Part shown: piece by piece, positions 1 through 64,000 of the stretch | Layout: each line of letters starts with the position of its first letter | Numbering within the stretch: position 1 is the first letter of the stretch | Assembly: GCA_030535975.1 (NCBI GenBank) | Contig: JAUNQW010000001.1 | Location: 62,001 to 126,000, forward strand | DNA from: Atopococcus tabaci | GTDB taxonomy: Bacteria; Bacillota; Bacilli; Lactobacillales; Carnobacteriaceae_A | Direction of reading: 5' to 3' | Length of the DNA stretch: 64,000 nt | Made by a program: the position numbers and the translations under genes | Notes under the pieces: model-generated | Databases searched by the model: none | The model's input: the letters and a program-made list of their open reading frames with translations, nothing else | What the model was told of the DNA's origin: nothing

Positions 1-189
1 CCCAGGTTAAATGGCAGCGGCACTGGAAATCAACAAGTGAAAGTTAAAGTTGAAATTCCTAAAAAATTGACTAAAGAACAAGCTGAAATTTTACGTCAAT
101 TTGCTGATGTCAGTGACATCCAGGTCAAGGAACAAGCAGATGACTCTTTTTTTAATAAAGTAAAAGATGTTTTCCGTGGTGACAAATAA
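1..189 (+). CDS. dnaJ: Chaperone protein DnaJ, C-terminal end (5' truncated by window)
   Basis: The frame is open from base 1 to a TAA at 187-189. It encodes the last 62 residues of DnaJ, beginning PRLNGSGTGNQQVKVKVEIP, which matches the second C-terminal substrate-binding beta-domain (the 'GVPRLNGxGxGDQ' region) and the 'P..LT..Q.E.LR.FA' tail. DnaJ is the Hsp40 co-chaperone that delivers unfolded clients to DnaK in the cytoplasm. A strong terminator follows at once, so this is the end of the hrcA-grpE-dnaK-dnaJ type operon. lepA after dnaJ is a common order in Lactobacillales. The J-domain and zinc fingers lie outside the window. Confidence 0.9.
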   Translation, partial: PRLNGSGTGNQQVKVKVEIPKKLTKEQAEILRQFADVSDIQVKEQADDSFFNKVKDVFRGDK

Positions 190-197
190 AAGAAAAT

Positions 198-233
198 AAA
201 AACTCCTTTGTAATTTTTTCAAAGGAGTTTTTA
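198..233 (+). terminator. Rho-independent terminator after dnaJ
   Basis: A 13-bp perfect stem (AAAAACTCCTTTG paired with CAAAGGAGTTTTT) around a 9-nt loop ends in a T run, 9 nt after the dnaJ stop. The A/T symmetry could let it work in both directions. Confidence 0.93.
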
Positions 234-259
234 TTATGACGCTCAAAATAGAAATTTTG

Positions 260-298
260 GACTTATTCAGCCTCCATAGTTAACTGGAGAGATAAGTC
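260..298. other. Stem-loop upstream of the lepA promoter
   Basis: GACTTAT at 260-266 pairs with ATAAGTC at 292-298, and CTCCA pairs with TGGAG inside, giving a two-part hairpin. No T run follows, so it is not a normal terminator. It lies between the dnaJ terminator and the lepA promoter, so it is probably not part of the lepA mRNA. Its role is unknown. Confidence 0.5.
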
Positions 299-308
299 TC
301 TGTCTAAA

Positions 309-338
309 TTGTCTAATAGTTGGATTATTTGATATAAT
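309..338 (+). promoter_or_regulatory. Sigma-A promoter for lepA
   Basis: TTGTCT at 309-314 and a perfect TATAAT at 333-338 are separated by 18 nt, 43 nt upstream of the lepA start. Confidence 0.7.
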
Positions 339-381
339 AATTGATGAGTAATTTTATTGAAAGAAAGTAGGAACTGTATAC

Positions 382-2205
382 ATGGATAAGAAAGAAGCCC
401 AAAAAAGGATTGAAAATACAAGAAATTTCTCAATCATCGCACACATTGATCATGGGAAATCGACATTAGCTGACCGAATCTTACAGGAAACCCATACCAT
501 CAGTGAGCGGGAAATGGAAGAACAAGTATTAGACTCCATGGACTTAGAAAAAGAGCGTGGAATTACTATCAAACTAAATACAGTGGAAGTGGAATATCAG
601 GCTAAAGATGGAGAGACTTACATCATTCATCTGATCGATACTCCCGGACACGTAGATTTTACCTATGAAGTCTCCCGGAGTTTAGCTGCCTGTGAAGGAG
701 CCATTTTAGTAGTAGATGCTGCCCAGGGGATTGAAGCGCAAACCTTGGCCAACGTTTATTTAGCTGTGGATAATAATTTAGAAATAGTACCTGTCATTAA
801 TAAAATCGATCTGCCTGCTGCAGATCCGGAACGAGTGAGAAAAGAAATCGAAGATGTCATCGGACTAGATGGAGATACTGCTATCCCGGCCAGTGCCAAA
901 ACAGGCGAGGGGATAGAAGACATACTGGAAATGATTGTCCAGGAAGTGCCTGCTCCAGATGGCGACTTAGATGCCCCGCTGAAAGCTTTAATTTTTGATT
1001 CTGCTTATGACTCTTATCGTGGGGTGGTTTTAAGTGTCCGTATTATCGATGGAATAATTAAGCCGGGAGACGAGATTCAAATGATGTCGAATGGCAAAAT
1101 ATTTGAAGTAACAGAAGTGGGTGTTTTTTCACCGAGCCCGCTAAAACGCGACCAGCTCATGGTGGGAGAGGTAGGCTATATTACGGCTAATATTAAAACT
1201 GTCCGTGACACACGGGTAGGGGATACTATTACCCTTGCTTCAACTCCGACCGAAGAAGCACTGCCCGGTTACCGTCAAATGAACCCGATGGTTTTCTGTG
1301 GACTGTATCCGACAGATTCAGCGGATTACTTAGATTTACAAGAAGCCCTCGAGCGTCTGCAGTTAAATGATGCCGCTTTATGGTTTGAACCAGAAACGTC
1401 TCAAGCTTTAGGTTTTGGTTACCGCTGCGGCTTTTTAGGTATGCTTCATATGGACGTTATTCAAGAAAGAATCGAGCGTGAGTTTGGTTTAGATATCATC
1501 ACCACAGCTCCTTCTGTTATTTACCATGTCATCAAAACAGATGGTGAATTAATTGAAGTGGATAATCCTTCAGAGATGCCGGACCCCACAGAAATTGAAG
1601 CTGTTGAAGAGCCTTATGCCCGGGCAGAAATTACCGTTCCAAGTGATTATATCGGGGCGGTTATGGAAATTTGTGAAGAGAAACGCGGCAGTTTCCAAAC
1701 CATTGATTATATGGATGATATCCGAGTCAATGTCATTTATGAAATCCCTTTATCAGAGATTGTTTATGATTTCTTTGACCGCTTAAAATCGAATACAAAA
1801 GGATATGCTTCCTTAAGTTATGAACTCATCGGCTATCAGGAAAGCGATTTAGTAAAAGTGGATATTTTACTACACGGTGAACGTGTCGATGCTTTAAGCT
1901 TTATCTCTCATAAAAGCAACTCGCAATTACGTGGCCGCCAAATTGTGAAAAAATTGCGTGAATTAATTCCCAGACAACAATTTGAGATTCCGGTTCAAGC
2001 AGCTATCGGGCATAAAATTATTGCCCGTGAAAACATTAAAGCTTACCGTAAAGACGTTACGGCCAAATTATACGGTGGAGACCAGACGCGTAAAGATAAG
2101 TTGTTGAAGAAACAAAAAGCAGGTAAAAAACGGATGAAGAATGTTGGAGCCGTAGAAGTTCCTCAAGAAGCTTTCATGGCTGTATTAAATTTAGACGAAG
2201 AATAA
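382..2205 (+). CDS. lepA: Elongation factor 4 (LepA, translational GTPase)
   Basis: 607 aa, full length for the family. LepA binds the ribosome and is linked to ribosome biogenesis and back-translocation under stress. The G1 motif AHIDHGKST is at residues 20-28, the RGITIK effector (G2) region near 60, DTPGH (G3) near 87, and NKID (G4) near 139. EF-G-like domains II, III and V follow, then the LepA-specific C-terminal domain ending in [11 protein letters not shown]. The start follows a GTAGG-type ribosome-binding site and a clear promoter. It is transcribed apart from dnaJ. Confidence 0.97.
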
Positions 2206-2257
2206 GACTTAGAGTAACCAGCCGGTAAATTAATCAGATGTTAAATTGAGGTGCCTT

Positions 2258-2809
2258 ATGGAAGAAACAGAATTTTCGACTTATTTTTGTAAAATGATGG
2301 AAGAGAGTCAGGCTAATTTTTATTGGGATTTAAGTTATAATGAAGAACAAGAAATTCATGAATGTTTTTTTATGCTGGAAAGCGAAATACCCGAAGATGC
2401 ATCTTACAAGTTGATGGATGCCAGGGGGAGAGTCAACACAAGTGAGAAACTTCTTTTAGCTGATCGGATAGCTTTCTATGATCTTTCAAGCTCATATATT
2501 GACCCCGGTTTTTACTTAAAAGCCTTTCCAGTCGATAAGGAGGAAGGTATTGAAAAAGGGTTTATAGAAGCTTTTATTAAATATCTTCATCAGCTTGTGA
2601 ATGGACAACGTGTCGCCTTAGAGAACTTTCTCAAGCAGGATAATACACAAGTACCAGAAGAACAGTTTGCTTTTACCTGGCAAGATGAGAGCTTCAGGCA
2701 GACTATAAAAACATTAAAAGATACTCAGCGTTATGACTTTGATAAAATAACATTTGATTTAACGGAAACAAAAGATAAAAACATTTTAGAAAAATTAAAA
2801 GATGACTAA
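2258..2809 (+). CDS. DUF3013 family protein
   Basis: 183 aa, acidic, cytoplasmic (no signal peptide or membrane segment). The pattern of an N-terminal 'NFYWDLSYNEEQ..HECFFMLE', a central 'FYD...S..D...YL..FP...K.GI...F' and a following helical part resembles the DUF3013 family known from streptococci and lactobacilli; the function is unknown. I use the ATG at 2258 because TGAGGTG lies directly before it; a TTG four codons earlier has no ribosome-binding site. It lies 52 nt after lepA with no terminator between, so the two are probably cotranscribed. Confidence 0.65.
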   Translation: MEETEFSTYFCKMMEESQANFYWDLSYNEEQEIHECFFMLESEIPEDASYKLMDARGRVNTSEKLLLADRIAFYDLSSSYIDPGFYLKAFPVDKEEGIEKGFIEAFIKYLHQLVNGQRVALENFLKQDNTQVPEEQFAFTWQDESFRQTIKTLKDTQRYDFDKITFDLTETKDKNILEKLKDD

Positions 2810-2830
2810 TTAAGTGAAAATGAGATCAAG

Positions 2831-2870
2831 AAAAAGCACGCCTCGATTAAAAACCGAGGCGTGCTTTTGT
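2831..2870. terminator. Bidirectional terminator between the DUF3013 gene and pyc
   Basis: A GC-rich stem (AAAAGCACGCCTCG paired with CGAGGCGTGCTTTT) has A on the left and T on the right. It serves the convergent genes on both sides. Confidence 0.92.
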
Positions 2871-2885
2871 TGATTGGCTGCGCTT

Positions 2886-5800
2886 TTATTCAAATTCGAT
2901 GAGAAGGTCTCCACCTTCAATTTGTTCACCTTCATTGACATAGATTTCTTTAATAACACCGTCACTCGTCGCGTGGATGGCTGATTCCATCTTCATCGCT
3001 TCTGTAACGATAATTGTATCATTCTGCTTCACTTCGTCTCCAACTTTACAGCTGATCGAAATAACAGTACCCGGCATTTGAGCACCTACATGCTTAGGAT
3101 TAGTTTTATCAGCTTTAGCTTTGAGAGCTACTGAGTCTGATAGATTATGGTCAATGACTTCGACAGCTACCGGCTTACCATTTAAGCTGTAGAACATTGT
3201 TCTTTGACCGTCTTCTTTAACTGGTCCTTGTGCAAGATATTTGATCGTCACCTGCTTACCGTTTCGAAGCGTAACATCGATTTCTTCTCCAAAATCTAAA
3301 CCATAGAAGAAGCTTGGGGAGTCAAGGACTTCAATCTTATCAAACGTTTCATGATTAATAATATAATCTTTAAATACTTTTGGATAGATGGCATTACTCA
3401 ACAGGGCACGATCATCAATCTCTTCTTCCGGCATAATCTCAAGTAACTCTTCCTTAGCTGCTTCATAGTCGTAAGCAGGGATATGGTTACCCGGGCGGTC
3501 AGTGATGATATCGCCATTCTTCACGATAACCTCTTGCAATTCTTTGTTAAATCCGTTGACGGTTTGCCCGATTTCACCTCTCATGAAAGATACGACTGAA
3601 TCTGGGAAGTCTAAGTTTTTCCCTTCAGAAATAACTGTTTCCTCATCCAAATCATTTTGTACCATGAAGAGTGACATATCTCCAACTACTTTCGAAGAAG
3701 GTGTTACCTTGATGATGTCACCGAATAATAAGTTAACTCGGCGGTACATTTCCAGTACTTCATCGAAGCGGTCGCCTAAACCAACTGAACGTGCTTGTGC
3801 CAAGATATTGGAGTACTGTCCACCCGGCATTTCGTATTTGTATACGCCTGTCCACGGAGAGACCAGGTCACTTTCAAATGGTTTGTAGTATTGGCGGGTA
3901 GTTGACCAATATTTTTCCATTTCATCATTAGCATCTGGATTAACTTTCACGCCGCGGTCTTTTCCTTGGCGGGCATAGTAAAGGGCATTTCCATCCGGCT
4001 GAGAGTTTGTTCCAGAAATGGCCGCATTGGCCACGTCCACGATATCCACACCCGCATCGATAGCACGGGAATAAGCTGTGACAGCATTACCGGCAGTGTC
4101 ATGCATGTGGAGGTGGATTGGAATATTAACTTCATCTTTTAATGTCTTCACTAATAAGTAGGCAGCTTCTGGTTTTAAGATACCGGACATGTCTTTGATA
4201 CCTAAGGTGTGCACCCCGTAAGCTTCCAGTTCTTTCGCCATATCGACATAGTAGTCTAATGTGTAAGTGCTTGAACGCTCAGGATCTAAGATATCTCCCG
4301 TGTAGCAGACGGTACCTTCAACTAGCTTACCTGTCTCTAATGCAGCTTCAAGAGGTAGCTTCAGCGTTTCCATCCAGTTGAGAGAATCAAAGATACGGAA
4401 GACATCGATGCCGTCTTCTGCCGACTGTTCAATAAATTTCTTGATGACATTATCCGGATAGTTTTTATAACCGACCGCATTTGAAGCACGTAATAACATT
4501 TGGAACGGAATATCAGGAATAGCCTGACGTAACCTTTCTAAACGGTCCCATGGACTTTCATTTAAGAAGTTATAGGCCACGTCGAAGGTTGCTCCTCCCC
4601 ACATTTCAAGTGAGAATGCATCCTTCATCGTAGCATTGATGTAAGGTGCTAGTTCTAACATATCGCGTGTACGTAATCTCGTCGTTAAGATCGACTGGTG
4701 GGCATCCCGCAGAGTAGTATCAGTGATGAGCGCATCATCTTCAGCTAAAACAGCTTTAACTACAGCATCTGGTCCTTCTTTATCCAAGATATGCTTCAGC
4801 GTTCTCTGATCAGATGCCATACTTGTAATGGAAGGCACTGAGCGGGTTTCAAATTTAGGTTTAGTGTCATCTGAAATACCTGGGAATCCATTCACTGTTA
4901 CATTCGCAAGATAGTTAAGTAATTTAACATCTCTATCTTTTGCTTCGTCCGTGTCGAATAATTCCGGATGGTTATTAATTAAATTAGTGCTGTAATCACC
5001 TGATTTGAACAGAGGATGTTTGATGATGTTTTTCAAAAAGGCAATATTTGTTTTTAAGCCGACAATTCTTGTTTCGTCTAAAGCACGTTCTGTTTTATCT
5101 AAAACATCAGAGATAGATTCTCCATAGGCACAAATTTTCACAAGTAAAGAGTCATAGTGAGGACTGATAACAGCACCGTCATGAGCATTTCCTTGGTCAA
5201 GTCTGACTCCGATACCAGAAGGGGCTACATAATTAACGATACGGCCTGAATCCGGAGCAAAGTCGTTGGCAGGGTCTTCTGTCGTTACACGACATTGGAT
5301 GGCATAGCCGTCTAATGTGATGCTTTCTTGTGAAGGGATATTAATTTTTTCTTCGTGTAAATTCTCACCGTCAGCAACTAATAACTGAGCTTTAACGATG
5401 TCGATACCTGTCACTAATTCAGTGATCGTATGTTCAACCTGAATACGAGGGTTCACTTCGATAAAGTAAAAGTCTTCTCCTGAGACAAGGAATTCAACGG
5501 TACCGGCATTAATGTACTTAATATTTTGAGCTAACTGTAAAGCAGCTTGGGCCAGTTCTTCACGTACTGATTCAGTTAAGGAGAATGAAGGGGCGACTTC
5601 CACAACTTTCTGGTGGCGGCGTTGAACCGAACAGTCCCTTTCAAATAAGTGAACGATATTTCGGTGCTCGTCCCCTAAAATCTGCACTTCGATATGTTTT
5701 GGATTCTCAATAAATTTCTCTACATATAAAGAATCATCCCCAAAAGAGTTCATTGACTCTGATTTTGCACGGTCGTAAGATTCCTGGACTTCAGCTTCCT

Positions 5801-6326
5801 CACGAATGATCCGCATCCCTTTACCGCCACCGCCGCTGACAGCTTTGATCATGATAGGGTAGCCATGCTCTTCAGCAAAATCTTTTACTTCCTGAACAGA
5901 ATCAACGGCTCCATCAGTACCCGGAACAACCTTTAATCCTGCTTCGATAGCAGTATCTCTTGCACGAGTTTTGTTCCCGAACATTTCTAAATGTTCAAGG
6001 TTGGGTCCAACGAATTTAATGCCTTCTTCACCACAACGTTTAGCGAATTCTAAGTTTTCACTTAAGAAACCATAGCCGGGGTGAATCGCATCTACATCAT
6101 TTTCCTTTGCCAATTCAATGATGTTTTCAATATCGAGGTAGGCAGCTGTTGGACTTTTATCTTCTCCAACTAAAAAAGCCTCATCAGCTTTAAAACGATG
6201 TTGACTATTTTGATCTTCTTTGGAATAGATAGCCACCGTTTTAATATCCAGCTCTTCACAGGCCTGCATGATACGCAGGGCAATTTCGCCACGGTTAGCA
6301 ACTAGTACTTTTTGAATTTTATTCAT
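2886..6326 (-). CDS. pyc: Pyruvate carboxylase
   Basis: 1146 aa, the normal length for the single-chain enzyme. It carboxylates pyruvate to oxaloacetate using ATP, bicarbonate and biotin (anaplerosis, aspartate supply). The biotin carboxylase part starts VLVANRGEIALRI, with the ATP-grasp loop GGGGKGMR near 170. The carboxyltransferase domain (DTTLRDAHQS near 535) and the allosteric region follow. The biotin carrier domain ends the chain, with biotinyl Lys about 1112 in EAMKME. I start at the ATG 6324-6326, behind GAAAGAAGTG. The frame stays open for 28 more codons upstream, but these overlap the -10 region and have no family match. BirA, which would biotinylate it, is encoded nearby at 7864-8859. 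Confidence 0.97.
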   Translation of the reverse strand: MNKIQKVLVANRGEIALRIMQACEELDIKTVAIYSKEDQNSQHRFKADEAFLVGEDKSPTAAYLDIENIIELAKENDVDAIHPGYGFLSENLEFAKRCGEEGIKFVGPNLEHLEMFGNKTRARDTAIEAGLKVVPGTDGAVDSVQEVKDFAEEHGYPIMIKAVSGGGGKGMRIIREEAEVQESYDRAKSESMNSFGDDSLYVEKFIENPKHIEVQILGDEHRNIVHLFERDCSVQRRHQKVVEVAPSFSLTESVREELAQAALQLAQNIKYINAGTVEFLVSGEDFYFIEVNPRIQVEHTITELVTGIDIVKAQLLVADGENLHEEKINIPSQESITLDGYAIQCRVTTEDPANDFAPDSGRIVNYVAPSGIGVRLDQGNAHDGAVISPHYDSLLVKICAYGESISDVLDKTERALDETRIVGLKTNIAFLKNIIKHPLFKSGDYSTNLINNHPELFDTDEAKDRDVKLLNYLANVTVNGFPGISDDTKPKFETRSVPSITSMASDQRTLKHILDKEGPDAVVKAVLAEDDALITDTTLRDAHQSILTTRLRTRDMLELAPYINATMKDAFSLEMWGGATFDVAYNFLNESPWDRLERLRQAIPDIPFQMLLRASNAVGYKNYPDNVIKKFIEQSAEDGIDVFRIFDSLNWMETLKLPLEAALETGKLVEGTVCYTGDILDPERSSTYTLDYYVDMAKELEAYGVHTLGIKDMSGILKPEAAYLLVKTLKDEVNIPIHLHMHDTAGNAVTAYSRAIDAGVDIVDVANAAISGTNSQPDGNALYYARQGKDRGVKVNPDANDEMEKYWSTTRQYYKPFESDLVSPWTGVYKYEMPGGQYSNILAQARSVGLGDRFDEVLEMYRRVNLLFGDIIKVTPSSKVVGDMSLFMVQNDLDEETVISEGKNLDFPDSVVSFMRGEIGQTVNGFNKELQEVIVKNGDIITDRPGNHIPAYDYEAAKEELLEIMPEEEIDDRALLSNAIYPKVFKDYIINHETFDKIEVLDSPSFFYGLDFGEEIDVTLRNGKQVTIKYLAQGPVKEDGQRTMFYSLNGKPVAVEVIDHNLSDSVALKAKADKTNPKHVGAQMPGTVISISCKVGDEVKQNDTIIVTEAMKMESAIHATSDGVIKEIYVNEGEQIEGGDLLIEFE

Positions 6327-6380
6327 TAAATTTTCACTTCTTTCAAGAATAGTTATATAAATATTAGACATACATGGTTT

Positions 6381-6410
6381 ATTATAACCTGATTGACGTA
6401 AAAATAACAC
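6381..6410 (-). promoter_or_regulatory. Probable pyc promoter
   Basis: On the minus strand there is a perfect TATAAT (plus-strand 6381-6386), with a weak -35 GTGTTA 18 nt upstream (6405-6410). Transcription would start 40-50 nt before the pyc ATG. The poor -35 would suit a regulated promoter. Confidence 0.4.
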
Positions 6411-6413
6411 AAT

Positions 6414-6460
6414 AAATAAACGTTTACAGATAAGTGTTGTCTGTCATGTAAACGGTTTCT
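6414..6460. promoter_or_regulatory. Two facing CcpA cre-like sites / inverted repeat between pyc and the aminotransferase gene
   Basis: ATGTAAACGGTTTCT at 6446-6460 fits the cre consensus WTGNAANCGNWNNCW at every fixed position. A second near-match on the minus strand (6414-6428, TGTAAACGTTTATTT) sits just upstream of the weak pyc -35. Together they form the inverted repeat CGTTTACA / TGTAAACG. CcpA control of pyc or of the divergent gene is an inference. Confidence 0.5.
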
Positions 6461-6553
6461 TAGTTAAAAATACAGTATTTCAAGACATTTATCAAGTCTT
6501 ATTCGAATATAAGTGTTATAGAAAACAGGGACTATTTTTAAAATGTATGCGTA

Positions 6554-6583
6554 TTGAGAAAGGAAGTATGGTAGTATTAGTAT
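6554..6583 (+). promoter_or_regulatory. Possible promoter of the aminotransferase gene
   Basis: TTGAGA at 6554-6559 and TAGTAT at 6578-6583 are separated by 18 nt, about 40 nt before the start codon. Moderate match only. Confidence 0.4.
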
Positions 6584-6624
6584 TCGTGAAGATTCATATA
6601 GAAAAGGAATAAAGAGGTGACAGG

Positions 6625-7788
6625 ATGTCAAAATTTAGTTTTAATCATAAAGTTTTAGAAGCGCAAGCAAGTCCGATTCGTCTATTTAAAGGAGAAATCA
6701 GCCATATTGATGGATTAATTGACTTGACCTTAGGCCAGCCAGACTTTCATGCGCCTGACATTGTGCACGAAGCAGCGCACCAAGCGATAGATAATAATGC
6801 TGATGGTTATACAAGTTCTATGGGGCTGGAGGAACTGCGTGAGGCAATTTCTCAATACTTAAAACGCCACAATGATTTAACCTATGCTTTAGATGAAATT
6901 ATTGTAACCAATGGTGCAACAGGTGCTTTGTTTTCCTCCATCTACGCACTTCTTAATCCAGGGGATAAAGTATTACTTGCCTCACCCCATTACCCTGTTT
7001 ATAAAACAATCATTAATGTAGCTCATGGTGAGATGGTCGCAGTGGATGTGTCTGAATCTGATTTTGTTTTAACTCCGGATCATATTCAAGAGGCCCGGAA
7101 GGAACATGGCGAGATTAAAGCGATTTTATTAAATTATCCTTCGAATCCGACAGGACAGACTTATACTGAAGAGCAGTTAAAAGACTTAGCGGATGAAGTT
7201 CGCGGGACAAATACCCTGATCATATCGGATGAGATCTATTCAGAACTGGTCTATGATGAAAAGCATGTATCGATTGCTAAATATTTACCAGAACAGACCA
7301 TCGTATTAAATGGGGTGTCTAAGTCCCATGCTATGACAGGCTGGAGATCAGGATTCATTGCTGCTCCTAAGGAGATAATGGATCAGATTTTTAAGGTGAA
7401 TCAAGCCTCTATCAATACGCTGAATACGGTGACCCAGTATGCAAGTATTGCAGCATACTCAGAAGCTGGTGACCAGTATATCTATGACATGCGCGATGAA
7501 TATAAGAAGCGCAGGGATTATTTGAAAGAAGAAATGGGTCAATTAGGCTTTACAACCAGTAATCCATCCGGTGCTTTTTATCTGTTTGCAAAAATACCTG
7601 CTTGGTACAAGGACTCAGATTATGAGTTTTGCTTGGATCTCGCAGAAGAAGCGAAAATCGGAGTTATTCCAGGCAGTTCATTTGGAGAAGCCGGGGCAGG
7701 TTATTTCCGCTTAAGTTATGCAGCCAGTCAAGCGGAGCTCGAGCAGTACATTGAGCGCTTAAGGCGGTTTGTAGAGAGTCATCAATAA
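6625..7788 (+). CDS. PLP-dependent class I/II aminotransferase
   Basis: 387 aa, fold-type I aminotransferase of the PatA/AraT/AspC-like group. Such enzymes move an amino group between an amino acid and a 2-oxo acid. Visible motifs are TLGQPDFHAP near the N-terminus, NYPSNPTGQ (substrate carboxylate region), ISDEIYSELVYD (PLP contact Asp/Tyr), and SKSHAMTGWRSGF, which holds the Schiff-base Lys. The conserved Arg near the C-terminus is in YFRLSYA. The substrate cannot be read from sequence; aromatic amino acids or N-acetyl-diaminopimelate are the usual options. The start follows GAGGTGACAGG. The gene is divergent from pyc and followed by a terminator. Confidence 0.85.
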   Translation: MSKFSFNHKVLEAQASPIRLFKGEISHIDGLIDLTLGQPDFHAPDIVHEAAHQAIDNNADGYTSSMGLEELREAISQYLKRHNDLTYALDEIIVTNGATGALFSSIYALLNPGDKVLLASPHYPVYKTIINVAHGEMVAVDVSESDFVLTPDHIQEARKEHGEIKAILLNYPSNPTGQTYTEEQLKDLADEVRGTNTLIISDEIYSELVYDEKHVSIAKYLPEQTIVLNGVSKSHAMTGWRSGFIAAPKEIMDQIFKVNQASINTLNTVTQYASIAAYSEAGDQYIYDMRDEYKKRRDYLKEEMGQLGFTTSNPSGAFYLFAKIPAWYKDSDYEFCLDLAEEAKIGVIPGSSFGEAGAGYFRLSYAASQAELEQYIERLRRFVESHQ

Positions 7789-7800
7789 AAAAGTAAGTAG

Positions 7801-7837
7801 AAGTGCTTTTGTCTTTGAGACAGCGGCACTTTTTTTA
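7801..7837. terminator. Terminator between the aminotransferase gene and birA
   Basis: AGTGC...TGTCT...AGACA...GCACT forms a two-part stem followed by T7. It sits 13 nt after the aminotransferase stop, in convergent orientation to birA. Confidence 0.85.
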
Positions 7838-7863
7838 TCTACTATCTGTAAAGTAAAAATGAT

Positions 7864-8859
7864 TTATTTGTCTAAAAATTGTGAGCTGGAGAAGTGAATC
7901 TCCTGGCCGTACAAGGCTTTGATCTGGCGCTGATCATCTTCAATCAGTAAGTGTCCATCGTCATTAATGCCACGGATGATGCCAGTCTCTTTTTCTTGAC
8001 CAATCTGATAGTAGATTTCCTGATTTAAGCCGAGCAGACGTTCTTTATAGATTTCTAAGAAAGCTTTTTGTGGGAGCTGGTCTTGATAGGTGTTAAAATA
8101 ATTGAGGAAATGAACAATAAATTCATTCACATTGAAAGACTCAGGTATCTCTTCTCCAAAAATCGTGCCGGCAACATTTTGAATTTCCTGGCCGGCCTTG
8201 GAAAATTGGCCTGCCAAGTTTATACCTATACCGATCACGACACCGGGGACATCATGATTTTCAAGATGGGTCACCATTTCAGACAAGATACCGGCAACTT
8301 TTCTTCCTTGATAGAAGAGATCGTTCACCCATTTAACCTGCAGCTCATCCTCGATATAGGGGTCAAAAGCTTGCAGACAGGCGGCTGCGGTTAATAAAGT
8401 ATAGATGGGGATTTCTTTGAAATCATCGGTGTGGGGACGAATCCCCAGAGACATATACAAACCATGACTGAGATCAGAATAAAAAACCCGTCCCCGTCTG
8501 CCGCGACCCGAGCTCTGTTTCCCGGCAATAACTAAAGTGTTTTGGTCGGGAAAATCGAGTAAATCCCGGCGGGCCAAATCATTAGTCGAAGAGACTTCCG
8601 GATGGTAGCTTACTTTGAATGTTGAAGCATCAGTAAGGAGATATTCAATCAGGACAGGATCGACTTGATCCGTATAGTCGACGAGCTGATAGCCCCTGCC
8701 GGGGATAGAATCTATCGTGTAACCGTAAGCTTGCAGGTCTTGAATGACCTTCCATACTGCATTACGGGATACGCCAATTTCTTCAGCCATAGCTGTGCCT
8801 GAGAGGGTGGTCATTTTTTGTTCGAGTAACATTCTTAAAACTTTTTCTTTAGTAGTCAT
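7864..8859 (-). CDS. birA: Bifunctional biotin-protein ligase / biotin operon repressor
   Basis: 331 aa. BirA makes biotinyl-AMP and transfers biotin to carrier lysines such as that of pyruvate carboxylase. The N-terminal 60 residues are a winged helix-turn-helix (GTAMAEEIGVSRNAVWKVIQ), so this is the long, DNA-binding form. The catalytic domain carries SSTNDLA and the biotin/ATP loop GKQSSGRGRRGR. KWVNDLFYQGRKVAGIL and GIGINL follow, and an SH3-like C-terminal domain ends the chain. AAAGGAGTAGC precedes the ATG. As pyc lies 1.5 kb away, the local substrate is evident. No biotin synthesis gene or typical BirA operator was found in the window. Confidence 0.95.
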   Translation of the reverse strand: MTTKEKVLRMLLEQKMTTLSGTAMAEEIGVSRNAVWKVIQDLQAYGYTIDSIPGRGYQLVDYTDQVDPVLIEYLLTDASTFKVSYHPEVSSTNDLARRDLLDFPDQNTLVIAGKQSSGRGRRGRVFYSDLSHGLYMSLGIRPHTDDFKEIPIYTLLTAAACLQAFDPYIEDELQVKWVNDLFYQGRKVAGILSEMVTHLENHDVPGVVIGIGINLAGQFSKAGQEIQNVAGTIFGEEIPESFNVNEFIVHFLNYFNTYQDQLPQKAFLEIYKERLLGLNQEIYYQIGQEKETGIIRGINDDGHLLIEDDQRQIKALYGQEIHFSSSQFLDK

Positions 8860-9000
8860 TAACAGCTACTCCTTTAATTTTTTTAGAATAAAACCAGCAG
8901 AAAAATGAATACTTGGCCAATGGATATTAAGATATAGGTTCAATGTGGAGGGCAGCATAAAATGTAGTGTACACTAAAAGCTATTTTAAAGGAGGCCATT

Positions 9001-9948
9001 ATGACGACATGGACAGAAATTAAATTAAAGATTGATTCTCAAGCTCAAGAAGCTATCTCCAATATATTGATGGATTTAGGTTCTTCCGGTGCAAGTATTC
9101 ATGATCCGGAAGAGATTAAAAAAATAAAACAAACAAACTATTTGATATGGTCAGGTGAGGACTTAAAAATAGAAGACAGCCGGCAACTACTTGTCACGGG
9201 CTATTTTTCTGAAGACTCAGATATTGAGGAAATCGAATGTGAACTGGATGACAAGATAGACAAGTTACTCGAGTTAGGCTTATTGACGAGCCGGCCGGAA
9301 ATCACAGTCGAAGATATTTACGAAGAAGATTGGCAGAATACCTTTGAAGAGCACTATGAACCGATTCATATCTCGCGTTATCTGCAGATCGTCCCTGCTG
9401 GTAAAATCCATTCTAAGAAAGTAGAAAAGACCAGTCAGTCGGTTATTTTAGACCCGGGCCTCGCTTTTGGAACAGGCCAGCATCCGACAACCGTTTTAGC
9501 CATGCTGGGTCTTGAAAAAGTGATGAGAGGCGGGGAAAAAGTTATCGATGTAGGCTCAGGTTCGGGTGTACTGTCCATCACGGCTGCCCGCTTAGGAGCC
9601 GGTCAAGTAACCGCCTGCGATATTGATCCTCAAGCTGTAGAAAGCACAGAAAGCAACTGGGAACTCAATCAATTGGATATTCCTTTTCAAGCTTTCACCA
9701 ATGATTTACTTCATGACGTTGAAGACTCTTTCGATATTATCGTAGGAAATATTGTAGCTGAATACGTCGCCCAGCTCATACCTCAAGCTAAGTCTCTATT
9801 AAAGCAAGAGGGCTATTTAATCGTTTCAGGTGTTCTAAATAATTTACAAGAGGATGTCCTGGCGGCTGTTGAAGAAAATGAGTTTGAAATTCTTCTCGAA
9901 TTGGAAATGCAGGATTGGGTGGCCTACATTTTAAAAAGAAAACTTTAA
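9001..9948 (+). CDS. prmA: Ribosomal protein L11 methyltransferase
   Basis: 315 aa, full length. PrmA trimethylates ribosomal protein L11 using SAM. The N-terminal substrate-recognition domain starts MTTWTEIKLKI and includes YEEDWQNTFEEHYEPI. The class I methyltransferase core has LDPGLAFGTGQHPTT, then VIDVGSGSGVLSI (SAM motif I) and VGNIVAEYV (motif IV, the NI[V/L]A signature). AAAGGAGG sits at ideal distance from the ATG. In many Lactobacillales prmA is followed by rsmE; here relA follows directly. Confidence 0.95.
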   Translation: MTTWTEIKLKIDSQAQEAISNILMDLGSSGASIHDPEEIKKIKQTNYLIWSGEDLKIEDSRQLLVTGYFSEDSDIEEIECELDDKIDKLLELGLLTSRPEITVEDIYEEDWQNTFEEHYEPIHISRYLQIVPAGKIHSKKVEKTSQSVILDPGLAFGTGQHPTTVLAMLGLEKVMRGGEKVIDVGSGSGVLSITAARLGAGQVTACDIDPQAVESTESNWELNQLDIPFQAFTNDLLHDVEDSFDIIVGNIVAEYVAQLIPQAKSLLKQEGYLIVSGVLNNLQEDVLAAVEENEFEILLELEMQDWVAYILKRKL

Positions 9949-9965
9949 CTGCTTGTATTTAGAAT

Positions 9966-9994
9966 TTGTATAAACAGCTGAATCATTATATAAT
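9966..9994 (+). promoter_or_regulatory. Sigma-A promoter for relA
   Basis: TTGTAT at 9966-9971 and TATAAT at 9989-9994 are separated by exactly 17 nt. The relA ATG is 35 nt downstream. Confidence 0.8.
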
Positions 9995-10029
9995 TAAAGA
10001 GTATAAGAATGAAGACAGGAGGGTGAAAA

Positions 10030-12243
10030 ATGAGTCGTCGTAAAGATTATAGTCCAGAGCAAGTCTTGGAAAAGTGCCGGAAATACATGAAGACTGACAA
10101 AGAGATAAATTTTATTAAAAAAGCTCATGAGTATGCTGAAAAAGCTCATGAAGGACAATTCCGGAAGTCTGGTGAGGCTTATATTACTCACCCCACTCAA
10201 GTTGCAGCTATCTTAGCTGAATTAGAATTAGACCCATCCACAGTTGCTTCAGGCTACCTGCATGATGTGGTTGAAGATACAGACATTACTGTTGAAGAAT
10301 TGGCCGAGGAATTCTCCCCGGTCGTTGGACAGATCGTCAATGGAGTCACCAAACTGGGACAATATAAATTTGACTCTAAAAGAGAAGAACAGGCTGAAAA
10401 TCACCGGAAGATGTTATTGGCTATGGCTGAGGATATGCGGGTCATCTTAGTCAAGCTGGCAGACCGCCTGCATAATATGCGCACATTGGAATATCACAGT
10501 AATCCGATGAAACAAAGGTCTATTGCCCAGGAAACGCTGGACATCTATGCACCTCTGGCAGACCGCTTGGGAATCAGCGCCATTAAGTGGGAACTGGAGG
10601 ACTTATCTCTGCGTTACACTGATCCGCAGCAGTATTATCGTATCGTTCAACTGATGCAGGCCAAGCGGGAAGAGCGCGAGGCTTATATCAGCCAAATTAT
10701 CGAGGAAATCAGCGCAACCCTGGATGAGTTAAATATAGAAGGAACGATTACCGGCCGTCCCAAGCATATTTACTCTATTTTCAGAAAAATGAAAACACAG
10801 AGAAAACAATTTGAAGAAATATATGACTTACTGGCCGTGCGGGTCATCACCGAGTCCGTCAAAGACTGCTATGCGGTACTGGGTGCTATTCATACTAAGT
10901 GGAAACCGATTCCCGGACGATTTAAAGATTATATAGCCATGCCCAAAGAAAATATGTACCAGTCTTTACACACGACAGCACTGGGGCCGAAAGCCACACC
11001 GATAGAAGTCCAGATCCGTACACAAGAAATGCATGAAATTGCAGAGTATGGAGTGGCTGCACACTGGGCCTACAAGGAAGGGATTGCAGGTGGAGTTGAC
11101 CAGCAGCGATTGAATTGGTTTCAGGATATTCTGGACTACCAATCTGAAAGTTCAAACGCTGAAGATTTTGTAGACAGTGTTAAACATGATTTACTCAATG
11201 ATAAAGTTTATGTTTTCACACCGGATAATGACGTTTATGAGCTGCCAAAAGGAGCCTCTACTCTCGACTTTGCCTACCACATACATACAGAAGTGGGTCA
11301 TCAGTCCACAGGAGCGAGGGTGAATGGACGTATCGTTCCCTTGAATTATAAGTTGAAAAATGGGGATATCATAGAGATTGTAACTTCTAAATCTTCCTAT
11401 GGTCCGAGTCGTGACTGGCTGAAACATGTGGCGACTTCAAAAGCGAGAAACCGCATCAGGCATTTCTTTAAAACGCAAAATAAAGAAGAGAATATTCAAA
11501 ACGGCTTACATCAGATCGAACAGGCGATCCAAACAGAAGGCTATAAAACAAAAGAAATCTTAACGCGTTCTAATTTGGATCAGACCTGTGAACGCTTTAA
11601 TTATTCCTCGGAGGAAGAGTTATACGCGGCTGTAGGTTTTGGAGAAATCCGTCTGACGACCATCGTCAATTTCCTGTTGAAAGATGTCCGTGAAGAAGAA
11701 GAAACGAAACAAAAAGAAGAGCAGACATCCGGACCGGTTGCCAGCCAGCACCAAAAAGAACGCAATGAAAAGATGAAAATCAAGCATGACGGCGGGGTAA
11801 GTGTTTCTGGTTCAAGTAACTTACTCACTCGTTTAAGCGGCTGCTGCAACCCTGTTCCGGGGGATAAAATCATCGGCTATGTCACACGCGGGCGCGGAAT
11901 CTCCATTCACCGCTATGACTGCCCAAATATCAAGGGAGCCGAACCTGAAAGACTTTTAGAAATAGAATGGGACAGCGAAGAACAAAGCAAGATTACTTAT
12001 AATGCCGAGCTGCAGATATCGGCCTATGATCATCCCGGCTTATTTAATGAAATCATTCAAACAGTGAGTAATTTACCGGAAACGATCAATATATCTAATA
12101 TGTCAGCGACGACCAATCCGACGAATAATATGGCTACTATCCGTATGACCATCGGAATATCCAACACAAGTGAATTGGACTATGTCGTTGATAAAATCAA
12201 GAATGTACCTGATATTTATACTGTTGACCGCGTCATATCATAA
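10030..12243 (+). CDS. relA: Bifunctional (p)ppGpp synthetase/hydrolase (Rel)
   Basis: 737 aa, the long Rel/RSH form. It makes and degrades (p)ppGpp in the stringent response on starved ribosomes. The HD hydrolase domain has YITHPTQVA and YLHDVVEDT (intact HD near residue 77) and LADRLHNMRTL. The synthetase domain has YDLLAVRVI and GRFKDYIAMPKENMYQSLHT. TGS (VYVFTPDNDVYELPKGA), zinc-finger region (LSGCCNPVPGD) and ACT domains follow. Both catalytic halves look intact, so it should work in both directions. GGAGGGTG precedes the ATG. dtd follows 17 nt later, the usual relA-dtd operon. Confidence 0.97.
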   Translation: MSRRKDYSPEQVLEKCRKYMKTDKEINFIKKAHEYAEKAHEGQFRKSGEAYITHPTQVAAILAELELDPSTVASGYLHDVVEDTDITVEELAEEFSPVVGQIVNGVTKLGQYKFDSKREEQAENHRKMLLAMAEDMRVILVKLADRLHNMRTLEYHSNPMKQRSIAQETLDIYAPLADRLGISAIKWELEDLSLRYTDPQQYYRIVQLMQAKREEREAYISQIIEEISATLDELNIEGTITGRPKHIYSIFRKMKTQRKQFEEIYDLLAVRVITESVKDCYAVLGAIHTKWKPIPGRFKDYIAMPKENMYQSLHTTALGPKATPIEVQIRTQEMHEIAEYGVAAHWAYKEGIAGGVDQQRLNWFQDILDYQSESSNAEDFVDSVKHDLLNDKVYVFTPDNDVYELPKGASTLDFAYHIHTEVGHQSTGARVNGRIVPLNYKLKNGDIIEIVTSKSSYGPSRDWLKHVATSKARNRIRHFFKTQNKEENIQNGLHQIEQAIQTEGYKTKEILTRSNLDQTCERFNYSSEEELYAAVGFGEIRLTTIVNFLLKDVREEEETKQKEEQTSGPVASQHQKERNEKMKIKHDGGVSVSGSSNLLTRLSGCCNPVPGDKIIGYVTRGRGISIHRYDCPNIKGAEPERLLEIEWDSEEQSKITYNAELQISAYDHPGLFNEIIQTVSNLPETINISNMSATTNPTNNMATIRMTIGISNTSELDYVVDKIKNVPDIYTVDRVIS

Positions 12244-12260
12244 GCTAGGAGAAGAATAAG

Positions 12261-12707
12261 ATGAGAATCGTTATCCAAAGAGCAGCCCAGGCCAGTGTTT
12301 CTATTCATGAGGAAACAGTGGGGCAGATTGAGCAGGGTTTCCTGGTCTTGGTGGGTGTGGAAGAAGCAGACGGTCAGGAAGATGTAGACTATCTCGTCAG
12401 AAAGACTGCCAATATGCGTATATTTGAAGATGAGGAAGGGAAAATGAACATTTCCTTAAAAGATACAGGCGGAGAGGTCTTGTCTATCTCTCAATTTACT
12501 CTTCATGCTAATACGAAAAAAGGCAACAGACCCAGTTTTATCGATGCAGCCAAACCGGATCATTCCCTGCCTCTTTACGAAGCTTATAATGAAGGCTTGA
12601 GGAAAGAAGGTCTGACAGTCGAAACCGGTGAATTCGGTGCAGACATGCAGGTTTCTCTTGTTAATGACGGACCGGTCACGATTATTATTGACAGTAAAGA
12701 CAAATAA
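12261..12707 (+). CDS. dtd: D-aminoacyl-tRNA deacylase
   Basis: 148 aa, standard length. Dtd removes D-amino acids (and glycine from tRNA-Ala) from mischarged tRNAs. It shows the MRIVIQRA start, the SQFTL motif, NRPSF, and the C-terminal NDGPVTI motif holding the cross-subunit Gly-cisPro that excludes L-amino acids. It follows relA in the same operon with its own TAGGAGAAG ribosome-binding site. Confidence 0.96.
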
Positions 12708-12708
12708 G

Positions 12709-12737
12709 TTGACAATTTACTGAAAAAACAATAAAAT
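12709..12737 (+). promoter_or_regulatory. Strong sigma-A promoter downstream of dtd
   Basis: A consensus TTGACA (12709-12714), a 17-nt spacer and TAAAAT (12732-12737) begin one base after the dtd stop. The predicted start is near 12744. It drives the structured leader or small RNA below, and by readthrough mnmE-mnmG. Confidence 0.85.
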
Positions 12738-12743
12738 GTTTTA

Positions 12744-12836
12744 CGACTAAATTAAATAACGAGTGAGAGTAGTGAAAGTGCTTGACCCAAAAAAGATGAC
12801 AGAATGTCGCCTATTATTTGGGTGGCGCTTTTTTTA
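12744..12836 (+). ncRNA. Short structured transcript or attenuated leader before mnmE
   Basis: About 90 nt lie between the promoter above and an intrinsic terminator. The terminator arms are AAGTGC (12776-12781) with GCGCTT (12825-12830), and CCCAAA (12786-12791) with TTTGGG (12817-12822). A small inner hairpin is GACA-GAA-TGTC, and T7 ends it at 12835. It has no full T-box motif and no convincing ORF. It may be an attenuated mnmE leader or a free small RNA; I know no family that it matches. Confidence 0.5.
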
Positions 12837-12863
12837 TTGAAATAGAAATAAAGGAGGATAAAA

Positions 12864-14252
12864 ATGGCAACTGATTTTGATACAATTGCAGCTATTTCTA
12901 CACCGCCGGGAGAAGGCGGTATTGGTATTGTCCGTATAAGTGGTGAAGATGCTTTGAGTATTGCAGATAAACTCTATCGGATGAAGGGAAAGAAACTCAG
13001 TCAAGTGGACAGTCACACGATTCATTATGGTCATCTCATAGATCCTAAGACCGACCAGATCCTTGATGAAGTCATGGTCACTGTCTTAAAAGGACCTAAG
13101 ACCTATACGCGGGAAGATATTGTCGAGATTAATACTCACGGAGGCATGCTGGTCATCAACCAAGTTTTACAAACCATTCTCTCTCAAGGTGCCCGAGCAG
13201 CCCAGCCCGGTGAATTTACTAAGCGTGCCTTTTTGAATGGACGCATCGATCTATCACAGGCTGAAGCTGTCATGGATGTCATTGAATCAAAAACAGAGGC
13301 TTCAAAATCCAATGCCTTTAATCAGCTGAGTGGAGACTTATCCGCTGTCATTCAAAGTCTGAGACAGGAAATTCTCAATGTCCTCGCTCAAGTGGAGGTC
13401 AATATTGATTATCCAGAATACGATGAGGTAGAAGAGATGACATCGTCTTTACTGATGACTGAGGCGGAAGAGCTGCTGGACCAGATTACTTCTATTCTTT
13501 CTACTGCTCAACAAGGGAGAATCCTGCGGGAGGGCTTAAAGACCACAATCATCGGCCGGCCCAATGTAGGTAAATCCAGCCTCTTAAACCGACTCTTAGG
13601 TGAAGAAAAAGCGATCGTCACCGACATTGAAGGGACCACCCGCGACATAGTAGAAGACTATGTGAATGTCCGCGGCGTTCCGCTGAAACTGATCGATACA
13701 GCGGGTATTCGCGAGACGGATGATGCGGTGGAGAAAATTGGAGTCGAACGCAGTCGTCAGGCGATCAAGGAGGCTGATCTTATCCTGTTCGTGCTGGATC
13801 AAAGTCAAGCCTTAAATCCAACAGACCATGACTTGATGAAGTTGACGCAGGACGAAAACCGGATCCTTGTCTTAAATAAATCAGATCTGGAAACGGCTGT
13901 AAGTTTGGAAGAGATAAAAGATTTAGCCGGTAATTCGCCTGTTATTTCTACTTCTATGACTAATCAGTCAGGCATCGACGATTTGGAAGAAGCTATCGCC
14001 CAGCTCTTTTTCCAAGGAGAGACGATCGAAAAAGACGCTAATTATGTATCGAATACCCGGCACATTTCTTTATTAAAAGAAACACAGCAGTCACTGGAAG
14101 ATGTGATCACAGGTCTTGAGATGGGAATGCCTGTCGATTTGGTTCAAATTGACATGACCCATGCCTGGGAGACCTTGGGAGAAATTACCGGAGAGACCAT
14201 GCAGGACGAATTATTAAATGAATTATTCAGCAGTTTTTGCTTAGGAAAATAG
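12864..14252 (+). CDS. mnmE: tRNA uridine-5-carboxymethylaminomethyl(34) synthesis GTPase MnmE
   Basis: 462 aa, full length. With MnmG it modifies wobble uridine 34 of tRNAs. The N-terminal folate-binding domain begins [20 protein letters not shown]. The G domain inside the helical domain has GRPNVGKSS (G1), DIEGTTRD (switch), DTAGIRET (G3) and LNKSD (G4). The C-terminus ends FCLGK, the conserved C(I/L/V)GK with the redox Cys. AAAGGAGGATAAAA precedes the ATG. mnmG follows after 13 nt, so the two form an operon. Confidence 0.97.
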
Positions 14253-14265
14253 GAGGAGGAAGCAC

Positions 14266-16161
14266 ATGACTCAAAAAAATGAACATGATGTGATCATCGT
14301 TGGAGCAGGACATGCCGGATGTGAAGCAGCTTTAGCTTCTGCCCGGATGGGTATGGATACCTTACTGATTACTATCGACTTGGACCTTGTCGCATTTATG
14401 CCTTGTAATCCTTCCATTGGAGGGCCTGCTAAAGGTATTGTTGTCAGAGAAATTGACGCTCTGGGTGGAGAGATGGCAAAGACTACAGATAAGAGTTATG
14501 TTCAAATGCGTATGTTGAATACAGCCAAAGGACCTGCAGTGAGGGCTTTAAGAGCTCAAACTGACAACCTGGTCTATCCTGAAGAGATGCGTAAAACCTT
14601 GGATGCCCAGGAAAACTTAACTTTAGTTGAAGACACAGTCAATGAATTGATCGTCGAAGAAGAGACGGTTAAAGGGGTGATTACTGAATCCGGCACAGCC
14701 TATCAGGCCCAGGCCGTTGTTCTAACCACTGGAACATCTTCTCGGGGAGAAATTATTATCGGCTATATGCGCTACTCATCAGGACCCAATAACTCAAAGT
14801 CTTCAGATAAACTATCGGAAGACCTGATCAAGCGCGGCTTTGTCCTGGATCGCTTTAAAACCGGGACACCTCCTCGGGTAGACAAAAACACAGTCGATTT
14901 TTCTAAAGCGGAAGAACAACCCGGAGACAAAGAGCCCAACCATTTTTCTCATGAAACTCCAGACAGCAGCTACTTAGAAAATCAGCTGTCCTGCTGGCTG
15001 ACCCATACGAATGAAGTGACTCATGAGATCATCAAAAAGAACTCGAAGCTCTCTCCTATGTTCACAGGAATTATTGATGGGGTAGGAGCCCGCTATTGTC
15101 CTTCTATTGAAGATAAGGTGACTCGATTCCCTGATAGAAAACGCCAACAAGTTTTCCTTGAACCAGAAAGCCTCCGCAATGATCGGATCTATGTGCAGGG
15201 ACTTTCTACTTCTCTGCCGGCTGATGTTCAAAGAGAAATCCTGGATACCATTCCAGGCTTGGAAGAAGCGGAAGTTATTCGGGACGGCTATGCGATTGAA
15301 TATGATGTCGTCTTACCTTATCAACTGGGCTCCAATCTGGAAACCAAAGCTGTTAAAAATTTATTTACGGCAGGTCAGATGAACGGGACTTCCGGTTATG
15401 AAGAAGCAGCCGGACAAGGTATCATGGCAGGGATCAATGCGGCTTTGGCTGTTCAGGGCAAGGAGCCTTTTGTCCTGCGCCGGGATGAGGCTTATATCGG
15501 TGTGATGATCGATGACTTAGTCACCAAGGGGACGAGCGAACCTTACCGTCTGTTGACTTCCCGTGCGGAATACCGCCTCTTACTGCGTCATGATAATGCT
15601 GATTATCGACTGGCAGAATATGGTCATGAATTCGGCCTGATTTCTGATGAGCGTTACGAAGTCTTTTTAGAGAAGAAAGCTCAAGTAGATGCTGAAATTG
15701 ACCGTCTGCAGTCGACATTCTTGAAACCGACTCCTGAATTAAACGCTAAAGTGATAGATAAGGGAGCGAAAGAATTAAGGGATGGTATCTTAGCTTATAA
15801 CTTAATTAAGCGGCCGGAATGGACTTATGAAGAAGTTCTGGAATTTACTCCAAGTGATTTTGCTTTTGATAAGCAGGTAGCGGAACAGATCGATATTCGT
15901 GCCCACTATGAAGGTTATATTAATAAAGAATTAAAAAATGCTGTCAAATTCCAAAAGATGGAAGAAAAAGTGATCCCGGCAGATCTGGATTATAAGCAGG
16001 TCCATAATTTAGCAATTGAAGCCAGAGAGAAACTGGAAACCATACGGCCGGCAACGATTGGTCAAGCCAGCCGCATCAGCGGGGTGAATCCATCAGACAT
16101 TACTTTCTTGTCCATTCATATTGAGACGGGCCAGTATGAAACGAATGCCGCACAGATGTAA
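14266..16161 (+). CDS. mnmG: tRNA uridine-5-carboxymethylaminomethyl(34) synthesis enzyme MnmG
   Basis: 631 aa, full length for the FAD protein (GidA) that partners MnmE in U34 modification. The FAD-binding [10 protein letters not shown] is at residues 12-21, [13 protein letters not shown] near 45, and the conserved catalytic Cys region CWLTHTN near 245. GLYYAGQ-type second FAD contacts appear as [18 protein letters not shown]. The C-terminal helical domain that binds MnmE ends the protein. GGAGGAGG precedes the start. Confidence 0.97.
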
Positions 16162-16184
16162 AAATGAATAATAAAATAATGCAG

Positions 16185-16237
16185 GGAGTGTCTTGTTTCC
16201 GGTAGTCAGCCGGAAACCAGAAGCTCCATTTTTTTTG
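16185..16237 (+). terminator. Terminator after mnmG
   Basis: A strong stem of GTTTCCGG paired with CCGGAAAC, extended by GGAG paired with CTCC, is followed by T8. It ends the mnmE-mnmG operon. Confidence 0.9.
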
Positions 16238-16378
16238 GCAGGGTGAGGATGGTCATAGAGTCTGCAGAAATTTTTTGTCTGTGACGACCAGGTCCTGTTC
16301 AAAAGCACAAAATTGTATCTTAAAAGCCTTGGAAATACCTATTCTTATTTTCATTTGTCAGGAATTAACGTCCAAAAG

Positions 16379-16407
16379 TTGTTATGTCTGAAGGGTTCAG
16401 GTATTTT
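16379..16407 (+). promoter_or_regulatory. Possible promoter of the acyl-CoA synthetase-like gene
   Basis: TTGTTA (16379-16384) and TATTTT (16402-16407) are 17 nt apart and lie just ahead of the ribosome-binding site. A CTGAA-GGG-TTCAG mini-hairpin lies inside the spacer. Confidence 0.35.
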
Positions 16408-16429
16408 AACAACAAATGGAGGGAATAAG

Positions 16430-18082
16430 ATGAGCTTAGATGTGAACAAGTTATTTAACCGAAGAAACAATCAGCGTTTTAACCGGATGGTGGTGGGGGA
16501 TGTGCCTGAACGCCTGCGTCTCAGTCGACCTGACCACATAGCGGTGGAAGCCCTGCCGGGAGCTTATGCCTATTCGACAAATCAAAAGATGACCTACCAG
16601 GACTTCGACTGGATGGCCAATCAAGTCGCCAACCGATTGAGGGAGGCGGGTCTGCAACGGGGGGATCGGGTGTTGTTCGTCACCGACAATTCCAGTGAGG
16701 CGCTTTCAGCCAAGTTCGGGGTGGCTAAGGCCGGTTTAGTGAACGTGCCTGTCAACCCCAAGCTGGCGGCTGATGTCATGGAGCATATCATCCAACTGAC
16801 AGATCCTGCCTACGTGATCATCGATAATATTTATGAGAAACGCTTTGTAGATTTATTTGCAAGCTGTGGTCTCGCCATGAATGTATCCCTGCCTTTGAGT
16901 GATTCCGGCAGTCAGGCAGATCATGAATTTGCAGACTGGCTGGAAGGGGCAAGTACAACCGCGCCTGAAGTGGACCTTCACAGCGACGACATCTGGGAGA
17001 TCCTTTTCACGTCAGGTACAACTGCTATGCCCAAGGGTGCCATGATCTCACATACCTATTCTTACTTGGCGGGTTACAACTATGGGATGCATTTTTCTCG
17101 TGGTCTGGACCAGCCCTCTCAGTATAAAATTTTATCCAGCCTTCCAGTCATCTATCACGTGGCCGATCACACCTTGACCTTTTCAGCCTTTTTCCATGGG
17201 GGATCATTAGTCTTGGGCCGCAGGCATGATGCCCGGCAAATGGCCGCCGCCATCACAGACTACCAGCCGACAGCCCTCTGGTCGGGTAGTGCTAATCTTC
17301 TTGAATCGATCGTTGAGGCTTATGATAAAGATCCCGCGAGCTATGATTTCGAGTCGCTGACTTCGGTTCTTTATGGCTATTCTGCACTCCAAGTGGCGAC
17401 TCACTACCGTCTGCTGGAGATTTGTTCAGACCGCCTGCAACTATGGAATTCCTTTGCCCAGACAGAGGTGATAGCTGGAACGCGTTTTTATAACCTCGAG
17501 AATGAAGACCTTTATCTAGCAGATGCCGGGTTAGTTAATCATGTGGGGTCAGCCGATCCCAGTCTCGCCATGAAAATTGTCGACGAAAAAGGGCGTGAGA
17601 TTCAAACGCCAGAGGTGGCGGGGCAGGCTGTTTACCAGTCACCGGTCGCCTTTTCTGGTTATTATAAAAATGAGACGGCTACACAAGATGCTGTCAAGAA
17701 CGGCTGGTTTCAATCAGGGGACTCCGTTTATCGTCGAGAAGAGGGCCTGTATGTGATGAAGGGCCGGATAAAAGATATGATTAAAACAAATGGTGAAAGT
17801 GTCTCTGCGTCCCGTGTAGAGGCAGTTCTGAGTGGTCACCCCGGCGTAGACCAGGTTGCTGTTATCGGCCTGCCTGACGAAGTCTTGGGAGAGCGGGTGA
17901 CTGCGGTGGTTGTGAAGAAAGCAGATAGTGAATGGGAAGAAGATGAACTTATTTCTTATGGCCGGAAGTTTTTAGCGTCCTTTGAGACTCCCCGGCGGAT
18001 TATCGTTACGGATCAGCTGCCTGAATCGGTGGGCGGGAAAATCCAGAAGTACAAGTTAGTGGAGCAATTTAAGGAAGATTAA
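16430..18082 (+). CDS. AMP-dependent acyl-CoA synthetase/ligase family protein
   Basis: 550 aa, ANL superfamily (adenylate-forming) enzyme, probably a fatty acyl- or other carboxylate-CoA ligase. The N-terminal domain has the P-loop-like LFTSGTTAMPKGAMIS near 190-205, where the usual Gly after GTT is Ala. A5-type NSFAQTE, A7-type FQSGDSVYR, RIKDMIKTNGE and the catalytic Lys motif GGKIQKYKL near the end are all present. The frame extends 39 codons upstream, but the ATG at 16430 has GGAGGG in front. It stands alone between terminators and looks more GC-rich than its neighbours, which could mean separate acquisition (inference). The substrate cannot be assigned. Confidence 0.8.
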   Translation: MSLDVNKLFNRRNNQRFNRMVVGDVPERLRLSRPDHIAVEALPGAYAYSTNQKMTYQDFDWMANQVANRLREAGLQRGDRVLFVTDNSSEALSAKFGVAKAGLVNVPVNPKLAADVMEHIIQLTDPAYVIIDNIYEKRFVDLFASCGLAMNVSLPLSDSGSQADHEFADWLEGASTTAPEVDLHSDDIWEILFTSGTTAMPKGAMISHTYSYLAGYNYGMHFSRGLDQPSQYKILSSLPVIYHVADHTLTFSAFFHGGSLVLGRRHDARQMAAAITDYQPTALWSGSANLLESIVEAYDKDPASYDFESLTSVLYGYSALQVATHYRLLEICSDRLQLWNSFAQTEVIAGTRFYNLENEDLYLADAGLVNHVGSADPSLAMKIVDEKGREIQTPEVAGQAVYQSPVAFSGYYKNETATQDAVKNGWFQSGDSVYRREEGLYVMKGRIKDMIKTNGESVSASRVEAVLSGHPGVDQVAVIGLPDEVLGERVTAVVVKKADSEWEEDELISYGRKFLASFETPRRIIVTDQLPESVGGKIQKYKLVEQFKED

Positions 18083-18138
18083 TGAAGGGGAATGATTTTT
18101 TCTGAATGCTTTCTTGTATCTTTACTGTTGGAAAGCAT

Positions 18139-18190
18139 AAAAAAAACCCCGCAAGTAGTTTTACTTTTTCAAGTATCTACTTGACAGGGG
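18139..18190 (-). terminator. Terminator of the amidase gene (minus strand)
   Basis: Read on the minus strand, CCCC and AAGTAG pair with CTACTT and GGGG across a loop, then T8 follows. It sits 46 nt after the amidase stop. It may also stop the convergent ligase gene. Confidence 0.8.
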
Positions 18191-18235
18191 ACAGCTCTCT
18201 CTTATTTCTGGACTGTTTTTAATCTCTTTTTAACT

Positions 18236-19360
18236 TTAATAAAAATAATCTGCTAATCCTTGATAAATAGCTTCAACGATGACTGACTGATAATGGTCGG
18301 TATAGATGAGGCTGTGGTCCAGATCATGGTTCATATAGCCCAGTTCGAGTAAGACAGCGGGCCGGTCATTATCACGCAGGACTTGGAAGTCTCCGAAATG
18401 AGCGCCGTGATTTGGCAGTAAACCATAGGAAAGGAGATAAGAATTAATCGTTTCAGCCAGGGCTGTGTCATTATCATCATAATAGTAGGCTGAGGTTCCA
18501 GATCTTTGATTGGGAGCATTGGACGCATCATAGTGCAGGCTGATAAAGGCATCGGCTCCATACAGGTTGGAGATATAAGCACGGTCCGTCAAACTGACAT
18601 CTGAGTCATCGGAACGGGTTAAGATCACTTCGGCACCGGCTGTTTGAAGCCGCTGCTGGAGTCTGTTGGCGGTTTCTAAGGCTACTTCTTTTTCATGAAA
18701 TTCATCGGATACTGCTCCGGGGTCAACGCCCCCATGCCCGGCATCCAGCACGATTGTTGCCTGCGAGAGAGGAATGGTCGGTGCAGCCGGAGCAAGGTCC
18801 AGTTCCATTTCATCGGCTTCTGTTTCGTCATTCTGAGTGACTTCAGGTGTTTGTGAGCCTTCATAAATTTCGAGGAGATCGCCGCGGATCCATCCCAGAG
18901 TCCCCATATACTGCACTTGAACCCAGTCATTTTCGGTAAAGATAACTTCCAGTTCTGTTCCTTGGTAGACCGTGCCCAGTAAGTCGGATTCAGCATCTGC
19001 ATAGAGTCTGACATTAGCAAAATCATTGCTTACTCTGGCGTAGGTATTTTGATAGGCATCTGGACTGTCTTCACTCACATGCCAGCTGGCAATCCATCCG
19101 ATCCGGTCATCAGCCAGACGAATTTTGTACCATTCATCAGTCTCTTCAATCACATTGATCTCGTCCCCATGATTCAATTCATCCATTATTTCATACGAGA
19201 GACCGGGCCCCATGCGGACATTCAAGAAACTGCTTTCGACAGTGACGACATTGTTCTGGGCCATCACCAGGGTGGAAGAGACGGTCACCAGGAGGATCAG
19301 GAGAACAAAAATAAAAAATATTCTTTTTTTAATTAAGCCTTTTTTCTCTGCTTTATTCAT
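18236..19360 (-). CDS. N-acetylmuramoyl-L-alanine amidase with two SH3 domains
   Basis: 374 aa, exported zinc amidase that cuts the bond between MurNAc and L-alanine in peptidoglycan. An N-terminal signal or anchor (residues 13-37, FFIFVLLILLVTVSSTLVMA) is followed by two bacterial SH3b repeats (SSFLNVRMGPG... and FANVRLYADAES...). An acidic linker leads to the Amidase_3 domain. That domain shows VLDAGHGGVDPGA (Zn His), KEVALETA (Zn Glu), SLHYDAS (Zn His) and the catalytic Glu in VLLELGYMNH. I start at MNKAEKK because GAGGAG precedes that ATG; 54 upstream in-frame codons lack a ribosome-binding site. Transcribed alone. Confidence 0.9.
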   Translation of the reverse strand: MNKAEKKGLIKKRIFFIFVLLILLVTVSSTLVMAQNNVVTVESSFLNVRMGPGLSYEIMDELNHGDEINVIEETDEWYKIRLADDRIGWIASWHVSEDSPDAYQNTYARVSNDFANVRLYADAESDLLGTVYQGTELEVIFTENDWVQVQYMGTLGWIRGDLLEIYEGSQTPEVTQNDETEADEMELDLAPAAPTIPLSQATIVLDAGHGGVDPGAVSDEFHEKEVALETANRLQQRLQTAGAEVILTRSDDSDVSLTDRAYISNLYGADAFISLHYDASNAPNQRSGTSAYYYDDNDTALAETINSYLLSYGLLPNHGAHFGDFQVLRDNDRPAVLLELGYMNHDLDHSLIYTDHYQSVIVEAIYQGLADYFY

Positions 19361-19515
19361 TCTTATTTTCTCCTCGATTGATAAAATATAACTGGTTAAA
19401 TGATTCAGTCTAAGGTATAAGTCTATATAAAAAGACAGGAAAAGTCTATATGGAGTCAAAAGAATGATTATAATATAAATAAATATATATAAAATAAAGA
19501 TAAAACCTGACAAGT

Positions 19516-19544
19516 TTGACATTTAAGCTGACCTTTAGTAAAAT
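19516..19544 (+). promoter_or_regulatory. Strong sigma-A promoter of hisS-aspS
   Basis: A perfect TTGACA at 19516-19521, a 17-nt spacer and TAAAAT at 19539-19544. The start is predicted near 19551, giving a leader of about 260 nt. Confidence 0.88.
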
Positions 19545-19555
19545 TTGTCTTGTAA

Positions 19556-19793
19556 ATAATAACTTCCGATGAAAAAGAAAGTATGTTCAACGAGTGGGAC
19601 AGAGACTTTTGTGAGTGGTGAAAGCAAAGGCATCAAGTGAACGGAAAGACACTTTGGAGGATAATAGTTAAAAACTATTACGCGTGGGCGTTAGACCAAG
19701 AGTGAAATTGATCATTTCAAAATAAAGGTGGTACCACGTTTAAAATAATTACTTCGTCCTTATTCTTATATTTTAAGAATAAGGATTTTTTTT
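19556..19793 (+). promoter_or_regulatory. T-box riboswitch leader of hisS-aspS
   Basis: The T-box sequence GGTGGTACCACG is at 19727-19738, and a terminator with 12-bp stem TCCTTATTCTTA / TAAGAATAAGGA plus T8 is at 19757-19793. Stem I spans about 19591-19665 with a GAGTGGTGAAAGC element. The specifier region reads AAAGACACTTT, offering GAC (Asp, 19648-19650) overlapping CAC (His, 19650-19652). An uncharged tRNA would favour the antiterminator and turn the operon on. The UGGU antiterminator can pair G73 (wobble) as in tRNA-Asp. The region 19361-19813 holds this leader and the amidase upstream DNA, no other gene. Confidence 0.92.
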
Positions 19794-19813
19794 GAGCAGA
19801 ATAAGAAAGGCAA

Positions 19814-21142
19814 GTGAAGCGATTGAAACATCAAAAACCAAAAGGTACAGCTGATATTTTACCTTCAGAATCATTTAAGTGGCAATATATAGAAAATGTT
19901 TCAAAAGAAGTACTCGACACTTATGGTTTTCATGAAGTCCGAACGCCTATGTTCGAAGACTATGAACTCTTCCAACGTGGAGTCGGAGAGACGAGTGACG
20001 TTGTTTCTAAAGAGATGTATGACTTTTATGATAAGGGAGACCGTCACATAGCTTTAAGGCCTGAAGGTACGGCATCTGTTGTTCGTGCTTATGTAGAAAA
20101 TAAATTATACGGACCGGAACATAACAAGCCGCAGAAACTTTACTATATCGGACCGATGTTCCGCTATGAAAACCCTCAAGGGGGCAGAATGCGTCAATTC
20201 CATCAACTGGGGGTTGAAGTATTTGGTTCAGCCAGCCCGCAGACCGATGTCGAAGTGATGCTCATGGCTGTTGAGCTCTTTGAGAAATTAGGTTTGCAAA
20301 ACTTAAAGCTGGTCATTAACTCTTTAGGTGATGTAGACTCCCGGAAACTTTATCACCAAGCTCTGGTAGACTATTTCCAACCGCATGCGGATCAACTCAG
20401 CAAAGACTCTCAAAAACGTCTGGAAAAGAATCCTTTACGTATTTTAGACAGTAAAGAAAAACAGGACCAGCAGTTTGTTGAAGGAGCACCTGAAATACTG
20501 GATTACTTAGATGAAGACTCCAAAGACCACCTGGAAGCTGTCTGTCTGTTGTTGGATGATCTGGATATTGAATATACAGTCGACCCCACCATGGTGCGCG
20601 GACTGGATTACTATACAGACACAGTCTTTGAGATCATGTCAGACGACAAAGTCTTTGGAAATATTACAACGATTTGTGCAGGAGGGCGCTACGATAACCT
20701 GGTCTCTGATATGGGCGGACCTGAAACGCCGGCCTTCGGTTTTGCTTTAGGACTTGAGCGTGTGCTGCTGACTCTGGAAAGTTTAGGAGTGGAGCTGCCC
20801 CGCCCGCAGTCACTGGATGTCTATGTGGTAGGGATCGGAGGAGAAAATGTCCGTCAAGCTGCTTTCAAAATTGTCCAGCAGCTGCGTCAGGCAGGCTTAA
20901 AAGCAGACAAGGATTATCTGGACCGGAAACCAAAAGCTCAGTTCAAATCAGCCGACCGCTTAAATGCACGTTCTGTGATGATTCTCGGCGAAGAGGAGCT
21001 GGAAGAAGGCAGTGTCTCGATTAAAGAAATGACTCAAGGCCGGCAGGACAAGATTGCCTTGGAAGATTTAGAGCGGGCGGACTTTGCTCATCGATTTGAA
21101 GATAAACTCAACCAACTGACAGAAGAAAATGGGGAGGACTAA
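19814..21142 (+). CDS. hisS: Histidine--tRNA ligase
   Basis: 442 aa, class II synthetase that charges tRNA-His. It begins with the HisRS signature [12 protein letters not shown], then motif 1. Motif 2 is in [21 protein letters not shown], histidine A-loops are in [11 protein letters not shown] and [11 protein letters not shown], and motif 3 is in [14 protein letters not shown]-terminal anticodon-binding domain follows. The start is a GTG at 19814; a TTG three codons later (19823) is better spaced from AAAGG and is a real alternative. It sits directly behind the T-box and 1 nt ahead of aspS. Confidence 0.95.
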
Positions 21143-21143
21143 A

Positions 21144-22928
21144 ATGAAACGCACAACATATTGTGGATTCGTTAATGAAGAATTATTAAATGAAGAAATT
21201 GTATTAAAAGGCTGGATTGACAACCGTCGGGACCTGGGAGGCATTATTTTCCTGGACCTGCGCGACCGGGAAGGTATCGTTCAGATCATGGCAGATGCTG
21301 ATATTTCAGATCAGGCCTGGAAAGTGGCTGACAGCTTAAGGTCAGAGTATGTCGTTGAAGTTCGAGGGAAAGTCATCAAACGTGATGCAGAGACGGTTAA
21401 CCCGGAGCTTTCAACAGGTGAGTTGGAAGTTGAAGCTGTTGAAATTAAGATCATCAATAAATCCAAGGCTCTGCCTTTCGTCTTAAATGATTCCACAACG
21501 GTCTCGCAGGAAATCCGCGGCCACTATAGATATCTTGACCTGCGCCAGAATAAAATGCAGAAAAACATTCTTTTACGCCACCGCGTTACACAGGCTATCC
21601 GCCAATATTTAGACCAGGACGGTTTCATCGATATCGAAACGCCTTACTTGACGAAATCAACGCCTGAGGGTGCACGTGATTATGTGGTTCCGTCTCGTGT
21701 GCATGAAGGAAGTTTCTACGCCTTACCTCAGTCTCCTCAGCTCTTCAAACAATTATTGATGAGTGCCGGTTTTGACCGTTATTATCAAATTGTTCGCTGT
21801 TTCCGTGATGAGGACTTACGTGGAGACCGCCAGCCTGAGTTTACTCAGTTAGATATTGAAACAACTTTTATGGATGACGAAGAAATTCAAGAGATTATTG
21901 AAGAATTGATCGCCTATGTGATGAAAGAATCCATGGGTGTAGAAATCGAACTGCCGATCCAAAGAATGGCCTATGATGATGCCATCAATATTTATGGAAC
22001 AGACAAGCCGGACTTGCGTTTTGATATGCCTTTAGTGGATTTAACTGAAGACATGGCAGAGACCGATTTTAAAGTGTTCTCCGGCACGGTAGAAAGAGGC
22101 GGTATAGTTAAAGCTATCAATGCGAAAGGTGCCGCTGATGCCTATACGCGTAAAGATATTGATGAAGGTTTATTAGATTTTGTTAAAATCTATGGTGCCA
22201 AAGGCCTGGCTTGGATTAAAGTAGATGAGTCGGGACTGACAGGACCTATCGCCAAATTCTTTAAAGATAAGCCGGAAGAAAAAGCTATTGTCGAAAAGAT
22301 GGAAGCTGAAGCTGGAGATTTGATCTTATTTGTTGCAGACGAAGCTGAGGTTGTCCATGATGCTTTAGGTCATTTACGTAACCGCTTCGGTAAAGAATTG
22401 GGCTTAATTGATAATTCTGTCTTTAAGTTTGTCTGGGTTGTTGACTGGCCGCTGCTAGAATACGATGAAGATGAAAAACGTTATGTAGCCGCCCACCATC
22501 CATTCACTATGCCGAAAGAAGAAGATGTGGATAAATTAGTATCAGCGCCGGAAGAAGTTTATGCTGATGCTTATGATATTGTCTTAAACGGCTATGAAAT
22601 TGGCGGCGGATCCCTGCGTATTTACCAGCGTGAGCTGCAGGAGAACATGTTCAAAGCTTTAGGTTTTTCTGTGGAAGAATATGAAGAACAGTTTGGTTTC
22701 CTCTTAGAAGCTATGGACTATGGTTTCCCGCCGCATGGAGGAATCGCCTTTGGATTAGATCGCCTGGTCATGATCTTAGCAGGTGAAGAGAATATCCGTG
22801 AAGTGATTGCTTTCCCTAAAAACTCAAGTGCCATGGATCCAATGACCAAAGCACCGTCACCTGTTTCTGATAGACAACTGGAAGAATTATCTCTTTATGT
22901 GGATATCGACGAGGAGGAGCAGGACTAA
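21144..22928 (+). CDS. aspS: Aspartate--tRNA ligase
   Basis: 594 aa, bacterial-type class II AspRS with OB-fold anticodon domain ([21 protein letters not shown]), catalytic core and GAD insertion domain. Visible motifs are [20 protein letters not shown] (motif 1 side), [18 protein letters not shown] (motif 2) and [14 protein letters not shown] (motif 3). I use the ATG at 21144, since GGGGAGGAC lies before it; five codons upstream overlap the end of hisS. It is in the T-box-controlled hisS-aspS-nfo unit. Whether it is Asp-only or also charges tRNA-Asn cannot be told from this region. Confidence 0.96.
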
Positions 22929-23830
22929 TGCTTCTCGGATCTCACGTATCTATGTCCGGTAAGACCATGTTGGAGGGAGCTGCTGAAGAGGCAGCTTCTT
23001 ATGGTTCGACTACTTTTATGATCTATTCAGGTGCTCCTCAAAATACACGCCGCAAAGATACTTCTGAGATGCGTATTGAGGAAGGCCATGCCTTGATGGA
23101 GGAGAAGGGAATCAGTCAAATTGTTCTCCATGCTCCTTATATCGTTAATTTAGGCAACATAGACAAGCCGGAACAATTTCAATTCGGTGTTCAATTTATG
23201 CAAGAGGAAGTCAAGCGGGCCGATGCGCTAAAGACCAAGCAGATGACCTACCATCCCGGCGCCCATGTTGGTGCAGGTCCACAAGCCGCTATCGAGCAGA
23301 TTGCTCAAGGCTTTAATGAGTTTTTAAGTGAGGAACAGGAAGTCAGTATCGCTTTAGAGACCATGGCAGGTAAAGGGACTGAAATCGGCAGAAGCTTTGA
23401 AGAGCTGGCAGCTATTGTCGAGCGAATCGACTTGAAGGATAAAGTGTCTGTCACCTTGGATACCTGTCACTGTCATGACGCCGGCTATCCTGTGCGTGAG
23501 GATTTTGATGGTGTGTTGGAAGAGTTTGACCGCATCATCGGTCTGGACTATCTCAAAGTTATCCACGTTAATGACTCTAAAAATAAACAGGGCGCTCAAA
23601 AGGACCGGCATGAAAATATAGGCTTCGGCGAGATTGGCTTTGAAGCCCTGAATTATATCGTCCATCATCCTCAGCTGCAAGAATTACCTAAGATATTAGA
23701 AACACCTTATGTGGGTGAGGATAAGAAAAATAAAAAAGCGCCTTATGCCTATGAAATCCATATGCTGAAAATGCAGACTTTTATTCCCACATTAAAAGAA
23801 GATATAATGAATGGCCTTGACTATAATTAA
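22928..23830 (+). CDS. nfo: Endonuclease IV (AP endonuclease)
   Basis: 300 aa, TIM-barrel zinc enzyme that cuts DNA 5' of abasic sites in base excision repair. The GSHVSMSG start, [20 protein letters not shown] (Zn His), [12 protein letters not shown] (Zn Glu), [11 protein letters not shown] (Zn Asp/His), VIHVNDSKN and [13 protein letters not shown] metal-ligand motifs are all present. The ATG shares its A with the aspS stop (TAATG), so it is translationally coupled to aspS. A terminator follows. Confidence 0.96.
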
Positions 23831-23851
23831 AATAAAATGAATGACTTGAAG

Positions 23852-23888
23852 AAATCCTGGACCTATCTATAAAACGTCCAGGATTTTT
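23852..23888. terminator. Terminator between nfo and the regulatory-protein gene
   Basis: AAATCCTGGAC pairs with GTCCAGGATTT over a 13-nt loop, ending in T5C. It lies between convergent genes. Confidence 0.85.
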
Positions 23889-24692
23889 CTATTTAAAATG
23901 ACTGAGGATGAGACTGGCTGTTTCTTCGATGGAGCGGTGGGTCACATCGATCACTAGACAGCCCAGCTGATCGTATAATTTTTCAGCATATTCCAGCTCC
24001 GCCCGGATTCTTGTCCAGCTGGAGTAAGAACTGTCAGGATCCATGCCGTAAGATTTCATCCTTTCCTGACGAATTTTGATCAAAGCATCCAGATTAGTGG
24101 TCAGCCCGATAATTTTGTTAGGATCGATGTCAAAAATTTCTTCAGGCACTTGGACTTCGGGGTAGAGAGGAATATTAGCTACCTTATAGTTCAAATAGGC
24201 CAGATAGATACTCAATGGAGTCTTAGACGTTCTGGAGATGCCCAGCAGGATGATATCCGCATGGGCCAGCCCCTCCGTCTGCTGGCCGTCATCATAGGAG
24301 ACCGCAAATTCCATGGCACTGTTTCTTTCAAAGTAATTTTCATCCATGACAGGTTTTGCTCCGACGACTTCTGAAGCTTGTTGACCTGTTTTTTCCTCAA
24401 TGACAGAGAGTAGAGGATGCAGAAAGTCTAAATGAGTGATATCGTTATTTTTACAATAGTTTTCTACGATCTGATTGAGATTATTTTGAGCTAAAGTATG
24501 AATGATCACTTCATTTTCTCCTCTGATCTTCTGGAGTATATTCAAAAGCTCTTCTTGATTATCGACAAAGTTATGAACGATAATGTTAAATTTAATTTGA
24601 GGGTACTGCACAGTGGCCGAATTTACAACGGTCAGGGCTGTCTGCCCGATGGAATCAGAAATAATATGAATAGTCATATCGTTAGGGATCAT
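23889..24692 (-). CDS. Pyruvate,phosphate dikinase / PEP synthase regulatory protein (DUF299)
   Basis: 267 aa, cytoplasmic. The family phosphorylates (with ADP) and dephosphorylates a catalytic-loop Thr of pyruvate phosphate dikinase or PEP synthase, switching it off and on. The N-terminal IHIISDSIGQTALTVV and the P-loop-like GISRTSKTPLSIYLA are both typical, as is the C-terminal DVTHRSIEETASLIL. Length is normal. AAAGGAG precedes the ATG. The target enzyme gene is usually next door in other genomes but is not in this window. Pyruvate carboxylase at 2886 shows another entry to the same C3/C4 node. Confidence 0.9.
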   Translation of the reverse strand: MIPNDMTIHIISDSIGQTALTVVNSATVQYPQIKFNIIVHNFVDNQEELLNILQKIRGENEVIIHTLAQNNLNQIVENYCKNNDITHLDFLHPLLSVIEEKTGQQASEVVGAKPVMDENYFERNSAMEFAVSYDDGQQTEGLAHADIILLGISRTSKTPLSIYLAYLNYKVANIPLYPEVQVPEEIFDIDPNKIIGLTTNLDALIKIRQERMKSYGMDPDSSYSSWTRIRAELEYAEKLYDQLGCLVIDVTHRSIEETASLILSHFK

Positions 24693-24792
24693 AGTTAAAC
24701 TCCTTTTTTATAAATAAAGTACTCCTGACCGTATTTTATCGAAAAAAGGGTCAAGTTGCGATATAATTAACAAGCTTTAAGGAGGTAGAATA

Positions 24793-25209
24793 ATGGCTGA
24801 AATAAGAGAGGCTTTGGAAGTCTTAAAGAATGAAGGATATAAGCTGACAGATAAAAGAGAAAAGCTAATTCAAATTTTATCAAAAGAAGACCGTTATTTA
24901 TCTGCTCGAGAAGTCTACGAAGAAATACTGGCGAAGTATCCGTCGATCAGCTTAGATACTATTTATCGTAATCTGCAGACATATTCAGAGTTAGGTATAT
25001 TAGAAGAGACAGAATGGGACAATGAAAGAGCTTACCGCTTTCGCTGTGATATTGACGATCATCACCATCACTTTATCTGCACTAAATGCGGTAAATCAAA
25101 AGAGCTGTTAACTTGTCCGATGGAAATCTATGAAAACCAACTGCCGGGTTATAAAATAATGGAGCACCGATTTGAAATCTTCGGCTTGTGTGACGAGTGT
25201 CAGGCATAA
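24793..25209 (+). CDS. zur: Fur-family zinc uptake regulator (Zur-like)
   Basis: 138 aa, winged-helix Fur-family repressor. The DNA-binding half has GYKLTDKREKL and SLDTIYRNLQTYSELGILEETEW. The metal-binding half has the HHHHF cluster and two CxxC pairs (CTKCGK and CDEC), which hold the structural zinc. The LGILEETEW and 'KELLTCPM' parts resemble Bacillus Zur more than Fur or PerR. As a Zur it would repress zinc uptake genes when zinc is ample. AAGGAGG precedes the ATG. It is divergent from the DUF299 gene. Subtype assignment is by resemblance only. Confidence 0.75.
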   Translation: MAEIREALEVLKNEGYKLTDKREKLIQILSKEDRYLSAREVYEEILAKYPSISLDTIYRNLQTYSELGILEETEWDNERAYRFRCDIDDHHHHFICTKCGKSKELLTCPMEIYENQLPGYKIMEHRFEIFGLCDECQA

Positions 25210-25211
25210 CA

Positions 25212-25277
25212 TTGACTTGTTAAAAGATCAATAACATATAATTTAGGATTGACGTCAAAAAATGATAGTGCTACAAT
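25212..25277 (+). promoter_or_regulatory. Tandem sigma-A promoters of rpsU
   Basis: P1: TTGACT (25212-25217), 19-nt spacer, TATAAT (25237-25242). P2: TTGACG (25249-25254), 17-nt spacer, TACAAT (25272-25277). P2 is the better spaced and lies 57 nt before the rpsU start. Confidence 0.75.
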
Positions 25278-25333
25278 ATTGAGGATGTGTCTTTCAAACA
25301 CATTAGTTTGATAAGACGGGAGGAGGGAACGAA

Positions 25334-25507
25334 ATGACTAAAACAGATGTAGGAAAAAATGAATCTCTAGAAGATGCTCTTCGTCGTTTCAAACGTAATG
25401 TATCAAAAACGGGTACGTTAAAAGAAGCTCGTAAGCGTGAGTTTTATGAAAAGCCAAGCGTGAAACGCAAAAAGAAATCAGAGGCTGCACGTAAACGTAA
25501 ATTTTAA
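25334..25507 (+). CDS. rpsU: 30S ribosomal protein S21
   Basis: 57 aa, basic, full-length bS21. It binds the 30S platform near the 3' end of 16S rRNA and aids initiation. The sequence contains [12 protein letters not shown] and the Lys/Arg-rich tail [30 protein letters not shown] precedes the ATG. It has its own two promoters and its own terminator, so is largely separate from phoH downstream. Confidence 0.97.
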
Positions 25508-25535
25508 GTAGATGTATATCTTTAATTAAGAAATT

Positions 25536-25578
25536 CAAAAACGTTATTTAGGTGAACTAAATAACGTTTTTTGTTTTT
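25536..25578 (+). terminator. Terminator after rpsU
   Basis: AAAAACGTTATTTAG pairs with CTAAATAACGTTTTT (15 bp, 5-nt loop), followed by a second T run. Confidence 0.93.
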
Positions 25579-25706
25579 TATAAAAATGAGACTAAATAAA
25601 GGTTTTTTAAGTGAGCCTGACTATAATATAAGCTGTTTTTGTGTTAAAATTTATTATGATTATAGTGTTTCATGTAAATAAAGATAAAAAAGGGGCGTTA
25701 TTAAAT

Positions 25707-26669
25707 TTGACAAGTAGCAGGGAAACATACAGACGATCCATCGATTTTGAAGATCAAGAAATGGCTATGACTTTATTTGGTGTTCAAAACAGCTTTTTAA
25801 ATTTAATGGAAAGTGAAATGGATGTAGAAGTAGGAAGTCGCGGCACTCAAGTGGATATCATAGGAAAAAAAGAAGCAGTTGAGCTGATTGTGGAGATATT
25901 TTCTAATTTGGAGGCTTTAATCCAAGCCGGTATCTCTATTTCTGAATCTGATGTGGTTAATGCCATTCGAATGGGACAAGATGGTACCCTTGCCCGCTTT
26001 CAAGATATCTATCAGGTCGAAGTAGCTAAAGACTATAATAAAAAGCCCATCCGAACAAAAAATATGGGTCAGTTTAATTATGTCAATGGAGTGAAAAAGA
26101 ATGATGTTGTCTTTGGGATCGGTCCCGCCGGAACAGGGAAAACTTTTTTAGCTGTAGCTATGGCAGTTGAAGCTTTAAGAAAAGCTGAGGTGAAACGTAT
26201 CGTCTTGACTCGTCCAGCTGTGGAAGCTGGAGAAAGTCTGGGCTTTTTACCAGGAGATTTAAAAGAAAAAGTAGATCCTTATCTGCGGCCGTTATACGAT
26301 TCTCTTTATGCCATTTTTGGAGTGGAACATACCAACCGGCTGATGGAAAGGGAAATCATTGAAGTTGCTCCTCTTGCTTACATGCGGGGGCGGACTTTAG
26401 ACGATGCTTTTGTCATTTTAGATGAGGCTCAAAATACAACTATTCCTCAAATGAAAATGTTTTTAACGCGTTTAGGTTTCGGCTCAAAAATGATTGTGAA
26501 CGGTGATACAACACAGATCGATTTACCAAGAGGAACCAGCAGCGGCTTGATCAATGCGCGAGACACTCTAGAAAAAGTAGAGGGTATCCGAATGGTGCGT
26601 TTCTCGGCCAGTGATGTTGTTCGTCATCCGTTAGTCTCCCGTATTATCCGAGCTTACGAAGAAGAGTAG
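25707..26669 (+). CDS. phoH: PhoH-family ATPase
   Basis: 320 aa, PhoH-like P-loop ATPase, often next to ybeY and thought to act in RNA metabolism. Walker A is GPAGTGKTFLA (near residue 120). Walker B is FVILDEAQNTT, and LTRPAVEAGESLGFLPGD is a family hallmark. I choose the TTG at 25707, with AAAGGGGCG about 10 nt upstream, giving the family's usual length. The frame opens with a GTG at 25641 but has no ribosome-binding site there, and the extra 22 residues have no family counterpart. A TATAAT at 25622-25627 may be the promoter. The next gene starts 5 nt later. Confidence 0.92.
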   Translation: MTSSRETYRRSIDFEDQEMAMTLFGVQNSFLNLMESEMDVEVGSRGTQVDIIGKKEAVELIVEIFSNLEALIQAGISISESDVVNAIRMGQDGTLARFQDIYQVEVAKDYNKKPIRTKNMGQFNYVNGVKKNDVVFGIGPAGTGKTFLAVAMAVEALRKAEVKRIVLTRPAVEAGESLGFLPGDLKEKVDPYLRPLYDSLYAIFGVEHTNRLMEREIIEVAPLAYMRGRTLDDAFVILDEAQNTTIPQMKMFLTRLGFGSKMIVNGDTTQIDLPRGTSSGLINARDTLEKVEGIRMVRFSASDVVRHPLVSRIIRAYEEE

Positions 26670-26674
26670 GGAAT

Positions 26675-27151
26675 ATGATGCAGATTGAATTATATGATGA
26701 GGAGAAATTTTTAGACACTGCTCAAGAAGAATTGATTCTAAATATATTGCAGTATGCAGGCGGTGTTTTAAAAATTGAGGATCAGGCAGAGATGTCTGTG
26801 ACTCTTGTTGATAACGATGAAATTCAAGCGATCAATAAAGAATACCGCAGCAAAGACAGACCGACGGATGTGATCAGTTTTGCTATTGAAGATGAATCAG
26901 ATAATGATGATTATAGTTTAGACTTGAGACAATTCGGCATCCCCAGACAACTGGGGGATATTATTATTTCTTTTGATCAATTGAAAGAACAAGCTCATTC
27001 TTACGGCCATTCGCTTGAAAGAGAATTAGGTTTTTTATGTGTGCATGGATTTTTACACCTGAATGGATATGACCACCAGAATGAAGCAGATGAAAAAAGG
27101 ATGTTCAGCCTGCAGGAGTCTATTTTGGAGGGGTTTGGACTTGAAAGATAA
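26675..27151 (+). CDS. ybeY: Endoribonuclease YbeY (16S rRNA maturation)
   Basis: 158 aa. YbeY is a zinc-dependent RNase involved in 16S rRNA 3'-end maturation and ribosome quality control. The zinc motif HGFLHLNGYDH (H-x3-H-x5-H) is intact near residues 125-135, and RPTDVISFA is also typical. Two adjacent ATGs (26675, 26678) could start it. Its end overlaps dgkA by 11 nt. Confidence 0.95.
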   Translation: MMQIELYDEEKFLDTAQEELILNILQYAGGVLKIEDQAEMSVTLVDNDEIQAINKEYRSKDRPTDVISFAIEDESDNDDYSLDLRQFGIPRQLGDIIISFDQLKEQAHSYGHSLERELGFLCVHGFLHLNGYDHQNEADEKRMFSLQESILEGFGLER

Positions 27152-27533
27152 AAAAGGCCGACGCTATTATAAAAACAAAAATTTTAAGCACTCATTAAAA
27201 CATGCTTGGAATGGTCTTAAAACAGCTGTCCGTGCAGAGCGTAATATGCGGACCCATATTTTATTTACTGGACTGGTAATATTAGCCGGTTCTTTTTTTC
27301 AACTCAGACAGATTGAATGGTTATGGCTCTTGTCCGCTGTATTTTTAGTTTTAATTTGTGAACTTGTGAATACGGCAATAGAAACCATCGTTGACCTGGT
27401 CGTAGGTGACAAGCTCCACCCCCTGGCCCGGGATGCTAAAGATATAGGGGCCGCTGTTGTGATTATGGCCAGTCTGTTTGCAGTGATTATTGGGATAGTT
27501 ATATTTGGACCCAAGTTATGGAATACATTTTAA
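27141..27533 (+). CDS. dgkA: Undecaprenol/diacylglycerol kinase
   Basis: 130 aa, small integral membrane kinase. In Gram-positives this family phosphorylates undecaprenol to recycle the cell-wall lipid carrier. The family motif ELVNTAIETIVDLV is present with three membrane helices. The frame is open for 26 codons further upstream inside ybeY, but GGAGGGG at 27127-27133 is spaced 7 nt from the TTG at 27141, so that is the start. It overlaps the end of ybeY, so the two are translationally coupled. Confidence 0.93.
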   Translation: MKDKKGRRYYKNKNFKHSLKHAWNGLKTAVRAERNMRTHILFTGLVILAGSFFQLRQIEWLWLLSAVFLVLICELVNTAIETIVDLVVGDKLHPLARDAKDIGAAVVIMASLFAVIIGIVIFGPKLWNTF

Positions 27534-27543
27534 AGGTGAGATA

Positions 27544-27942
27544 ATGGAAAATAAAGAAAAATTAATTGAAGCTGCCAATCAAATGCTTGAACGTGCTTAT
27601 ACCCCTTATTCAAAGTTTCCGGTAGGAGCTGCGCTTTTAACCAAAGACGGCAAAATATACGGCGGCTGTAACATCGAAAATGCAGCTTATCCTGTAACTA
27701 TTTGTGCAGAAAGAACAGCTCTATTTAAGGCTGTTTCTGAAGGGGATTATGATTTGGCTGCACTTGTCGTAACCAGCCGTTCTCAACATGCAACATCTCC
27801 TTGTGGATCTTGCCGCCAAGTTATTTCAGAGTTCTGCTCGAGTGACATGCCGGTCCTTATGACTCATGAACGGGGTGAAATAGAAATTGAAAGAACAGTG
27901 GGGGAATTATTACCCGCTGCTTTTTCCGAAGGAGATATGTAA
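27544..27942 (+). CDS. cdd: Cytidine deaminase
   Basis: 132 aa, tetrameric zinc cytidine deaminase of pyrimidine salvage (cytidine/deoxycytidine to uridine/deoxyuridine). The catalytic CAERTA motif (Cys ligand and proton-shuttle Glu) and PCGSCRQV (two Cys ligands) are both intact. AAAGGTGAG precedes the ATG at 27544; 13 in-frame codons upstream overlap dgkA. The order dgkA-cdd-era is classic in Bacilli. The stop overlaps the era start (TAATG). Confidence 0.96.
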   Translation: MENKEKLIEAANQMLERAYTPYSKFPVGAALLTKDGKIYGGCNIENAAYPVTICAERTALFKAVSEGDYDLAALVVTSRSQHATSPCGSCRQVISEFCSSDMPVLMTHERGEIEIERTVGELLPAAFSEGDM

Positions 27943-28850
27943 TGACAAATACACCAGAATATAGATCAGGATTTATTTCTTTAATCGGCCGGCCCAATGT
28001 AGGTAAATCAACTCTGGTCAATGAAATCATCGGTGAGAAGATATCCATCATTTCTGATAAAGCTCAAACAACCCGCAATAGAATATCGGGTATTTATACG
28101 ACACAATCAGAACAGATGGTATTTATCGATACGCCGGGGGTTCATAAGCCTAAGCACCGCTTGGGAGATTTCATGAATGACCAGGCCTTAACGACATTAA
28201 ATGAAGTGGATGTTGTGCTCTTTTTAGTCAATGCAAGCCAAAAAAGAGGACCGGGAGATTCATTCATCATGGAACGTCTGGAAAAAATCAGCCAACCTGT
28301 CTTTCTAGTCATCAATCAAATCGATAAAGTGCACCCGGATGATCTGCCGGGCATTGCAGAAACTTACACTCACGATTATGATTTTGCAGAAATTATACCT
28401 ATTTCAGCTGCCAATGGAAATAATATTAAGAATCTTCTTCAGACGGTTGTGGGCTATTTACCGGAAGGGCCTCAGTATTATCCAGAAGACCAGGTCACTG
28501 ATCATCCGGAGTCCTTCATCATTAAAGAAATTATCAGGGAAAAAGTTTTAGAATTAACCCGTGAAGAGATCCCGCACAGCACAGCCATAGTCATAGATAA
28601 TATTTTCCGCAATGACGATGATAAATTAGAAATCAGTGCAAATATTGTCATTGAAAGGCCTTCTCAAAAAGGGATCATCATCGGCAAAAAAGGCTCCATG
28701 CTTAAAGAAATCGGTAAGAGAGCCCGACGGGAATTAGAAGCTCTTTTAGGAGAGAAAATCTACCTGGACTTGTGGGTCAGAGTGAAGTCGGACTGGCGGG
28801 ATAGAGACAATTATTTGACAGATTTCGGTTATAATCGAGAAGATTATTAA
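27942..28850 (+). CDS. era: GTPase Era
   Basis: 302 aa, full length. Era binds the 3' end of 16S rRNA and aids 30S assembly. It has G1 [10 protein letters not shown]3 DTPGVHKPKHRLG, G4 NQID, and a C-terminal KH domain with the GxxG-type loop IIGKKGSMLKEIGKRAR. It shares a base with the cdd stop, so is translationally coupled. Confidence 0.97.
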   Translation: MTNTPEYRSGFISLIGRPNVGKSTLVNEIIGEKISIISDKAQTTRNRISGIYTTQSEQMVFIDTPGVHKPKHRLGDFMNDQALTTLNEVDVVLFLVNASQKRGPGDSFIMERLEKISQPVFLVINQIDKVHPDDLPGIAETYTHDYDFAEIIPISAANGNNIKNLLQTVVGYLPEGPQYYPEDQVTDHPESFIIKEIIREKVLELTREEIPHSTAIVIDNIFRNDDDKLEISANIVIERPSQKGIIIGKKGSMLKEIGKRARRELEALLGEKIYLDLWVRVKSDWRDRDNYLTDFGYNREDY

Positions 28851-28865
28851 AAAAGGAGCGGTGAG

Positions 28866-29657
28866 GTGAGTCTTAAAGAAGTAAGAGGTGTTGTTTTATT
28901 TAATCGCAAACACCGAGAAAGAGATTACTTAGTAAAAATATTCACCGATCAATTTGGAAAGCTTATGTTTTTTGTCCGAGGTTCTAAAAAGAGCAGTCAG
29001 TCTTTAGAGCAGGCCATCCAGCCTTTTGCTAATGCAAAATATATAGCTGATATTCGCAATGAAGGCCTAAGCTTCTTGAGGGATACGAAGGAATTAAATT
29101 TGATGAACCATATTTATGGGGACATGTTTAAGCAGGCTTATGCGACTTATCTCACCAATCTGGCTGATGCAGCTCTTGAAGATCGAGTGGTCGATCCATC
29201 TTTAATGGTGGAATTGAAATCAGCCCTTGAAGCCATCAATGAGGGAAAAGATCCCGAAATTATTACCAATATCTATGAAATTCATATGATGAAATGGTTT
29301 GGAGTAGAGCAGGAATGGAAAGCTTGTGTGGTCTGCAGAGAAACAAAAGGAAACTTTGACTATTCGAGTCAATATAACGGGCTCCTGTGCAGCAGGCACT
29401 GGTACTTGGATGAGCGGCGCTACCATCTATCTCAGCGCACTCTATATTTTATCCGGCTCTTTTCACGAACTTCTTTCAAACAGATCGGTAATATATCTGT
29501 AGGCGATGAGACTAAAAGAGAGCTGCGTTCTTTTATTGACAGTCTTTACGAAGAGAATGTCGGCCTTCATTTAAAGAGCAAGTCTTTTATCGATCATATG
29601 TATGACTTTGAAAAGTTGCATGTCGACTGGTCCAAAAGAAAGAAGGGTACCGATTAA
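28866..29657 (+). CDS. recO: DNA repair protein RecO
   Basis: 263 aa. RecO loads RecA on SSB-coated DNA with RecR. It has an N-terminal OB fold (GVVLFNRKHRERDYLVKIFT), a helical middle, and a zinc site with CVVC and a following C-x2-H (LLCSRH). It starts with GTG at 28866 behind AAAGGAGCGG. Last gene of the phoH-era run; the glyQS T-box follows. Confidence 0.95.
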   Translation: MSLKEVRGVVLFNRKHRERDYLVKIFTDQFGKLMFFVRGSKKSSQSLEQAIQPFANAKYIADIRNEGLSFLRDTKELNLMNHIYGDMFKQAYATYLTNLADAALEDRVVDPSLMVELKSALEAINEGKDPEIITNIYEIHMMKWFGVEQEWKACVVCRETKGNFDYSSQYNGLLCSRHWYLDERRYHLSQRTLYFIRLFSRTSFKQIGNISVGDETKRELRSFIDSLYEENVGLHLKSKSFIDHMYDFEKLHVDWSKRKKGTD

Positions 29658-29692
29658 AGGGGTCTCTTTCAGTAGACAGGGCTTAGCTTAAG

Positions 29693-29721
29693 TTGACTTC
29701 TCTATAAAAATTTGCTAATTT
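29693..29721 (+). promoter_or_regulatory. Promoter of the glyQS T-box leader
   Basis: TTGACT (29693-29698), 17-nt spacer, TAATTT (29716-29721), about 35 nt after recO. Confidence 0.7.
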
Positions 29722-29728
29722 TAATTAA

Positions 29729-29914
29729 AATAATGACAATGACAAAGAAGAATAAAAGTTCATTCATCCAAGAGAGCCCTGCCTGGTGTGAAGGGGTATG
29801 AAAACTTTTAGTGGCGCTTTCGAGTCATGAAAAATGAGATTAAGTATTCAATTAGGGTGGAACCGCGTGTCAAACGCCCCTATACCAATCTGGTATAGGG
29901 GTGTTTATTTTTTT
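29729..29914 (+). promoter_or_regulatory. Glycine T-box riboswitch before glyQS
   Basis: The T-box GGGTGGAACCGCG is at 29855-29867. UGGA pairs with a U73 discriminator, as in tRNA-Gly. The specifier GGC (Gly) is at 29813-29815 in stem I. The terminator stem ACGCCCCTATACC / GGTATAGGGGTGT with a T run ends at 29914. It is a short-type leader without an obvious stem II, as known for glyQS T-boxes. Uncharged tRNA-Gly would allow readthrough. Confidence 0.95.
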
Positions 29915-29928
29915 AGGAGGAGGATTAT

Positions 29929-30834
29929 ATGTCTGAGAAAAAAATGAATTTACAAGATATGATATTTAAATTAGAAAAATACTGGGCAGATGAGGGGTGT
30001 CTAGTTCTGCAAGCTTACGATACTGAAAAAGGTGCAGGAACGATGAGTCCTTATACTTTCTTACGGTCTCTAGGTCCCGAACCATGGAATGCCGTTTATG
30101 TAGAGCCTTCCCGCCGGCCGGATGACGGGCGGTATGGAGAAAATCCCAACAGACTTTACCAGCATCACCAGCTGCAGGTGGTCATGAAGCCATCGCCAAA
30201 AAATATACAAGAACTCTATTTAAACAGCTTAAAAGTGATCGGTATTGATCCGCTGCAGCATGATATCCGTTTTGTGGAAGATAACTGGGAGAACCCCTCT
30301 TTAGGTTGTGCAGGTCTGGGCTGGGAAGTGTGGCTGGACGGTATGGAAGTGACCCAGTTTACTTATTTCCAGCAGGTAGGATCCATGCAGGTCGATGCGG
30401 TCACAGCAGAATTGACCTATGGAATCGAACGTCTGGCAAGCTATATTCAAGAGGTGGATTCGGTCTATGATTTAGAGTGGGTGGACGGCGTTGCTTATGG
30501 TGAAATATTTAAGCAGCCCGAGTATGAACACTCTGTCTATACCTTTGATGAAAGTAATGTAGAAACTTTATTTGACAGTTTTAAAAAGTTTGAAGCGGAA
30601 GCTTTAAGATGTATTGAGCTGGGTCTTGTCCACCCCGGTTATGACTATGTCTTGAAATGCAGCCATACTTTCAATTTACTGGATGCCCGTGGAGCTGTTT
30701 CTGTGACAGATCGGGCGGGATATCTAGCGGGTATCCGTCACATGGCTCAAAAAGTAGCCCGTGCCTTTGTAGATGAAAGAGAAAAATTAGGGTTCCCATT
30801 ATTGGACGAAGATTTGCTGGAGGAGGCCGAATAG
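29929..30834 (+). CDS. glyQ: Glycine--tRNA ligase alpha subunit
   Basis: 301 aa, catalytic subunit of the heterotetrameric GlyRS. It has the family signatures [50 protein letters not shown] (motif 2 region) and [27 protein letters not shown] precedes the ATG. It is controlled by the T-box upstream and is 1 nt from glyS. Confidence 0.97.
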
Positions 30835-30835
30835 A

Positions 30836-32920
30836 ATGACCCATCAATTATTATTAGAAATTGGACTGGAAGAAATTCCTGCTCGTTTTATTATTCAAAG
30901 TGAAGAACAATTAGAAAGGCGTGTATCAGATTTCCTGGAGGAGCAGCGCTTAAACTTTAAGTCTATTCAACGCTTTTCAACGCCCCGTCGCTTAACTGTT
31001 ATCGTCAATGACTTGTCCGAGAAACAAGAAGATCTCAGCGAAGAAGTCCGTGGACCGGCTAAAAGGATCGCTCAAGATGAGGAAGGCAGCTGGACTAAGG
31101 CAGCCGAAGGTTTTGCCAGAGGTCAGGGTAAGACAGCTGAAGATATTTTCTTTGTCGAAGAAAAAGGCGAGGAATATGCTTATATTCAAAAAGATACACC
31201 TGGAAAATCTGCCCAAGAAGTCCTGCAGGGCTTGGACAAGATAGTAGAGAGTATGACTTTCCCGGTCAGTATGCGCTGGGCTAGAAATGACTTTGAATAT
31301 ATTCGCCCCATTCATTGGATAGCAGCCGTCTTAGATGACGAGGTTATTCCTTTCCAAGTACTGGATACTTCAAGTGGAAATACAGTCGCCGGTCACCGAT
31401 TCCTGGGCGCAGATGTTCTTGTTGACCATGTGGATCATTATGAAGAGCTGCTGGAGCAGCAGTTTGTCATCGCCGATCGAAATAAAAGACAGGCCATGAT
31501 AAAAGAACAGCTGGAAGAACTGGAAGAAGCAGAAGGTTTTACCATCGACCGCAATCAGGAGCTGCTCGATGAAGTGACAGACCTGGTAGAGTATCCAACG
31601 GCTTTTTATGGTCATTTCAAAAAGGAATATCTCACGCTTCCTGTTGAAATTTTGGTTACTTCTATGCGTGACCACCAAAGATACTTCTCTGTGTCAGATG
31701 AAGACGGCAGCTTGAAAGAGATCTTTGTCAGTGTGAGAAATGGTAATGAGGATTATATCGAAAATGTAGCACAGGGGAATGAGAAAGTGATTTCTGCCCG
31801 TTTAGATGATGCCATGTTCTTCTATGAAGAAGATAAAAAAGTATTGATCGAAGACTTTAATGAAAAGTTAAAAAATGTGAGTTTCTATCACAGTCTGGGA
31901 TCGATGGCTGATAAAGTTGAGCGGATTCGTGTGATTGGAAAAATTATCGGCCAAAAAGTAGGTTTGAGTGAACAGGAATTAGAGGATTTTGATCGTGCAG
32001 CTGAATTATCTAAGTTTGATCTATCCAGCTTGATGGTCAATGAGTTTACTGAACTGCAGGGAGTTATGGGATCCTATTATGCAGAACATGGAGGCGAACG
32101 CCCGGCTGTCGTACAGGCGATTCGTGAACAATACATGCCTACGACAAGTGAAGGAGAACTGCCCCGGTCTAATCCTGGTGCTGTCCTGGCTCTGGCAGAT
32201 AAATTGGACAGTGTCATCATGTTCTATGCTGCGGGTCAAATCCCTACAGGCTCTAATGATCCCTTTGCTCTGCGACGTCAAGCTTACGGCAGCTTGAGAA
32301 TTTTATTAGACAAAGAGTGGAACATCTACATGATTGAGCTGATCGATGAGATTATAGCCAGCATTTCTTACCCGGATCAAGAAATTAAAGAAAACCTCTA
32401 TGAACAGCGTCAAGCGATTCTGACTTTCTTAAAAAATAGAATCCGCCAGCACTTAGAGGCAGGTGCAACCAAATCAGACATTATTGAGGCCATCTTAGCC
32501 TCCAGCCAAGATAATATGCGTAATCTGATCAATAATGCCAATGTCTTAAAGCAGCATCAAAATGAAGAATCCTATAAGGAATTGATGGAATCCCTGTCCC
32601 GAGTGGTCAATCTCAGAGAAAAAGCCATCGAAAGTTTACCGGAAGGCTATGAATTAGATCCGGCTGTTTTTGAAACAGAGTCAGAGAAAAAGCTTTATGA
32701 AGAAATCAGCTATCTTCTTGAAAACTATGATAAAACCACCAGTTCCACAACCCTCTATCAAGAGTTTTTAGATATGGCAGATACTATTTCCGATTTCTTT
32801 GATGACAATATGGTCATGACCGAAGATGACATCAAACGCAACAACCGTCTCTTAATGATTCTGGAGTTATCCACTATTATTATTTCTTTTGCCTATGTCA
32901 CTAAATTAATTAGAAAATAA
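30836..32920 (+). CDS. glyS: Glycine--tRNA ligase beta subunit
   Basis: 694 aa, normal length. The beta subunit supplies tRNA binding. It begins with LLLEIGLEEIPARFI. The B3/4-like part and the HD-like domain follow, with NPGAVLALADKLDSV and FALRRQAYG typical. A DALR-type anticodon-binding tail ends it. It follows glyQ after 1 nt. A new promoter 12 nt after its stop begins the dnaG-rpoD unit. Confidence 0.97.
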   Translation: MTHQLLLEIGLEEIPARFIIQSEEQLERRVSDFLEEQRLNFKSIQRFSTPRRLTVIVNDLSEKQEDLSEEVRGPAKRIAQDEEGSWTKAAEGFARGQGKTAEDIFFVEEKGEEYAYIQKDTPGKSAQEVLQGLDKIVESMTFPVSMRWARNDFEYIRPIHWIAAVLDDEVIPFQVLDTSSGNTVAGHRFLGADVLVDHVDHYEELLEQQFVIADRNKRQAMIKEQLEELEEAEGFTIDRNQELLDEVTDLVEYPTAFYGHFKKEYLTLPVEILVTSMRDHQRYFSVSDEDGSLKEIFVSVRNGNEDYIENVAQGNEKVISARLDDAMFFYEEDKKVLIEDFNEKLKNVSFYHSLGSMADKVERIRVIGKIIGQKVGLSEQELEDFDRAAELSKFDLSSLMVNEFTELQGVMGSYYAEHGGERPAVVQAIREQYMPTTSEGELPRSNPGAVLALADKLDSVIMFYAAGQIPTGSNDPFALRRQAYGSLRILLDKEWNIYMIELIDEIIASISYPDQEIKENLYEQRQAILTFLKNRIRQHLEAGATKSDIIEAILASSQDNMRNLINNANVLKQHQNEESYKELMESLSRVVNLREKAIESLPEGYELDPAVFETESEKKLYEEISYLLENYDKTTSSTTLYQEFLDMADTISDFFDDNMVMTEDDIKRNNRLLMILELSTIIISFAYVTKLIRK

Positions 32921-32932
32921 AGATCAAAGGGA

Positions 32933-32961
32933 TTGAATAACTCTCTCATAAAGGTTATAAT
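32933..32961 (+). promoter_or_regulatory. Promoter of dnaG-rpoD
   Basis: TTGAAT (32933-32938), 17-nt spacer, TATAAT (32956-32961). Confidence 0.8.
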
Positions 32962-32986
32962 AGAGAGTGCTAAAGTATACAATTGA

Positions 32987-33016
32987 GCCGCATAGTCTAT
33001 GCGGCCTTCTTTTATT
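32987..33016 (+). terminator. Terminator-like hairpin in the dnaG leader (possible attenuator)
   Basis: GCCGCATA and TATGCGGC form a perfect 8-bp stem with a GTC loop, then CTTCTTTTATTC. It lies about 20 nt after the predicted start of transcription and 30 nt before the dnaG ATG. It could end glyQS transcription and attenuate dnaG-rpoD. Confidence 0.6.
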
Positions 33017-33045
33017 CTTTCGCTTTTTGGAGTCAGGGGGTAGCT

Positions 33046-34911
33046 ATGTGGATTCCGGATGAGACCATTGATATAATTAGAAGTCAATCCAATATAGTCG
33101 AAATCATATCGGAATATGTCCAGTTAAAGAAGCAGGGTCAAAATTATTTTGCTTCTTGTCCTTTCCATGAAGACCGCTCTCCTTCTTTTTCCGTGCAGGA
33201 AGAAAAAATGTTCTATCATTGTTTTTCCTGTAAAAGAGGAGGCAATGTCTTTAATTTCATTCAAGAAATTGAAGGAATAACCTTCCCTGAAGCTGTGATC
33301 AAAGTAGCAGAACTGTCAGGTGTGGTATTAGATGACGCGATCTTAAGCCAGGTCCAGTCTCAAAAGCCTAAAAAAGATAGTTTGCAAGCTCAGTTGATTC
33401 GGATTTATGAAGAAGCAAATCGTTTCTATCATCAAGTGTTAACTCAAACACAAACAGGGGAAAAAGCTCTCGCCTATCTCCATGAACGTCAATTGACAGA
33501 TGAGACGATTGAAGAGTTTCAACTCGGCTATTCACCCTCTCAAAGAGGGGCTCTGGTAGATTATCTTAAAGGCAAACTCGAGGATATCAGCTATGATGTA
33601 CTTGTGCAGTCCGCTCTTTTTATAGAAACTCAGGAAAAAGAGCTGCTCGATCGTTTTTCTAATCGAATCATCTTTCCTATCACGAATCACCAATCAGAAA
33701 CCATCGCCTTTTCAGGCCGTCATGTAGATTTAGAAGATGATGATGTATGGATTGAAAGCAGCGGACATCCGCCTGCCAAGTATGTCAATAGTCCAGATAC
33801 ACCCATCTTTAACAAGTCCGATACTTTATATAACTATGCCAAAGCCAGAGCTCAAGTCAGGCGTCAGGAAGAGATTTATCTTTTTGAAGGTTACATGGAT
33901 GTTATCGCCGCATGGCAGGCCGGCTTACCTAACGGAGTAGCTTCCATGGGAACGAGTTTAACCGCGTCTCAGATCAGGCAGATTGAAAAATTGACTGATA
34001 AAATTATTATTGCCTACGATGGAGATTCGGCCGGGCTGCAAGCCAGCGATCGAGCTTTGGATTTATTATCTAAGGAGTATTTCGATTTAGAGCTTGTTCT
34101 TTTTCCAGATAAAAGTGATCCTGATGATTATATTCAAAAAAGAGGAAGTGAGAGCTTTTTAGACCTGATGCACCATGGTCGACTGACTCCCACAGGCTTC
34201 TATCTACAGTATTACCGCCAAAATAGAAATTTGAATAATGAGTCAGAATTATTAGAATATATTGATCAAGTGTTAAAAGAAATGGTTCATGTGGCATCGG
34301 CTGTTGAACGTGAAGTCTATTTGAAGCAGCTTGCTGACGAGTTTGATTTAACAATAGATTCCCTCAAAGATCAATTGAGCCAAATCATCAGTCAGCACCG
34401 GCATCAGAAAATCCAAGAAAAATATGCAGACAAAAACACAAGCAGCAGCTTGACACAGACACCGACAGAGACCTACTACGAGCTGCCGGGCAGAGGCGAG
34501 AAAGCAGAAAATATCATTCTCCACCGCCTCTTTTCCTATCCGGAAGAAGTGTATCGGATGCTGGAATATGCAGAAGACTTTCATTTTTACAGTGACTCGG
34601 CTCAAGTCCTAGCTCTGCTCTTTCAAGAATTTATGAATAGGTCTGACTCTCTTTCAACAAGTAAATTTATTGATTTTTTACAGGAAAAAAACTTAAAAGA
34701 AAGAGTCGCCCAGATTGAGATGATGACTTTATCTGATGAATTGAATGAAGATGAAATCTTGGAATGTATCCATTATATTCAAAGCAGCAATCTGCATGAG
34801 CAGTTGGAAAATGCTAAGACAGGAATGGAAAAAGCCTCTCAGCAAGGTGATATAAAAAAGCAGGAAGAGTATTTAATAAAAATTGTAGAACTTACAAGAC
34901 AAATTGATTAG
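33046..34911 (+). CDS. dnaG: DNA primase
   Basis: 621 aa, full length. DnaG makes RNA primers at the replication fork with DnaB. The N-terminal zinc ribbon has CPFHEDRSPSF and CFSCKRGG. The TOPRIM core has ISFSGRH-type and YDGDSAG motifs with LFEGYMDVIA. A helicase-binding C-terminal domain ends it. I start at MWIPDE (33046), behind CAGGGGGTAG; 21 upstream codons cover the leader hairpin. It forms the macromolecular synthesis operon with rpoD. Confidence 0.96.
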   Translation: MWIPDETIDIIRSQSNIVEIISEYVQLKKQGQNYFASCPFHEDRSPSFSVQEEKMFYHCFSCKRGGNVFNFIQEIEGITFPEAVIKVAELSGVVLDDAILSQVQSQKPKKDSLQAQLIRIYEEANRFYHQVLTQTQTGEKALAYLHERQLTDETIEEFQLGYSPSQRGALVDYLKGKLEDISYDVLVQSALFIETQEKELLDRFSNRIIFPITNHQSETIAFSGRHVDLEDDDVWIESSGHPPAKYVNSPDTPIFNKSDTLYNYAKARAQVRRQEEIYLFEGYMDVIAAWQAGLPNGVASMGTSLTASQIRQIEKLTDKIIIAYDGDSAGLQASDRALDLLSKEYFDLELVLFPDKSDPDDYIQKRGSESFLDLMHHGRLTPTGFYLQYYRQNRNLNNESELLEYIDQVLKEMVHVASAVEREVYLKQLADEFDLTIDSLKDQLSQIISQHRHQKIQEKYADKNTSSSLTQTPTETYYELPGRGEKAENIILHRLFSYPEEVYRMLEYAEDFHFYSDSAQVLALLFQEFMNRSDSLSTSKFIDFLQEKNLKERVAQIEMMTLSDELNEDEILECIHYIQSSNLHEQLENAKTGMEKASQQGDIKKQEEYLIKIVELTRQID

Positions 34912-34955
34912 CATCACTCTCGTCCGTAAAGATTCAAAACTAGGGGGTAATAGTT

Positions 34956-36095
34956 ATGGCGAACACAGAAACTAAAAAATTAAATCAAGCGATCACAGAC
35001 CTTATTGATGAAAAGAAAGTACTCCATATTACAGTTGTCGATTATACAGAACTAACTGAAAAGATAGCTATTCCATATAAGTTAGATAAAGATGAAATAG
35101 AAGAACTCATCCAGCAATTTGAAGACCAGGGCTTAGGTATTGTCGATGAAGACGGTGACCCTATGCACTTACAGGTAGAAAAAGAAGAAGTCATGGTAGA
35201 CGAAATTATGGGTGAAAATGACCTGGCACCTAAAGGGGTTAAGATTAACGACCCTGTTCGTATGTACCTCAAAGAAATTGGACGTGTCGACCTTTTAACA
35301 GCTGATGAAGAAGTTCAGCTGGCCAAAAGGATTGAAGCAGGAGATAAAGATGATGGGGACGCTGAAGATGCTGCAGCTGCTCGCGATGAATTAGCAGAAG
35401 CTAACCTGCGTCTGGTGGTGTCTATCGCCAAGCGTTATGTCGGTCGGGGCATGTCTTTCCTGGACTTAATCCAGGAAGGAAACATGGGACTGATGAAAGC
35501 TGTTAACAAGTTTGATTATACGAAAGGATTTAAGTTCTCTACCTATGCGACTTGGTGGATCCGTCAGGCGATCACACGTGCTATCGCTGACCAGGCTCGT
35601 ACTATCAGAATCCCAGTTCATATGGTTGAAACCATCAATAAATTAAGTCGTATTCAACGTAATTTAGTGAAAGAATTAGGACGCGACCCTGCTCCGGAGG
35701 AAATCGGTGCTGAAATGGACCTGCCGACCGAAAAAGTGCGCGAGATTCTCAAGATTTCACAAGATCCTGTTTCTTTAGAAACACCTATCGGAGAGGAAAA
35801 TGACTCTCATTTAGGAGACTTTATCGAAGATGATGAAGCCATCAGTCCAGAAGAGAACACATCTGGTGAATTACTGAAGGAAGAGTTGCGTGATGTTTTA
35901 GATACGCTGACAGATCGTGAAGAGAATGTCTTAAGACTGCGTTTTGGTCTTGATGATGGCCGCCAGCGTACTTTAGAAGATGTCGGTAAAGTGTTTGGTG
36001 TAACGCGTGAGAGAATCCGTCAGATTGAGGCCAAGGCCCTTCGCAAACTGCGTCATCCCAGCCGGTCCAAACAATTAAAAGACTTTTTAGAATAA
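34956..36095 (+). CDS. rpoD: RNA polymerase primary sigma factor (SigA/RpoD)
   Basis: 379 aa, the short primary sigma typical of Firmicutes. Region 1.2 ([16 protein letters not shown]), regions 2.1-2.4 ([39 protein letters not shown]), region 3 and region 4.2 ([18 protein letters not shown]) are intact. It directs transcription from the TTGACA/TATAAT promoters seen throughout this window. CTAGGGGGTAA precedes the ATG. It is 44 nt after dnaG, in the same operon. Confidence 0.98.
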
Positions 36096-36130
36096 AATGC
36101 TTTGAAAGACTAGTTATTTTACTTAAGGTT

Positions 36131-36139
36131 TGATATAAT
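36131..36139 (+). promoter_or_regulatory. Extended -10 promoter before rplY
   Basis: TGATATAAT gives an extended -10 (TGn plus perfect TATAAT at 36134-36139), without a clear -35. It lies 80 nt before the rplY start. Confidence 0.6.
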
Positions 36140-36220
36140 GCCAAATGGAACTGTTTACTCAAGAGACTTATTTTGAAGGTAAATAGAAATTAACTTATTT
36201 GTTTAAAAGGGTGAAAAAAT

Positions 36221-36859
36221 ATGAAATTAAATGCACAAATGCGCACAGAAACAGGTACTCGCGCATCTAAAAAGGTACGTCGTGAAGGATCAATCCCTGC
36301 TGCTGTTTATGGCAGCTCAGTGGATACTTTCTCTGTTGTCTTTAACCGTCGTGAATTTGAAGATGTTTTGCGCGAAGTTGGAGCGAACGGGGTATTCACA
36401 CTGGATGTTGAAGGTGATGAAGAATACCAAGTTTTCGTAAAAGAGCAAGTGAACGCTGCGCTTAAAGATGAGATTTATCATGCAGACTTACAAGCCTTCC
36501 TTAAAGGTGAAAAAGTTATCATGGATATTCCAGTTTACCTTGAAGGTGATGCGGAATTAGAAGAAGCTGTTGCCAACCAGTCCTTAACTGAGATTCAAAT
36601 CGAGGTTGCTCCTGCATCAGCTCCATCAGAATACTATGTCGATGTTTCTGATTTAGAAATCGGTGACTCATTGACAGTTGCTGACTTGGAACTTGAAGGC
36701 GATATCGAAATCATTACTGAATTAGATACGACAGTTGTATCCATTTCTGCTCCTGAAGAAATTATCGAGGTAGAACCTGGTGAAGAAGCAGCGGATATGC
36801 CTGAACCAGAACTTATCGGTGCATCTGATGATGACGAAGAAGACGAAGAAGAAGAGTAA
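36221..36859 (+). CDS. rplY: 50S ribosomal protein L25 / general stress protein Ctc
   Basis: 212 aa, long Ctc/TL5 form with an N-terminal 5S rRNA-binding L25 domain (MRTETGTRASKKVRREGSIP) and a C-terminal beta domain. It ends in a run of Asp/Glu (EEDEEEE-like), giving an acidic tail. It binds 5S rRNA in the central protuberance. AAAAGGGTG precedes the ATG. It has its own promoter and a strong terminator. The long Ser-rich frame on the opposite strand here is only the mirror of the acidic tail. Confidence 0.94.
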   Translation: MKLNAQMRTETGTRASKKVRREGSIPAAVYGSSVDTFSVVFNRREFEDVLREVGANGVFTLDVEGDEEYQVFVKEQVNAALKDEIYHADLQAFLKGEKVIMDIPVYLEGDAELEEAVANQSLTEIQIEVAPASAPSEYYVDVSDLEIGDSLTVADLELEGDIEIITELDTTVVSISAPEEIIEVEPGEEAADMPEPELIGASDDDEEDEEEE

Positions 36860-36876
36860 ACCAAAAGTCAATCCAG

Positions 36877-36909
36877 ACCAGCCAAATTTACTATTTGGCT
36901 GGTTTTTTT
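36877..36909 (+). terminator. Terminator after rplY
   Basis: ACCAGCCAAAT pairs with ATTTGGCTGGT over a 5-nt loop, then T7. Confidence 0.93.
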
Positions 36910-36932
36910 ATATCGTTTAAAAGGAGGTAAAT

Positions 36933-37649
36933 ATGATAAAATTATCAAAACGCCTGAAAGAGATTGCAGATTTTATTCCCCCGGCTTCTCGACTGGCAGA
37001 TATTGGATCTGATCATGCCTATCTTCCCATTTATCTGATCCAACAAGAGAAAATTGATTTTGCTGTAGCTGGAGAGGTGGCTGCAGGTCCTTTACAACAT
37101 GCACAAGAAGAAGTTACTGATCGGAACTTAGAAGATCGCATTCATGTTCGTTTAGGAAACGGATTAGATGTTCTCGAAAAAGACGATGCCGTTGACCATG
37201 TGGTGATTGCCGGTATGGGAGGTCTTTTAATAGCTTTGATTCTCGAACAAGGGCTCCTGAATCACAAAGTATCTGACGGTCAATCTTTTGTCTTGCAGCC
37301 AAACAATGAAGAGGTTCATCTCAGGCGTTTTCTTTTAGAAAATCATTTTGAGATCACCCAAGAGAGTATCTTATCTGAAAATAAACACTTTTATGAAATC
37401 ATTGTAGCCAAATACCAAGCCGGGCAGGAAGCAGAAGCATGGTCAGAGGAAGATTTACTCTTCGGTCGTTTTGTTGAGGCAGCTGATCCTCAGATATTCA
37501 AGGAGAAATGGCAGAATGAAAAAAGAAAAACAAAAAATATCATCGCCTCCCTGCAATATTCTAAAGCAAATAATGACAAGACGCTGACTGATTTTCAGCA
37601 TAAAATAAATCTAATAGAGGAGAGATTACATGACGAAGATACAAGTTAA
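36933..37649 (+). CDS. trmK: tRNA (adenine(22)-N(1))-methyltransferase TrmK
   Basis: 238 aa. TrmK makes m1A22 in tRNAs of Gram-positives. It has the SAM motif LADIGSDHAYLPIYL near residue 25, VAGEVAAGPLQHA, VIAGMGGLLIALIL (catalytic region) and VLQPNNEEVHLRRFL. A C-terminal coiled-coil tail follows. AAAGGAGG precedes the ATG. Its position after rpoD and overlap of 20 nt with the Nif3-like gene repeat the order found in Bacillus. Confidence 0.94.
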   Translation: MIKLSKRLKEIADFIPPASRLADIGSDHAYLPIYLIQQEKIDFAVAGEVAAGPLQHAQEEVTDRNLEDRIHVRLGNGLDVLEKDDAVDHVVIAGMGGLLIALILEQGLLNHKVSDGQSFVLQPNNEEVHLRRFLLENHFEITQESILSENKHFYEIIVAKYQAGQEAEAWSEEDLLFGRFVEAADPQIFKEKWQNEKRKTKNIIASLQYSKANNDKTLTDFQHKINLIEERLHDEDTS

Positions 37650-38442
37650 AGATTTAGTTAACCGCTTTGAACGCTATGCTCCTAGAAACTTAGCTCATGA
37701 AAAAGATCCGATAGGCTTGCATTTTGGAAGTTTGGATCAAACCATCGAGAAAGTGCTGGTCACTTTAGATGTACGTCCGGAGACTGTTCAGGAAGCCATT
37801 GACCAGTCCTGTGACTTTATTTTTGCCCATCATCCTCCTATCTTTCAGCCTGTTGCTTCTTTCGACTTAAACATTCCACAAAATCAAATGTATGCCCGGC
37901 TCATTAAAAATGACATCGCCGTCTATGCTGCCCATACTAATTTAGATGCGGCTGAAAACGGCATGAATGACTGGTTAGCTGCAGCTTTAGACTTGGAGAA
38001 CCCTGAAATTATGCAAGTCACCCAAACGATAGATGGTAAAGACTATGGTTACGGCAGAGTGGGCAATCTGAGAGAAGCCGTCTCTTTCGACTCTTTCTTA
38101 GAAGAAGTTAAATCTACTTTTGCCGTCGAAGCTGTGCGCTATGTGGGTGAGGATACCGGGCGAAATATCGGCCGAGTGGCTGTCATGGGAGGCTCCGGAG
38201 GCAGTTACTTTTCAAGTGCCCTGGAAAAGGAAGCGGATGTTTTTATTACAGGTGACTTATCCTATCATGTGGCTCATGACATTCAAGCATCCGGCATGTA
38301 TGCCATAGATCCAGGCCACCACATTGAAAGTGTTTGTATTCAGCATTTGACAGCCTTATTCAAGGAGTGGGCCAAAGAGGAAAACTGGGATATTGAGATA
38401 AGGGCGTCTGACCTCAATACAGACCCTTTCCAGTTCATTTAA
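37630..38442 (+). CDS. Nif3-like dinuclear metal centre protein
   Basis: 270 aa, short form of the Nif3/YqfO (DUF34) family, without the PII-like insert of the Bacillus protein. The metal-binding motif FIFAHHPPIF (HH) is near residue 65, and YAAHTNLDAAENGMNDWLA follows. A second set of ligands is in AIDPGHHIES and further on. Members form toroid hexamers with two metal ions; a GTP cyclohydrolase-like role has been suggested but the function is not settled. It overlaps trmK by 20 nt. Confidence 0.9.
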   Translation: MTKIQVKDLVNRFERYAPRNLAHEKDPIGLHFGSLDQTIEKVLVTLDVRPETVQEAIDQSCDFIFAHHPPIFQPVASFDLNIPQNQMYARLIKNDIAVYAAHTNLDAAENGMNDWLAAALDLENPEIMQVTQTIDGKDYGYGRVGNLREAVSFDSFLEEVKSTFAVEAVRYVGEDTGRNIGRVAVMGGSGGSYFSSALEKEADVFITGDLSYHVAHDIQASGMYAIDPGHHIESVCIQHLTALFKEWAKEENWDIEIRASDLNTDPFQFI

Positions 38443-38496
38443 GGGAAAGCGAACGCCTTCCCATTTTATTATAATTCTTATGAAAGAGGACTGCTT

Positions 38497-39885
38497 ATGA
38501 CGATTCAAGAGATGATACTCAAGTTTGATTTATGTGATTTATTTTATGATAATGAATATGGACTTGAAAAAGAGGGCCTTCGCGTGCTCGAAAAGAATGA
38601 TTATGTAACTATGACGGATCATCCCTCCAGCTTAGGAGATCCGCTGTCCCATCCCTATATCCAGACGGATTATGGTGAAGCCCAGCCCGAATTGATCACA
38701 CCGCCTTTTTCTACGCTCTTCCAATCCTTGGATTTTTTAAAGCTGGCAGCTTCTGTTCTATACGATGGGATGAATGAAGATGAGTACTTGTGGCCCTTCA
38801 GCATTCCGCCGCATCTGCCGGCTGATTCAGCTATCCGTATTTCAGAAAGTACTTCCTCTGAAGTGAAAGAATACCGCGAATATACAGGAGAGAAATATGG
38901 CAGGAGCCGCCAGTTGATGTGCGGCTTTCATATTAACTGTTCCCTGAACTCTGAATTTATCCTGGCTCTCTATGAAAAACAGGAGAATATAGATAATCTT
39001 AAAAGTTTTCAAAACTATCTCTATATGAAACTCAGTCAGAATTTTTTAAGATACCAGTGGATTTTGATTTATTTGTTTGGAGCGACTCCTCTGGCCGGTC
39101 AAGATTTTATCGAGCAAAACAAAATGATAGAGAATAAGGCTGTTCAATTTCCTATCCGCAGTATTCGTAATTCTTCTTATGGTTATTTTAATGGGACAGA
39201 TGTCAAAGTCCGCTATGACCAACTGGAAAATTATATCTTTGATATTGAAGAAAATGTTCAGCTCAAACGTCTGAGGGAAGAAAGAGAATACTATGGAGAT
39301 GTTCGTCTCAAGGGCGGCTACGGAAAGCAGCTGCGTGAGCTGCTCCAATCAGGAATTTCTTATCTGGAGTTCCGCTCCATGGACTTGAATCCTTATTCTC
39401 CGACAGGATTAGAGAAAGAACAGGTTCAGTTTATCCATATTTTTCTCATGTATTTACTTTGGATAGAAGAAACACATGCCATTGAAGTGGTTGACGAGGG
39501 GATGAAGCGGACCCTTGTGACAGCTGAAGAACATCCCCACGCAGAGTCGCAATTTGCGGAAGACGGCATCGCTTTCATAGAGGGTATGATTGATATGCTG
39601 GAACAGATAGGTAAAAAAGAGGACCTGGAGGCGGTTAAAAATTACCAAAAGGCCTTTAATGATCCTCATCTGACAGTCGCTGGCCGGCTGTTGGATGATT
39701 TAGCAGGTCCCGACTCTTTTATTGAACTTGGGCATCGCTGGGGGCAGGGCTATAAAAAGGAATTCCTTTCAAGGCCTTTGAATCTGTCATCTTTTGGAGA
39801 ATTTCCTCAAGAGAAAGAAGAAGAGGTCTTTGAAATGATAAGAAAAGGCGTCAGCTGGGAAAAGCTGAGTCTCTATTTCGAATAA
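38497..39885 (+). CDS. gshA: Glutamate--cysteine ligase (stand-alone GshA-type)
   Basis: 462 aa. It matches the glutamate-cysteine ligase half of the bacterial GshA/GshF type, which joins Glu and Cys with ATP to form gamma-glutamylcysteine. Visible are YGLEKEGLRVL (binding Glu residues), TDYGEAQPELITPP, the CGFHINCSL strand, and a final YLEFRSMDLNPYSP motif. GshF in this order is about 750 aa with an ATP-grasp glutathione synthetase domain. Here the protein stops at 462 and a terminator follows, so no synthetase domain is present. AAAGAGGACTGC precedes the ATG. Confidence 0.85.
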   Translation: MTIQEMILKFDLCDLFYDNEYGLEKEGLRVLEKNDYVTMTDHPSSLGDPLSHPYIQTDYGEAQPELITPPFSTLFQSLDFLKLAASVLYDGMNEDEYLWPFSIPPHLPADSAIRISESTSSEVKEYREYTGEKYGRSRQLMCGFHINCSLNSEFILALYEKQENIDNLKSFQNYLYMKLSQNFLRYQWILIYLFGATPLAGQDFIEQNKMIENKAVQFPIRSIRNSSYGYFNGTDVKVRYDQLENYIFDIEENVQLKRLREEREYYGDVRLKGGYGKQLRELLQSGISYLEFRSMDLNPYSPTGLEKEQVQFIHIFLMYLLWIEETHAIEVVDEGMKRTLVTAEEHPHAESQFAEDGIAFIEGMIDMLEQIGKKEDLEAVKNYQKAFNDPHLTVAGRLLDDLAGPDSFIELGHRWGQGYKKEFLSRPLNLSSFGEFPQEKEEEVFEMIRKGVSWEKLSLYFE

Positions 39886-39887
39886 TA

Positions 39888-39926
39888 AAAAGTCTGAACA
39901 AAGAAATCTTGTTCAGACTTTTCTTC
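39888..39926 (+). terminator. Terminator after gshA
   Basis: AAAAGTCTGAACAA pairs with TTGTTCAGACTTTT, then CTTCTT. Two nt after the gshA stop. Confidence 0.88.
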
Positions 39927-40017
39927 TTAAAAGAGGAGAGATGAGTCACTGGATAAGAGCTGTTAGTTTTATGGTATATTTAAAAGGATAAATGGACGGA
40001 TTGAAGGAGGAAAGTGG

Positions 40018-43000
40018 ATGGCATTACAATTTATACTCGGTCGCTCCTATGCGGACAAAGAAGAAGTCATCATAGAGGATATAGCAGATTTGCTCCACCA
40101 GGAGGAAGAGGTCGATATTTACTATCTTGTACCCGACCATATGAAATTTGAATCGGAACTTAATGTGCTTCAAAAACTGCACCAGCACCCCCACTTTAAA
40201 GAGCAGGACTACTTTGGTATGATTCGGCTCCAGGTCTTGAGTTTCAGCCGGCTGGCCTGGTACTTGCTTCAAGACCAGCCGATCTTTAACCAGGTCCAGC
40301 TGACAGATTCAGGACTGTCCATGCTCATTCAAAAACTTTTAATAGAGCATCAGGATGAATTGAAAATATATAAAGGGGAAATCTACCAGCAGGGTTTTAT
40401 TCATAAACTACGAGACTTGTTTAGAGAATTTCGTCAAGGTCAGTTGATTCAGGAAGACTTGGAAGTGATCATTGATTCCCTGCCGGCTGAAGACGGCCAG
40501 TCCCAGACTTTCTCTCAAAAACTGAAAGAAATCAGCTTTATTTATGACAAATACAATGAAGTCTTACTGGATAAATATGTCGAGAAAGAGGATGTGCTGG
40601 ACGCCTTGAAAAACTATTTTATCCAGGCACAAGAAGCAGAGGCTTATATATATATTAATCACTTCAACCAGTTTACTGCTCAGGAACAAGATCTAATTTT
40701 AACTTTTATTGAACATTCCAAGCAGACCACAGTCGGACTGACCCTGGATCGGTCCTATGCCTCAGAGCAGCCGGATGATCAAAATGTCTTCTACCTTCCC
40801 GGTCGGACCTATCATAAATTATATCAAGCCTGCAGGCAGCGGGGGCTGCAAGTCCGGCATGACCGCTACCTTGCTCAGGAAAAAATACCAGCCTTTGATG
40901 CAGTGGAAGAAGTGATGAGCCTTTCCCAGGTGGACCTCCTCAAAGACAAACAGAAACGCCCCCCATGCCGAAATATAGAGCTGTGGAAGGCGGACATGCG
41001 GCAGGCAGAAGTTCTGCATACAGCGACGCGTATCAGACAGTTAGTGCATCAGGAAGGTTACCGTTACCAGGACATCTTGATCATGAGTCGAAATATCGAG
41101 GACTATCAAACCATTATCGATGCTTTTTTCGTGCGTAATGATATTCCTTTATTTATCGACCATGCGGACCAGATGATCCATCATCCTTTTGCGCAGTTCC
41201 TCCAGCTCTTACTCGACATCTACCGCTACAGGTGGCAGAGAAATGATGTACTTAACCTATTGAAGACAGAACTCTTCCTGCCTATTTCAGAAGAGGGTCT
41301 GCCGAGAAAAGATGAAGACCGTAAAACTTATATTAACGACTTGTCCAAAGTATTCCGTGAACAGGTCGATCTTCTGGAGAATTATATCCTGCAGTACGGC
41401 ATCCAGCCTTATGAGTGGCCGAAGGACTGGACCTATGTCGAGATTGATGATGATCTGGACAGGCAGGAAAGAGTAAATGAGATTCGAAGCTTTTTAGTCG
41501 AGAACCTGCAAGTTTTATACGGCAGGCTGGATAAGGCCCGGACGAATGAAGAAGCCAGTCGTTACATTTACCAGTTTATCGAAACTAACCATATCCGCGA
41601 AGTACTTCTGGCCTGGAGAGATATGGAGTTGGAAAGCGGCCATTTAGAAAAAGCACGTGAATATGAACAGATATGGACGACTTTTATCAATTTATTAGAT
41701 GAATTTGTCGAAATATTAGGGCAGGAAGAATGGTCCATCGATCTTTTCTACCAGGTCTTGACGACAGGATTGGAACAGACCACTTACAGTAATGTTCCCC
41801 CGGCCATTGATCAGGTGATCTTTACCCAGCTGACCAGTCAGCCGCCGAGAAAGACAAAGATCGTCTTTATTTTAGGCTTGGATGATGATGCACTTCCTCT
41901 TCAAATTACTAATGACAGTCTCCTGTCTGACGAAGACCGTCAAGTCATTGATAATATGACTTCTGAAGAGGTTTACTTAAGCGGGATGTCATCAAGAAAA
42001 TATGCTGAAGAGGCTTATATAGCCTATCGGTCCTTTACTCAGGCTGAAGAAAAACTTTATCTTTCTTATACCTGCCTGAATGAGGAAAACCATCAGATTC
42101 ATGCCTCACCTTTTTACACACGGCTGGAAGAAGTCTTTCAAATAGAAACACAGACCAAAAGTTATGAAGCAGGAAGCAGCCTCAGTCAGGGGAATATCCA
42201 AGCCTTAGATTTTATCGGTTCTAAAACAGAAACTTTCGGTCAGGTCTTATCTGTTTTAAGAGAAGCAGTGACGACTCGCCGCAAGCCGCCGGTCATCTGG
42301 CTGAATCTCTATCAGTACTTTATTCAAGACAGGGACTCTAAATTTAAGGAATTGACTGAAAGCCTGGATTATCAAAATATTCCCGTTGACTTGTCTTCGG
42401 AAATCGCTGAAGACTTATATGGTAAAAACCTGCATCTGTCTGTTTCACAGTTAGAAACCTATTATCTGGATCCTTACAGCCACTTTTTACAACACGGCCT
42501 GAGACTGCGGGAGCGCAAAGTCATGGACTTGACGGCCCTGGAAACAGGCGAGTTTTTCCATGAAAGTTTGGAGCTTGTTGTCGATAAATTAAAGAAGGAA
42601 AAACAGACCATCCAGGATTTTTCAAGCAGTGAATTAGAAGCTCTGGTCGATGAAATTCATCAAGAGATGCTGGCCCAGACCAAATATTCTATCTTTTCAA
42701 AATCTGGCCGGATGAACTTCATGTTTTATCAGCTCCGTCAAACCATCGAACGTATGGTATGGGCGATGAAAGAGCAGTCCGGCTACAGTGATTTTAAGCC
42801 TGCAGCTACTGAAGTGACTTTTGGCCGCATGGGAACTGATCCCTCGCTGGAAACCCTGTCCTATCCTTTAGATAATGGAGGCAAAATTTCTATTCGTGGA
42901 AAAGTCGACCGGGTCGATGAGTGGGAAATCAATGATAATAAATACTTTAATATTATCGACTACAAATCGAGTGATCACAGGATCAATTTTAAGGATATTT

Positions 43001-43572
43001 ACCACGGTCTGGCCATCCAGCTGATGACCTACTTTAAGGTTATCCTGCATGCTATGGAGGCCAGGTATGGCGAGCGTGCCAAACCGGCCGGCGCTTTTTA
43101 CTCGCATGTCCATAATACTTTTTTGACAATAGATGAGCCTTTAGGAGCAAGTAAGATTCAAGAGAAAAGACTCAGGACGCATCGTCTGGAAGGTTTCTTT
43201 GTCAAAGATGAACCGCTCTTTGAAGCTTTGGCTGAACGCTTGGAGCCTAGAGAAGAGTCATTGGCCTTTAAGATGGCTAAAAAGGCAGGTGGAGATCTGG
43301 GTAAGTTTAAGTCTCTCGATCAAGAGGACCTGCAAATTGTATTTGATTATATCGATTATTTGATTAAAAAAGCAGGGAATGAGATTTTACAAGGGAAGGT
43401 TGATTTAAGACCTTATGATAAAAAGGATTTTATCCCATCAGTCAAAGGGCCTTTCCGGGCGGTTTCACAATTTGATGCGATGCTGCCGGAAAATAATTAT
43501 TTCCTCTTACCCGATAAAGACATTCAAGATATGAAAAGATTATTAGAGAAAGAGAGGAAAAGAGATGAATAA
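40018..43572 (+). CDS. addB: ATP-dependent helicase/nuclease subunit B (RexB/AddB)
   Basis: 1184 aa, RexB-type partner of RexA in the RecBCD-like enzyme that resects double-strand ends up to Chi. The C-terminal nuclease has GKVDRVDEW and IIDYKSSD (catalytic Asp and Lys). Two known AddB features are missing. The N-terminal Walker A reads GRSYADKEE instead of GxxxxGKT. None of the four iron-sulphur cysteines is present: LETYYLDPYSHFL stands where AddB has a Cys, and KGPFRAVSQFD stands where it has three. I see no Cys in the last 370 residues. GAAGGAGGAAAG precedes the ATG. Confidence 0.93.
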   Translation: MALQFILGRSYADKEEVIIEDIADLLHQEEEVDIYYLVPDHMKFESELNVLQKLHQHPHFKEQDYFGMIRLQVLSFSRLAWYLLQDQPIFNQVQLTDSGLSMLIQKLLIEHQDELKIYKGEIYQQGFIHKLRDLFREFRQGQLIQEDLEVIIDSLPAEDGQSQTFSQKLKEISFIYDKYNEVLLDKYVEKEDVLDALKNYFIQAQEAEAYIYINHFNQFTAQEQDLILTFIEHSKQTTVGLTLDRSYASEQPDDQNVFYLPGRTYHKLYQACRQRGLQVRHDRYLAQEKIPAFDAVEEVMSLSQVDLLKDKQKRPPCRNIELWKADMRQAEVLHTATRIRQLVHQEGYRYQDILIMSRNIEDYQTIIDAFFVRNDIPLFIDHADQMIHHPFAQFLQLLLDIYRYRWQRNDVLNLLKTELFLPISEEGLPRKDEDRKTYINDLSKVFREQVDLLENYILQYGIQPYEWPKDWTYVEIDDDLDRQERVNEIRSFLVENLQVLYGRLDKARTNEEASRYIYQFIETNHIREVLLAWRDMELESGHLEKAREYEQIWTTFINLLDEFVEILGQEEWSIDLFYQVLTTGLEQTTYSNVPPAIDQVIFTQLTSQPPRKTKIVFILGLDDDALPLQITNDSLLSDEDRQVIDNMTSEEVYLSGMSSRKYAEEAYIAYRSFTQAEEKLYLSYTCLNEENHQIHASPFYTRLEEVFQIETQTKSYEAGSSLSQGNIQALDFIGSKTETFGQVLSVLREAVTTRRKPPVIWLNLYQYFIQDRDSKFKELTESLDYQNIPVDLSSEIAEDLYGKNLHLSVSQLETYYLDPYSHFLQHGLRLRERKVMDLTALETGEFFHESLELVVDKLKKEKQTIQDFSSSELEALVDEIHQEMLAQTKYSIFSKSGRMNFMFYQLRQTIERMVWAMKEQSGYSDFKPAATEVTFGRMGTDPSLETLSYPLDNGGKISIRGKVDRVDEWEINDNKYFNIIDYKSSDHRINFKDIYHGLAIQLMTYFKVILHAMEARYGERAKPAGAFYSHVHNTFLTIDEPLGASKIQEKRLRTHRLEGFFVKDEPLFEALAERLEPREESLAFKMAKKAGGDLGKFKSLDQEDLQIVFDYIDYLIKKAGNEILQGKVDLRPYDKKDFIPSVKGPFRAVSQFDAMLPENNYFLLPDKDIQDMKRLLEKERKRDE

Positions 43573-46500
43573 GATTCCAGAGAAACCTCAAGGTGTTATG
43601 TTTACTGATGAGCAGTGGCAGGCTATTCATTCGACTGGTAACAATTTACTGCTTTCAGCATCTGCCGGATCAGGAAAAACGCGGGTCCTGGTCGAGCGGG
43701 TCCTGGCCAAGGTAAAAGCAGGCGAGGATATCGATCGTCTCTTAATCGTGACCTTCACCCGGGCAGCAGCCAAAGAGATGAAGGACCGCATTCGTGAAGA
43801 ATTTCAACAGCAGATCAATCAAACGGACGACAAGGCCCAGCAGGCTCATCTGGTCCGCCAGCTTTCACTCCTGCCCGGGGCCTATATATCGACGATTCAC
43901 TCTTTCTGTAGTGAAGTCGTCCGTCGCTTCTATTATTTGATTGATTTTGATCCGGTCTTTTCGATGCTGACCAATGAAACGGAACTGGCGATCCTTCAAG
44001 ATGATATCTGGGCTGACTTGAGAGAAAGTTATTTCAGCGGGGAACAGGCAGAAGATTTCACACGTTTATCTACCGTCTTCTCATCTGATCGTAAGGACGA
44101 AGGGTTAACTGAGCTGGTTCAAAAAGTCTATAGACAGTCGCAGGCCCAGCCCGATCCGAAACAATGGCTGGACCGGCTGGATACTTTATTTGAAGTTAGC
44201 TCCGGTGATTTTTACGTGCAGCCTCTCTGGCGCGACCTGCTCCAGCCTCAAATGATAGAAATTTTGGAAAACAACTTATTTATTTTATCCAATGCTCTGG
44301 AAAAACTTCAGACTTATCCCGATCTGGAAAAGAATATTGAGATAGTTGAATATGACAAGAATATGACCGGGCAGATCTTGGAGTCGGTAAAAAATGATGA
44401 GTTTTCCAAAGCCCGGGCGACAGCTTTATCATGGAAAGAAGGAAGTAAAGACTGGAGCAGGGTCAGAAAGGGCATCAGTGAAGAAGCCTTAGACTTTCAA
44501 AAGGAAGTCAAGCCTTTACGGGATGCAGCCAAAGATTCATTAAATAAAGATTTACTTCAACACTATTTCATCTTTCCCTTGGATGAACAACTCTCCATGG
44601 CGGGTGAGATGAAAGATTATATTCAAACCTTAAAGACAGTGGTAGGCGATTATACAGAAGCGTATCAAGCGTATAAAAGCAGACATAAGTTATTAGATTT
44701 TAATGACTTGGAACACTTTACCTATCAAATTTTAACTCAGACAAATGAAGATGGGAATCGTGAAGCAAGGGATTACTACCGCCAGTGTTTTTCAGAAATT
44801 TTAATTGACGAATACCAAGATACCAATATTCTGCAGGAAAAAATATTAGAAACTATTGCAGCCCCGGAAAATCAGCCGGGTAATCGCTTCATGGTAGGGG
44901 ATGTTAAACAGTCCATTTATCGCTTCCGCATGGCTGAACCTGATTTGTTTATGCAGAAATACGATGAATATGCCCATCAGGAAGCTGGACAGCGGATCAT
45001 CTTACAGGAAAACTTCCGTTCGCGCAGTGATGTGGTGGACTTTGTCAATCTGATTTTTATGCAGATCATGGACCGGCGGGTAGGAGAGATGGCCTATGAT
45101 GAACAGGCCGAGCTGGTGACCGGTTACCAGGATTTTCCGGACTCTGACAGTTTTCACACTGAAATTTTAATTTATACGCAGGAGAGTGATGAAGAGGCAT
45201 CTTTAGAAGAAGATAAACTTCAATACTATTTATCAGATGTGAGAAAAGCAGAAATCCTGCTGGCGGCCCAGAAGATCAAAGATTTAGTCGCCGGGGGTTT
45301 TGAAATCTATGATAAGAAGCTGAAAAGTAATCGCCCGATTTCTTACCGGGATATCGTTCTTTTGACGCGGAAGAAAGCTTCTAACTTCGACATTCAGTCT
45401 ATCTTTGCCGAGTATGGAATCGAGACCATCATTCCAAAGACAGAGAATTACTTTCAAACAACTGAAGTTTCTATCATGATGTCTGTGTTAAATATCATCG
45501 ACAATCCCAGACAGGATATTGCTTTGGCAGCTGTCCTCCGGTCGCCTGTCCTTCATTTGGATGAAAATGATTTAGCACAGATTCGTATCCATAATCAAAC
45601 GAGCGACTATTATGGCGCCTTTATGAGTTTTGTTCATTCACAGGCTGCTCAAGTCGCTGATCCCGGCCTCCATGAAAAGCTGGTCTCTTTTAATGAGCAG
45701 CTCAATCGATGGCGGGAAGCTTCTAAGCGTCTGTCTATTTCTGAACTTATCTGGAAAATTTACAATGAGTCGGGCTTTATGGATTATGCAGGCGGTATGC
45801 CCAATGGTAAACAGAGAAAGGCCAATTTACATGCTCTTTATAAGCATGCCTTGGATTTCGAAGAGATGAACCAGATGGGGCTCTATTCCTTTATTCGTTT
45901 TATTGAGCGCATGCAGGAGCGTGATGATGATTTATCCGAGCCCCTGGCTTTAGCTGATGATCAAGAAGCGGTTCAAGTGATGACGGTGCATAATAGTAAA
46001 GGATTAGAGTTCCCGGTAGTTATCTTACTGGGTTTGTCCGGACAGATTAACCGGCAGGACTATACCAAGGATGTCATCATCGATAAAAACTATGGACTGG
46101 CCAGCAAATACATTAATCCAGTTCAAAGAATAAAAGCCGATACTCTCCAATCGGCAGCCTTGGAGAGCGAGATTAAAAGGCGCTCCTATTCTGAAGAGAT
46201 GCGGGTTCTCTATGTGGCATTCACTCGGGCGGAGCAGAAGTTAATCCTCATCGGCAATACCGATAAAAAAGACAGTCTCATCAAGAGATGGAGTGAGGTC
46301 GAAGGTTTGGATGATGTGGTCTTACCAGAAGATGCTCGGTTAAAGTCGAGCAATGTGATGGATTGGATAGGTAAAGCTGTCTACCGCCATCATGACTTTG
46401 AAGGCGATGCAGCTGTCCCTCACAGGAAGTCAAGCCTGTATAATCATCCTGCTCGCTTCCAGCTGGAATTTATCTCCCAGACTGATCTGCTGTCCAAGCT

Positions 46501-47332
46501 TCTGGAAGAGACAGAAGCGGATCTGCCGCTTGACTGGTATAAAGAAGTCAAGAGTGGAAAAGGAATAGAAAAAGACCCCAGAGTTGATCTTGCCGTAGGT
46601 CTGATGACGGCCCAATACGAGTATCCTTTAGCCGCACAAACGACCAGCTATCAGTCTGTTTCGGAGATCAAGCGGGTCTTTGAAGACCCTGATATGAAGG
46701 ACCTGCTGCAGCTGGATGCCTCCGAGCCTCTCGGTCAAAACCGTTATGTCATCGATGAATTGGAGCGGCCGCAATTTATAGCCGAGAGCACGGCAGCCAG
46801 CCCGGCAGAGATCGGGATGGCTACCCATTTGCTGCTGCAGAGTTTGAACTTCAGCCAAAAAGCCACACGTTCCGATGTCCAGGCTGTGATCAGCCGCTTG
46901 ATTGAAGAAAGAAGATTGAACCGTCAGGTCGCTGAACGCATACGGATAGATTCGATCATGAACTTTTTAGAAACAGAACTGGCCGACCGTATGATCAGAC
47001 ACTCTGACAGCTTGGAAAGGGAAGTATCCTTTTCCTTAAAATTACCTGCTGATCAAATATTTTCTAATATCAATGCGGGTGAAGATATCCTGGTTCACGG
47101 TATTGCGGATGGTTATTTTGAAGAGGATGGAGAGTTGGTACTTTTTGACTATAAGACCGATGCCATTCAAAGATTCGGCGACCGCGGCATAGAAATCATG
47201 CTGGAGAAATATCAAGGACAGGTGAATCTTTACGACCTGGCCTTAGAAAATATTTTAGGTAAAAAAGTCAAAGAATCCTATCTTGTTTTATTGGACACCA
47301 ATCAAATCGTGCAGGTGAATCAGCAAGAATAA
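43565..47332 (+). CDS. addA: ATP-dependent helicase/nuclease subunit A (RexA/AddA)
   Basis: 1255 aa, UvrD-like 3'-5' helicase fused to a RecB-family nuclease. Walker A is SASAGSGKTRVLVERVL (near residue 37), motif Ia TFTRAAAKEMKDRI, motif II ILIDEYQDTN, motif III VGDVKQSIYRFR, and motif VI VLYVAFTRAEQKL. The C-terminal nuclease has LVLFDYKTDAI. It overlaps the end of addB by 8 nt, so the two are coupled. A strong terminator follows. Confidence 0.96.
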   Translation: MNKIPEKPQGVMFTDEQWQAIHSTGNNLLLSASAGSGKTRVLVERVLAKVKAGEDIDRLLIVTFTRAAAKEMKDRIREEFQQQINQTDDKAQQAHLVRQLSLLPGAYISTIHSFCSEVVRRFYYLIDFDPVFSMLTNETELAILQDDIWADLRESYFSGEQAEDFTRLSTVFSSDRKDEGLTELVQKVYRQSQAQPDPKQWLDRLDTLFEVSSGDFYVQPLWRDLLQPQMIEILENNLFILSNALEKLQTYPDLEKNIEIVEYDKNMTGQILESVKNDEFSKARATALSWKEGSKDWSRVRKGISEEALDFQKEVKPLRDAAKDSLNKDLLQHYFIFPLDEQLSMAGEMKDYIQTLKTVVGDYTEAYQAYKSRHKLLDFNDLEHFTYQILTQTNEDGNREARDYYRQCFSEILIDEYQDTNILQEKILETIAAPENQPGNRFMVGDVKQSIYRFRMAEPDLFMQKYDEYAHQEAGQRIILQENFRSRSDVVDFVNLIFMQIMDRRVGEMAYDEQAELVTGYQDFPDSDSFHTEILIYTQESDEEASLEEDKLQYYLSDVRKAEILLAAQKIKDLVAGGFEIYDKKLKSNRPISYRDIVLLTRKKASNFDIQSIFAEYGIETIIPKTENYFQTTEVSIMMSVLNIIDNPRQDIALAAVLRSPVLHLDENDLAQIRIHNQTSDYYGAFMSFVHSQAAQVADPGLHEKLVSFNEQLNRWREASKRLSISELIWKIYNESGFMDYAGGMPNGKQRKANLHALYKHALDFEEMNQMGLYSFIRFIERMQERDDDLSEPLALADDQEAVQVMTVHNSKGLEFPVVILLGLSGQINRQDYTKDVIIDKNYGLASKYINPVQRIKADTLQSAALESEIKRRSYSEEMRVLYVAFTRAEQKLILIGNTDKKDSLIKRWSEVEGLDDVVLPEDARLKSSNVMDWIGKAVYRHHDFEGDAAVPHRKSSLYNHPARFQLEFISQTDLLSKLLEETEADLPLDWYKEVKSGKGIEKDPRVDLAVGLMTAQYEYPLAAQTTSYQSVSEIKRVFEDPDMKDLLQLDASEPLGQNRYVIDELERPQFIAESTAASPAEIGMATHLLLQSLNFSQKATRSDVQAVISRLIEERRLNRQVAERIRIDSIMNFLETELADRMIRHSDSLEREVSFSLKLPADQIFSNINAGEDILVHGIADGYFEEDGELVLFDYKTDAIQRFGDRGIEIMLEKYQGQVNLYDLALENILGKKVKESYLVLLDTNQIVQVNQQE

Positions 47333-47340
47333 AGACAAAA

Positions 47341-47399
47341 GAAAGAGTCTGGGCATGCGATGGAGAGCTTCCATCCACATGTCCAGACTCTTTTTATTT
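47341..47399. terminator. Bidirectional terminator between addA and the DUF4015 gene
   Basis: A long stem AAAGAGTCTGG / TCCAGACTCTTT, with inner GATGGA / TCCATC, ends in T5. A on the left side lets it act on both convergent genes. Confidence 0.9.
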
Positions 47400-48674
47400 T
47401 TATTCGTTTTCTTGAGATTCGCTGCTTTCAGACTCCTCGGAATCTGCTGTCTCTTTTTCTTCATCATTACTCTCAGGCGCATAATCGACCCCGGTCGTAT
47501 ATTGATTGGATGCATCCCACAATAAGAACTCATGGATATCATTATCACTTAAAGCTCTGACCTGGTCTTCGACAGCTTGGGCATCATATTCCATGTACAT
47601 CCCCGCGCCGAGATAAGAGGCGGTGAAGTCCTGCAGCCAAGGTCTTGAAGTCGGCGGATTTTCCAGCTGATTCAAGGTTTCTTTTTCCAGTTGAATATAA
47701 CGGTCAGTTAATTCATAAGGATACAGATCCGGAGCCGGCAGATCAAAATGGCCCGGTCCCCAATGACTCGGATAAATCATGGAAGAGATGACATCCACGT
47801 GTTGAGAGATTTCAAGGAAATTCTGGCCGATACCTGATGCTTCATCAATAGTAGCCGTGTAACCAAAGATATCTACAGCTACATCCACTCCGTAAGGCTT
47901 CAACTCTTCACTGGCATACTCCACAAAGTCAGAGATAGCTGAGACACGGTAATCCGATTCATCTGCTTCTAAGTCTGCATAGTCGCCCATGTCAAACTGC
48001 AAATCTCCGGCCATATTCTCAAAGCCTTCAGGGAAGCGGACATAGTCAAATTGGATTTCTTTGAAGCCCATTTTAGCAGCTTCTTTAGCTACTTCAATAT
48101 TATAATCCCACACTTCTTTCAAATAAGGACTGACAAAAGCTTCCCCGTTGGAATCCTTCCAGATACTGCCGTCAGCCTGGCGGAAAGAATATTCCGGATG
48201 CTGTTCTGCTAAGACGGTGTCCTTGAAGGCTACGATACGGGCAATCGGATAGATCTGATTTTCTTCCATATGATCGATCAAGTCTTCCGCTTCCATCAGA
48301 GGATTAGTATTGCTTTGAATGAGCTCATGATCACTTTCAAAGTCAAAGAGGATGTTTCCGTGATCCTCCTTGACGTCGATGACCATGGCATTTAAGTCGG
48401 TCTCGTTAACGAATTGGGTCAAGCCCTCCATAGCCTCACCGGCTGCGGAAGAACCTGTCAGATAAATTCCTTTAACACCGTCTTCCGGATAAGGTATATC
48501 GACACCATCATCAAAAACGAACTTTTTAGGGTATTCATCCGGCACCTGGAGGATAGGGCCCGATCGCATAGTCAACGGTCCTTCACTTTCCTGTGCCGCT
48601 GCCATCTGGCCGGGTAAGCCGGCCTGCAGGAGCAGGAGAGCAGATGCAGCGAGAGATATTATTTTTTTATTCAT
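47400..48674 (-). CDS. Secreted putative glycoside hydrolase (DUF4015)
   Basis: 424 aa. A signal peptide (MNKKIISLAASALLLLQAG...AAAQ, cut near residue 28) leads to a TIM-barrel-like DUF4015 domain. It shows VKGIYLTGSSA, AMVIDVKEDHGNILF, IYPIARIVAFKD, GFKEIQFDYVRFPEG and VDVFGYTA-like strands with conserved Asp/Glu. The family is called a putative glycosidase, but the substrate is unknown. The tail is acidic and Ser-rich (last 25 residues). AGGTG before the ATG at 48674 sets the start. It is 12 nt from the lipoprotein gene upstream and likely forms an operon with it. Confidence 0.85.
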   Translation of the reverse strand: MNKKIISLAASALLLLQAGLPGQMAAAQESEGPLTMRSGPILQVPDEYPKKFVFDDGVDIPYPEDGVKGIYLTGSSAAGEAMEGLTQFVNETDLNAMVIDVKEDHGNILFDFESDHELIQSNTNPLMEAEDLIDHMEENQIYPIARIVAFKDTVLAEQHPEYSFRQADGSIWKDSNGEAFVSPYLKEVWDYNIEVAKEAAKMGFKEIQFDYVRFPEGFENMAGDLQFDMGDYADLEADESDYRVSAISDFVEYASEELKPYGVDVAVDIFGYTATIDEASGIGQNFLEISQHVDVISSMIYPSHWGPGHFDLPAPDLYPYELTDRYIQLEKETLNQLENPPTSRPWLQDFTASYLGAGMYMEYDAQAVEDQVRALSDNDIHEFLLWDASNQYTTGVDYAPESNDEEKETADSEESESSESQENE

Positions 48675-48686
48675 TTTATATTTCAC

Positions 48687-49337
48687 CTAATTTCCACCAT
48701 CCAACTGGTCCTGCGCTGTTTCCAAAGCAGCTGTTGCGGACGCATCTAATTCGACCAGGACCTTGTTTAAGGTCTGCTCTATTTCGATTAATCGCTGGTC
48801 TTGTTCTGCCATTTCCTGAATACCTCGGATGAAACTTTCATAGTCAGCCTCCGGTCCGGCCAGTGAGGTAAAATAGTCCGTCTGAGCCTGGAGCAGAGGC
48901 TCATATTCATTGATATAAGTTTCCAGTTGATCGATAGCCGCCTGCATATCTTCATGCATAGCTGTCACAGATTCCCTGTCCAGAGCATCAAAATTTAACT
49001 CCTGGACATTCGTATAAGTATTTTTCAATTCGTTTGTCTGGGAGCGGATCGTCTCTAAAGCAGCTTGTCTGTTTTCAAGATTTTGAAAAACTGGAGCACT
49101 TTGATTCTGAAAGCTTTCCAACTCTTCATCATTGTTGAGAGCTTCTGTAAATTGATTTTGCAAGTTCGCTTCTTCTTCTTTGATCGTATTGAATTCTGAA
49201 ATGATATTAGAAGCATGAGCATCTGCATTTTCAGCAGCATTGATGACATTTTCTTCTTCACGTGCACAAGCCCCGATGATTAGCATTAAACCGATTAAAA
49301 GAATTCCTTTGAATGAATTCATAGTATTTGAAAACAT
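48687..49337 (-). CDS. YkyA-like cell-wall lipoprotein
   Basis: 216 aa. A lipoprotein signal ends in LIIGAC (lipobox, lipidated Cys near 24). A long, mostly helical, Glu/Gln/Asn-rich coiled-coil body follows, matching the 'putative cell-wall binding lipoprotein' YkyA group; the function is unknown. AAGGAGAG precedes the ATG. It is transcribed with the DUF4015 protein. The signal peptidase II that would process it, lspA, is divergent next door. Confidence 0.75.
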   Translation of the reverse strand: MFSNTMNSFKGILLIGLMLIIGACAREEENVINAAENADAHASNIISEFNTIKEEEANLQNQFTEALNNDEELESFQNQSAPVFQNLENRQAALETIRSQTNELKNTYTNVQELNFDALDRESVTAMHEDMQAAIDQLETYINEYEPLLQAQTDYFTSLAGPEADYESFIRGIQEMAEQDQRLIEIEQTLNKVLVELDASATAALETAQDQLDGGN

Positions 49338-49480
49338 ATGTACTCTCCTTAAGTTCTGTTAATTCCTTATAAATTTTAACACATTTGGCAAGAATACTAA
49401 AGAGTCAGCTGTTTTTATTGTACTATTCAGCCGGATATTTTTGTTATACTAAGCTAGACTAAAAAATGAGGTGTAAGTGC

Positions 49481-49942
49481 ATGAAATATTATCTGCTGAG
49501 TTTTATTATTGTTATCGTTGATCAACTAAGTAAATACCTGACCACCGCTTATATAGAGTTGGGGGAACAGGTGGAAGGGCTGCCGGGTCTTTTGTCCATC
49601 ACCCACATTCATAATACCGGTGCGGCATGGAGTATCTTGGAAGGTCAGATGTGGTTTTTTTACATCGTTACGGTCATCGTCGCCCTTATGATTATTTATT
49701 ATATGCAGCAAACAAAAAATCAACCCCTGCTTCAGACAGGCCTGGCGTTTATTTTAGGGGGAGCTGTCGGGAATTTCATCGATCGTCTCCTGCATCAGTA
49801 TGTGATCGATATGATTCAACTTGATTTTATTGATTTCCCTATTTTTAATATTGCTGACATGGCTTTAACTGTCGGTGTCATCCTCTTATTTATTCAATAT
49901 ATTTTCTTTGATCGTGAAGAAAAAGAAAGCAAGGAAAATTAA
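49481..49942 (+). CDS. lspA: Lipoprotein signal peptidase (signal peptidase II)
   Basis: 153 aa, four-helix membrane aspartic protease that cuts prolipoproteins before the lipid-modified Cys. The start VIVDQLSKYL, then HNTGAAWSI, GGAVGNFIDRLLHQYVIDM (first catalytic Asp) and FNIADMALTVGV (second catalytic Asp) are intact. The ATG at 49481 has GAGGTGTAAG in front; a start five codons earlier has none. The next gene starts directly after its stop. Confidence 0.95.
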   Translation: MKYYLLSFIIVIVDQLSKYLTTAYIELGEQVEGLPGLLSITHIHNTGAAWSILEGQMWFFYIVTVIVALMIIYYMQQTKNQPLLQTGLAFILGGAVGNFIDRLLHQYVIDMIQLDFIDFPIFNIADMALTVGVILLFIQYIFFDREEKESKEN

Positions 49943-50836
49943 ATGGAAATTTATGAATTTGAAGTAAAAGAAGACGAAGGACGTCTGGATAAGTTTTTAA
50001 CTCAACATATCAATGAAATATCCCGATCCAAAATCCAGGAAGCCATCAAAAACGGCCAGGTTCTGGTTAACAATGAATCGGTCAAGGCGAATTATAAATT
50101 GAAAAAAGAAGATCAGGTGTGGATGGAATATGAAGAGGAAGTCCTGGAGCTTGTGAGTGAAGAAATTCCGCTGGATATTTTATATGAAGATGAAGCTCTT
50201 TTTGTCTTAAATAAGCCGGCCGGTCTGGTGATGCACCCGGCACCGGGCCATCCGAAGGGGACTTTGGTCAACCGCCTGCTTGCTCATACCCGCCAGCTTT
50301 CTGATATCAACGGAGAGTTCCGGCCGGGCATCGTCCACCGCCTGGATAAGGATACATCGGGTGTTCTTCTGGTGGCTAAAACAAATGAGGCCCATGAAGA
50401 TTTAGCCCGGCAGTTCAAAGAAAATCTTCCCTTAAGAGAATACACAGCTCTCGTGCACGGCCATATGGAATCTCCTCAGGGCACTATCGATATGCCTCTG
50501 GCCAGAGATCCTCACAACCGCATCAAGTTCGCAGTTCAGGTCGGGGGTAAAGCTTCGATCACCCATTTCAAGGTGGAAAAGGAGTTTAAGTCACTGACCT
50601 TGCTCAAGGTTCGATTAGAAACAGGAAGGACTCATCAAATCCGTGTCCATCTGAGTCATTTAAAGCATCCGGTTTATGGGGATCACTTTTACGGCTCTCC
50701 TCAAAAATTGGAGGGGGACCGTTACTGTCTTCATGCAAAAAAGGTAGGTTTCTATCATCCCGTCAGCCGGGAGTGGCTTGAATTTGAATCGGAATTACCT
50801 GATTTCTTCCAGGAAATTTTAGATGAAACCCTATAA
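49943..50836 (+). CDS. RluD-family 23S rRNA pseudouridine synthase
   Basis: 297 aa. An N-terminal S4 RNA-binding domain (GRLDKFLTQHINEISRSKIQ, residues 14-75) is followed by a catalytic RluA/RluD domain with the HRLDKDTSGVLLVAK motif (catalytic Asp) and LETGRTHQIRVH. It probably modifies 23S rRNA as RluD does; the exact site cannot be read. It sits directly after lspA with 0 nt between, the common lspA-rluD order in Firmicutes (ylyB). Confidence 0.9.
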   Translation: MEIYEFEVKEDEGRLDKFLTQHINEISRSKIQEAIKNGQVLVNNESVKANYKLKKEDQVWMEYEEEVLELVSEEIPLDILYEDEALFVLNKPAGLVMHPAPGHPKGTLVNRLLAHTRQLSDINGEFRPGIVHRLDKDTSGVLLVAKTNEAHEDLARQFKENLPLREYTALVHGHMESPQGTIDMPLARDPHNRIKFAVQVGGKASITHFKVEKEFKSLTLLKVRLETGRTHQIRVHLSHLKHPVYGDHFYGSPQKLEGDRYCLHAKKVGFYHPVSREWLEFESELPDFFQEILDETL

Positions 50837-50842
50837 AAAAAT

Positions 50843-50885
50843 AAGAGGTCCAATGATTGATAGAATTCAACCATTGGACCTTTTG
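50843..50885. terminator. Bidirectional terminator between the rluD-like gene and rqcH
   Basis: AGGTCCAATG pairs with CATTGGACCT over a 16-nt loop that contains GAATTC; A-rich left and T-rich right sides. Confidence 0.85.
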
Positions 50886-52601
50886 TTAATCTTCTTTAAT
50901 TTTTCTTTGGTCGATCACTCTTTTACTTGGCGTGACGAAGCTTGTTTTATGATTGTCATAGATGACAAAACCAGGCTTGGCTCCCTTGGGTTTACGGACC
51001 TGCTTGACCTCTACATAATCAACAGGGACATTGGAAGAAGCCTGGGCCTTGGAATGATAAGCAGCGATTTCAGCAGCTTCCTGGACAGCCTGATCGCTGG
51101 GCTGATCGGTGTGTAAAATCACATGGGAGCCGGGTATGTCTTTCGTATGGAACCAATAATGATTTTTATTAGCTGTCTTCATCGTCAATTCATCATTTTG
51201 GCGGTTGTTCCTGCCGACTGAGACAGAAACTCCATCCGATGTCACATAAGCATGAGCTTTGGCTTTTTGTGTTCTCTTCTTCTTTTTCTTCTTCCTTTTT
51301 TGCCTGATATAGCCTTCAGCTATCAGCTCTTCACGGATATCTTCGATATCTTCCGGCTGGGCCAGATCAAGCTGGGTCTGGACGGACTCCCAGTAGTCCA
51401 GTTCCTGCCGGGTAGAGACGATCAGCTGACTTAAATGACTGCGGCGGTTTTTCAACTTTTGGTAATTTGAAAAAAGAGACTGGGCATTTTCGGCAGGTGA
51501 TTTTTGAGGATCTAATTCAATCTGAATTTCCTTTTCGTCATCATAAAAGTTCGGCAGAGTAATTTCTTCCATTCCTGCTTGGACCTGGTGCATGTAGGCG
51601 GTTAACACTTCGCCTTTAATCCGCCAGTCATCAGCGGTTTCCGTTTCTGCATATTCTTCTTCTTGTTTTTGAAGCTTCTTCCTGTTCTTTTTAATTTCAT
51701 TTTTTACCAAAGTGTCCAGTTCACGCGACATTTGATGGGCTCGATCTTTACTCGCTTTATCACTGTAAAAAGCATCCAGTAACTCACTCAGCGAAGGATA
51801 ACTTTGAGATTCTAAGTCCTCATAGATTTGGAAAGGAAGGGGCGTGAAATAAGACTTGGTCTGATCAAAGTACTGGCAGGGAGAATACTCGGGGTTTGTC
51901 AATTTCTTTTCCAACTGCTCAAGCGTTTCAGGGACCTGGATAGCCATCTGACCACTTCTCAGAGCGATTTCCCTGGCGGTATCCCGGCCGATTCCCTGGC
52001 AGGTTTCCATAATTTGATTACCCAAAGCATCTTTTTGAGAGTTTTTTAACGCGGCGACCAAAGTCTCTGCTTCGACATCAAAGGGATTGAATTTATCTTG
52101 GGCCGGCGCCGGTTTGAATTCAGCTCCCGGCAAAAGCGTGCGGTAGGAATTGACCGCAGGGGGAACATGGCGGAGGCTCTCTAATATTCTGCCTTCTGCC
52201 TGGTCGATCAGTATGATATTGCTGTGTCTGCCCATGAGCTCACAAATCAGAATTAATTCTTTTTCATCTCCCAATTCATCTCTATTTTGAAAATGGAAAT
52301 GGACGATCCGGTCATTCTCATATTGCTCAATTCTTTCCAGAACGGCCCGGTTGAGATATTTGCGCAGGACCATGACAAATTGGGGCGGCTGCATCGGATT
52401 TTGATAAGAAAGATGGGTCAAATGAATCCGGGCATACTGGGGGTGGGCGGAAAGTAAGAGGCTGTAGTTTTTTCTCTGGTTGCGAATCGTTATGACAGCC
52501 TCATTTTCAAAGGGCTGATCAACCTTGTTAATTCTTCCTCCAGCTAAGGCTTGATCCAGCTCATTAACAACAGCACGTGTAAAAACTCCGTCAAAAGACA
52601 T
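50886..52601 (-). CDS. rqcH: RqcH (Rqc2/NFACT homologue, fibronectin-binding FbpA family)
   Basis: 571 aa. RqcH binds stalled 50S subunits and adds C-terminal Ala tails to mark stuck chains for decay; older literature calls it a fibronectin-binding protein. The NFACT-N domain (MSFDGVFTRAVVNELD) and the HhH region are followed by a coiled-coil middle (about 300-430). A Lys-rich patch and the NFACT-R domain (NHYWFHTKDIPGSHVIL, with the conserved Asp/Arg-type site) end it. I start at the ATG 52599-52601 behind AAAGGAGC; 25 further codons upstream are unsupported. Gene alone on its strand. Confidence 0.93.
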   Translation of the reverse strand: MSFDGVFTRAVVNELDQALAGGRINKVDQPFENEAVITIRNQRKNYSLLLSAHPQYARIHLTHLSYQNPMQPPQFVMVLRKYLNRAVLERIEQYENDRIVHFHFQNRDELGDEKELILICELMGRHSNIILIDQAEGRILESLRHVPPAVNSYRTLLPGAEFKPAPAQDKFNPFDVEAETLVAALKNSQKDALGNQIMETCQGIGRDTAREIALRSGQMAIQVPETLEQLEKKLTNPEYSPCQYFDQTKSYFTPLPFQIYEDLESQSYPSLSELLDAFYSDKASKDRAHQMSRELDTLVKNEIKKNRKKLQKQEEEYAETETADDWRIKGEVLTAYMHQVQAGMEEITLPNFYDDEKEIQIELDPQKSPAENAQSLFSNYQKLKNRRSHLSQLIVSTRQELDYWESVQTQLDLAQPEDIEDIREELIAEGYIRQKRKKKKKKRTQKAKAHAYVTSDGVSVSVGRNNRQNDELTMKTANKNHYWFHTKDIPGSHVILHTDQPSDQAVQEAAEIAAYHSKAQASSNVPVDYVEVKQVRKPKGAKPGFVIYDNHKTSFVTPSKRVIDQRKIKED

Positions 52602-52669
52602 TCTCGTGCTCCTTTCATTTATTAGGATGGTGGTTATACAATACTTGATTCTAACATTCTCAGCCTTTC

Positions 52670-52697
52670 TTGACAAATAAGCTTAAATCTATAATAT
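52670..52697 (+). promoter_or_regulatory. Promoter of the ABC transporter operon
   Basis: A consensus TTGACA (52670-52675), 16-nt spacer, and TAATAT (52692-52697). The leader is only about 35 nt, so there is no T-box in front of this operon. Confidence 0.65.
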
Positions 52698-52740
52698 GAT
52701 TGATAAGTATTTTACTTTTGGATAAGAAAAGAGGTCAACA

Positions 52741-53790
52741 ATGAAAAGACTCATCGCTTCTTTTTCAGTTTTGTTTTTATTTTTAGTTTTTGGTGCTGTT
52801 TACTACTATACGTCTAATCCAATGGAAACAGATGAAAATCAAGTCACCAGCGCAGGCGACGGGCAGGAAACAGAAGATTTAATCCAAGTTGGTTTGATCC
52901 AGTTCATTTCCCACGACTCACTTGATGCCATCTCTCAAGGAGCCATCGATGCTTTAAGTGACTATGACTATGTCGATGAGGAGACGATCAGTCTGGACCT
53001 GCAAAATGGTCAAGGCGACCAGAGTAACCTGAGTTCGATCTCTACTCAATTTGTGAATGGTGAGATGGACCTCATCATAGCAGTAGCCACTCCTGCTGCT
53101 CAGGCGGCGGCCAATGCCACTGGTGAGATTCCTATCGTTTTAGCCGGGATCACTGATCCGGAAGCTGCAGGTCTTGTCGCAAGCAACGAGCAGCCCGAGA
53201 CAAATGTTTCCGGAGTAAGTGATATGACTCCGGTGGCTGAGCAGCTGGAATTAATCCGTCAGCTTCATCCAGAGGCTGAAAAGTTAGGGGTTATCTATGC
53301 TTCCTCTGAAGTGAATGGACAAATCCAGGCGGACTTAGCTGAAGAACTGGCTGCGGATTACGGCTTTACACCTGTGATCCAGACTGTTTCTTCTACCAAT
53401 GATGTCAACCAGGTCTCTCAGCAGCTGGCTGAGGAAGTCGATGTGATGTGGATACCGAATGACAATATCGTTGCCAGTGCTTTTCCTACAGTGATAGAAA
53501 ATGCCAGCGCAGCCGGTGTGGCTGTGTATCCTGCAGTGGATATAATGGTTGCCCAAGGTGGACTTGCTACTATCGGGATCAACCAATATCAATTAGGCTA
53601 TCAAGCAGGGATGATGGCCGTCCGTGTGCTGCAAGACGGCACAGACCTTTCGACAACGCCGGTGGAGCAGGCCAGTCAATTTGATTTAGTGATTAATTTT
53701 GAACAAGCTGAGCGATTAAATGTGGATATACCGGATGAGATGGCAGAAGAAGCCATCGATGCTGCAAGCTTAGAAAGTGGGGATGACTAA
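52741..53790 (+). CDS. ABC transporter substrate-binding protein (TrpX-like, COG2984 type)
   Basis: 349 aa, type I periplasmic-binding fold. It shows VGLIQFISHDSLDAISQGAIDAL, IAVATPAAQAAANAT, IPIVLAGITDPEAAGL, VGVIYASSE-like and QGGLATIGINQYQLGYQAG. Such proteins bind aromatic amino acids in streptococci (TrpX), but the ligand here is unproven. The N-terminus has one hydrophobic segment (7-24) with no lipobox Cys. The protein must therefore be held by an uncleaved anchor or be released. It is followed by its permease with a 1-nt overlap. Confidence 0.85.
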   Translation: MKRLIASFSVLFLFLVFGAVYYYTSNPMETDENQVTSAGDGQETEDLIQVGLIQFISHDSLDAISQGAIDALSDYDYVDEETISLDLQNGQGDQSNLSSISTQFVNGEMDLIIAVATPAAQAAANATGEIPIVLAGITDPEAAGLVASNEQPETNVSGVSDMTPVAEQLELIRQLHPEAEKLGVIYASSEVNGQIQADLAEELAADYGFTPVIQTVSSTNDVNQVSQQLAEEVDVMWIPNDNIVASAFPTVIENASAAGVAVYPAVDIMVAQGGLATIGINQYQLGYQAGMMAVRVLQDGTDLSTTPVEQASQFDLVINFEQAERLNVDIPDEMAEEAIDAASLESGDD

Positions 53791-54674
53791 TGACGATAGC
53801 ACTTGGAGCCATTGCAGAAGGACTCTTGTGGACCTTTATGGCGGTGGGTATCTTTATTTCCTTTAGAATTTTGAAACGTCCGGACCTAACCTCAGAAGGG
53901 TCCTTTCCTTTAGGAGCAGCCGTAGCTTCTATCCTTATTGTCAACGGTGTCAATCCTTTTCTGGCCACTTTAGGCGCTTTTCTGGCAGGGGCCCTAGCTG
54001 GATTTGTCACTGGTCTTTTGATGACCAAGCTGCAGATCCCCGGTCTGCTTGCCGGTATTTTAGTCATGACGGCCTTATATTCGATCAATCTAAGGATCAT
54101 GGGCAAGTCGAATCTCAGTTTAATCAATGCGCCCCGCCTGACCACTTTCTTGAGTGACTATATCGATTTACCGCCATTTTACAATACGATTATTATAGCT
54201 TTAATCATCTTGGCTGTGATCATTTTTCTTGTGAGTCATTTTTTCAAGACAGAATACGGCCAGTCGATTATCGCTACAGGTGACAATGAGCATATGGCTC
54301 GCTCGATGGGAATTAATACAGATACTATGAAGATCATCGGCTTAAGCCTGGCCAATGGCTTAGTCGGTTTATCCGGCGGGCTCATCAGTCAGTTCAATGG
54401 TTATGCGGATATTTCAATGGGAATAGGAACCTTAGTCATCGGACTTGCTGGAATTTTGATTGCAGAGACTTTTATTCCCAACTTAAATATGTCCATGCGC
54501 TATGTATCTTTACCTATCGGGGCAATCGCTTACCGTTTGATTATAGCTTTAGTGCTGGCCTTTGGTATGCAGCCGAATGACTTAAAAGTTATTTCAGCAG
54601 TCGTTTTAGGTGTCTTAATTGCTATGCCAAATTTATTAAACAGTCGCACTGAGCCCTTTTCGGCTAGAAAGTAG
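53790..54674 (+). CDS. ABC transporter permease (COG4120 type)
   Basis: 294 aa, about eight to nine membrane helices, BPD_transp_2-type permease. Helices include LLWTFMAVGIFISFRIL and GLSLANGLVGLSGGLISQ. It begins in the stop of the binding-protein gene (ATGA), so is translationally coupled, and is 12 nt before the ATPase gene. It probably forms a homodimer, as only one permease gene is present. Confidence 0.87.
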   Translation: MTIALGAIAEGLLWTFMAVGIFISFRILKRPDLTSEGSFPLGAAVASILIVNGVNPFLATLGAFLAGALAGFVTGLLMTKLQIPGLLAGILVMTALYSINLRIMGKSNLSLINAPRLTTFLSDYIDLPPFYNTIIIALIILAVIIFLVSHFFKTEYGQSIIATGDNEHMARSMGINTDTMKIIGLSLANGLVGLSGGLISQFNGYADISMGIGTLVIGLAGILIAETFIPNLNMSMRYVSLPIGAIAYRLIIALVLAFGMQPNDLKVISAVVLGVLIAMPNLLNSRTEPFSARK

Positions 54675-54686
54675 GGAGGATGGAAG

Positions 54687-55505
54687 ATGCAGGAAGTCCT
54701 ATTAGAATTAAAAGATGTCAATAAAATATTCAATCCCGGCAGTCAAAATGAAAAACATGTCTTACGTCAGTTGAATCTAACCGTTTTCGATGGAGACTTC
54801 ATGACAGTAATCGGTGGGAATGGTGCAGGAAAATCAACGCTTTTGAATACCGTTGCAGGGAATTTCCCCATCCAGTCCGGGCAGATTTTATTAGAAGGCC
54901 AGGCTGTCGAAAAGCAGGCAGAAGAAGTCCGGGCCCGGCACATTGCACGTGTCTTTCAAGATCCCAGCATGGGTACGGCCCCGCGCATGACAGTCGCTGA
55001 GAATCTTGCTCTAGCTTGTCGCCGCGGAGAAAAGCGTTCCTTGAAAAAAATATTAACACCAGAATTATATGCTGATTTCCAGAATATTTTATCTGACGTC
55101 GGTTTGAATTTGGACCAGCGGCTGGATGAAGATCTTGGCAATCTTTCAGGTGGGCAGAGGCAGACGATCGCTATGATCATGGCGACTATTAAAAAGCCCA
55201 AGCTCTTACTTCTGGATGAGCATGTGGCTGCCCTGGATCCGAAAGCTTCTCGTGTCGTCATGGAACTCACGAAGAGCCGCATAGAAAAAGATAATATTAC
55301 AAGCTTGATGATCACCCATAATATGCAGCATGCCATCGATTATGGGAACCGTTTAATCATGATGGATAGAGGTCAGATCATTTATGATGTCAGAGGTGAA
55401 GAAAAAGATCAGTTGACCGTGGACCGCCTGCTTGAGAAATTTATGGAACTCGGTTCTGAAGACTCCTTGACGGATAAAATGTTGATTGAATCCACGCATA
55501 AATAA
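54687..55505 (+). CDS. ABC transporter ATP-binding protein (COG1101 type)
   Basis: 272 aa ATPase that powers the transporter above. Walker A is GGNGAGKSTLLN (near residue 46), the Q-loop is VFQDPSMGT, the signature is NLSGGQRQTIAM, Walker B is LLLLDEHVAALDP, and the switch His is in MITHNM. GGAGGATGGAAG precedes the ATG. It ends the three-gene operon; gdhA has its own promoter after it. Confidence 0.92.
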   Translation: MQEVLLELKDVNKIFNPGSQNEKHVLRQLNLTVFDGDFMTVIGGNGAGKSTLLNTVAGNFPIQSGQILLEGQAVEKQAEEVRARHIARVFQDPSMGTAPRMTVAENLALACRRGEKRSLKKILTPELYADFQNILSDVGLNLDQRLDEDLGNLSGGQRQTIAMIMATIKKPKLLLLDEHVAALDPKASRVVMELTKSRIEKDNITSLMITHNMQHAIDYGNRLIMMDRGQIIYDVRGEEKDQLTVDRLLEKFMELGSEDSLTDKMLIESTHK

Positions 55506-55514
55506 AGGGCAGGA

Positions 55515-55544
55515 TTGAATATTATTACTCAGCTATTGTATAAT
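55515..55544 (+). promoter_or_regulatory. Promoter of gdhA
   Basis: TTGAAT (55515-55520), 18-nt spacer, TATAAT (55539-55544). It covers the first ATG of the long gdhA frame, so that ATG cannot be in the mRNA. Confidence 0.75.
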
Positions 55545-55575
55545 GATGAGAGATGAGAAAGAGAGTGTGAATTTC

Positions 55576-56916
55576 ATGACAGCAAAAGCCTATTGTCAGC
55601 AGTTGTTAGAGAATGTAAAAGAAAAACATCAAGACAAACCAGAATTTATTCAAGCTGTTTCAGAATTTTTAACAAGCATCGTCCCTTATTTAGACGAACA
55701 CCAGGAAATTATCGACCGCAATGTGGTGGATATTCTTTTAGAGCCGGAGCGCATCATCCAGTTCCGTATCCCTTGGCAGGATGATCGGGGAGTATGGCAG
55801 GTCAACTTAGGCTACCGTGTGCAGTACAACTCAGCCTTAGGTCCTTATAAGGGAGGGATTCGCTTCCACCCGACAGTCAATGAAAGTATTGTTCGTTTCT
55901 TAGGTTTCGAACAAATTTTTAAAAATGCCTTGACTTTCCTGCCGATCGGCGGAGGTAAAGGAGGATCTGACTTTGATCCTAAAGGAAAATCAGAAGCTGA
56001 AATCATGCGTTTCTGTCAAAGTTTTATGACAGAATTACAGAAATATATCGGTCCGGACCTGGATGTCCCGGCAGGAGATATGGGAGTAGGTGCCCGTGAA
56101 ATCGGTTACTTCTACGGCCAGTATAAACGCCTTAATCAATATGAGCCGGGCGTTTTAACTGGTAAACCGGTAAGCATGTGGGGTTCTTATGCCCGGCCTG
56201 AAGCTACAGGGTACGGCTTACTTTATATGACTGAAAACACATTAGCTGCTCATAGCGACACGATTCAAGGCAAGCGGGTGCTTATTTCCGGTAAAGGGAA
56301 TGTAGGTTACAATGCAGCTGTCAAAGCAAGAGAACTGGGCGCTGTTGTGGTAGGTATTTCCGGCTCTTCCGGTGCAGTTTATAATGAGAATGGAATTAAT
56401 TTTGATACTCTGAAAGATATGATTGACAACCGGAAAGATTTCTCAGATATGGAGCGGTCTCCCGGATCAGAATTTGTCGAGGCTAAGTCTATTTTCATGC
56501 TCGATAAGCCTTTTGATATCGCTCTGCCCTGTGCAACTCAAAATGAGATCGATGAAGAAGTGGCCAATAATATGATCAAGCAGGGCGTCAAGTATGTTTT
56601 AGAGGGCGCCAATATGCCGACCTATGATCAAGCCATCCAGCTGTTTAAAGAAAATGAAATTATTTTCGTACCCGGCAAAGCTGCCAATGCAGGCGGGGTG
56701 GCAGTATCCGCCTTGGAAATGTCACAAAACTCTCAACGTTTACAGTGGACATTTGAGGAAGTGGACAGCCAGCTGAAAGATATTATGGAAAATATTTTTG
56801 ATTTAATCAGTGAGACTGCCAGACGCTACTCTGAAGAAGGAAATTATACAGCAGGAGCCAACATTGCTGGCTTTATGCGCGTAGTAGATGCTATGCAGAT
56901 GCAGGGACTCGTTTAG
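55576..56916 (+). CDS. gdhA: NADP-specific glutamate dehydrogenase
   Basis: 446 aa, hexameric type, normal length. It aminates 2-oxoglutarate with ammonia and NADPH. Motifs are GPYKGGIRFHPTVNES, TFLPIGGGKGGSDFDPKGKS (catalytic Lys), PAGDMGVGAREIGY, and the Rossmann ISGKGNVGYNAA. The long frame begins at 55543, but that ATG lies inside the promoter -10 box. I therefore use the ATG at 55576 (MTAKAY), which has GAGAAAGAGAG upstream. The next gene starts 27 nt later with no terminator, so the two may be cotranscribed. Confidence 0.95.
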   Translation: MTAKAYCQQLLENVKEKHQDKPEFIQAVSEFLTSIVPYLDEHQEIIDRNVVDILLEPERIIQFRIPWQDDRGVWQVNLGYRVQYNSALGPYKGGIRFHPTVNESIVRFLGFEQIFKNALTFLPIGGGKGGSDFDPKGKSEAEIMRFCQSFMTELQKYIGPDLDVPAGDMGVGAREIGYFYGQYKRLNQYEPGVLTGKPVSMWGSYARPEATGYGLLYMTENTLAAHSDTIQGKRVLISGKGNVGYNAAVKARELGAVVVGISGSSGAVYNENGINFDTLKDMIDNRKDFSDMERSPGSEFVEAKSIFMLDKPFDIALPCATQNEIDEEVANNMIKQGVKYVLEGANMPTYDQAIQLFKENEIIFVPGKAANAGGVAVSALEMSQNSQRLQWTFEEVDSQLKDIMENIFDLISETARRYSEEGNYTAGANIAGFMRVVDAMQMQGLV

Positions 56917-56943
56917 TCGATTGGTTATAAAGAAGGTGATAAA

Positions 56944-57714
56944 ATGACTGATAAAAAAGAACGTGATTACCGCAGTCGTTCCGAACGTATGAAAGCAGAA
57001 CCTCAAGATACAGATTCAGAACAATTAGAAACGAAAAGTCAAGACCAGATAGACCATGAGCGTCATCAAGAATATCTTGAAGAAGAACAATCCAGACTGA
57101 GAAGTGAACCAAGGACTTATCAAAGAAATCAAGGACCCAAGCGAAAATATCTGTATATTTTAGCAGCCGTCCTTGTCCTGCTGATGCTTTTTATGATTTT
57201 TCGGGCTGTCTTTAGTCCACGAGATCAGGCGGTAGAAGACACCAGTGAGAAGATAAGTCTGGCTTTACAAGAGACTTCAGAAAGTGAGTCCTCTCAAGAA
57301 AGCTCCGAAGAAGAGAGTGAAGAGAGTGAGGAAAGTTCTGAAGAAGAAAGTGAAGAAAGCTCCGTCGAGACGGAATCAAGTGAGCCTGTTGAATCTTCAG
57401 TCGAAGAGGAAGCAGTCACTGAAACTGAAGTCGTCACCGGGGACTGGGACCCTGTGCCGACTGAACAGACCGGTGATCATGTGACAGACTACAGCAGCGG
57501 ATCACAAGACCGTATAGAAATTAAACAAGCTGCAGCTATGGCTACCGGCATCGATCCTGACAATATGTCAGAACATTGGGTGGGGAATGACGGGACCAAC
57601 CAAGGAGTGTATGCTACTGTTTCCGATGGTTATCAAGGCGAGCAGTACCGTGTCCATATTCAATGGGTAGACGGTCAGGGCTGGCAGGCGACTGCAGTAG
57701 AAGCTGCAGAATAA
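56944..57714 (+). CDS. YrrS-like membrane protein with Ser/Glu-rich linker (DUF1510)
   Basis: 256 aa. A charged cytoplasmic N-terminus (1-68) is followed by one membrane helix (YLYILAAVLVLLMLFMIFRA, about 69-89). An extracytoplasmic Ser/Glu-rich stretch of about 45 residues (about 112-155) comes next. The C-terminal domain (about 190-256) has HWVGNDGTNQGVYATV and YRVHIQWVDGQGWQ, resembling the DUF1510/YrrS C-terminal domain. The function is unknown; YrrS lies near cell-wall genes in Bacillus. GAAGGTGATAAA precedes the ATG. A terminator follows. Confidence 0.7.
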   Translation: MTDKKERDYRSRSERMKAEPQDTDSEQLETKSQDQIDHERHQEYLEEEQSRLRSEPRTYQRNQGPKRKYLYILAAVLVLLMLFMIFRAVFSPRDQAVEDTSEKISLALQETSESESSQESSEEESEESEESSEEESEESSVETESSEPVESSVEEEAVTETEVVTGDWDPVPTEQTGDHVTDYSSGSQDRIEIKQAAAMATGIDPDNMSEHWVGNDGTNQGVYATVSDGYQGEQYRVHIQWVDGQGWQATAVEAAE

Positions 57715-57742
57715 TATGAGTTAGCGTTTTTAAGTTTGCTTT

Positions 57743-57783
57743 AAACTGCTCTTTATCTTTAGGATAAAAGGCAGTTTTTTTAT
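57743..57783 (+). terminator. Terminator after the DUF1510 gene
   Basis: AAACTGC / GCAGTTT with inner TTTATC / GATAAA, then T7. Confidence 0.87.
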
Positions 57784-57878
57784 CTGGAAAAGGATAGAAA
57801 GACGGGAGAATTTAGAGTTATTTAAGTAAGTTTTAAGACAGTCATGCTAAACTACTAATAGAGAGAAGGGGTGAGTCT

Positions 57879-59114
57879 GTGGCTATTAATAAAAACAAAT
57901 TAACGAATATGGATATCGTGAATGAAATATTAAATAAGACAGAAGAAGAATTAGAAAAAATGCCACCCGTCACTATTTTAGTGGCCGGGAAAACAGGTGT
58001 AGGTAAAAGTACCTTGATTAACGGACTTTTTCGTGAAAAACTGGCGACCACCGGTATTGGTCAGCCTGTTACCCAACATATTGAGAAGATCGAAAAAGAA
58101 GGTGTTCCTCTTACCCTTTATGATACAAGGGGGCTGGAATTAAACCCTCAAGTGCAGGAGGAGGTCAAGGATGAAATTAATGCTGTCTTTGATGAGACCC
58201 AAGGAACGGAACAAGAAATCTATGTGACATACTATTGTATTAATGCCAATTCCAACCGGATCGAAGATGCAGAGATGGACTTAATTAAGTCCATCAGTAA
58301 AAAGATGCCGGTTCTTTTAGTCTTAACTCAGTCAATCGGGCAGCCTGCCCAGGAATTTAAAGAGTATCTGGAACAAATGGATCTGCCCGTAGCAGACATC
58401 ATCAATGTGATGGCCCAGGATTATCAGATAGCAGATGATCTTGTGATCGATCAATTTGGCTTAAAAACTCTGATTGCAAGGACCTTGGACATTATTCCCG
58501 ACGAAGCTGAACGGGCTTTTAACAATGCCCAACACGCAGATATTGAGCGGAAAGCGAAATCTGCCAGGCGTTGGGCTAAACGCTATATAACAGCTGCTTT
58601 TGGTGTGGGTTTTATCCCCATTCCATTTTCAGATGCGAGTCTTCTTGTACCGATGCAGATTACGCTCATCGCCCATATAACGGCTATTTTTGGAATCTCA
58701 CTCGACAAAACAAAGCTGATTAGTATTGTGGCCGCTGTTTTTGGCACGACAGGAGCTACTCAGGCCGGCCGCTATGTGGCTTCTAACTTATTGAAGCTCA
58801 TACCTGGAGCAGGTTCTCTGGCCGGCGGGACGATCGGCGGGGCAACCGCTTCCATGCTGACAAGTGCTTTAGCGATATCTTATATTGAGGTTTTATCGAT
58901 CATCACAAAAGCCGAAAAATCCGGGCGTCTGGATGACATTCCTGACCTTGAAGAGTTGATGAAAATCAAAATGAAAGAACAGATGTCTCGAAGAAAGAAT
59001 GACAGCGACCTGACTGAGCTGGAGGATGAGGAATCCAAAGAGATTGAGATGAAGCAGCCGAATAAAAAACAGCAGAGCTGGATAGATAAAATTAAAGATC
59101 GTTTTAATTTATAA
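57879..59114 (+). CDS. GTP-binding protein with DUF697 membrane domain
   Basis: 411 aa. The Era-like G domain has VAGKTGVGKSTLINGLF (P-loop, residues 35-51) and YDTRGLE (G3), with LVLTQS at the G4 position, a changed NKxD. The DUF697 part (about 225-345) has hydrophobic helices including FIPIPFSDASLLVPMQ, typical of this family. A charged tail ends in a short amphipathic helix. It probably sits on the membrane as a GTPase of unknown role. It starts with GTG at 57879 behind GAAGGGGTGAG. The 85 nt to the next gene hold no terminator. Confidence 0.8.
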   Translation: MAINKNKLTNMDIVNEILNKTEEELEKMPPVTILVAGKTGVGKSTLINGLFREKLATTGIGQPVTQHIEKIEKEGVPLTLYDTRGLELNPQVQEEVKDEINAVFDETQGTEQEIYVTYYCINANSNRIEDAEMDLIKSISKKMPVLLVLTQSIGQPAQEFKEYLEQMDLPVADIINVMAQDYQIADDLVIDQFGLKTLIARTLDIIPDEAERAFNNAQHADIERKAKSARRWAKRYITAAFGVGFIPIPFSDASLLVPMQITLIAHITAIFGISLDKTKLISIVAAVFGTTGATQAGRYVASNLLKLIPGAGSLAGGTIGGATASMLTSALAISYIEVLSIITKAEKSGRLDDIPDLEELMKIKMKEQMSRRKNDSDLTELEDEESKEIEMKQPNKKQQSWIDKIKDRFNL

Positions 59115-59198
59115 ACTAAACTTAAATTTAGATAAAATCGTGAAAGACAGGGTTAAATTTGTTAAGATAAATGCAAATGACATAATTAGGAGAATGAA

Positions 59199-60560
59199 AT
59201 GGCTAAGGACAGGACAGAACGACATGCTTTTAGTGATTTTGTAACTGAGAAGACTTTTAAAAATCCGGCTCTATATCAAGCATGGAAGGACTATGAATCT
59301 TTTGTACCGAGGGCAGTGTTTTCAGATGCCGGTGCTCCAAGTATCTATTCCGACGGTATGACAGTTGACGAGGTCCATAAAAGATTTAAGTCGCAAGTTC
59401 CAAGTGAGCACTTTGCTTTTGAATCCCGCGAAGAATCTTTGAAATACACCTATCGCTCTGCAGAGAGGATGCCCGACTCTGAGAATCATTATGTGGCAAC
59501 CATTTATTTTCATTTCTTAGAACGGCGTCTCTTTTACTCTGAAATACGCATCCAGACCGACTCGGATTTAGAAAAGAATTTTATAAGTGAAAAGCAAAAA
59601 ACAGAGTGGATTAAAAACCGTGCAGACCTTGAAGAATTAGAGGCTGTTCAGCCTCAAACTTTCGGCCTGGCTCAAATGAAGATGCAGGGCGGGATGTCTT
59701 ATGAATTATTTGTTCCCTATGTGGATGATCAGGGGGTAGAACATGCGGAATTCTTTATGTTTCTCGACAATAAAATTGCTTTGGGGTACAGCTCGACCCT
59801 GGCTCGGGAATTTCAATCTGAGCGGAATAACTTATTGAGAAACTTGGTAGCTTTTGATCAGCACTTACGAAGAGCTCAGAAAGATACCCAGCTGGAAGAC
59901 AGCATCACCCATCTCACCCATCCATTTGATTCATTTATCACCCCCCAGACGATGGAAAATCCAGCCAGTCGCATGGCCTACCAATATTATAAAACGCTTT
60001 ATCACAACCATCCCCCAGCCGACTTCAACTTAAAGGAACTGGATGGCCGGCGGATAGAAGAGATTCAAAAATATTTCAGCGGTCCCAATGATCCTGTGCA
60101 TATGGAGGCAGGTGAGCGCGAAGACTATCTGTTTTATTTATTTGAATCAGAGGAAATCAACCCGTCGACAGAGAAGAAGAGACAGGCCGAACTCAAACTT
60201 TATTTCTATGACGGAGTCTTTACTTACGCGGATATTTTCGGACTGGATTCTTATTTCTCTGAGAATGACTTACTGTCTTTTAATGATATGCTCAAAGAAT
60301 TACCTAAAGGCACCCATCTGGAGAAATTTGAGGCATACGAACCTATAACGATGGGCTTTGCAGAGTTTAAATATGAAGATAAAAATCACAGGATTATTTT
60401 GACACCTCAAATAGAGGCTTCAAAAATGAAAATTATCAACTATGTCTTTATCGATGAAGTGATGGAGTATGCTTTTGCGACGGACTACACAGACATAAAA
60501 GATTCGATTAGAAATGCAATGACTCAAATTTTCATGAACTTAACTAAAAGTGAATTTTAA
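59199..60560 (+). CDS. Unrecognised protein with two tandem 230-residue modules
   Basis: 453 aa, no signal peptide or membrane helix, acidic. I do not recognise the family. It is an internal duplication at a constant offset of about 230 residues: DFVTEKTFKNPA (13-24) matches SFITPQTMENPA (245-256). ATIYFHFLERRLFYSEI (100-116) matches AELKLYFYDGVFTYADI (330-346). AVQPQTFGLAQMKM (149-162) matches AYEPITMGFAEFKY (379-392). The 'MTxDEVxxxF ... strand-rich' layout recalls SmpA/BLIP-like folds, a weak hint only. It lies 25 nt before the arsM gene and is probably in the same operon. Confidence 0.85.
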   Translation: MAKDRTERHAFSDFVTEKTFKNPALYQAWKDYESFVPRAVFSDAGAPSIYSDGMTVDEVHKRFKSQVPSEHFAFESREESLKYTYRSAERMPDSENHYVATIYFHFLERRLFYSEIRIQTDSDLEKNFISEKQKTEWIKNRADLEELEAVQPQTFGLAQMKMQGGMSYELFVPYVDDQGVEHAEFFMFLDNKIALGYSSTLAREFQSERNNLLRNLVAFDQHLRRAQKDTQLEDSITHLTHPFDSFITPQTMENPASRMAYQYYKTLYHNHPPADFNLKELDGRRIEEIQKYFSGPNDPVHMEAGEREDYLFYLFESEEINPSTEKKRQAELKLYFYDGVFTYADIFGLDSYFSENDLLSFNDMLKELPKGTHLEKFEAYEPITMGFAEFKYEDKNHRIILTPQIEASKMKIINYVFIDEVMEYAFATDYTDIKDSIRNAMTQIFMNLTKSEF

Positions 60561-60585
60561 CAAATGATAAAAGGGAGGAATAAAG

Positions 60586-61350
60586 ATGGATAAAAAACAG
60601 CAGGCAGTTAATGATTTATACGCAGGTGTGGCTCTAAGCGGTAAGCTGTATTCAGAGTTGACAGAAGAAGAAAACGCGAAGCAGATTGAAAAAATTTCCC
60701 GGTCATTTGGTTATGACCCCGAAGAGATTACTGAAGAAGCTAATATGGGCCTGGGCTGCGGAAATCCTTTGGAAAATGCCAATCCAGTCGAAGGAGAAGT
60801 CATCGTTGACTTAGGCTGCGGTAAAGGAATGGATACTTTTATTGCGAGTAAAAAAGTAGGATCAAGCGGCCGGGCCATCGGTGTTGACCGGCTGAGTGAA
60901 ATGATAGAAAGAGCAGAACAAATTTCTGATAAAAGAGGCTTTAAAAATACTGCTTTCATTCAATCTGACATTGATGATATCGATCTTCCAGATGAAATGG
61001 CAGACTGCATCATCAGCAATTGTGTCATCAATCTGGTGGCAGATAAATTAAAAGTCTACCAGGAAATCTTCCGCTTGCTAAAACCAGGCGGTCGGATATC
61101 GATTTCAGATATCGTGCTTTATAATCCGCTGCCCGAAGAAATAGCAGATGATCCCCGCCTGCATGCGACTTGAGTGGCTGGTGCAATTTCTGTGGAACAG
61201 ATATATGAAATTTTAGTTGCCAGCGGCTTTGAACAGATTGCAGTGATACAAGAACCGGTAACAGAAGCATATGCCGGCAAATGGGGACATGACCTGGATC
61301 TCAAACGTTATATCGAACGAGGTAAGATATTAGCTGTCAAGCCTCTTTAA
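60586..61350 (+). CDS. arsM: Arsenite methyltransferase (ArsM), probable selenoprotein with in-frame TGA
   Basis: 254 aa if the TGA at 61171-61173 is read as selenocysteine (residue 196); 195 aa if it stops. ArsM adds methyl groups from SAM to As(III). The family pattern is clear: GLGCGNP (conserved Cys58), IVDLGCGKGMD (SAM motif I), SNCVINL (Cys146), LLKPGGRISISDIV, then TGA followed by VAGAIS. Most members have Cys in that place (the arsenic ligand, Cys174 in the Cyanidioschyzon enzyme). After the TGA the frame continues 58 codons, in family style (YEILVASGFEQI...KILAVKPL), to TAA at 61348-61350. GGGAGGAATAAAG precedes the ATG. A nonsense mutation is the alternative; no other damage is seen. 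Confidence 0.75.
61171..61224 (+). promoter_or_regulatory. Candidate bacterial SECIS element at the arsM TGA
   Basis: After the UGA (61171-61173), 20 nt precede an apical GGA loop (61194-61196). The upper stem is AUUUCUGU (61186-61193) with ACAGAUAU (61197-61204), 7 pairs and one U-U mismatch. A lower stem pairs GCUGG (61177-61181) with CCAGC (61220-61224), with CAA / UUG above it. Known bacterial SECIS hairpins have a G-containing apical loop at about 16-37 nt after the UGA. The E. coli fdhF loop lies at about the same distance. The fold was drawn by hand. Confidence 0.6.
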
Positions 61351-61357
61351 CCTACTC

Positions 61358-61386
61358 AACCGAGCCTGAAAAGCGCTCGGTTTTTT
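61358..61386 (+). terminator. Terminator after full-length arsM
   Basis: ACCGAGC pairs with GCTCGGT over a 9-nt loop, then T6. It lies 8 nt after the distal TAA (61350), not after the TGA, which supports the gene ending at TAA. Confidence 0.88.
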
Positions 61387-61448
61387 AATGCTTTTTTCGA
61401 GCTCTCAAGCTATAATAAGAGCGAGGTCAGTAAAGAGAGGAAGGCACA

Positions 61449-62801
61449 ATGTCTATACGAACATATATATTAGAATACTATAATCGAATCACTCTACTAA
61501 TATTAGGTTTTATACTTATTTCCATCGGCCTTGTTTACACGACAGACGTCATTGAATTAACTGAAGGAATCTACAATATTTTTATCCACCATCACCGGAC
61601 GGAATCCAATTTATTAGGTGTGGCGGGTAATACAGGATCGCTCTGGGTAAACAGCGGCTTGATTATGATCAGCTTTTGGCTCACCTATGTTTTAGGCCGT
61701 TCAAAAATGAAAGGGATAGATATTGCAGCGGCGATTCAAATCTTTGGATTCAGCTTCTTTTCTTTATCCTTGATAGCGGTATGGCCTTCTATTTTTGGAG
61801 CGCAGTTAGAAGCTAAGGTCAATGGGAAATCTGCTGCAGATAACTTGGCAGTCGCTTGGTTTACCACTGCCTTATCACCTATCGTTTCAACGATCATCTT
61901 CCATTTTTCCGGTTTTAATCCCGGCTCTTTCTCAGCAGTGGCTGTGGCTTTTGGACTGGGATTTGTTTTGGGCTTTATATCCAGCATGTTAGCCGGCTAT
62001 ATGAAGGTTCTGCATGGCGGGCGCCTGCTCTTTAACATGGGGCTTACGACAGGGGTAGTGGCCTGGTTTTTTTATAATTTTATGAGGTATATCGGCTTAG
62101 ATATTGGACCGATAGATGGGATACCCACTCCTGAATATGATTGGCGTCCATATTTTACTTTCATGATGATTGCTTTTTATTTCATCCTCATGGGGGCGAT
62201 CTACGATAAAGGTTTAAGTAAATATTTCAACACCTTATTCTGGAAATCAACAGATGGAGGAGACTTTTGCGCAGAGTATAGTAAAGGAACGGCCTGGATT
62301 AATGTCGGTGTCGTTTCGATTGTGGCTTTGACCCTTGTTGCCATTGTCGTACCCAACGGTCAGCTGGAGGACGGCACTTTGGCCGGTGTATTTACAGCGG
62401 CAGGCTTTGGAGCTTTTGGAGTCACCTTACGCTCCTGGCTGCCCATGTATTTCACAGTTTACATCGCTTCCTTTTTTCTGGGCGGTATCGAAGGGCTCTT
62501 TGCCCAAACGTCTTTTTTATCCGGAGCCATTCAGAAATTGACTTCCATAGGCAATATTTCAGCTTCCCTGCATATTGCGGGTTCGAGTCCGGTGGTGAGA
62601 AGGGATGGAATCGTCCCGGCGGTTATTGTCGCTGTCCTGCATATGATGAATACCGCAAATGTAAGTGTCTTGACCGGCTGGATGCACAGCTATACGAACG
62701 GCTTCTCTCAAGGAATCGTGCTCGTCCTCTTTTATCCGGTCTGGTATTATTTCAGCCGGAGACATAAAGGTAATGATGTAGAGACTATTCAGTATAAATA
62801 A
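61449..62801 (+). CDS. DUF1576 family membrane protein
   Basis: 450 aa, about 11-12 hydrophobic helices. It resembles the DUF1576 family of Firmicutes integral membrane proteins; the function is unknown. A loop near 40-75 has NIFIHHHRTESNLLGVAGNTGS. A loop near the C-terminus has GNISASLHIAGSSPVVRRDG, both conserved-looking and possibly functional. Two internally similar halves are possible. GAGAGGAAGG precedes the ATG. A TATAAT at 61411-61416 may be its promoter. It is flanked by terminators, so is a single-gene unit. Confidence 0.75.
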   Translation: MSIRTYILEYYNRITLLILGFILISIGLVYTTDVIELTEGIYNIFIHHHRTESNLLGVAGNTGSLWVNSGLIMISFWLTYVLGRSKMKGIDIAAAIQIFGFSFFSLSLIAVWPSIFGAQLEAKVNGKSAADNLAVAWFTTALSPIVSTIIFHFSGFNPGSFSAVAVAFGLGFVLGFISSMLAGYMKVLHGGRLLFNMGLTTGVVAWFFYNFMRYIGLDIGPIDGIPTPEYDWRPYFTFMMIAFYFILMGAIYDKGLSKYFNTLFWKSTDGGDFCAEYSKGTAWINVGVVSIVALTLVAIVVPNGQLEDGTLAGVFTAAGFGAFGVTLRSWLPMYFTVYIASFFLGGIEGLFAQTSFLSGAIQKLTSIGNISASLHIAGSSPVVRRDGIVPAVIVAVLHMMNTANVSVLTGWMHSYTNGFSQGIVLVLFYPVWYYFSRRHKGNDVETIQYK

Positions 62802-62823
62802 AGACTCATTCATTTAAAATAAG

Positions 62824-62853
62824 AAAAACTACTAGAAGACTAGTAGTTTTTTT
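62824..62853. terminator. Bidirectional terminator between the DUF1576 gene and psuG
   Basis: AAAACTACTAG pairs with CTAGTAGTTTT (11 bp, 4-nt loop), then T3 more. Convergent genes on both sides. Confidence 0.9.
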
Positions 62854-62864
62854 ATATGAGGAGA

Positions 62865-63779
62865 TTAGTTTAATTCATTATATTTTACAGCGAGTTCTGC
62901 TCCAACTTTAGCATTGTTGTAGACTAATTGAATATTCGTTTCTAATGAGCGGCCTTCTGTTTTTTCGACAATTTTACCTAATAAGAAAGGTGTCGAATCC
63001 TTGCCTGAAATACCCGCTTCTTTTTCTTCTTTTAAAGCTTCATTGATGATGGCATCAATTTCTTTATGTGGGATTTCATGTTCAGCAGGGACAGGGTTGG
63101 CTAATAAGTAGCCGCCTTTCAGACCTAATTGATCAGAAGCAGCCATGACTTTAGCTAATTCTTCAGTATCCTCGATACGGTTAGGAATCGCAATCTCTGA
63201 TTCTCTCGAGTAAAAAGCAGGCAGGCTGTCGGTGCGGTAACCAAAGACCGGAACGCCTTTAGTTTCTAAGTACTCCATGGTACGTCCTAAGTCTAAGATA
63301 GCTTTGGCGCCGGCACATACAACAGCAACATCTGTTTGAGCCAGCTCTTCTAAGTCAGCCGAGATGTCCATGGTCACTTCACCGCCGCGGTGGACCCCGC
63401 CGATACCACCAGTTACAAAGACTTTAACACCGGCCATCTTAGCGATCATCATCGTTGTAGCTACAGTAGTTGCGCCCAGTGATTTTTCAGCAACAATTTT
63501 TGCTAAATCCCGGCGGGAAACTTTAGCCACATCTTCAGCAGTAGCCAATGTTTCTAAGTCTTCTTCGGTCAGGCCTACTTTTAATTCGCCGTTCATGACA
63601 GCGATAGTAGCCGGTACAGCTCCGTTATCACGGATGATCTGTTCTGTTTCTTTAGCCATTTCTACGTTTTGCGGATAAGGCATACCATGTGAGATGATAG
63701 TAGACTCTAAGACGACGACCGGCTTGTTTTTCTCGATCGCTTCTTGAACTTCCGGGTTAAAAGATAATAATTCGTTCAT
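62865..63779 (-). CDS. psuG: Pseudouridine-5'-phosphate glycosidase
   Basis: 304 aa, full length. PsuG splits pseudouridine 5'-phosphate into uracil and ribose 5-phosphate. It has the signatures [42 protein letters not shown] (active-site region), [15 protein letters not shown] and [14 protein letters not shown]. The C-terminal [11 protein letters not shown] is also typical. GAAGGAAAAC precedes the ATG. The kinase that makes its substrate lies 14 nt upstream in the same operon. Confidence 0.96.
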
Positions 63780-63793
63780 TGTTTTCCTTCTTT

Positions 63794-64000
63794 CTAAAAT
63801 AATTCGTTTTTCTCTTCAATGATAGTTGTTCTGGACAGGTTTAAGCGAACCGTCTGATCCGACTGAATGGTATGGTAAGAGTTCGTTAAAGCCAGTTTGA
63901 CAGAATCTTCATAGTCATAGTCTTGTGACTGGCCAAAAATAAAACCACCTACAAAAGAGTCGCCTGCACCTGTCACATCAATGACTTGTGGAACTTGAGG
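63794..64000 (-). CDS. psuK: Pseudouridine kinase, PfkB family (C-terminal end, continues past the window)
   Basis: The minus-strand frame enters at base 64000 and ends with TAG at 63794-63796 (68 residues visible). It carries the PfkB signature 2, [15 protein letters not shown], with the catalytic Asp. It phosphorylates pseudouridine for PsuG, which follows 14 nt downstream. The kinase class is certain; the pseudouridine substrate is inferred from psuG. The start lies outside the window. Confidence 0.85.

Follow-up and report, generated by a model that had tools for sequence, protein, structure and literature searches.

The window (the whole stretch of DNA analysed, positions 1-64000) contains a forward-strand arsM gene whose frame, including one in-frame TGA, is predicted to encode a selenocysteine (Sec)-containing protein (Table 1). 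Reading of the sequence confirmed a claim of the preliminary description that one TGA interrupts an otherwise intact ArsM frame, as this codon is the sole stop between the start and the distal TAA, in the residue context LHAT-*-VAGAIS. The 58 codons 3' of the TGA, said there to keep family character, are alignable with relatives up to the protein end, and the terminator placed after the TAA is visible by eye (arms CCGAGC at 61360-61365 and GCTCGG at 61375-61380, then six T); it was absent from the hairpin scan, presumably since its 9-nt loop exceeds the 8-nt limit of that scan. On the same strand, a gene whose 453-aa product matches no Pfam family (59199-60560) ends 25 bases 5' of the arsM start.

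Table 1. Coordinates of the arsM locus in the window
Feature	Position	Strand	Remarks
arsM selenoprotein gene (predicted)	60586..61350	+	254 residues, Sec at residue 196, ends with TAA
Cys58 codon, GCGNP motif	60757..60759	+	Pairs with C. merolae ArsM Cys72 (alignment)
Cys146 codon, SNCVINL motif	61021..61023	+	Pairs with C. merolae ArsM Cys174 (alignment)
Predicted Sec codon (Sec196), in-frame TGA	61171..61173	+	Pairs with C. merolae ArsM Cys224 (alignment)
SECIS-like apical hairpin, UCUG-UGGAA-CAGA	61189..61201	+	Loop UGGAA, 19 nt 3' of UGA; position shared by four relatives (loop UGGAU)
Terminator-like inverted repeat, CCGAGC/GCTCGG then T6	61360..61386	+	3' of the distal TAA; read by eye

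In a profile search, the top family for the protein was NF008823, arsenite methyltransferase (E 7e-71), at a score of 238.9 bits that does not reach the curated cut-off of 263 bits, and the next-best families were two ArsM-domain selenoprotein fusions, NF041537 and NF041536.

Arsenic-ligand positions

All three As(III)-ligand positions of the family are kept in the alignment, i.e., the CGxP Cys, the SNCV Cys, and the Cys/Sec before VAGA. The pairings with the reference protein C. merolae ArsM (CmArsM; PDB 4fr0 and 4kw7; ligand numbering counted on the printed alignment) link Cys58, Cys146, and Sec196 of the window protein to Cys72, Cys174, and Cys224, which are the As(III) ligands of CmArsM, where the C174A and C224A variants are inactive (PMC3877260). 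The predicted Sec would thus stand in for a required ligand: CmArsM carries Cys at all three positions, whereas the window protein would carry Sec at the third. The TGA had been proposed to fall at the family's arsenic-binding Cys before V-A-G-A, and this placement holds.

The TGA codon across ArsM homologues

At the Sec196 position, TGA occurs in six of 36 alignable ArsM homologues and TGC or TGT in the remaining 30, with no other codon, so that the in-frame UGA sits where homologues have Cys, the pattern by which a selenoprotein is recognized. Four more genomes of the order encode an ArsM with one TGA (45-51% identity to the window protein), always at the T-*-VAGA codon, and the five order proteins form one clade in the ArsM tree (support 100/99). 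The sixth (genome G652) belongs to another family outside the order, in a genome with tRNA-Sec; its tree position allows either one or two Sec origins. Across the phylum, ArsM was detected at E 1e-40 in 71 of 398 genomes, and among the matches listed only those of the window and of G652 have an internal TGA. Separately, ArsM matches without TGA in three genomes of family f5 (L074-L076) were rejected as Sec-ArsM candidates, being a longer, distinct ArsM type with Cys (363-367 aa frames), and a scan of the window protein against named genome contigs returned just one distant locus.

tRNA-Sec was found in every Sec-ArsM genome tested and also in most Cys-ArsM genomes tested, and therefore tRNA-Sec alone does not separate the two kinds of ArsM.

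Selenocysteine machinery in the genome

The genome is a 1.33-Mb draft in 57 contigs, estimated to be 85% complete with 0.02% contamination. The four components of Sec machinery that the preliminary description had suggested searching for are all present over their cut-offs, namely selA (591 bits), selB (351 bits), selD (358 bits), and tRNA-Sec (67 bits), with ARAGORN and Rfam in agreement on the UCA anticodon. They span C49:56826 to C49:61779, in a contig order of tRNA-Sec, selD, a Se/S carrier (PF11823), selB, selA, a glycosyltransferase, grdA, and two glycine reductase component C subunits. In-frame TGAs also occupy known Sec sites in SelD, GrdA, and two GrdB genes (contexts CGG-U, CFV-U-T, and TST-U-GTC in this set), and the cell therefore appears to use Sec at least for glycine reductase.

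The glycine/sarcosine/betaine reductase genes (positions 1786-5284 of locus L078, G000:C49:50000-69000; also L114 and L115) comprise component C alpha and beta, selenoprotein A, and two GrdB with in-frame TGA; such a Stickland-type pathway, present here in a small genome, is unusual for the presumed order.

A SECIS-like hairpin after the UGA

Bacterial SECIS elements have been described by a rule requiring an apical loop of 3-9 nt with a G among its first two nucleotides (G or U often comes next), a stem of at least 4 bp, and a spacing of 16-37 nt after the UGA (PMC13188914). The window hairpin agrees with this rule in loop (61193-61197), stem (61189-61192/61198-61201, 4-5 pairs), and spacing. 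Four relatives have the loop UGGAU at identical spacing on a stem of (A)ACUU/AAGU(U), and across the five sequences two stem pairs are altered on both sides yet still paired, i.e., doubly compensated. Sliding the partners abolishes this compensation, yet 26 of 500 shuffles equal it in these five related sequences. The five codons of the hairpin form the longest base-identical run in the four f5 species (next longest, two codons), where 22% of comparable codons overall are base-invariant. The window's own 57 nt fold at −15.1 kcal/mol (−14.0 with the apical hairpin imposed) and those of the order relatives at −5.4 to −9.2 kcal/mol, with one of the four above the −7.5 bSECIS energy threshold. A similar hairpin with a GGA loop occurs in GrdA of the same genome.

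Taken alone, the window hairpin is not significant, as 18% of synonymous shuffles fold as stably and 20% attain the same rule-based hairpin energy, and we therefore claim only comparative support for it. Hence, the hairpin with a G-containing loop noted in the preliminary description is present at a suitable distance and conserved, while significance in the single sequence was not reached.

A probable selenocysteine-containing ArsM and its alternatives

We consider that the gene most probably encodes a selenocysteine-containing, ArsM-type SAM-dependent methyltransferase in which the TGA is read as Sec, with a rough probability of 0.9. This reading, already advanced in the preliminary description, is supported by the sel genes, the TGA/Cys alternation at one codon, the undecayed tails, and the conserved hairpin. 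Under it, the hairpin immediately 3' of the UGA would direct SelB and its Sec-tRNA-Sec to insert Sec at residue 196. The selenol of Sec196 would then join Cys58 and Cys146 as the third As(III) ligand, in the place of CmArsM Cys224, and the bound arsenic would receive its methyl groups from SAM, as expected from the family.

The genomic neighbourhood bears on the substrate. In three relatives (G248, G147, and G328), arsM lies ~4-5 kb from selA and divergent from the sel genes, beside selD-selB-selA and not ars genes, and in G328 tRNA-Sec is 145 bases from arsM. No ars gene was recognized among the arsM neighbours examined, and the ACR3 arsenite pump was not found in the window's own genome, an absence that may reflect the incompleteness of a draft at 85%. 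These three relatives also share a conserved 168-aa protein gene between arsM and selD, divergent from arsM (L079:6416-6922, L080:6352-6858, and L081:11716-12222); its L079 copy gave no match in Pfam or NCBIfam, and the gene is possibly selenium-linked.

Such a setting, together with the missing ACR3 and the score under the NF008823 cut-off, would suit an ArsM-fold selenoprotein acting on another metalloid, e.g., a selenium compound, rather than arsenite. We regard this as unlikely, since the three arsenic-ligand positions are retained, no other family comes close to NF008823 arsenite methyltransferase in score, and clustering of a selenoprotein gene with sel genes may merely reflect joint inheritance. 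Equally doubtful is a lineage-specific Sec-ArsM clade with a real role in selenium handling, e.g., by methylating reduced selenium, although, if true, it would explain both the proximity to the sel operon in relatives and the lack of recognized ars genes. A selenium substrate is thus possible but less likely than arsenite.

A nonsense mutation, leaving a decaying pseudogene with a truncated 195-residue product, is very improbable. The long branch of the window protein (1.56 in the ArsM tree) and the lack of ACR3 would fit decay, but five species of the order and a sixth from outside it share TGA at this codon, other ArsMs carry just Cys there, and ligands Cys58 and Cys146 are retained. Decay 3' of the TGA, which had been named as grounds for abandoning the Sec reading, is seen in none of the relatives, and the tail is constrained in all; Ka/Ks is below 1 on either side of the codon (rough values, with synonymous sites near saturation), and protein-level constraint is, on this sequence evidence, maintained 3' of it. 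Ordinary TGA stops behave differently. In ~320 kb of the genome sampled (the window plus about 250 kb of other stretches, L078 and L119-L130), 245 ORFs reach at least 150 aa. Of these, 11 end in TGA, the arsM codon being the only such case within the window; a homologous open continuation follows the TGA in arsM alone, whereas the other ten lead into decayed frames. These ten ORFs, together with a full RF2 gene in the genome, also rule out a changed code with TGA as Trp. A second match to the prfB model (G000:C9:13392-14411, L118; 281 bits, under the cut-off) is most likely RF1 (prfA).

That sequencing or assembly turned a TGC or TGT into TGA, as a single consensus error in an incomplete 57-contig draft could do, is more improbable still, as both the TGA at this codon and the conserved hairpin 3' of it recur in independent genomes and the genome holds Sec machinery. 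No more credible is a contaminating contig that would leave the organism unable to insert Sec: the sel genes are on C49 and the window on C8 of a draft assembly, but estimated contamination is minimal, relatives carry the TGA-containing arsM and sel genes on one contig, and the SelA groups with those of its own family f1 and of f5 (support 100/100), which argues that the C49 cluster is native rather than stray.

Known Sec-ArsMs and implications for the lineage

Sec-ArsM is not a new family. A protein of the NF008823 type, WP_011987699.1, has already been tabulated as such (PMC13188914, PMC9312934); both reviews credit an earlier paper, named as Fomenko et al. 2007 in PMC13188914, and this newer review gives the motif UxxG, to which Sec-V-A-G of the window protein corresponds. 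The two proteins, likened here by listed family and motif, come from different lineages, and the window protein falls under the curated score of that family. The fusions NF041537 (ArsM/AhpD) and NF041536 (ArsM/DUF2284) are likewise selenoproteins with UxxG (PMC13188914), and it is their ArsM part that the window protein resembles in the profile search; they carry two or three Sec, whereas the window protein consists of one ArsM domain with one predicted Sec. What is new is the occurrence of Sec-ArsM with a full Sec system in the window's lineage, apparently one of lactic-acid-type bacteria, and because the enzyme had been catalogued, the overlooked trait proposed in the preliminary description concerns the lineage and not the enzyme. 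Its further suggestion that Sec use is rare in Lactobacillales fares less well: full SelA is present in 41 of 395 genomes of the order, presumably Lactobacillales as taken there, so that Sec use in it is not so rare. A 2016 survey listed SeU transfer to one species, and our literature search on Sec in Lactobacillales or Carnobacteriaceae found nothing specific beyond the surveys cited here.

Together, these results place a full Sec gene set, glycine reductase, and a probable Sec-ArsM in the presumed Lactobacillales, from which an early survey, in 2006, had recorded an orphan selD only (PMC1794560). Automatic annotation that halts at the TGA would leave a 195-residue protein lacking one arsenic ligand. 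Finally, the natural set of Sec (6) and Cys (30) ArsMs offers a direct way to test how a selenol affects arsenic binding.

Follow-up and report, generated by a model that had tools for sequence, protein, structure and literature searches.

The window analysed here is a 64,000-nucleotide stretch of DNA from Atopococcus tabaci, which carries on its forward strand a reading frame for an arsenite methyltransferase, arsM (60586-61350). The frame starts at 60586, runs into an in-frame TGA at 61171-61173 and stays open beyond it to a TAA at 61348-61350; its readthrough translation is a protein of 254 amino acids, with a probable selenocysteine (Sec) at residue 196. A hairpin with a GGA loop lies behind the TGA (61186-61204), and the TAA is followed on the same strand by an intrinsic terminator with 8-bp arms and a T run (61358-61386; fold of -14.3 kcal/mol, z -4.1). 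The position of this strong terminator directly 3' of the TAA indicates that arsM ends there and not at the TGA. Neither of the neighbouring genes (59199-60560 and 61449-62801) matches an NCBIfam family, and no ars operon gene was recognised adjoining arsM in the window.

Among the NCBIfam profiles, the best match of the readthrough product is NF008823, arsenite methyltransferase, at 238.9 bits. This score does not reach the curated cut-off of 263 bits, which is a naming threshold rather than a mechanistic feature. Alignment to the CmArsM crystal structures (4kw7/4fr0) places C57, C145 and U196 of the product at residues 72, 174 and 224 of CmArsM, which are its As(III)-binding cysteines; the ArsM domain is present with all three arsenic-binding Cys/Sec positions, and the UGA stands at the equivalent of Cys224. 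The residue falls in a UxxG motif, here U196-V-A-G. Protein identity to the relatives is 38-44% downstream of the TGA versus 48-52% ahead of it, and third codon positions are the most changed in the downstream portion; together, this retained identity and the variability of third positions argue that the part past the TGA has been selected as protein.

The codon column at the UGA shows an exchange between Sec and Cys codons. Of 46 aligned homologues, window arsM included, 40 have a Cys codon (TGT or TGC) in this column, and the other six have TGA. In all, TGA at this codon was found in six genomes and three Paraclostridium plasmids, namely, besides the window's genome, four genomes of a sister family, one further genome (G552) and the plasmids of Paraclostridium bifermentans. 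Further genome searches for TGA-containing arsM homologues returned none beyond G552, a protein search of the genome contigs with the arsM product gave a single distant and uninformative locus, and no arsM relative was found in the viral contigs searched. All five other genomes with a TGA-containing arsM (the four of the sister family and G552) carry a tRNA-Sec.

The machinery for Sec insertion is likewise present in the window's genome. The tRNA-Sec scores 67 bits and has the anticodon UCA, selB encodes both Pfam SelB winged-helix families (SelB-wing_2 and wing_3), and selA, selB, selD and the tRNA-Sec are clustered on one contig (C49). In-frame TGA codons also occur in selD and in grdA, the gene for glycine/sarcosine/betaine reductase selenoprotein A. 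The locus concerned (L017, G000 contig C49:52000-68000) comprises the tRNA-Sec, the selenoprotein gene selD with its in-frame TGA, selB and selA, together with a glycosyltransferase-like gene, grdA with its in-frame TGA and a gene for the glycine/betaine reductase component C beta. From its gene content, this locus suggests selenium-dependent amino-acid reduction in the window lineage.

The hairpin behind the arsM TGA had been proposed in a preliminary description as a bacterial SECIS element, with seven of eight pairs in an upper stem, a GGA loop and a lower stem. The upper stem has the sequence claimed for it: the arms AUUUCUGU (61186-61193) and ACAGAUAU (61197-61204) form five contiguous Watson-Crick pairs and two more past a single U.U mismatch, and they enclose the apical loop GGA (61194-61196, forward strand). 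In the published model of bacterial SECIS elements, the stem has 4-16 bp and the loop 3-9 nt, with G in its first two positions, in most cases as G[G/U]; the distance from UGA to apical loop is 16-37 nt and the minimum free energy -7.5 kcal/mol or lower (PMC13188914). The arsM hairpin agrees with this model (Fig. 2A of PMC13188914) in its loop of 3 nt, its stem of at least 5 bp, the GG with which its loop begins and its spacing of 20 nt. It differs in energy, since the limit of -7.5 kcal/mol is reached only in longer folds: the GGA hairpin alone is weak, at -3.0 to -4.5 kcal/mol, and has -8.1 kcal/mol with the lower stem, while longer folds with another apex range from -11 to -18 kcal/mol. In a thermodynamic fold of 60 nt, base-pair probabilities for the GGA-loop fold are about 0.2 at the core and 0.05 at the outer pairs. 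A search of Rfam with the arsM hairpin matched no family.

It had also been held that the structure goes beyond what the amino-acid sequence demands. The number of pairs sets the arsM site apart from synonymous recodings; energy alone does not. When the codon positions of window genes are scanned, 0.3% of them have, 18-24 nt downstream, a G[G/U] loop on five or more Watson-Crick pairs, and such a hairpin arises in 2.5% of synonymous recodings of the arsM stretch; because the loop pattern is the published one (PMC13188914) while the spacing limits and loop sizes were chosen after seeing the data, these figures describe the hairpin rather than prove it. The energy of the best local hairpin compatible with the model is not unusual among synonymous recodings (P = 0.62).

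The upper stem was also compared between homologues (Sec versus Cys codons, and pairing among relatives). By the same criterion, with spacing and loop sizes chosen after the fact, a G[G/U]-loop hairpin with 4-6 Watson-Crick pairs lies 3' of the TGA in every TGA-containing arsM homologue examined, although in one of them (L024) only four contiguous pairs are left, and no such hairpin with at least four Watson-Crick pairs is found 3' of the Cys codon in any of the 40 Cys homologues (0/40). In four relatives, a GGA stands at the identical position, while the sequence of the stem differs; the upper stem of arsM and that of the relatives are distinguished by two compensatory changes, G22-C28 of arsM being U-A in the relatives and U19-A31 being A-U. 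In the comparison with these relatives, 82.9% of cells pair in the GGA fold, pairing and covariation both peak sharply at slide 0, and 19 of 500 shuffles attain the observed values. The compensatory changes represent few independent events, given how similar the four relatives are to each other. A second type of hairpin with the loop AGUU is present in G552 and P. bifermentans, and here the outermost pair changes from U-A to C-G, the third codon position being altered synonymously in both arms (GCT/GCC and GAA/GAG). The covariation check set out in the preliminary description comes out in favour of the upper stem: it is kept in the TGA homologues, with compensatory changes between two lineages and a third-position swap in the AGUU type, and, counted at four or more Watson-Crick pairs, it is absent where Cys is encoded. 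The proposed lower stem fares differently: its arms GCUGG (61177-61181) and CCAGC (61220-61224), both on the forward strand, are able to pair, but as a stem they lack conservation: 52% of cells are paired, in the relatives 8 of 20, and no pair has changed on both sides.

Two other selenoprotein genes of the same genome have hairpins that share their design with the one in arsM. In grdA, the hairpin is GAUUU-GGA-AAAUC, with a triloop identical to that of arsM located 23 nt after the UGA, and in selD it is CUGAUA-GUU-UAUCAG, with the loop 22 nt after the UGA and two compensatory pairs relative to its relatives. In the selD of another genome (L088, G014) and the grdA of a further one (L093, G133), no G[G/U] triloop hairpin of the standard form follows the TGA at the customary distance, and the SECIS elements of these two genes may have another shape.

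The conservation of the stem in the TGA homologues and the complete Sec machinery of the same genome support the interpretation of the arsM hairpin as a bacterial SECIS element, which is very probably correct. From the sequence evidence we consider arsM to be a selenoprotein gene, the UGA at 61171-61173 being decoded as Sec via SelB and the GGA hairpin at 61186-61204, with a probability of roughly 0.93. In the proposed mechanism, the tRNA-Sec with the anticodon UCA would be delivered to the UGA by SelB, whose C-terminal winged helices would bind the hairpin with its GGA loop. Sec would thereby stand where ArsM otherwise has its third arsenic-binding cysteine, and Sec196 would offer As(III) a selenolate ligand of greater nucleophilicity in this arsenite-methylating enzyme. 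We infer all three of these activities, namely the decoding of the UGA, the binding of SelB to the hairpin and the methylation of arsenite, from sequence comparisons.

Alternatively, arsM may be a selenoprotein gene in which the minimum-energy fold, with a GAACAGA loop on an AAUUUC/GAAAUU stem, acts as the SECIS in place of the GGA hairpin. No structure of the 60-nt stretch has a lower energy than this fold (-18.3 kcal/mol, z -2.3), and it too has a G first in its loop, 21 nt after the UGA. It is, however, poorly kept in the relatives, where 68% of cells pair and covariation is higher when the fold is slid by +2, whereas the GGA fold peaks at slide 0; the occurrence of the same GGA triloop in grdA also counts against it, and we regard it as improbable. 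Still less likely is a reading in which the TGA acts as a genuine stop codon or arose by nonsense mutation, the product of 195 aa then being a truncated enzyme or that of a pseudogene. TGA is a standard stop codon, and the MAG is one assembly, but independent genomes and plasmids share the TGA at this codon, the protein is conserved past the TGA with the terminator following the TAA, and the genome holds the full Sec machinery. Moreover, among 47 non-overlapping window ORFs (38 with TAA, 8 with TAG and 1 with TGA), the single TGA is the Sec codon of arsM and no other ORF ends in TGA. TGA is hardly used as a stop codon in the window ORFs, and this near absence (1/47) would also fit a genome-wide reassignment of UGA, for example to Trp, that makes a SECIS unnecessary, a reading we find scarcely credible given that no other plausible window gene is interrupted by an in-frame TGA (four other TGA-joined frames are antisense to longer ORFs), that the aligned residue in homologues is Cys and not Trp, and that tRNA-Sec and SelB are present.

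Selenoprotein forms of this enzyme have been described before. An arsenite methyltransferase (NF008823 / PRK11873, UxxG; WP_011987699.1) is included in a table of selenoproteins, ahead of the group 'predicted with high confidence' (PMC13188914). The window protein belongs to the same family and shares with it the UxxG motif and a Sec in place of the C-terminal arsenic-binding Cys, while it comes from another organism and scores just below the cut-off. The arsM of the P. bifermentans plasmids (CP124691.1, NZ_CP094934.1, NZ_CP079738.1), with TGA at the same codon, already carries the annotation of a single readthrough CDS under the name arsM; it differs from window arsM in its hairpin, which has the AGUU loop 17 nt after the UGA on a UCUUC-type stem, and in its location within an ars gene cluster. 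The families ArsM_AhpD_UU (NF041537) and ArsM_DUF2284_UU (NF041536) have the ArsM domain in common with window arsM, but contain a fused second Sec-containing domain that is absent from it. Since NF008823 is a listed selenoprotein family and the P. bifermentans gene is annotated as readthrough, window arsM is not of a new kind; with its hairpin, it is a well-supported new example of an enzyme type and a hairpin type that are already known.

Standard gene calling would truncate arsM at 195 residues, and the third arsenic ligand would be lost. Sec use in the order of the host may be less documented, as in a survey of 2006 the Lactobacillales had only an orphan SelD (PMC1794560), and the window case contributes further Sec/Cys pairs and SECIS sequences, in a lineage with little reported Sec use. 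The series of GGA, GGA and GUU triloops in one genome would make the specificity of SelB testable there. A lactic-acid-bacteria-like lineage of Bacilli could have gained a complete Sec system and retained it, along with a SelD that is itself a selenoprotein, the selenoprotein A of glycine reductase and a selenoenzyme for arsenic methylation, the Sec-arsM of the sister family standing beside sel genes as if co-inherited; we put this forward tentatively, as a possibility somewhat short of even. In three genomes of this sister family, arsM is found within about 1 kb of selD and in the opposite orientation. At these loci (L083, L084 and L085 in genomes G248, G147 and G698, respectively), the Sec-arsM is divergent from the selD beside it, selB is present as well in L084 and L085, and in L085 the tRNA-Sec lies about 140 bp past the end of arsM.
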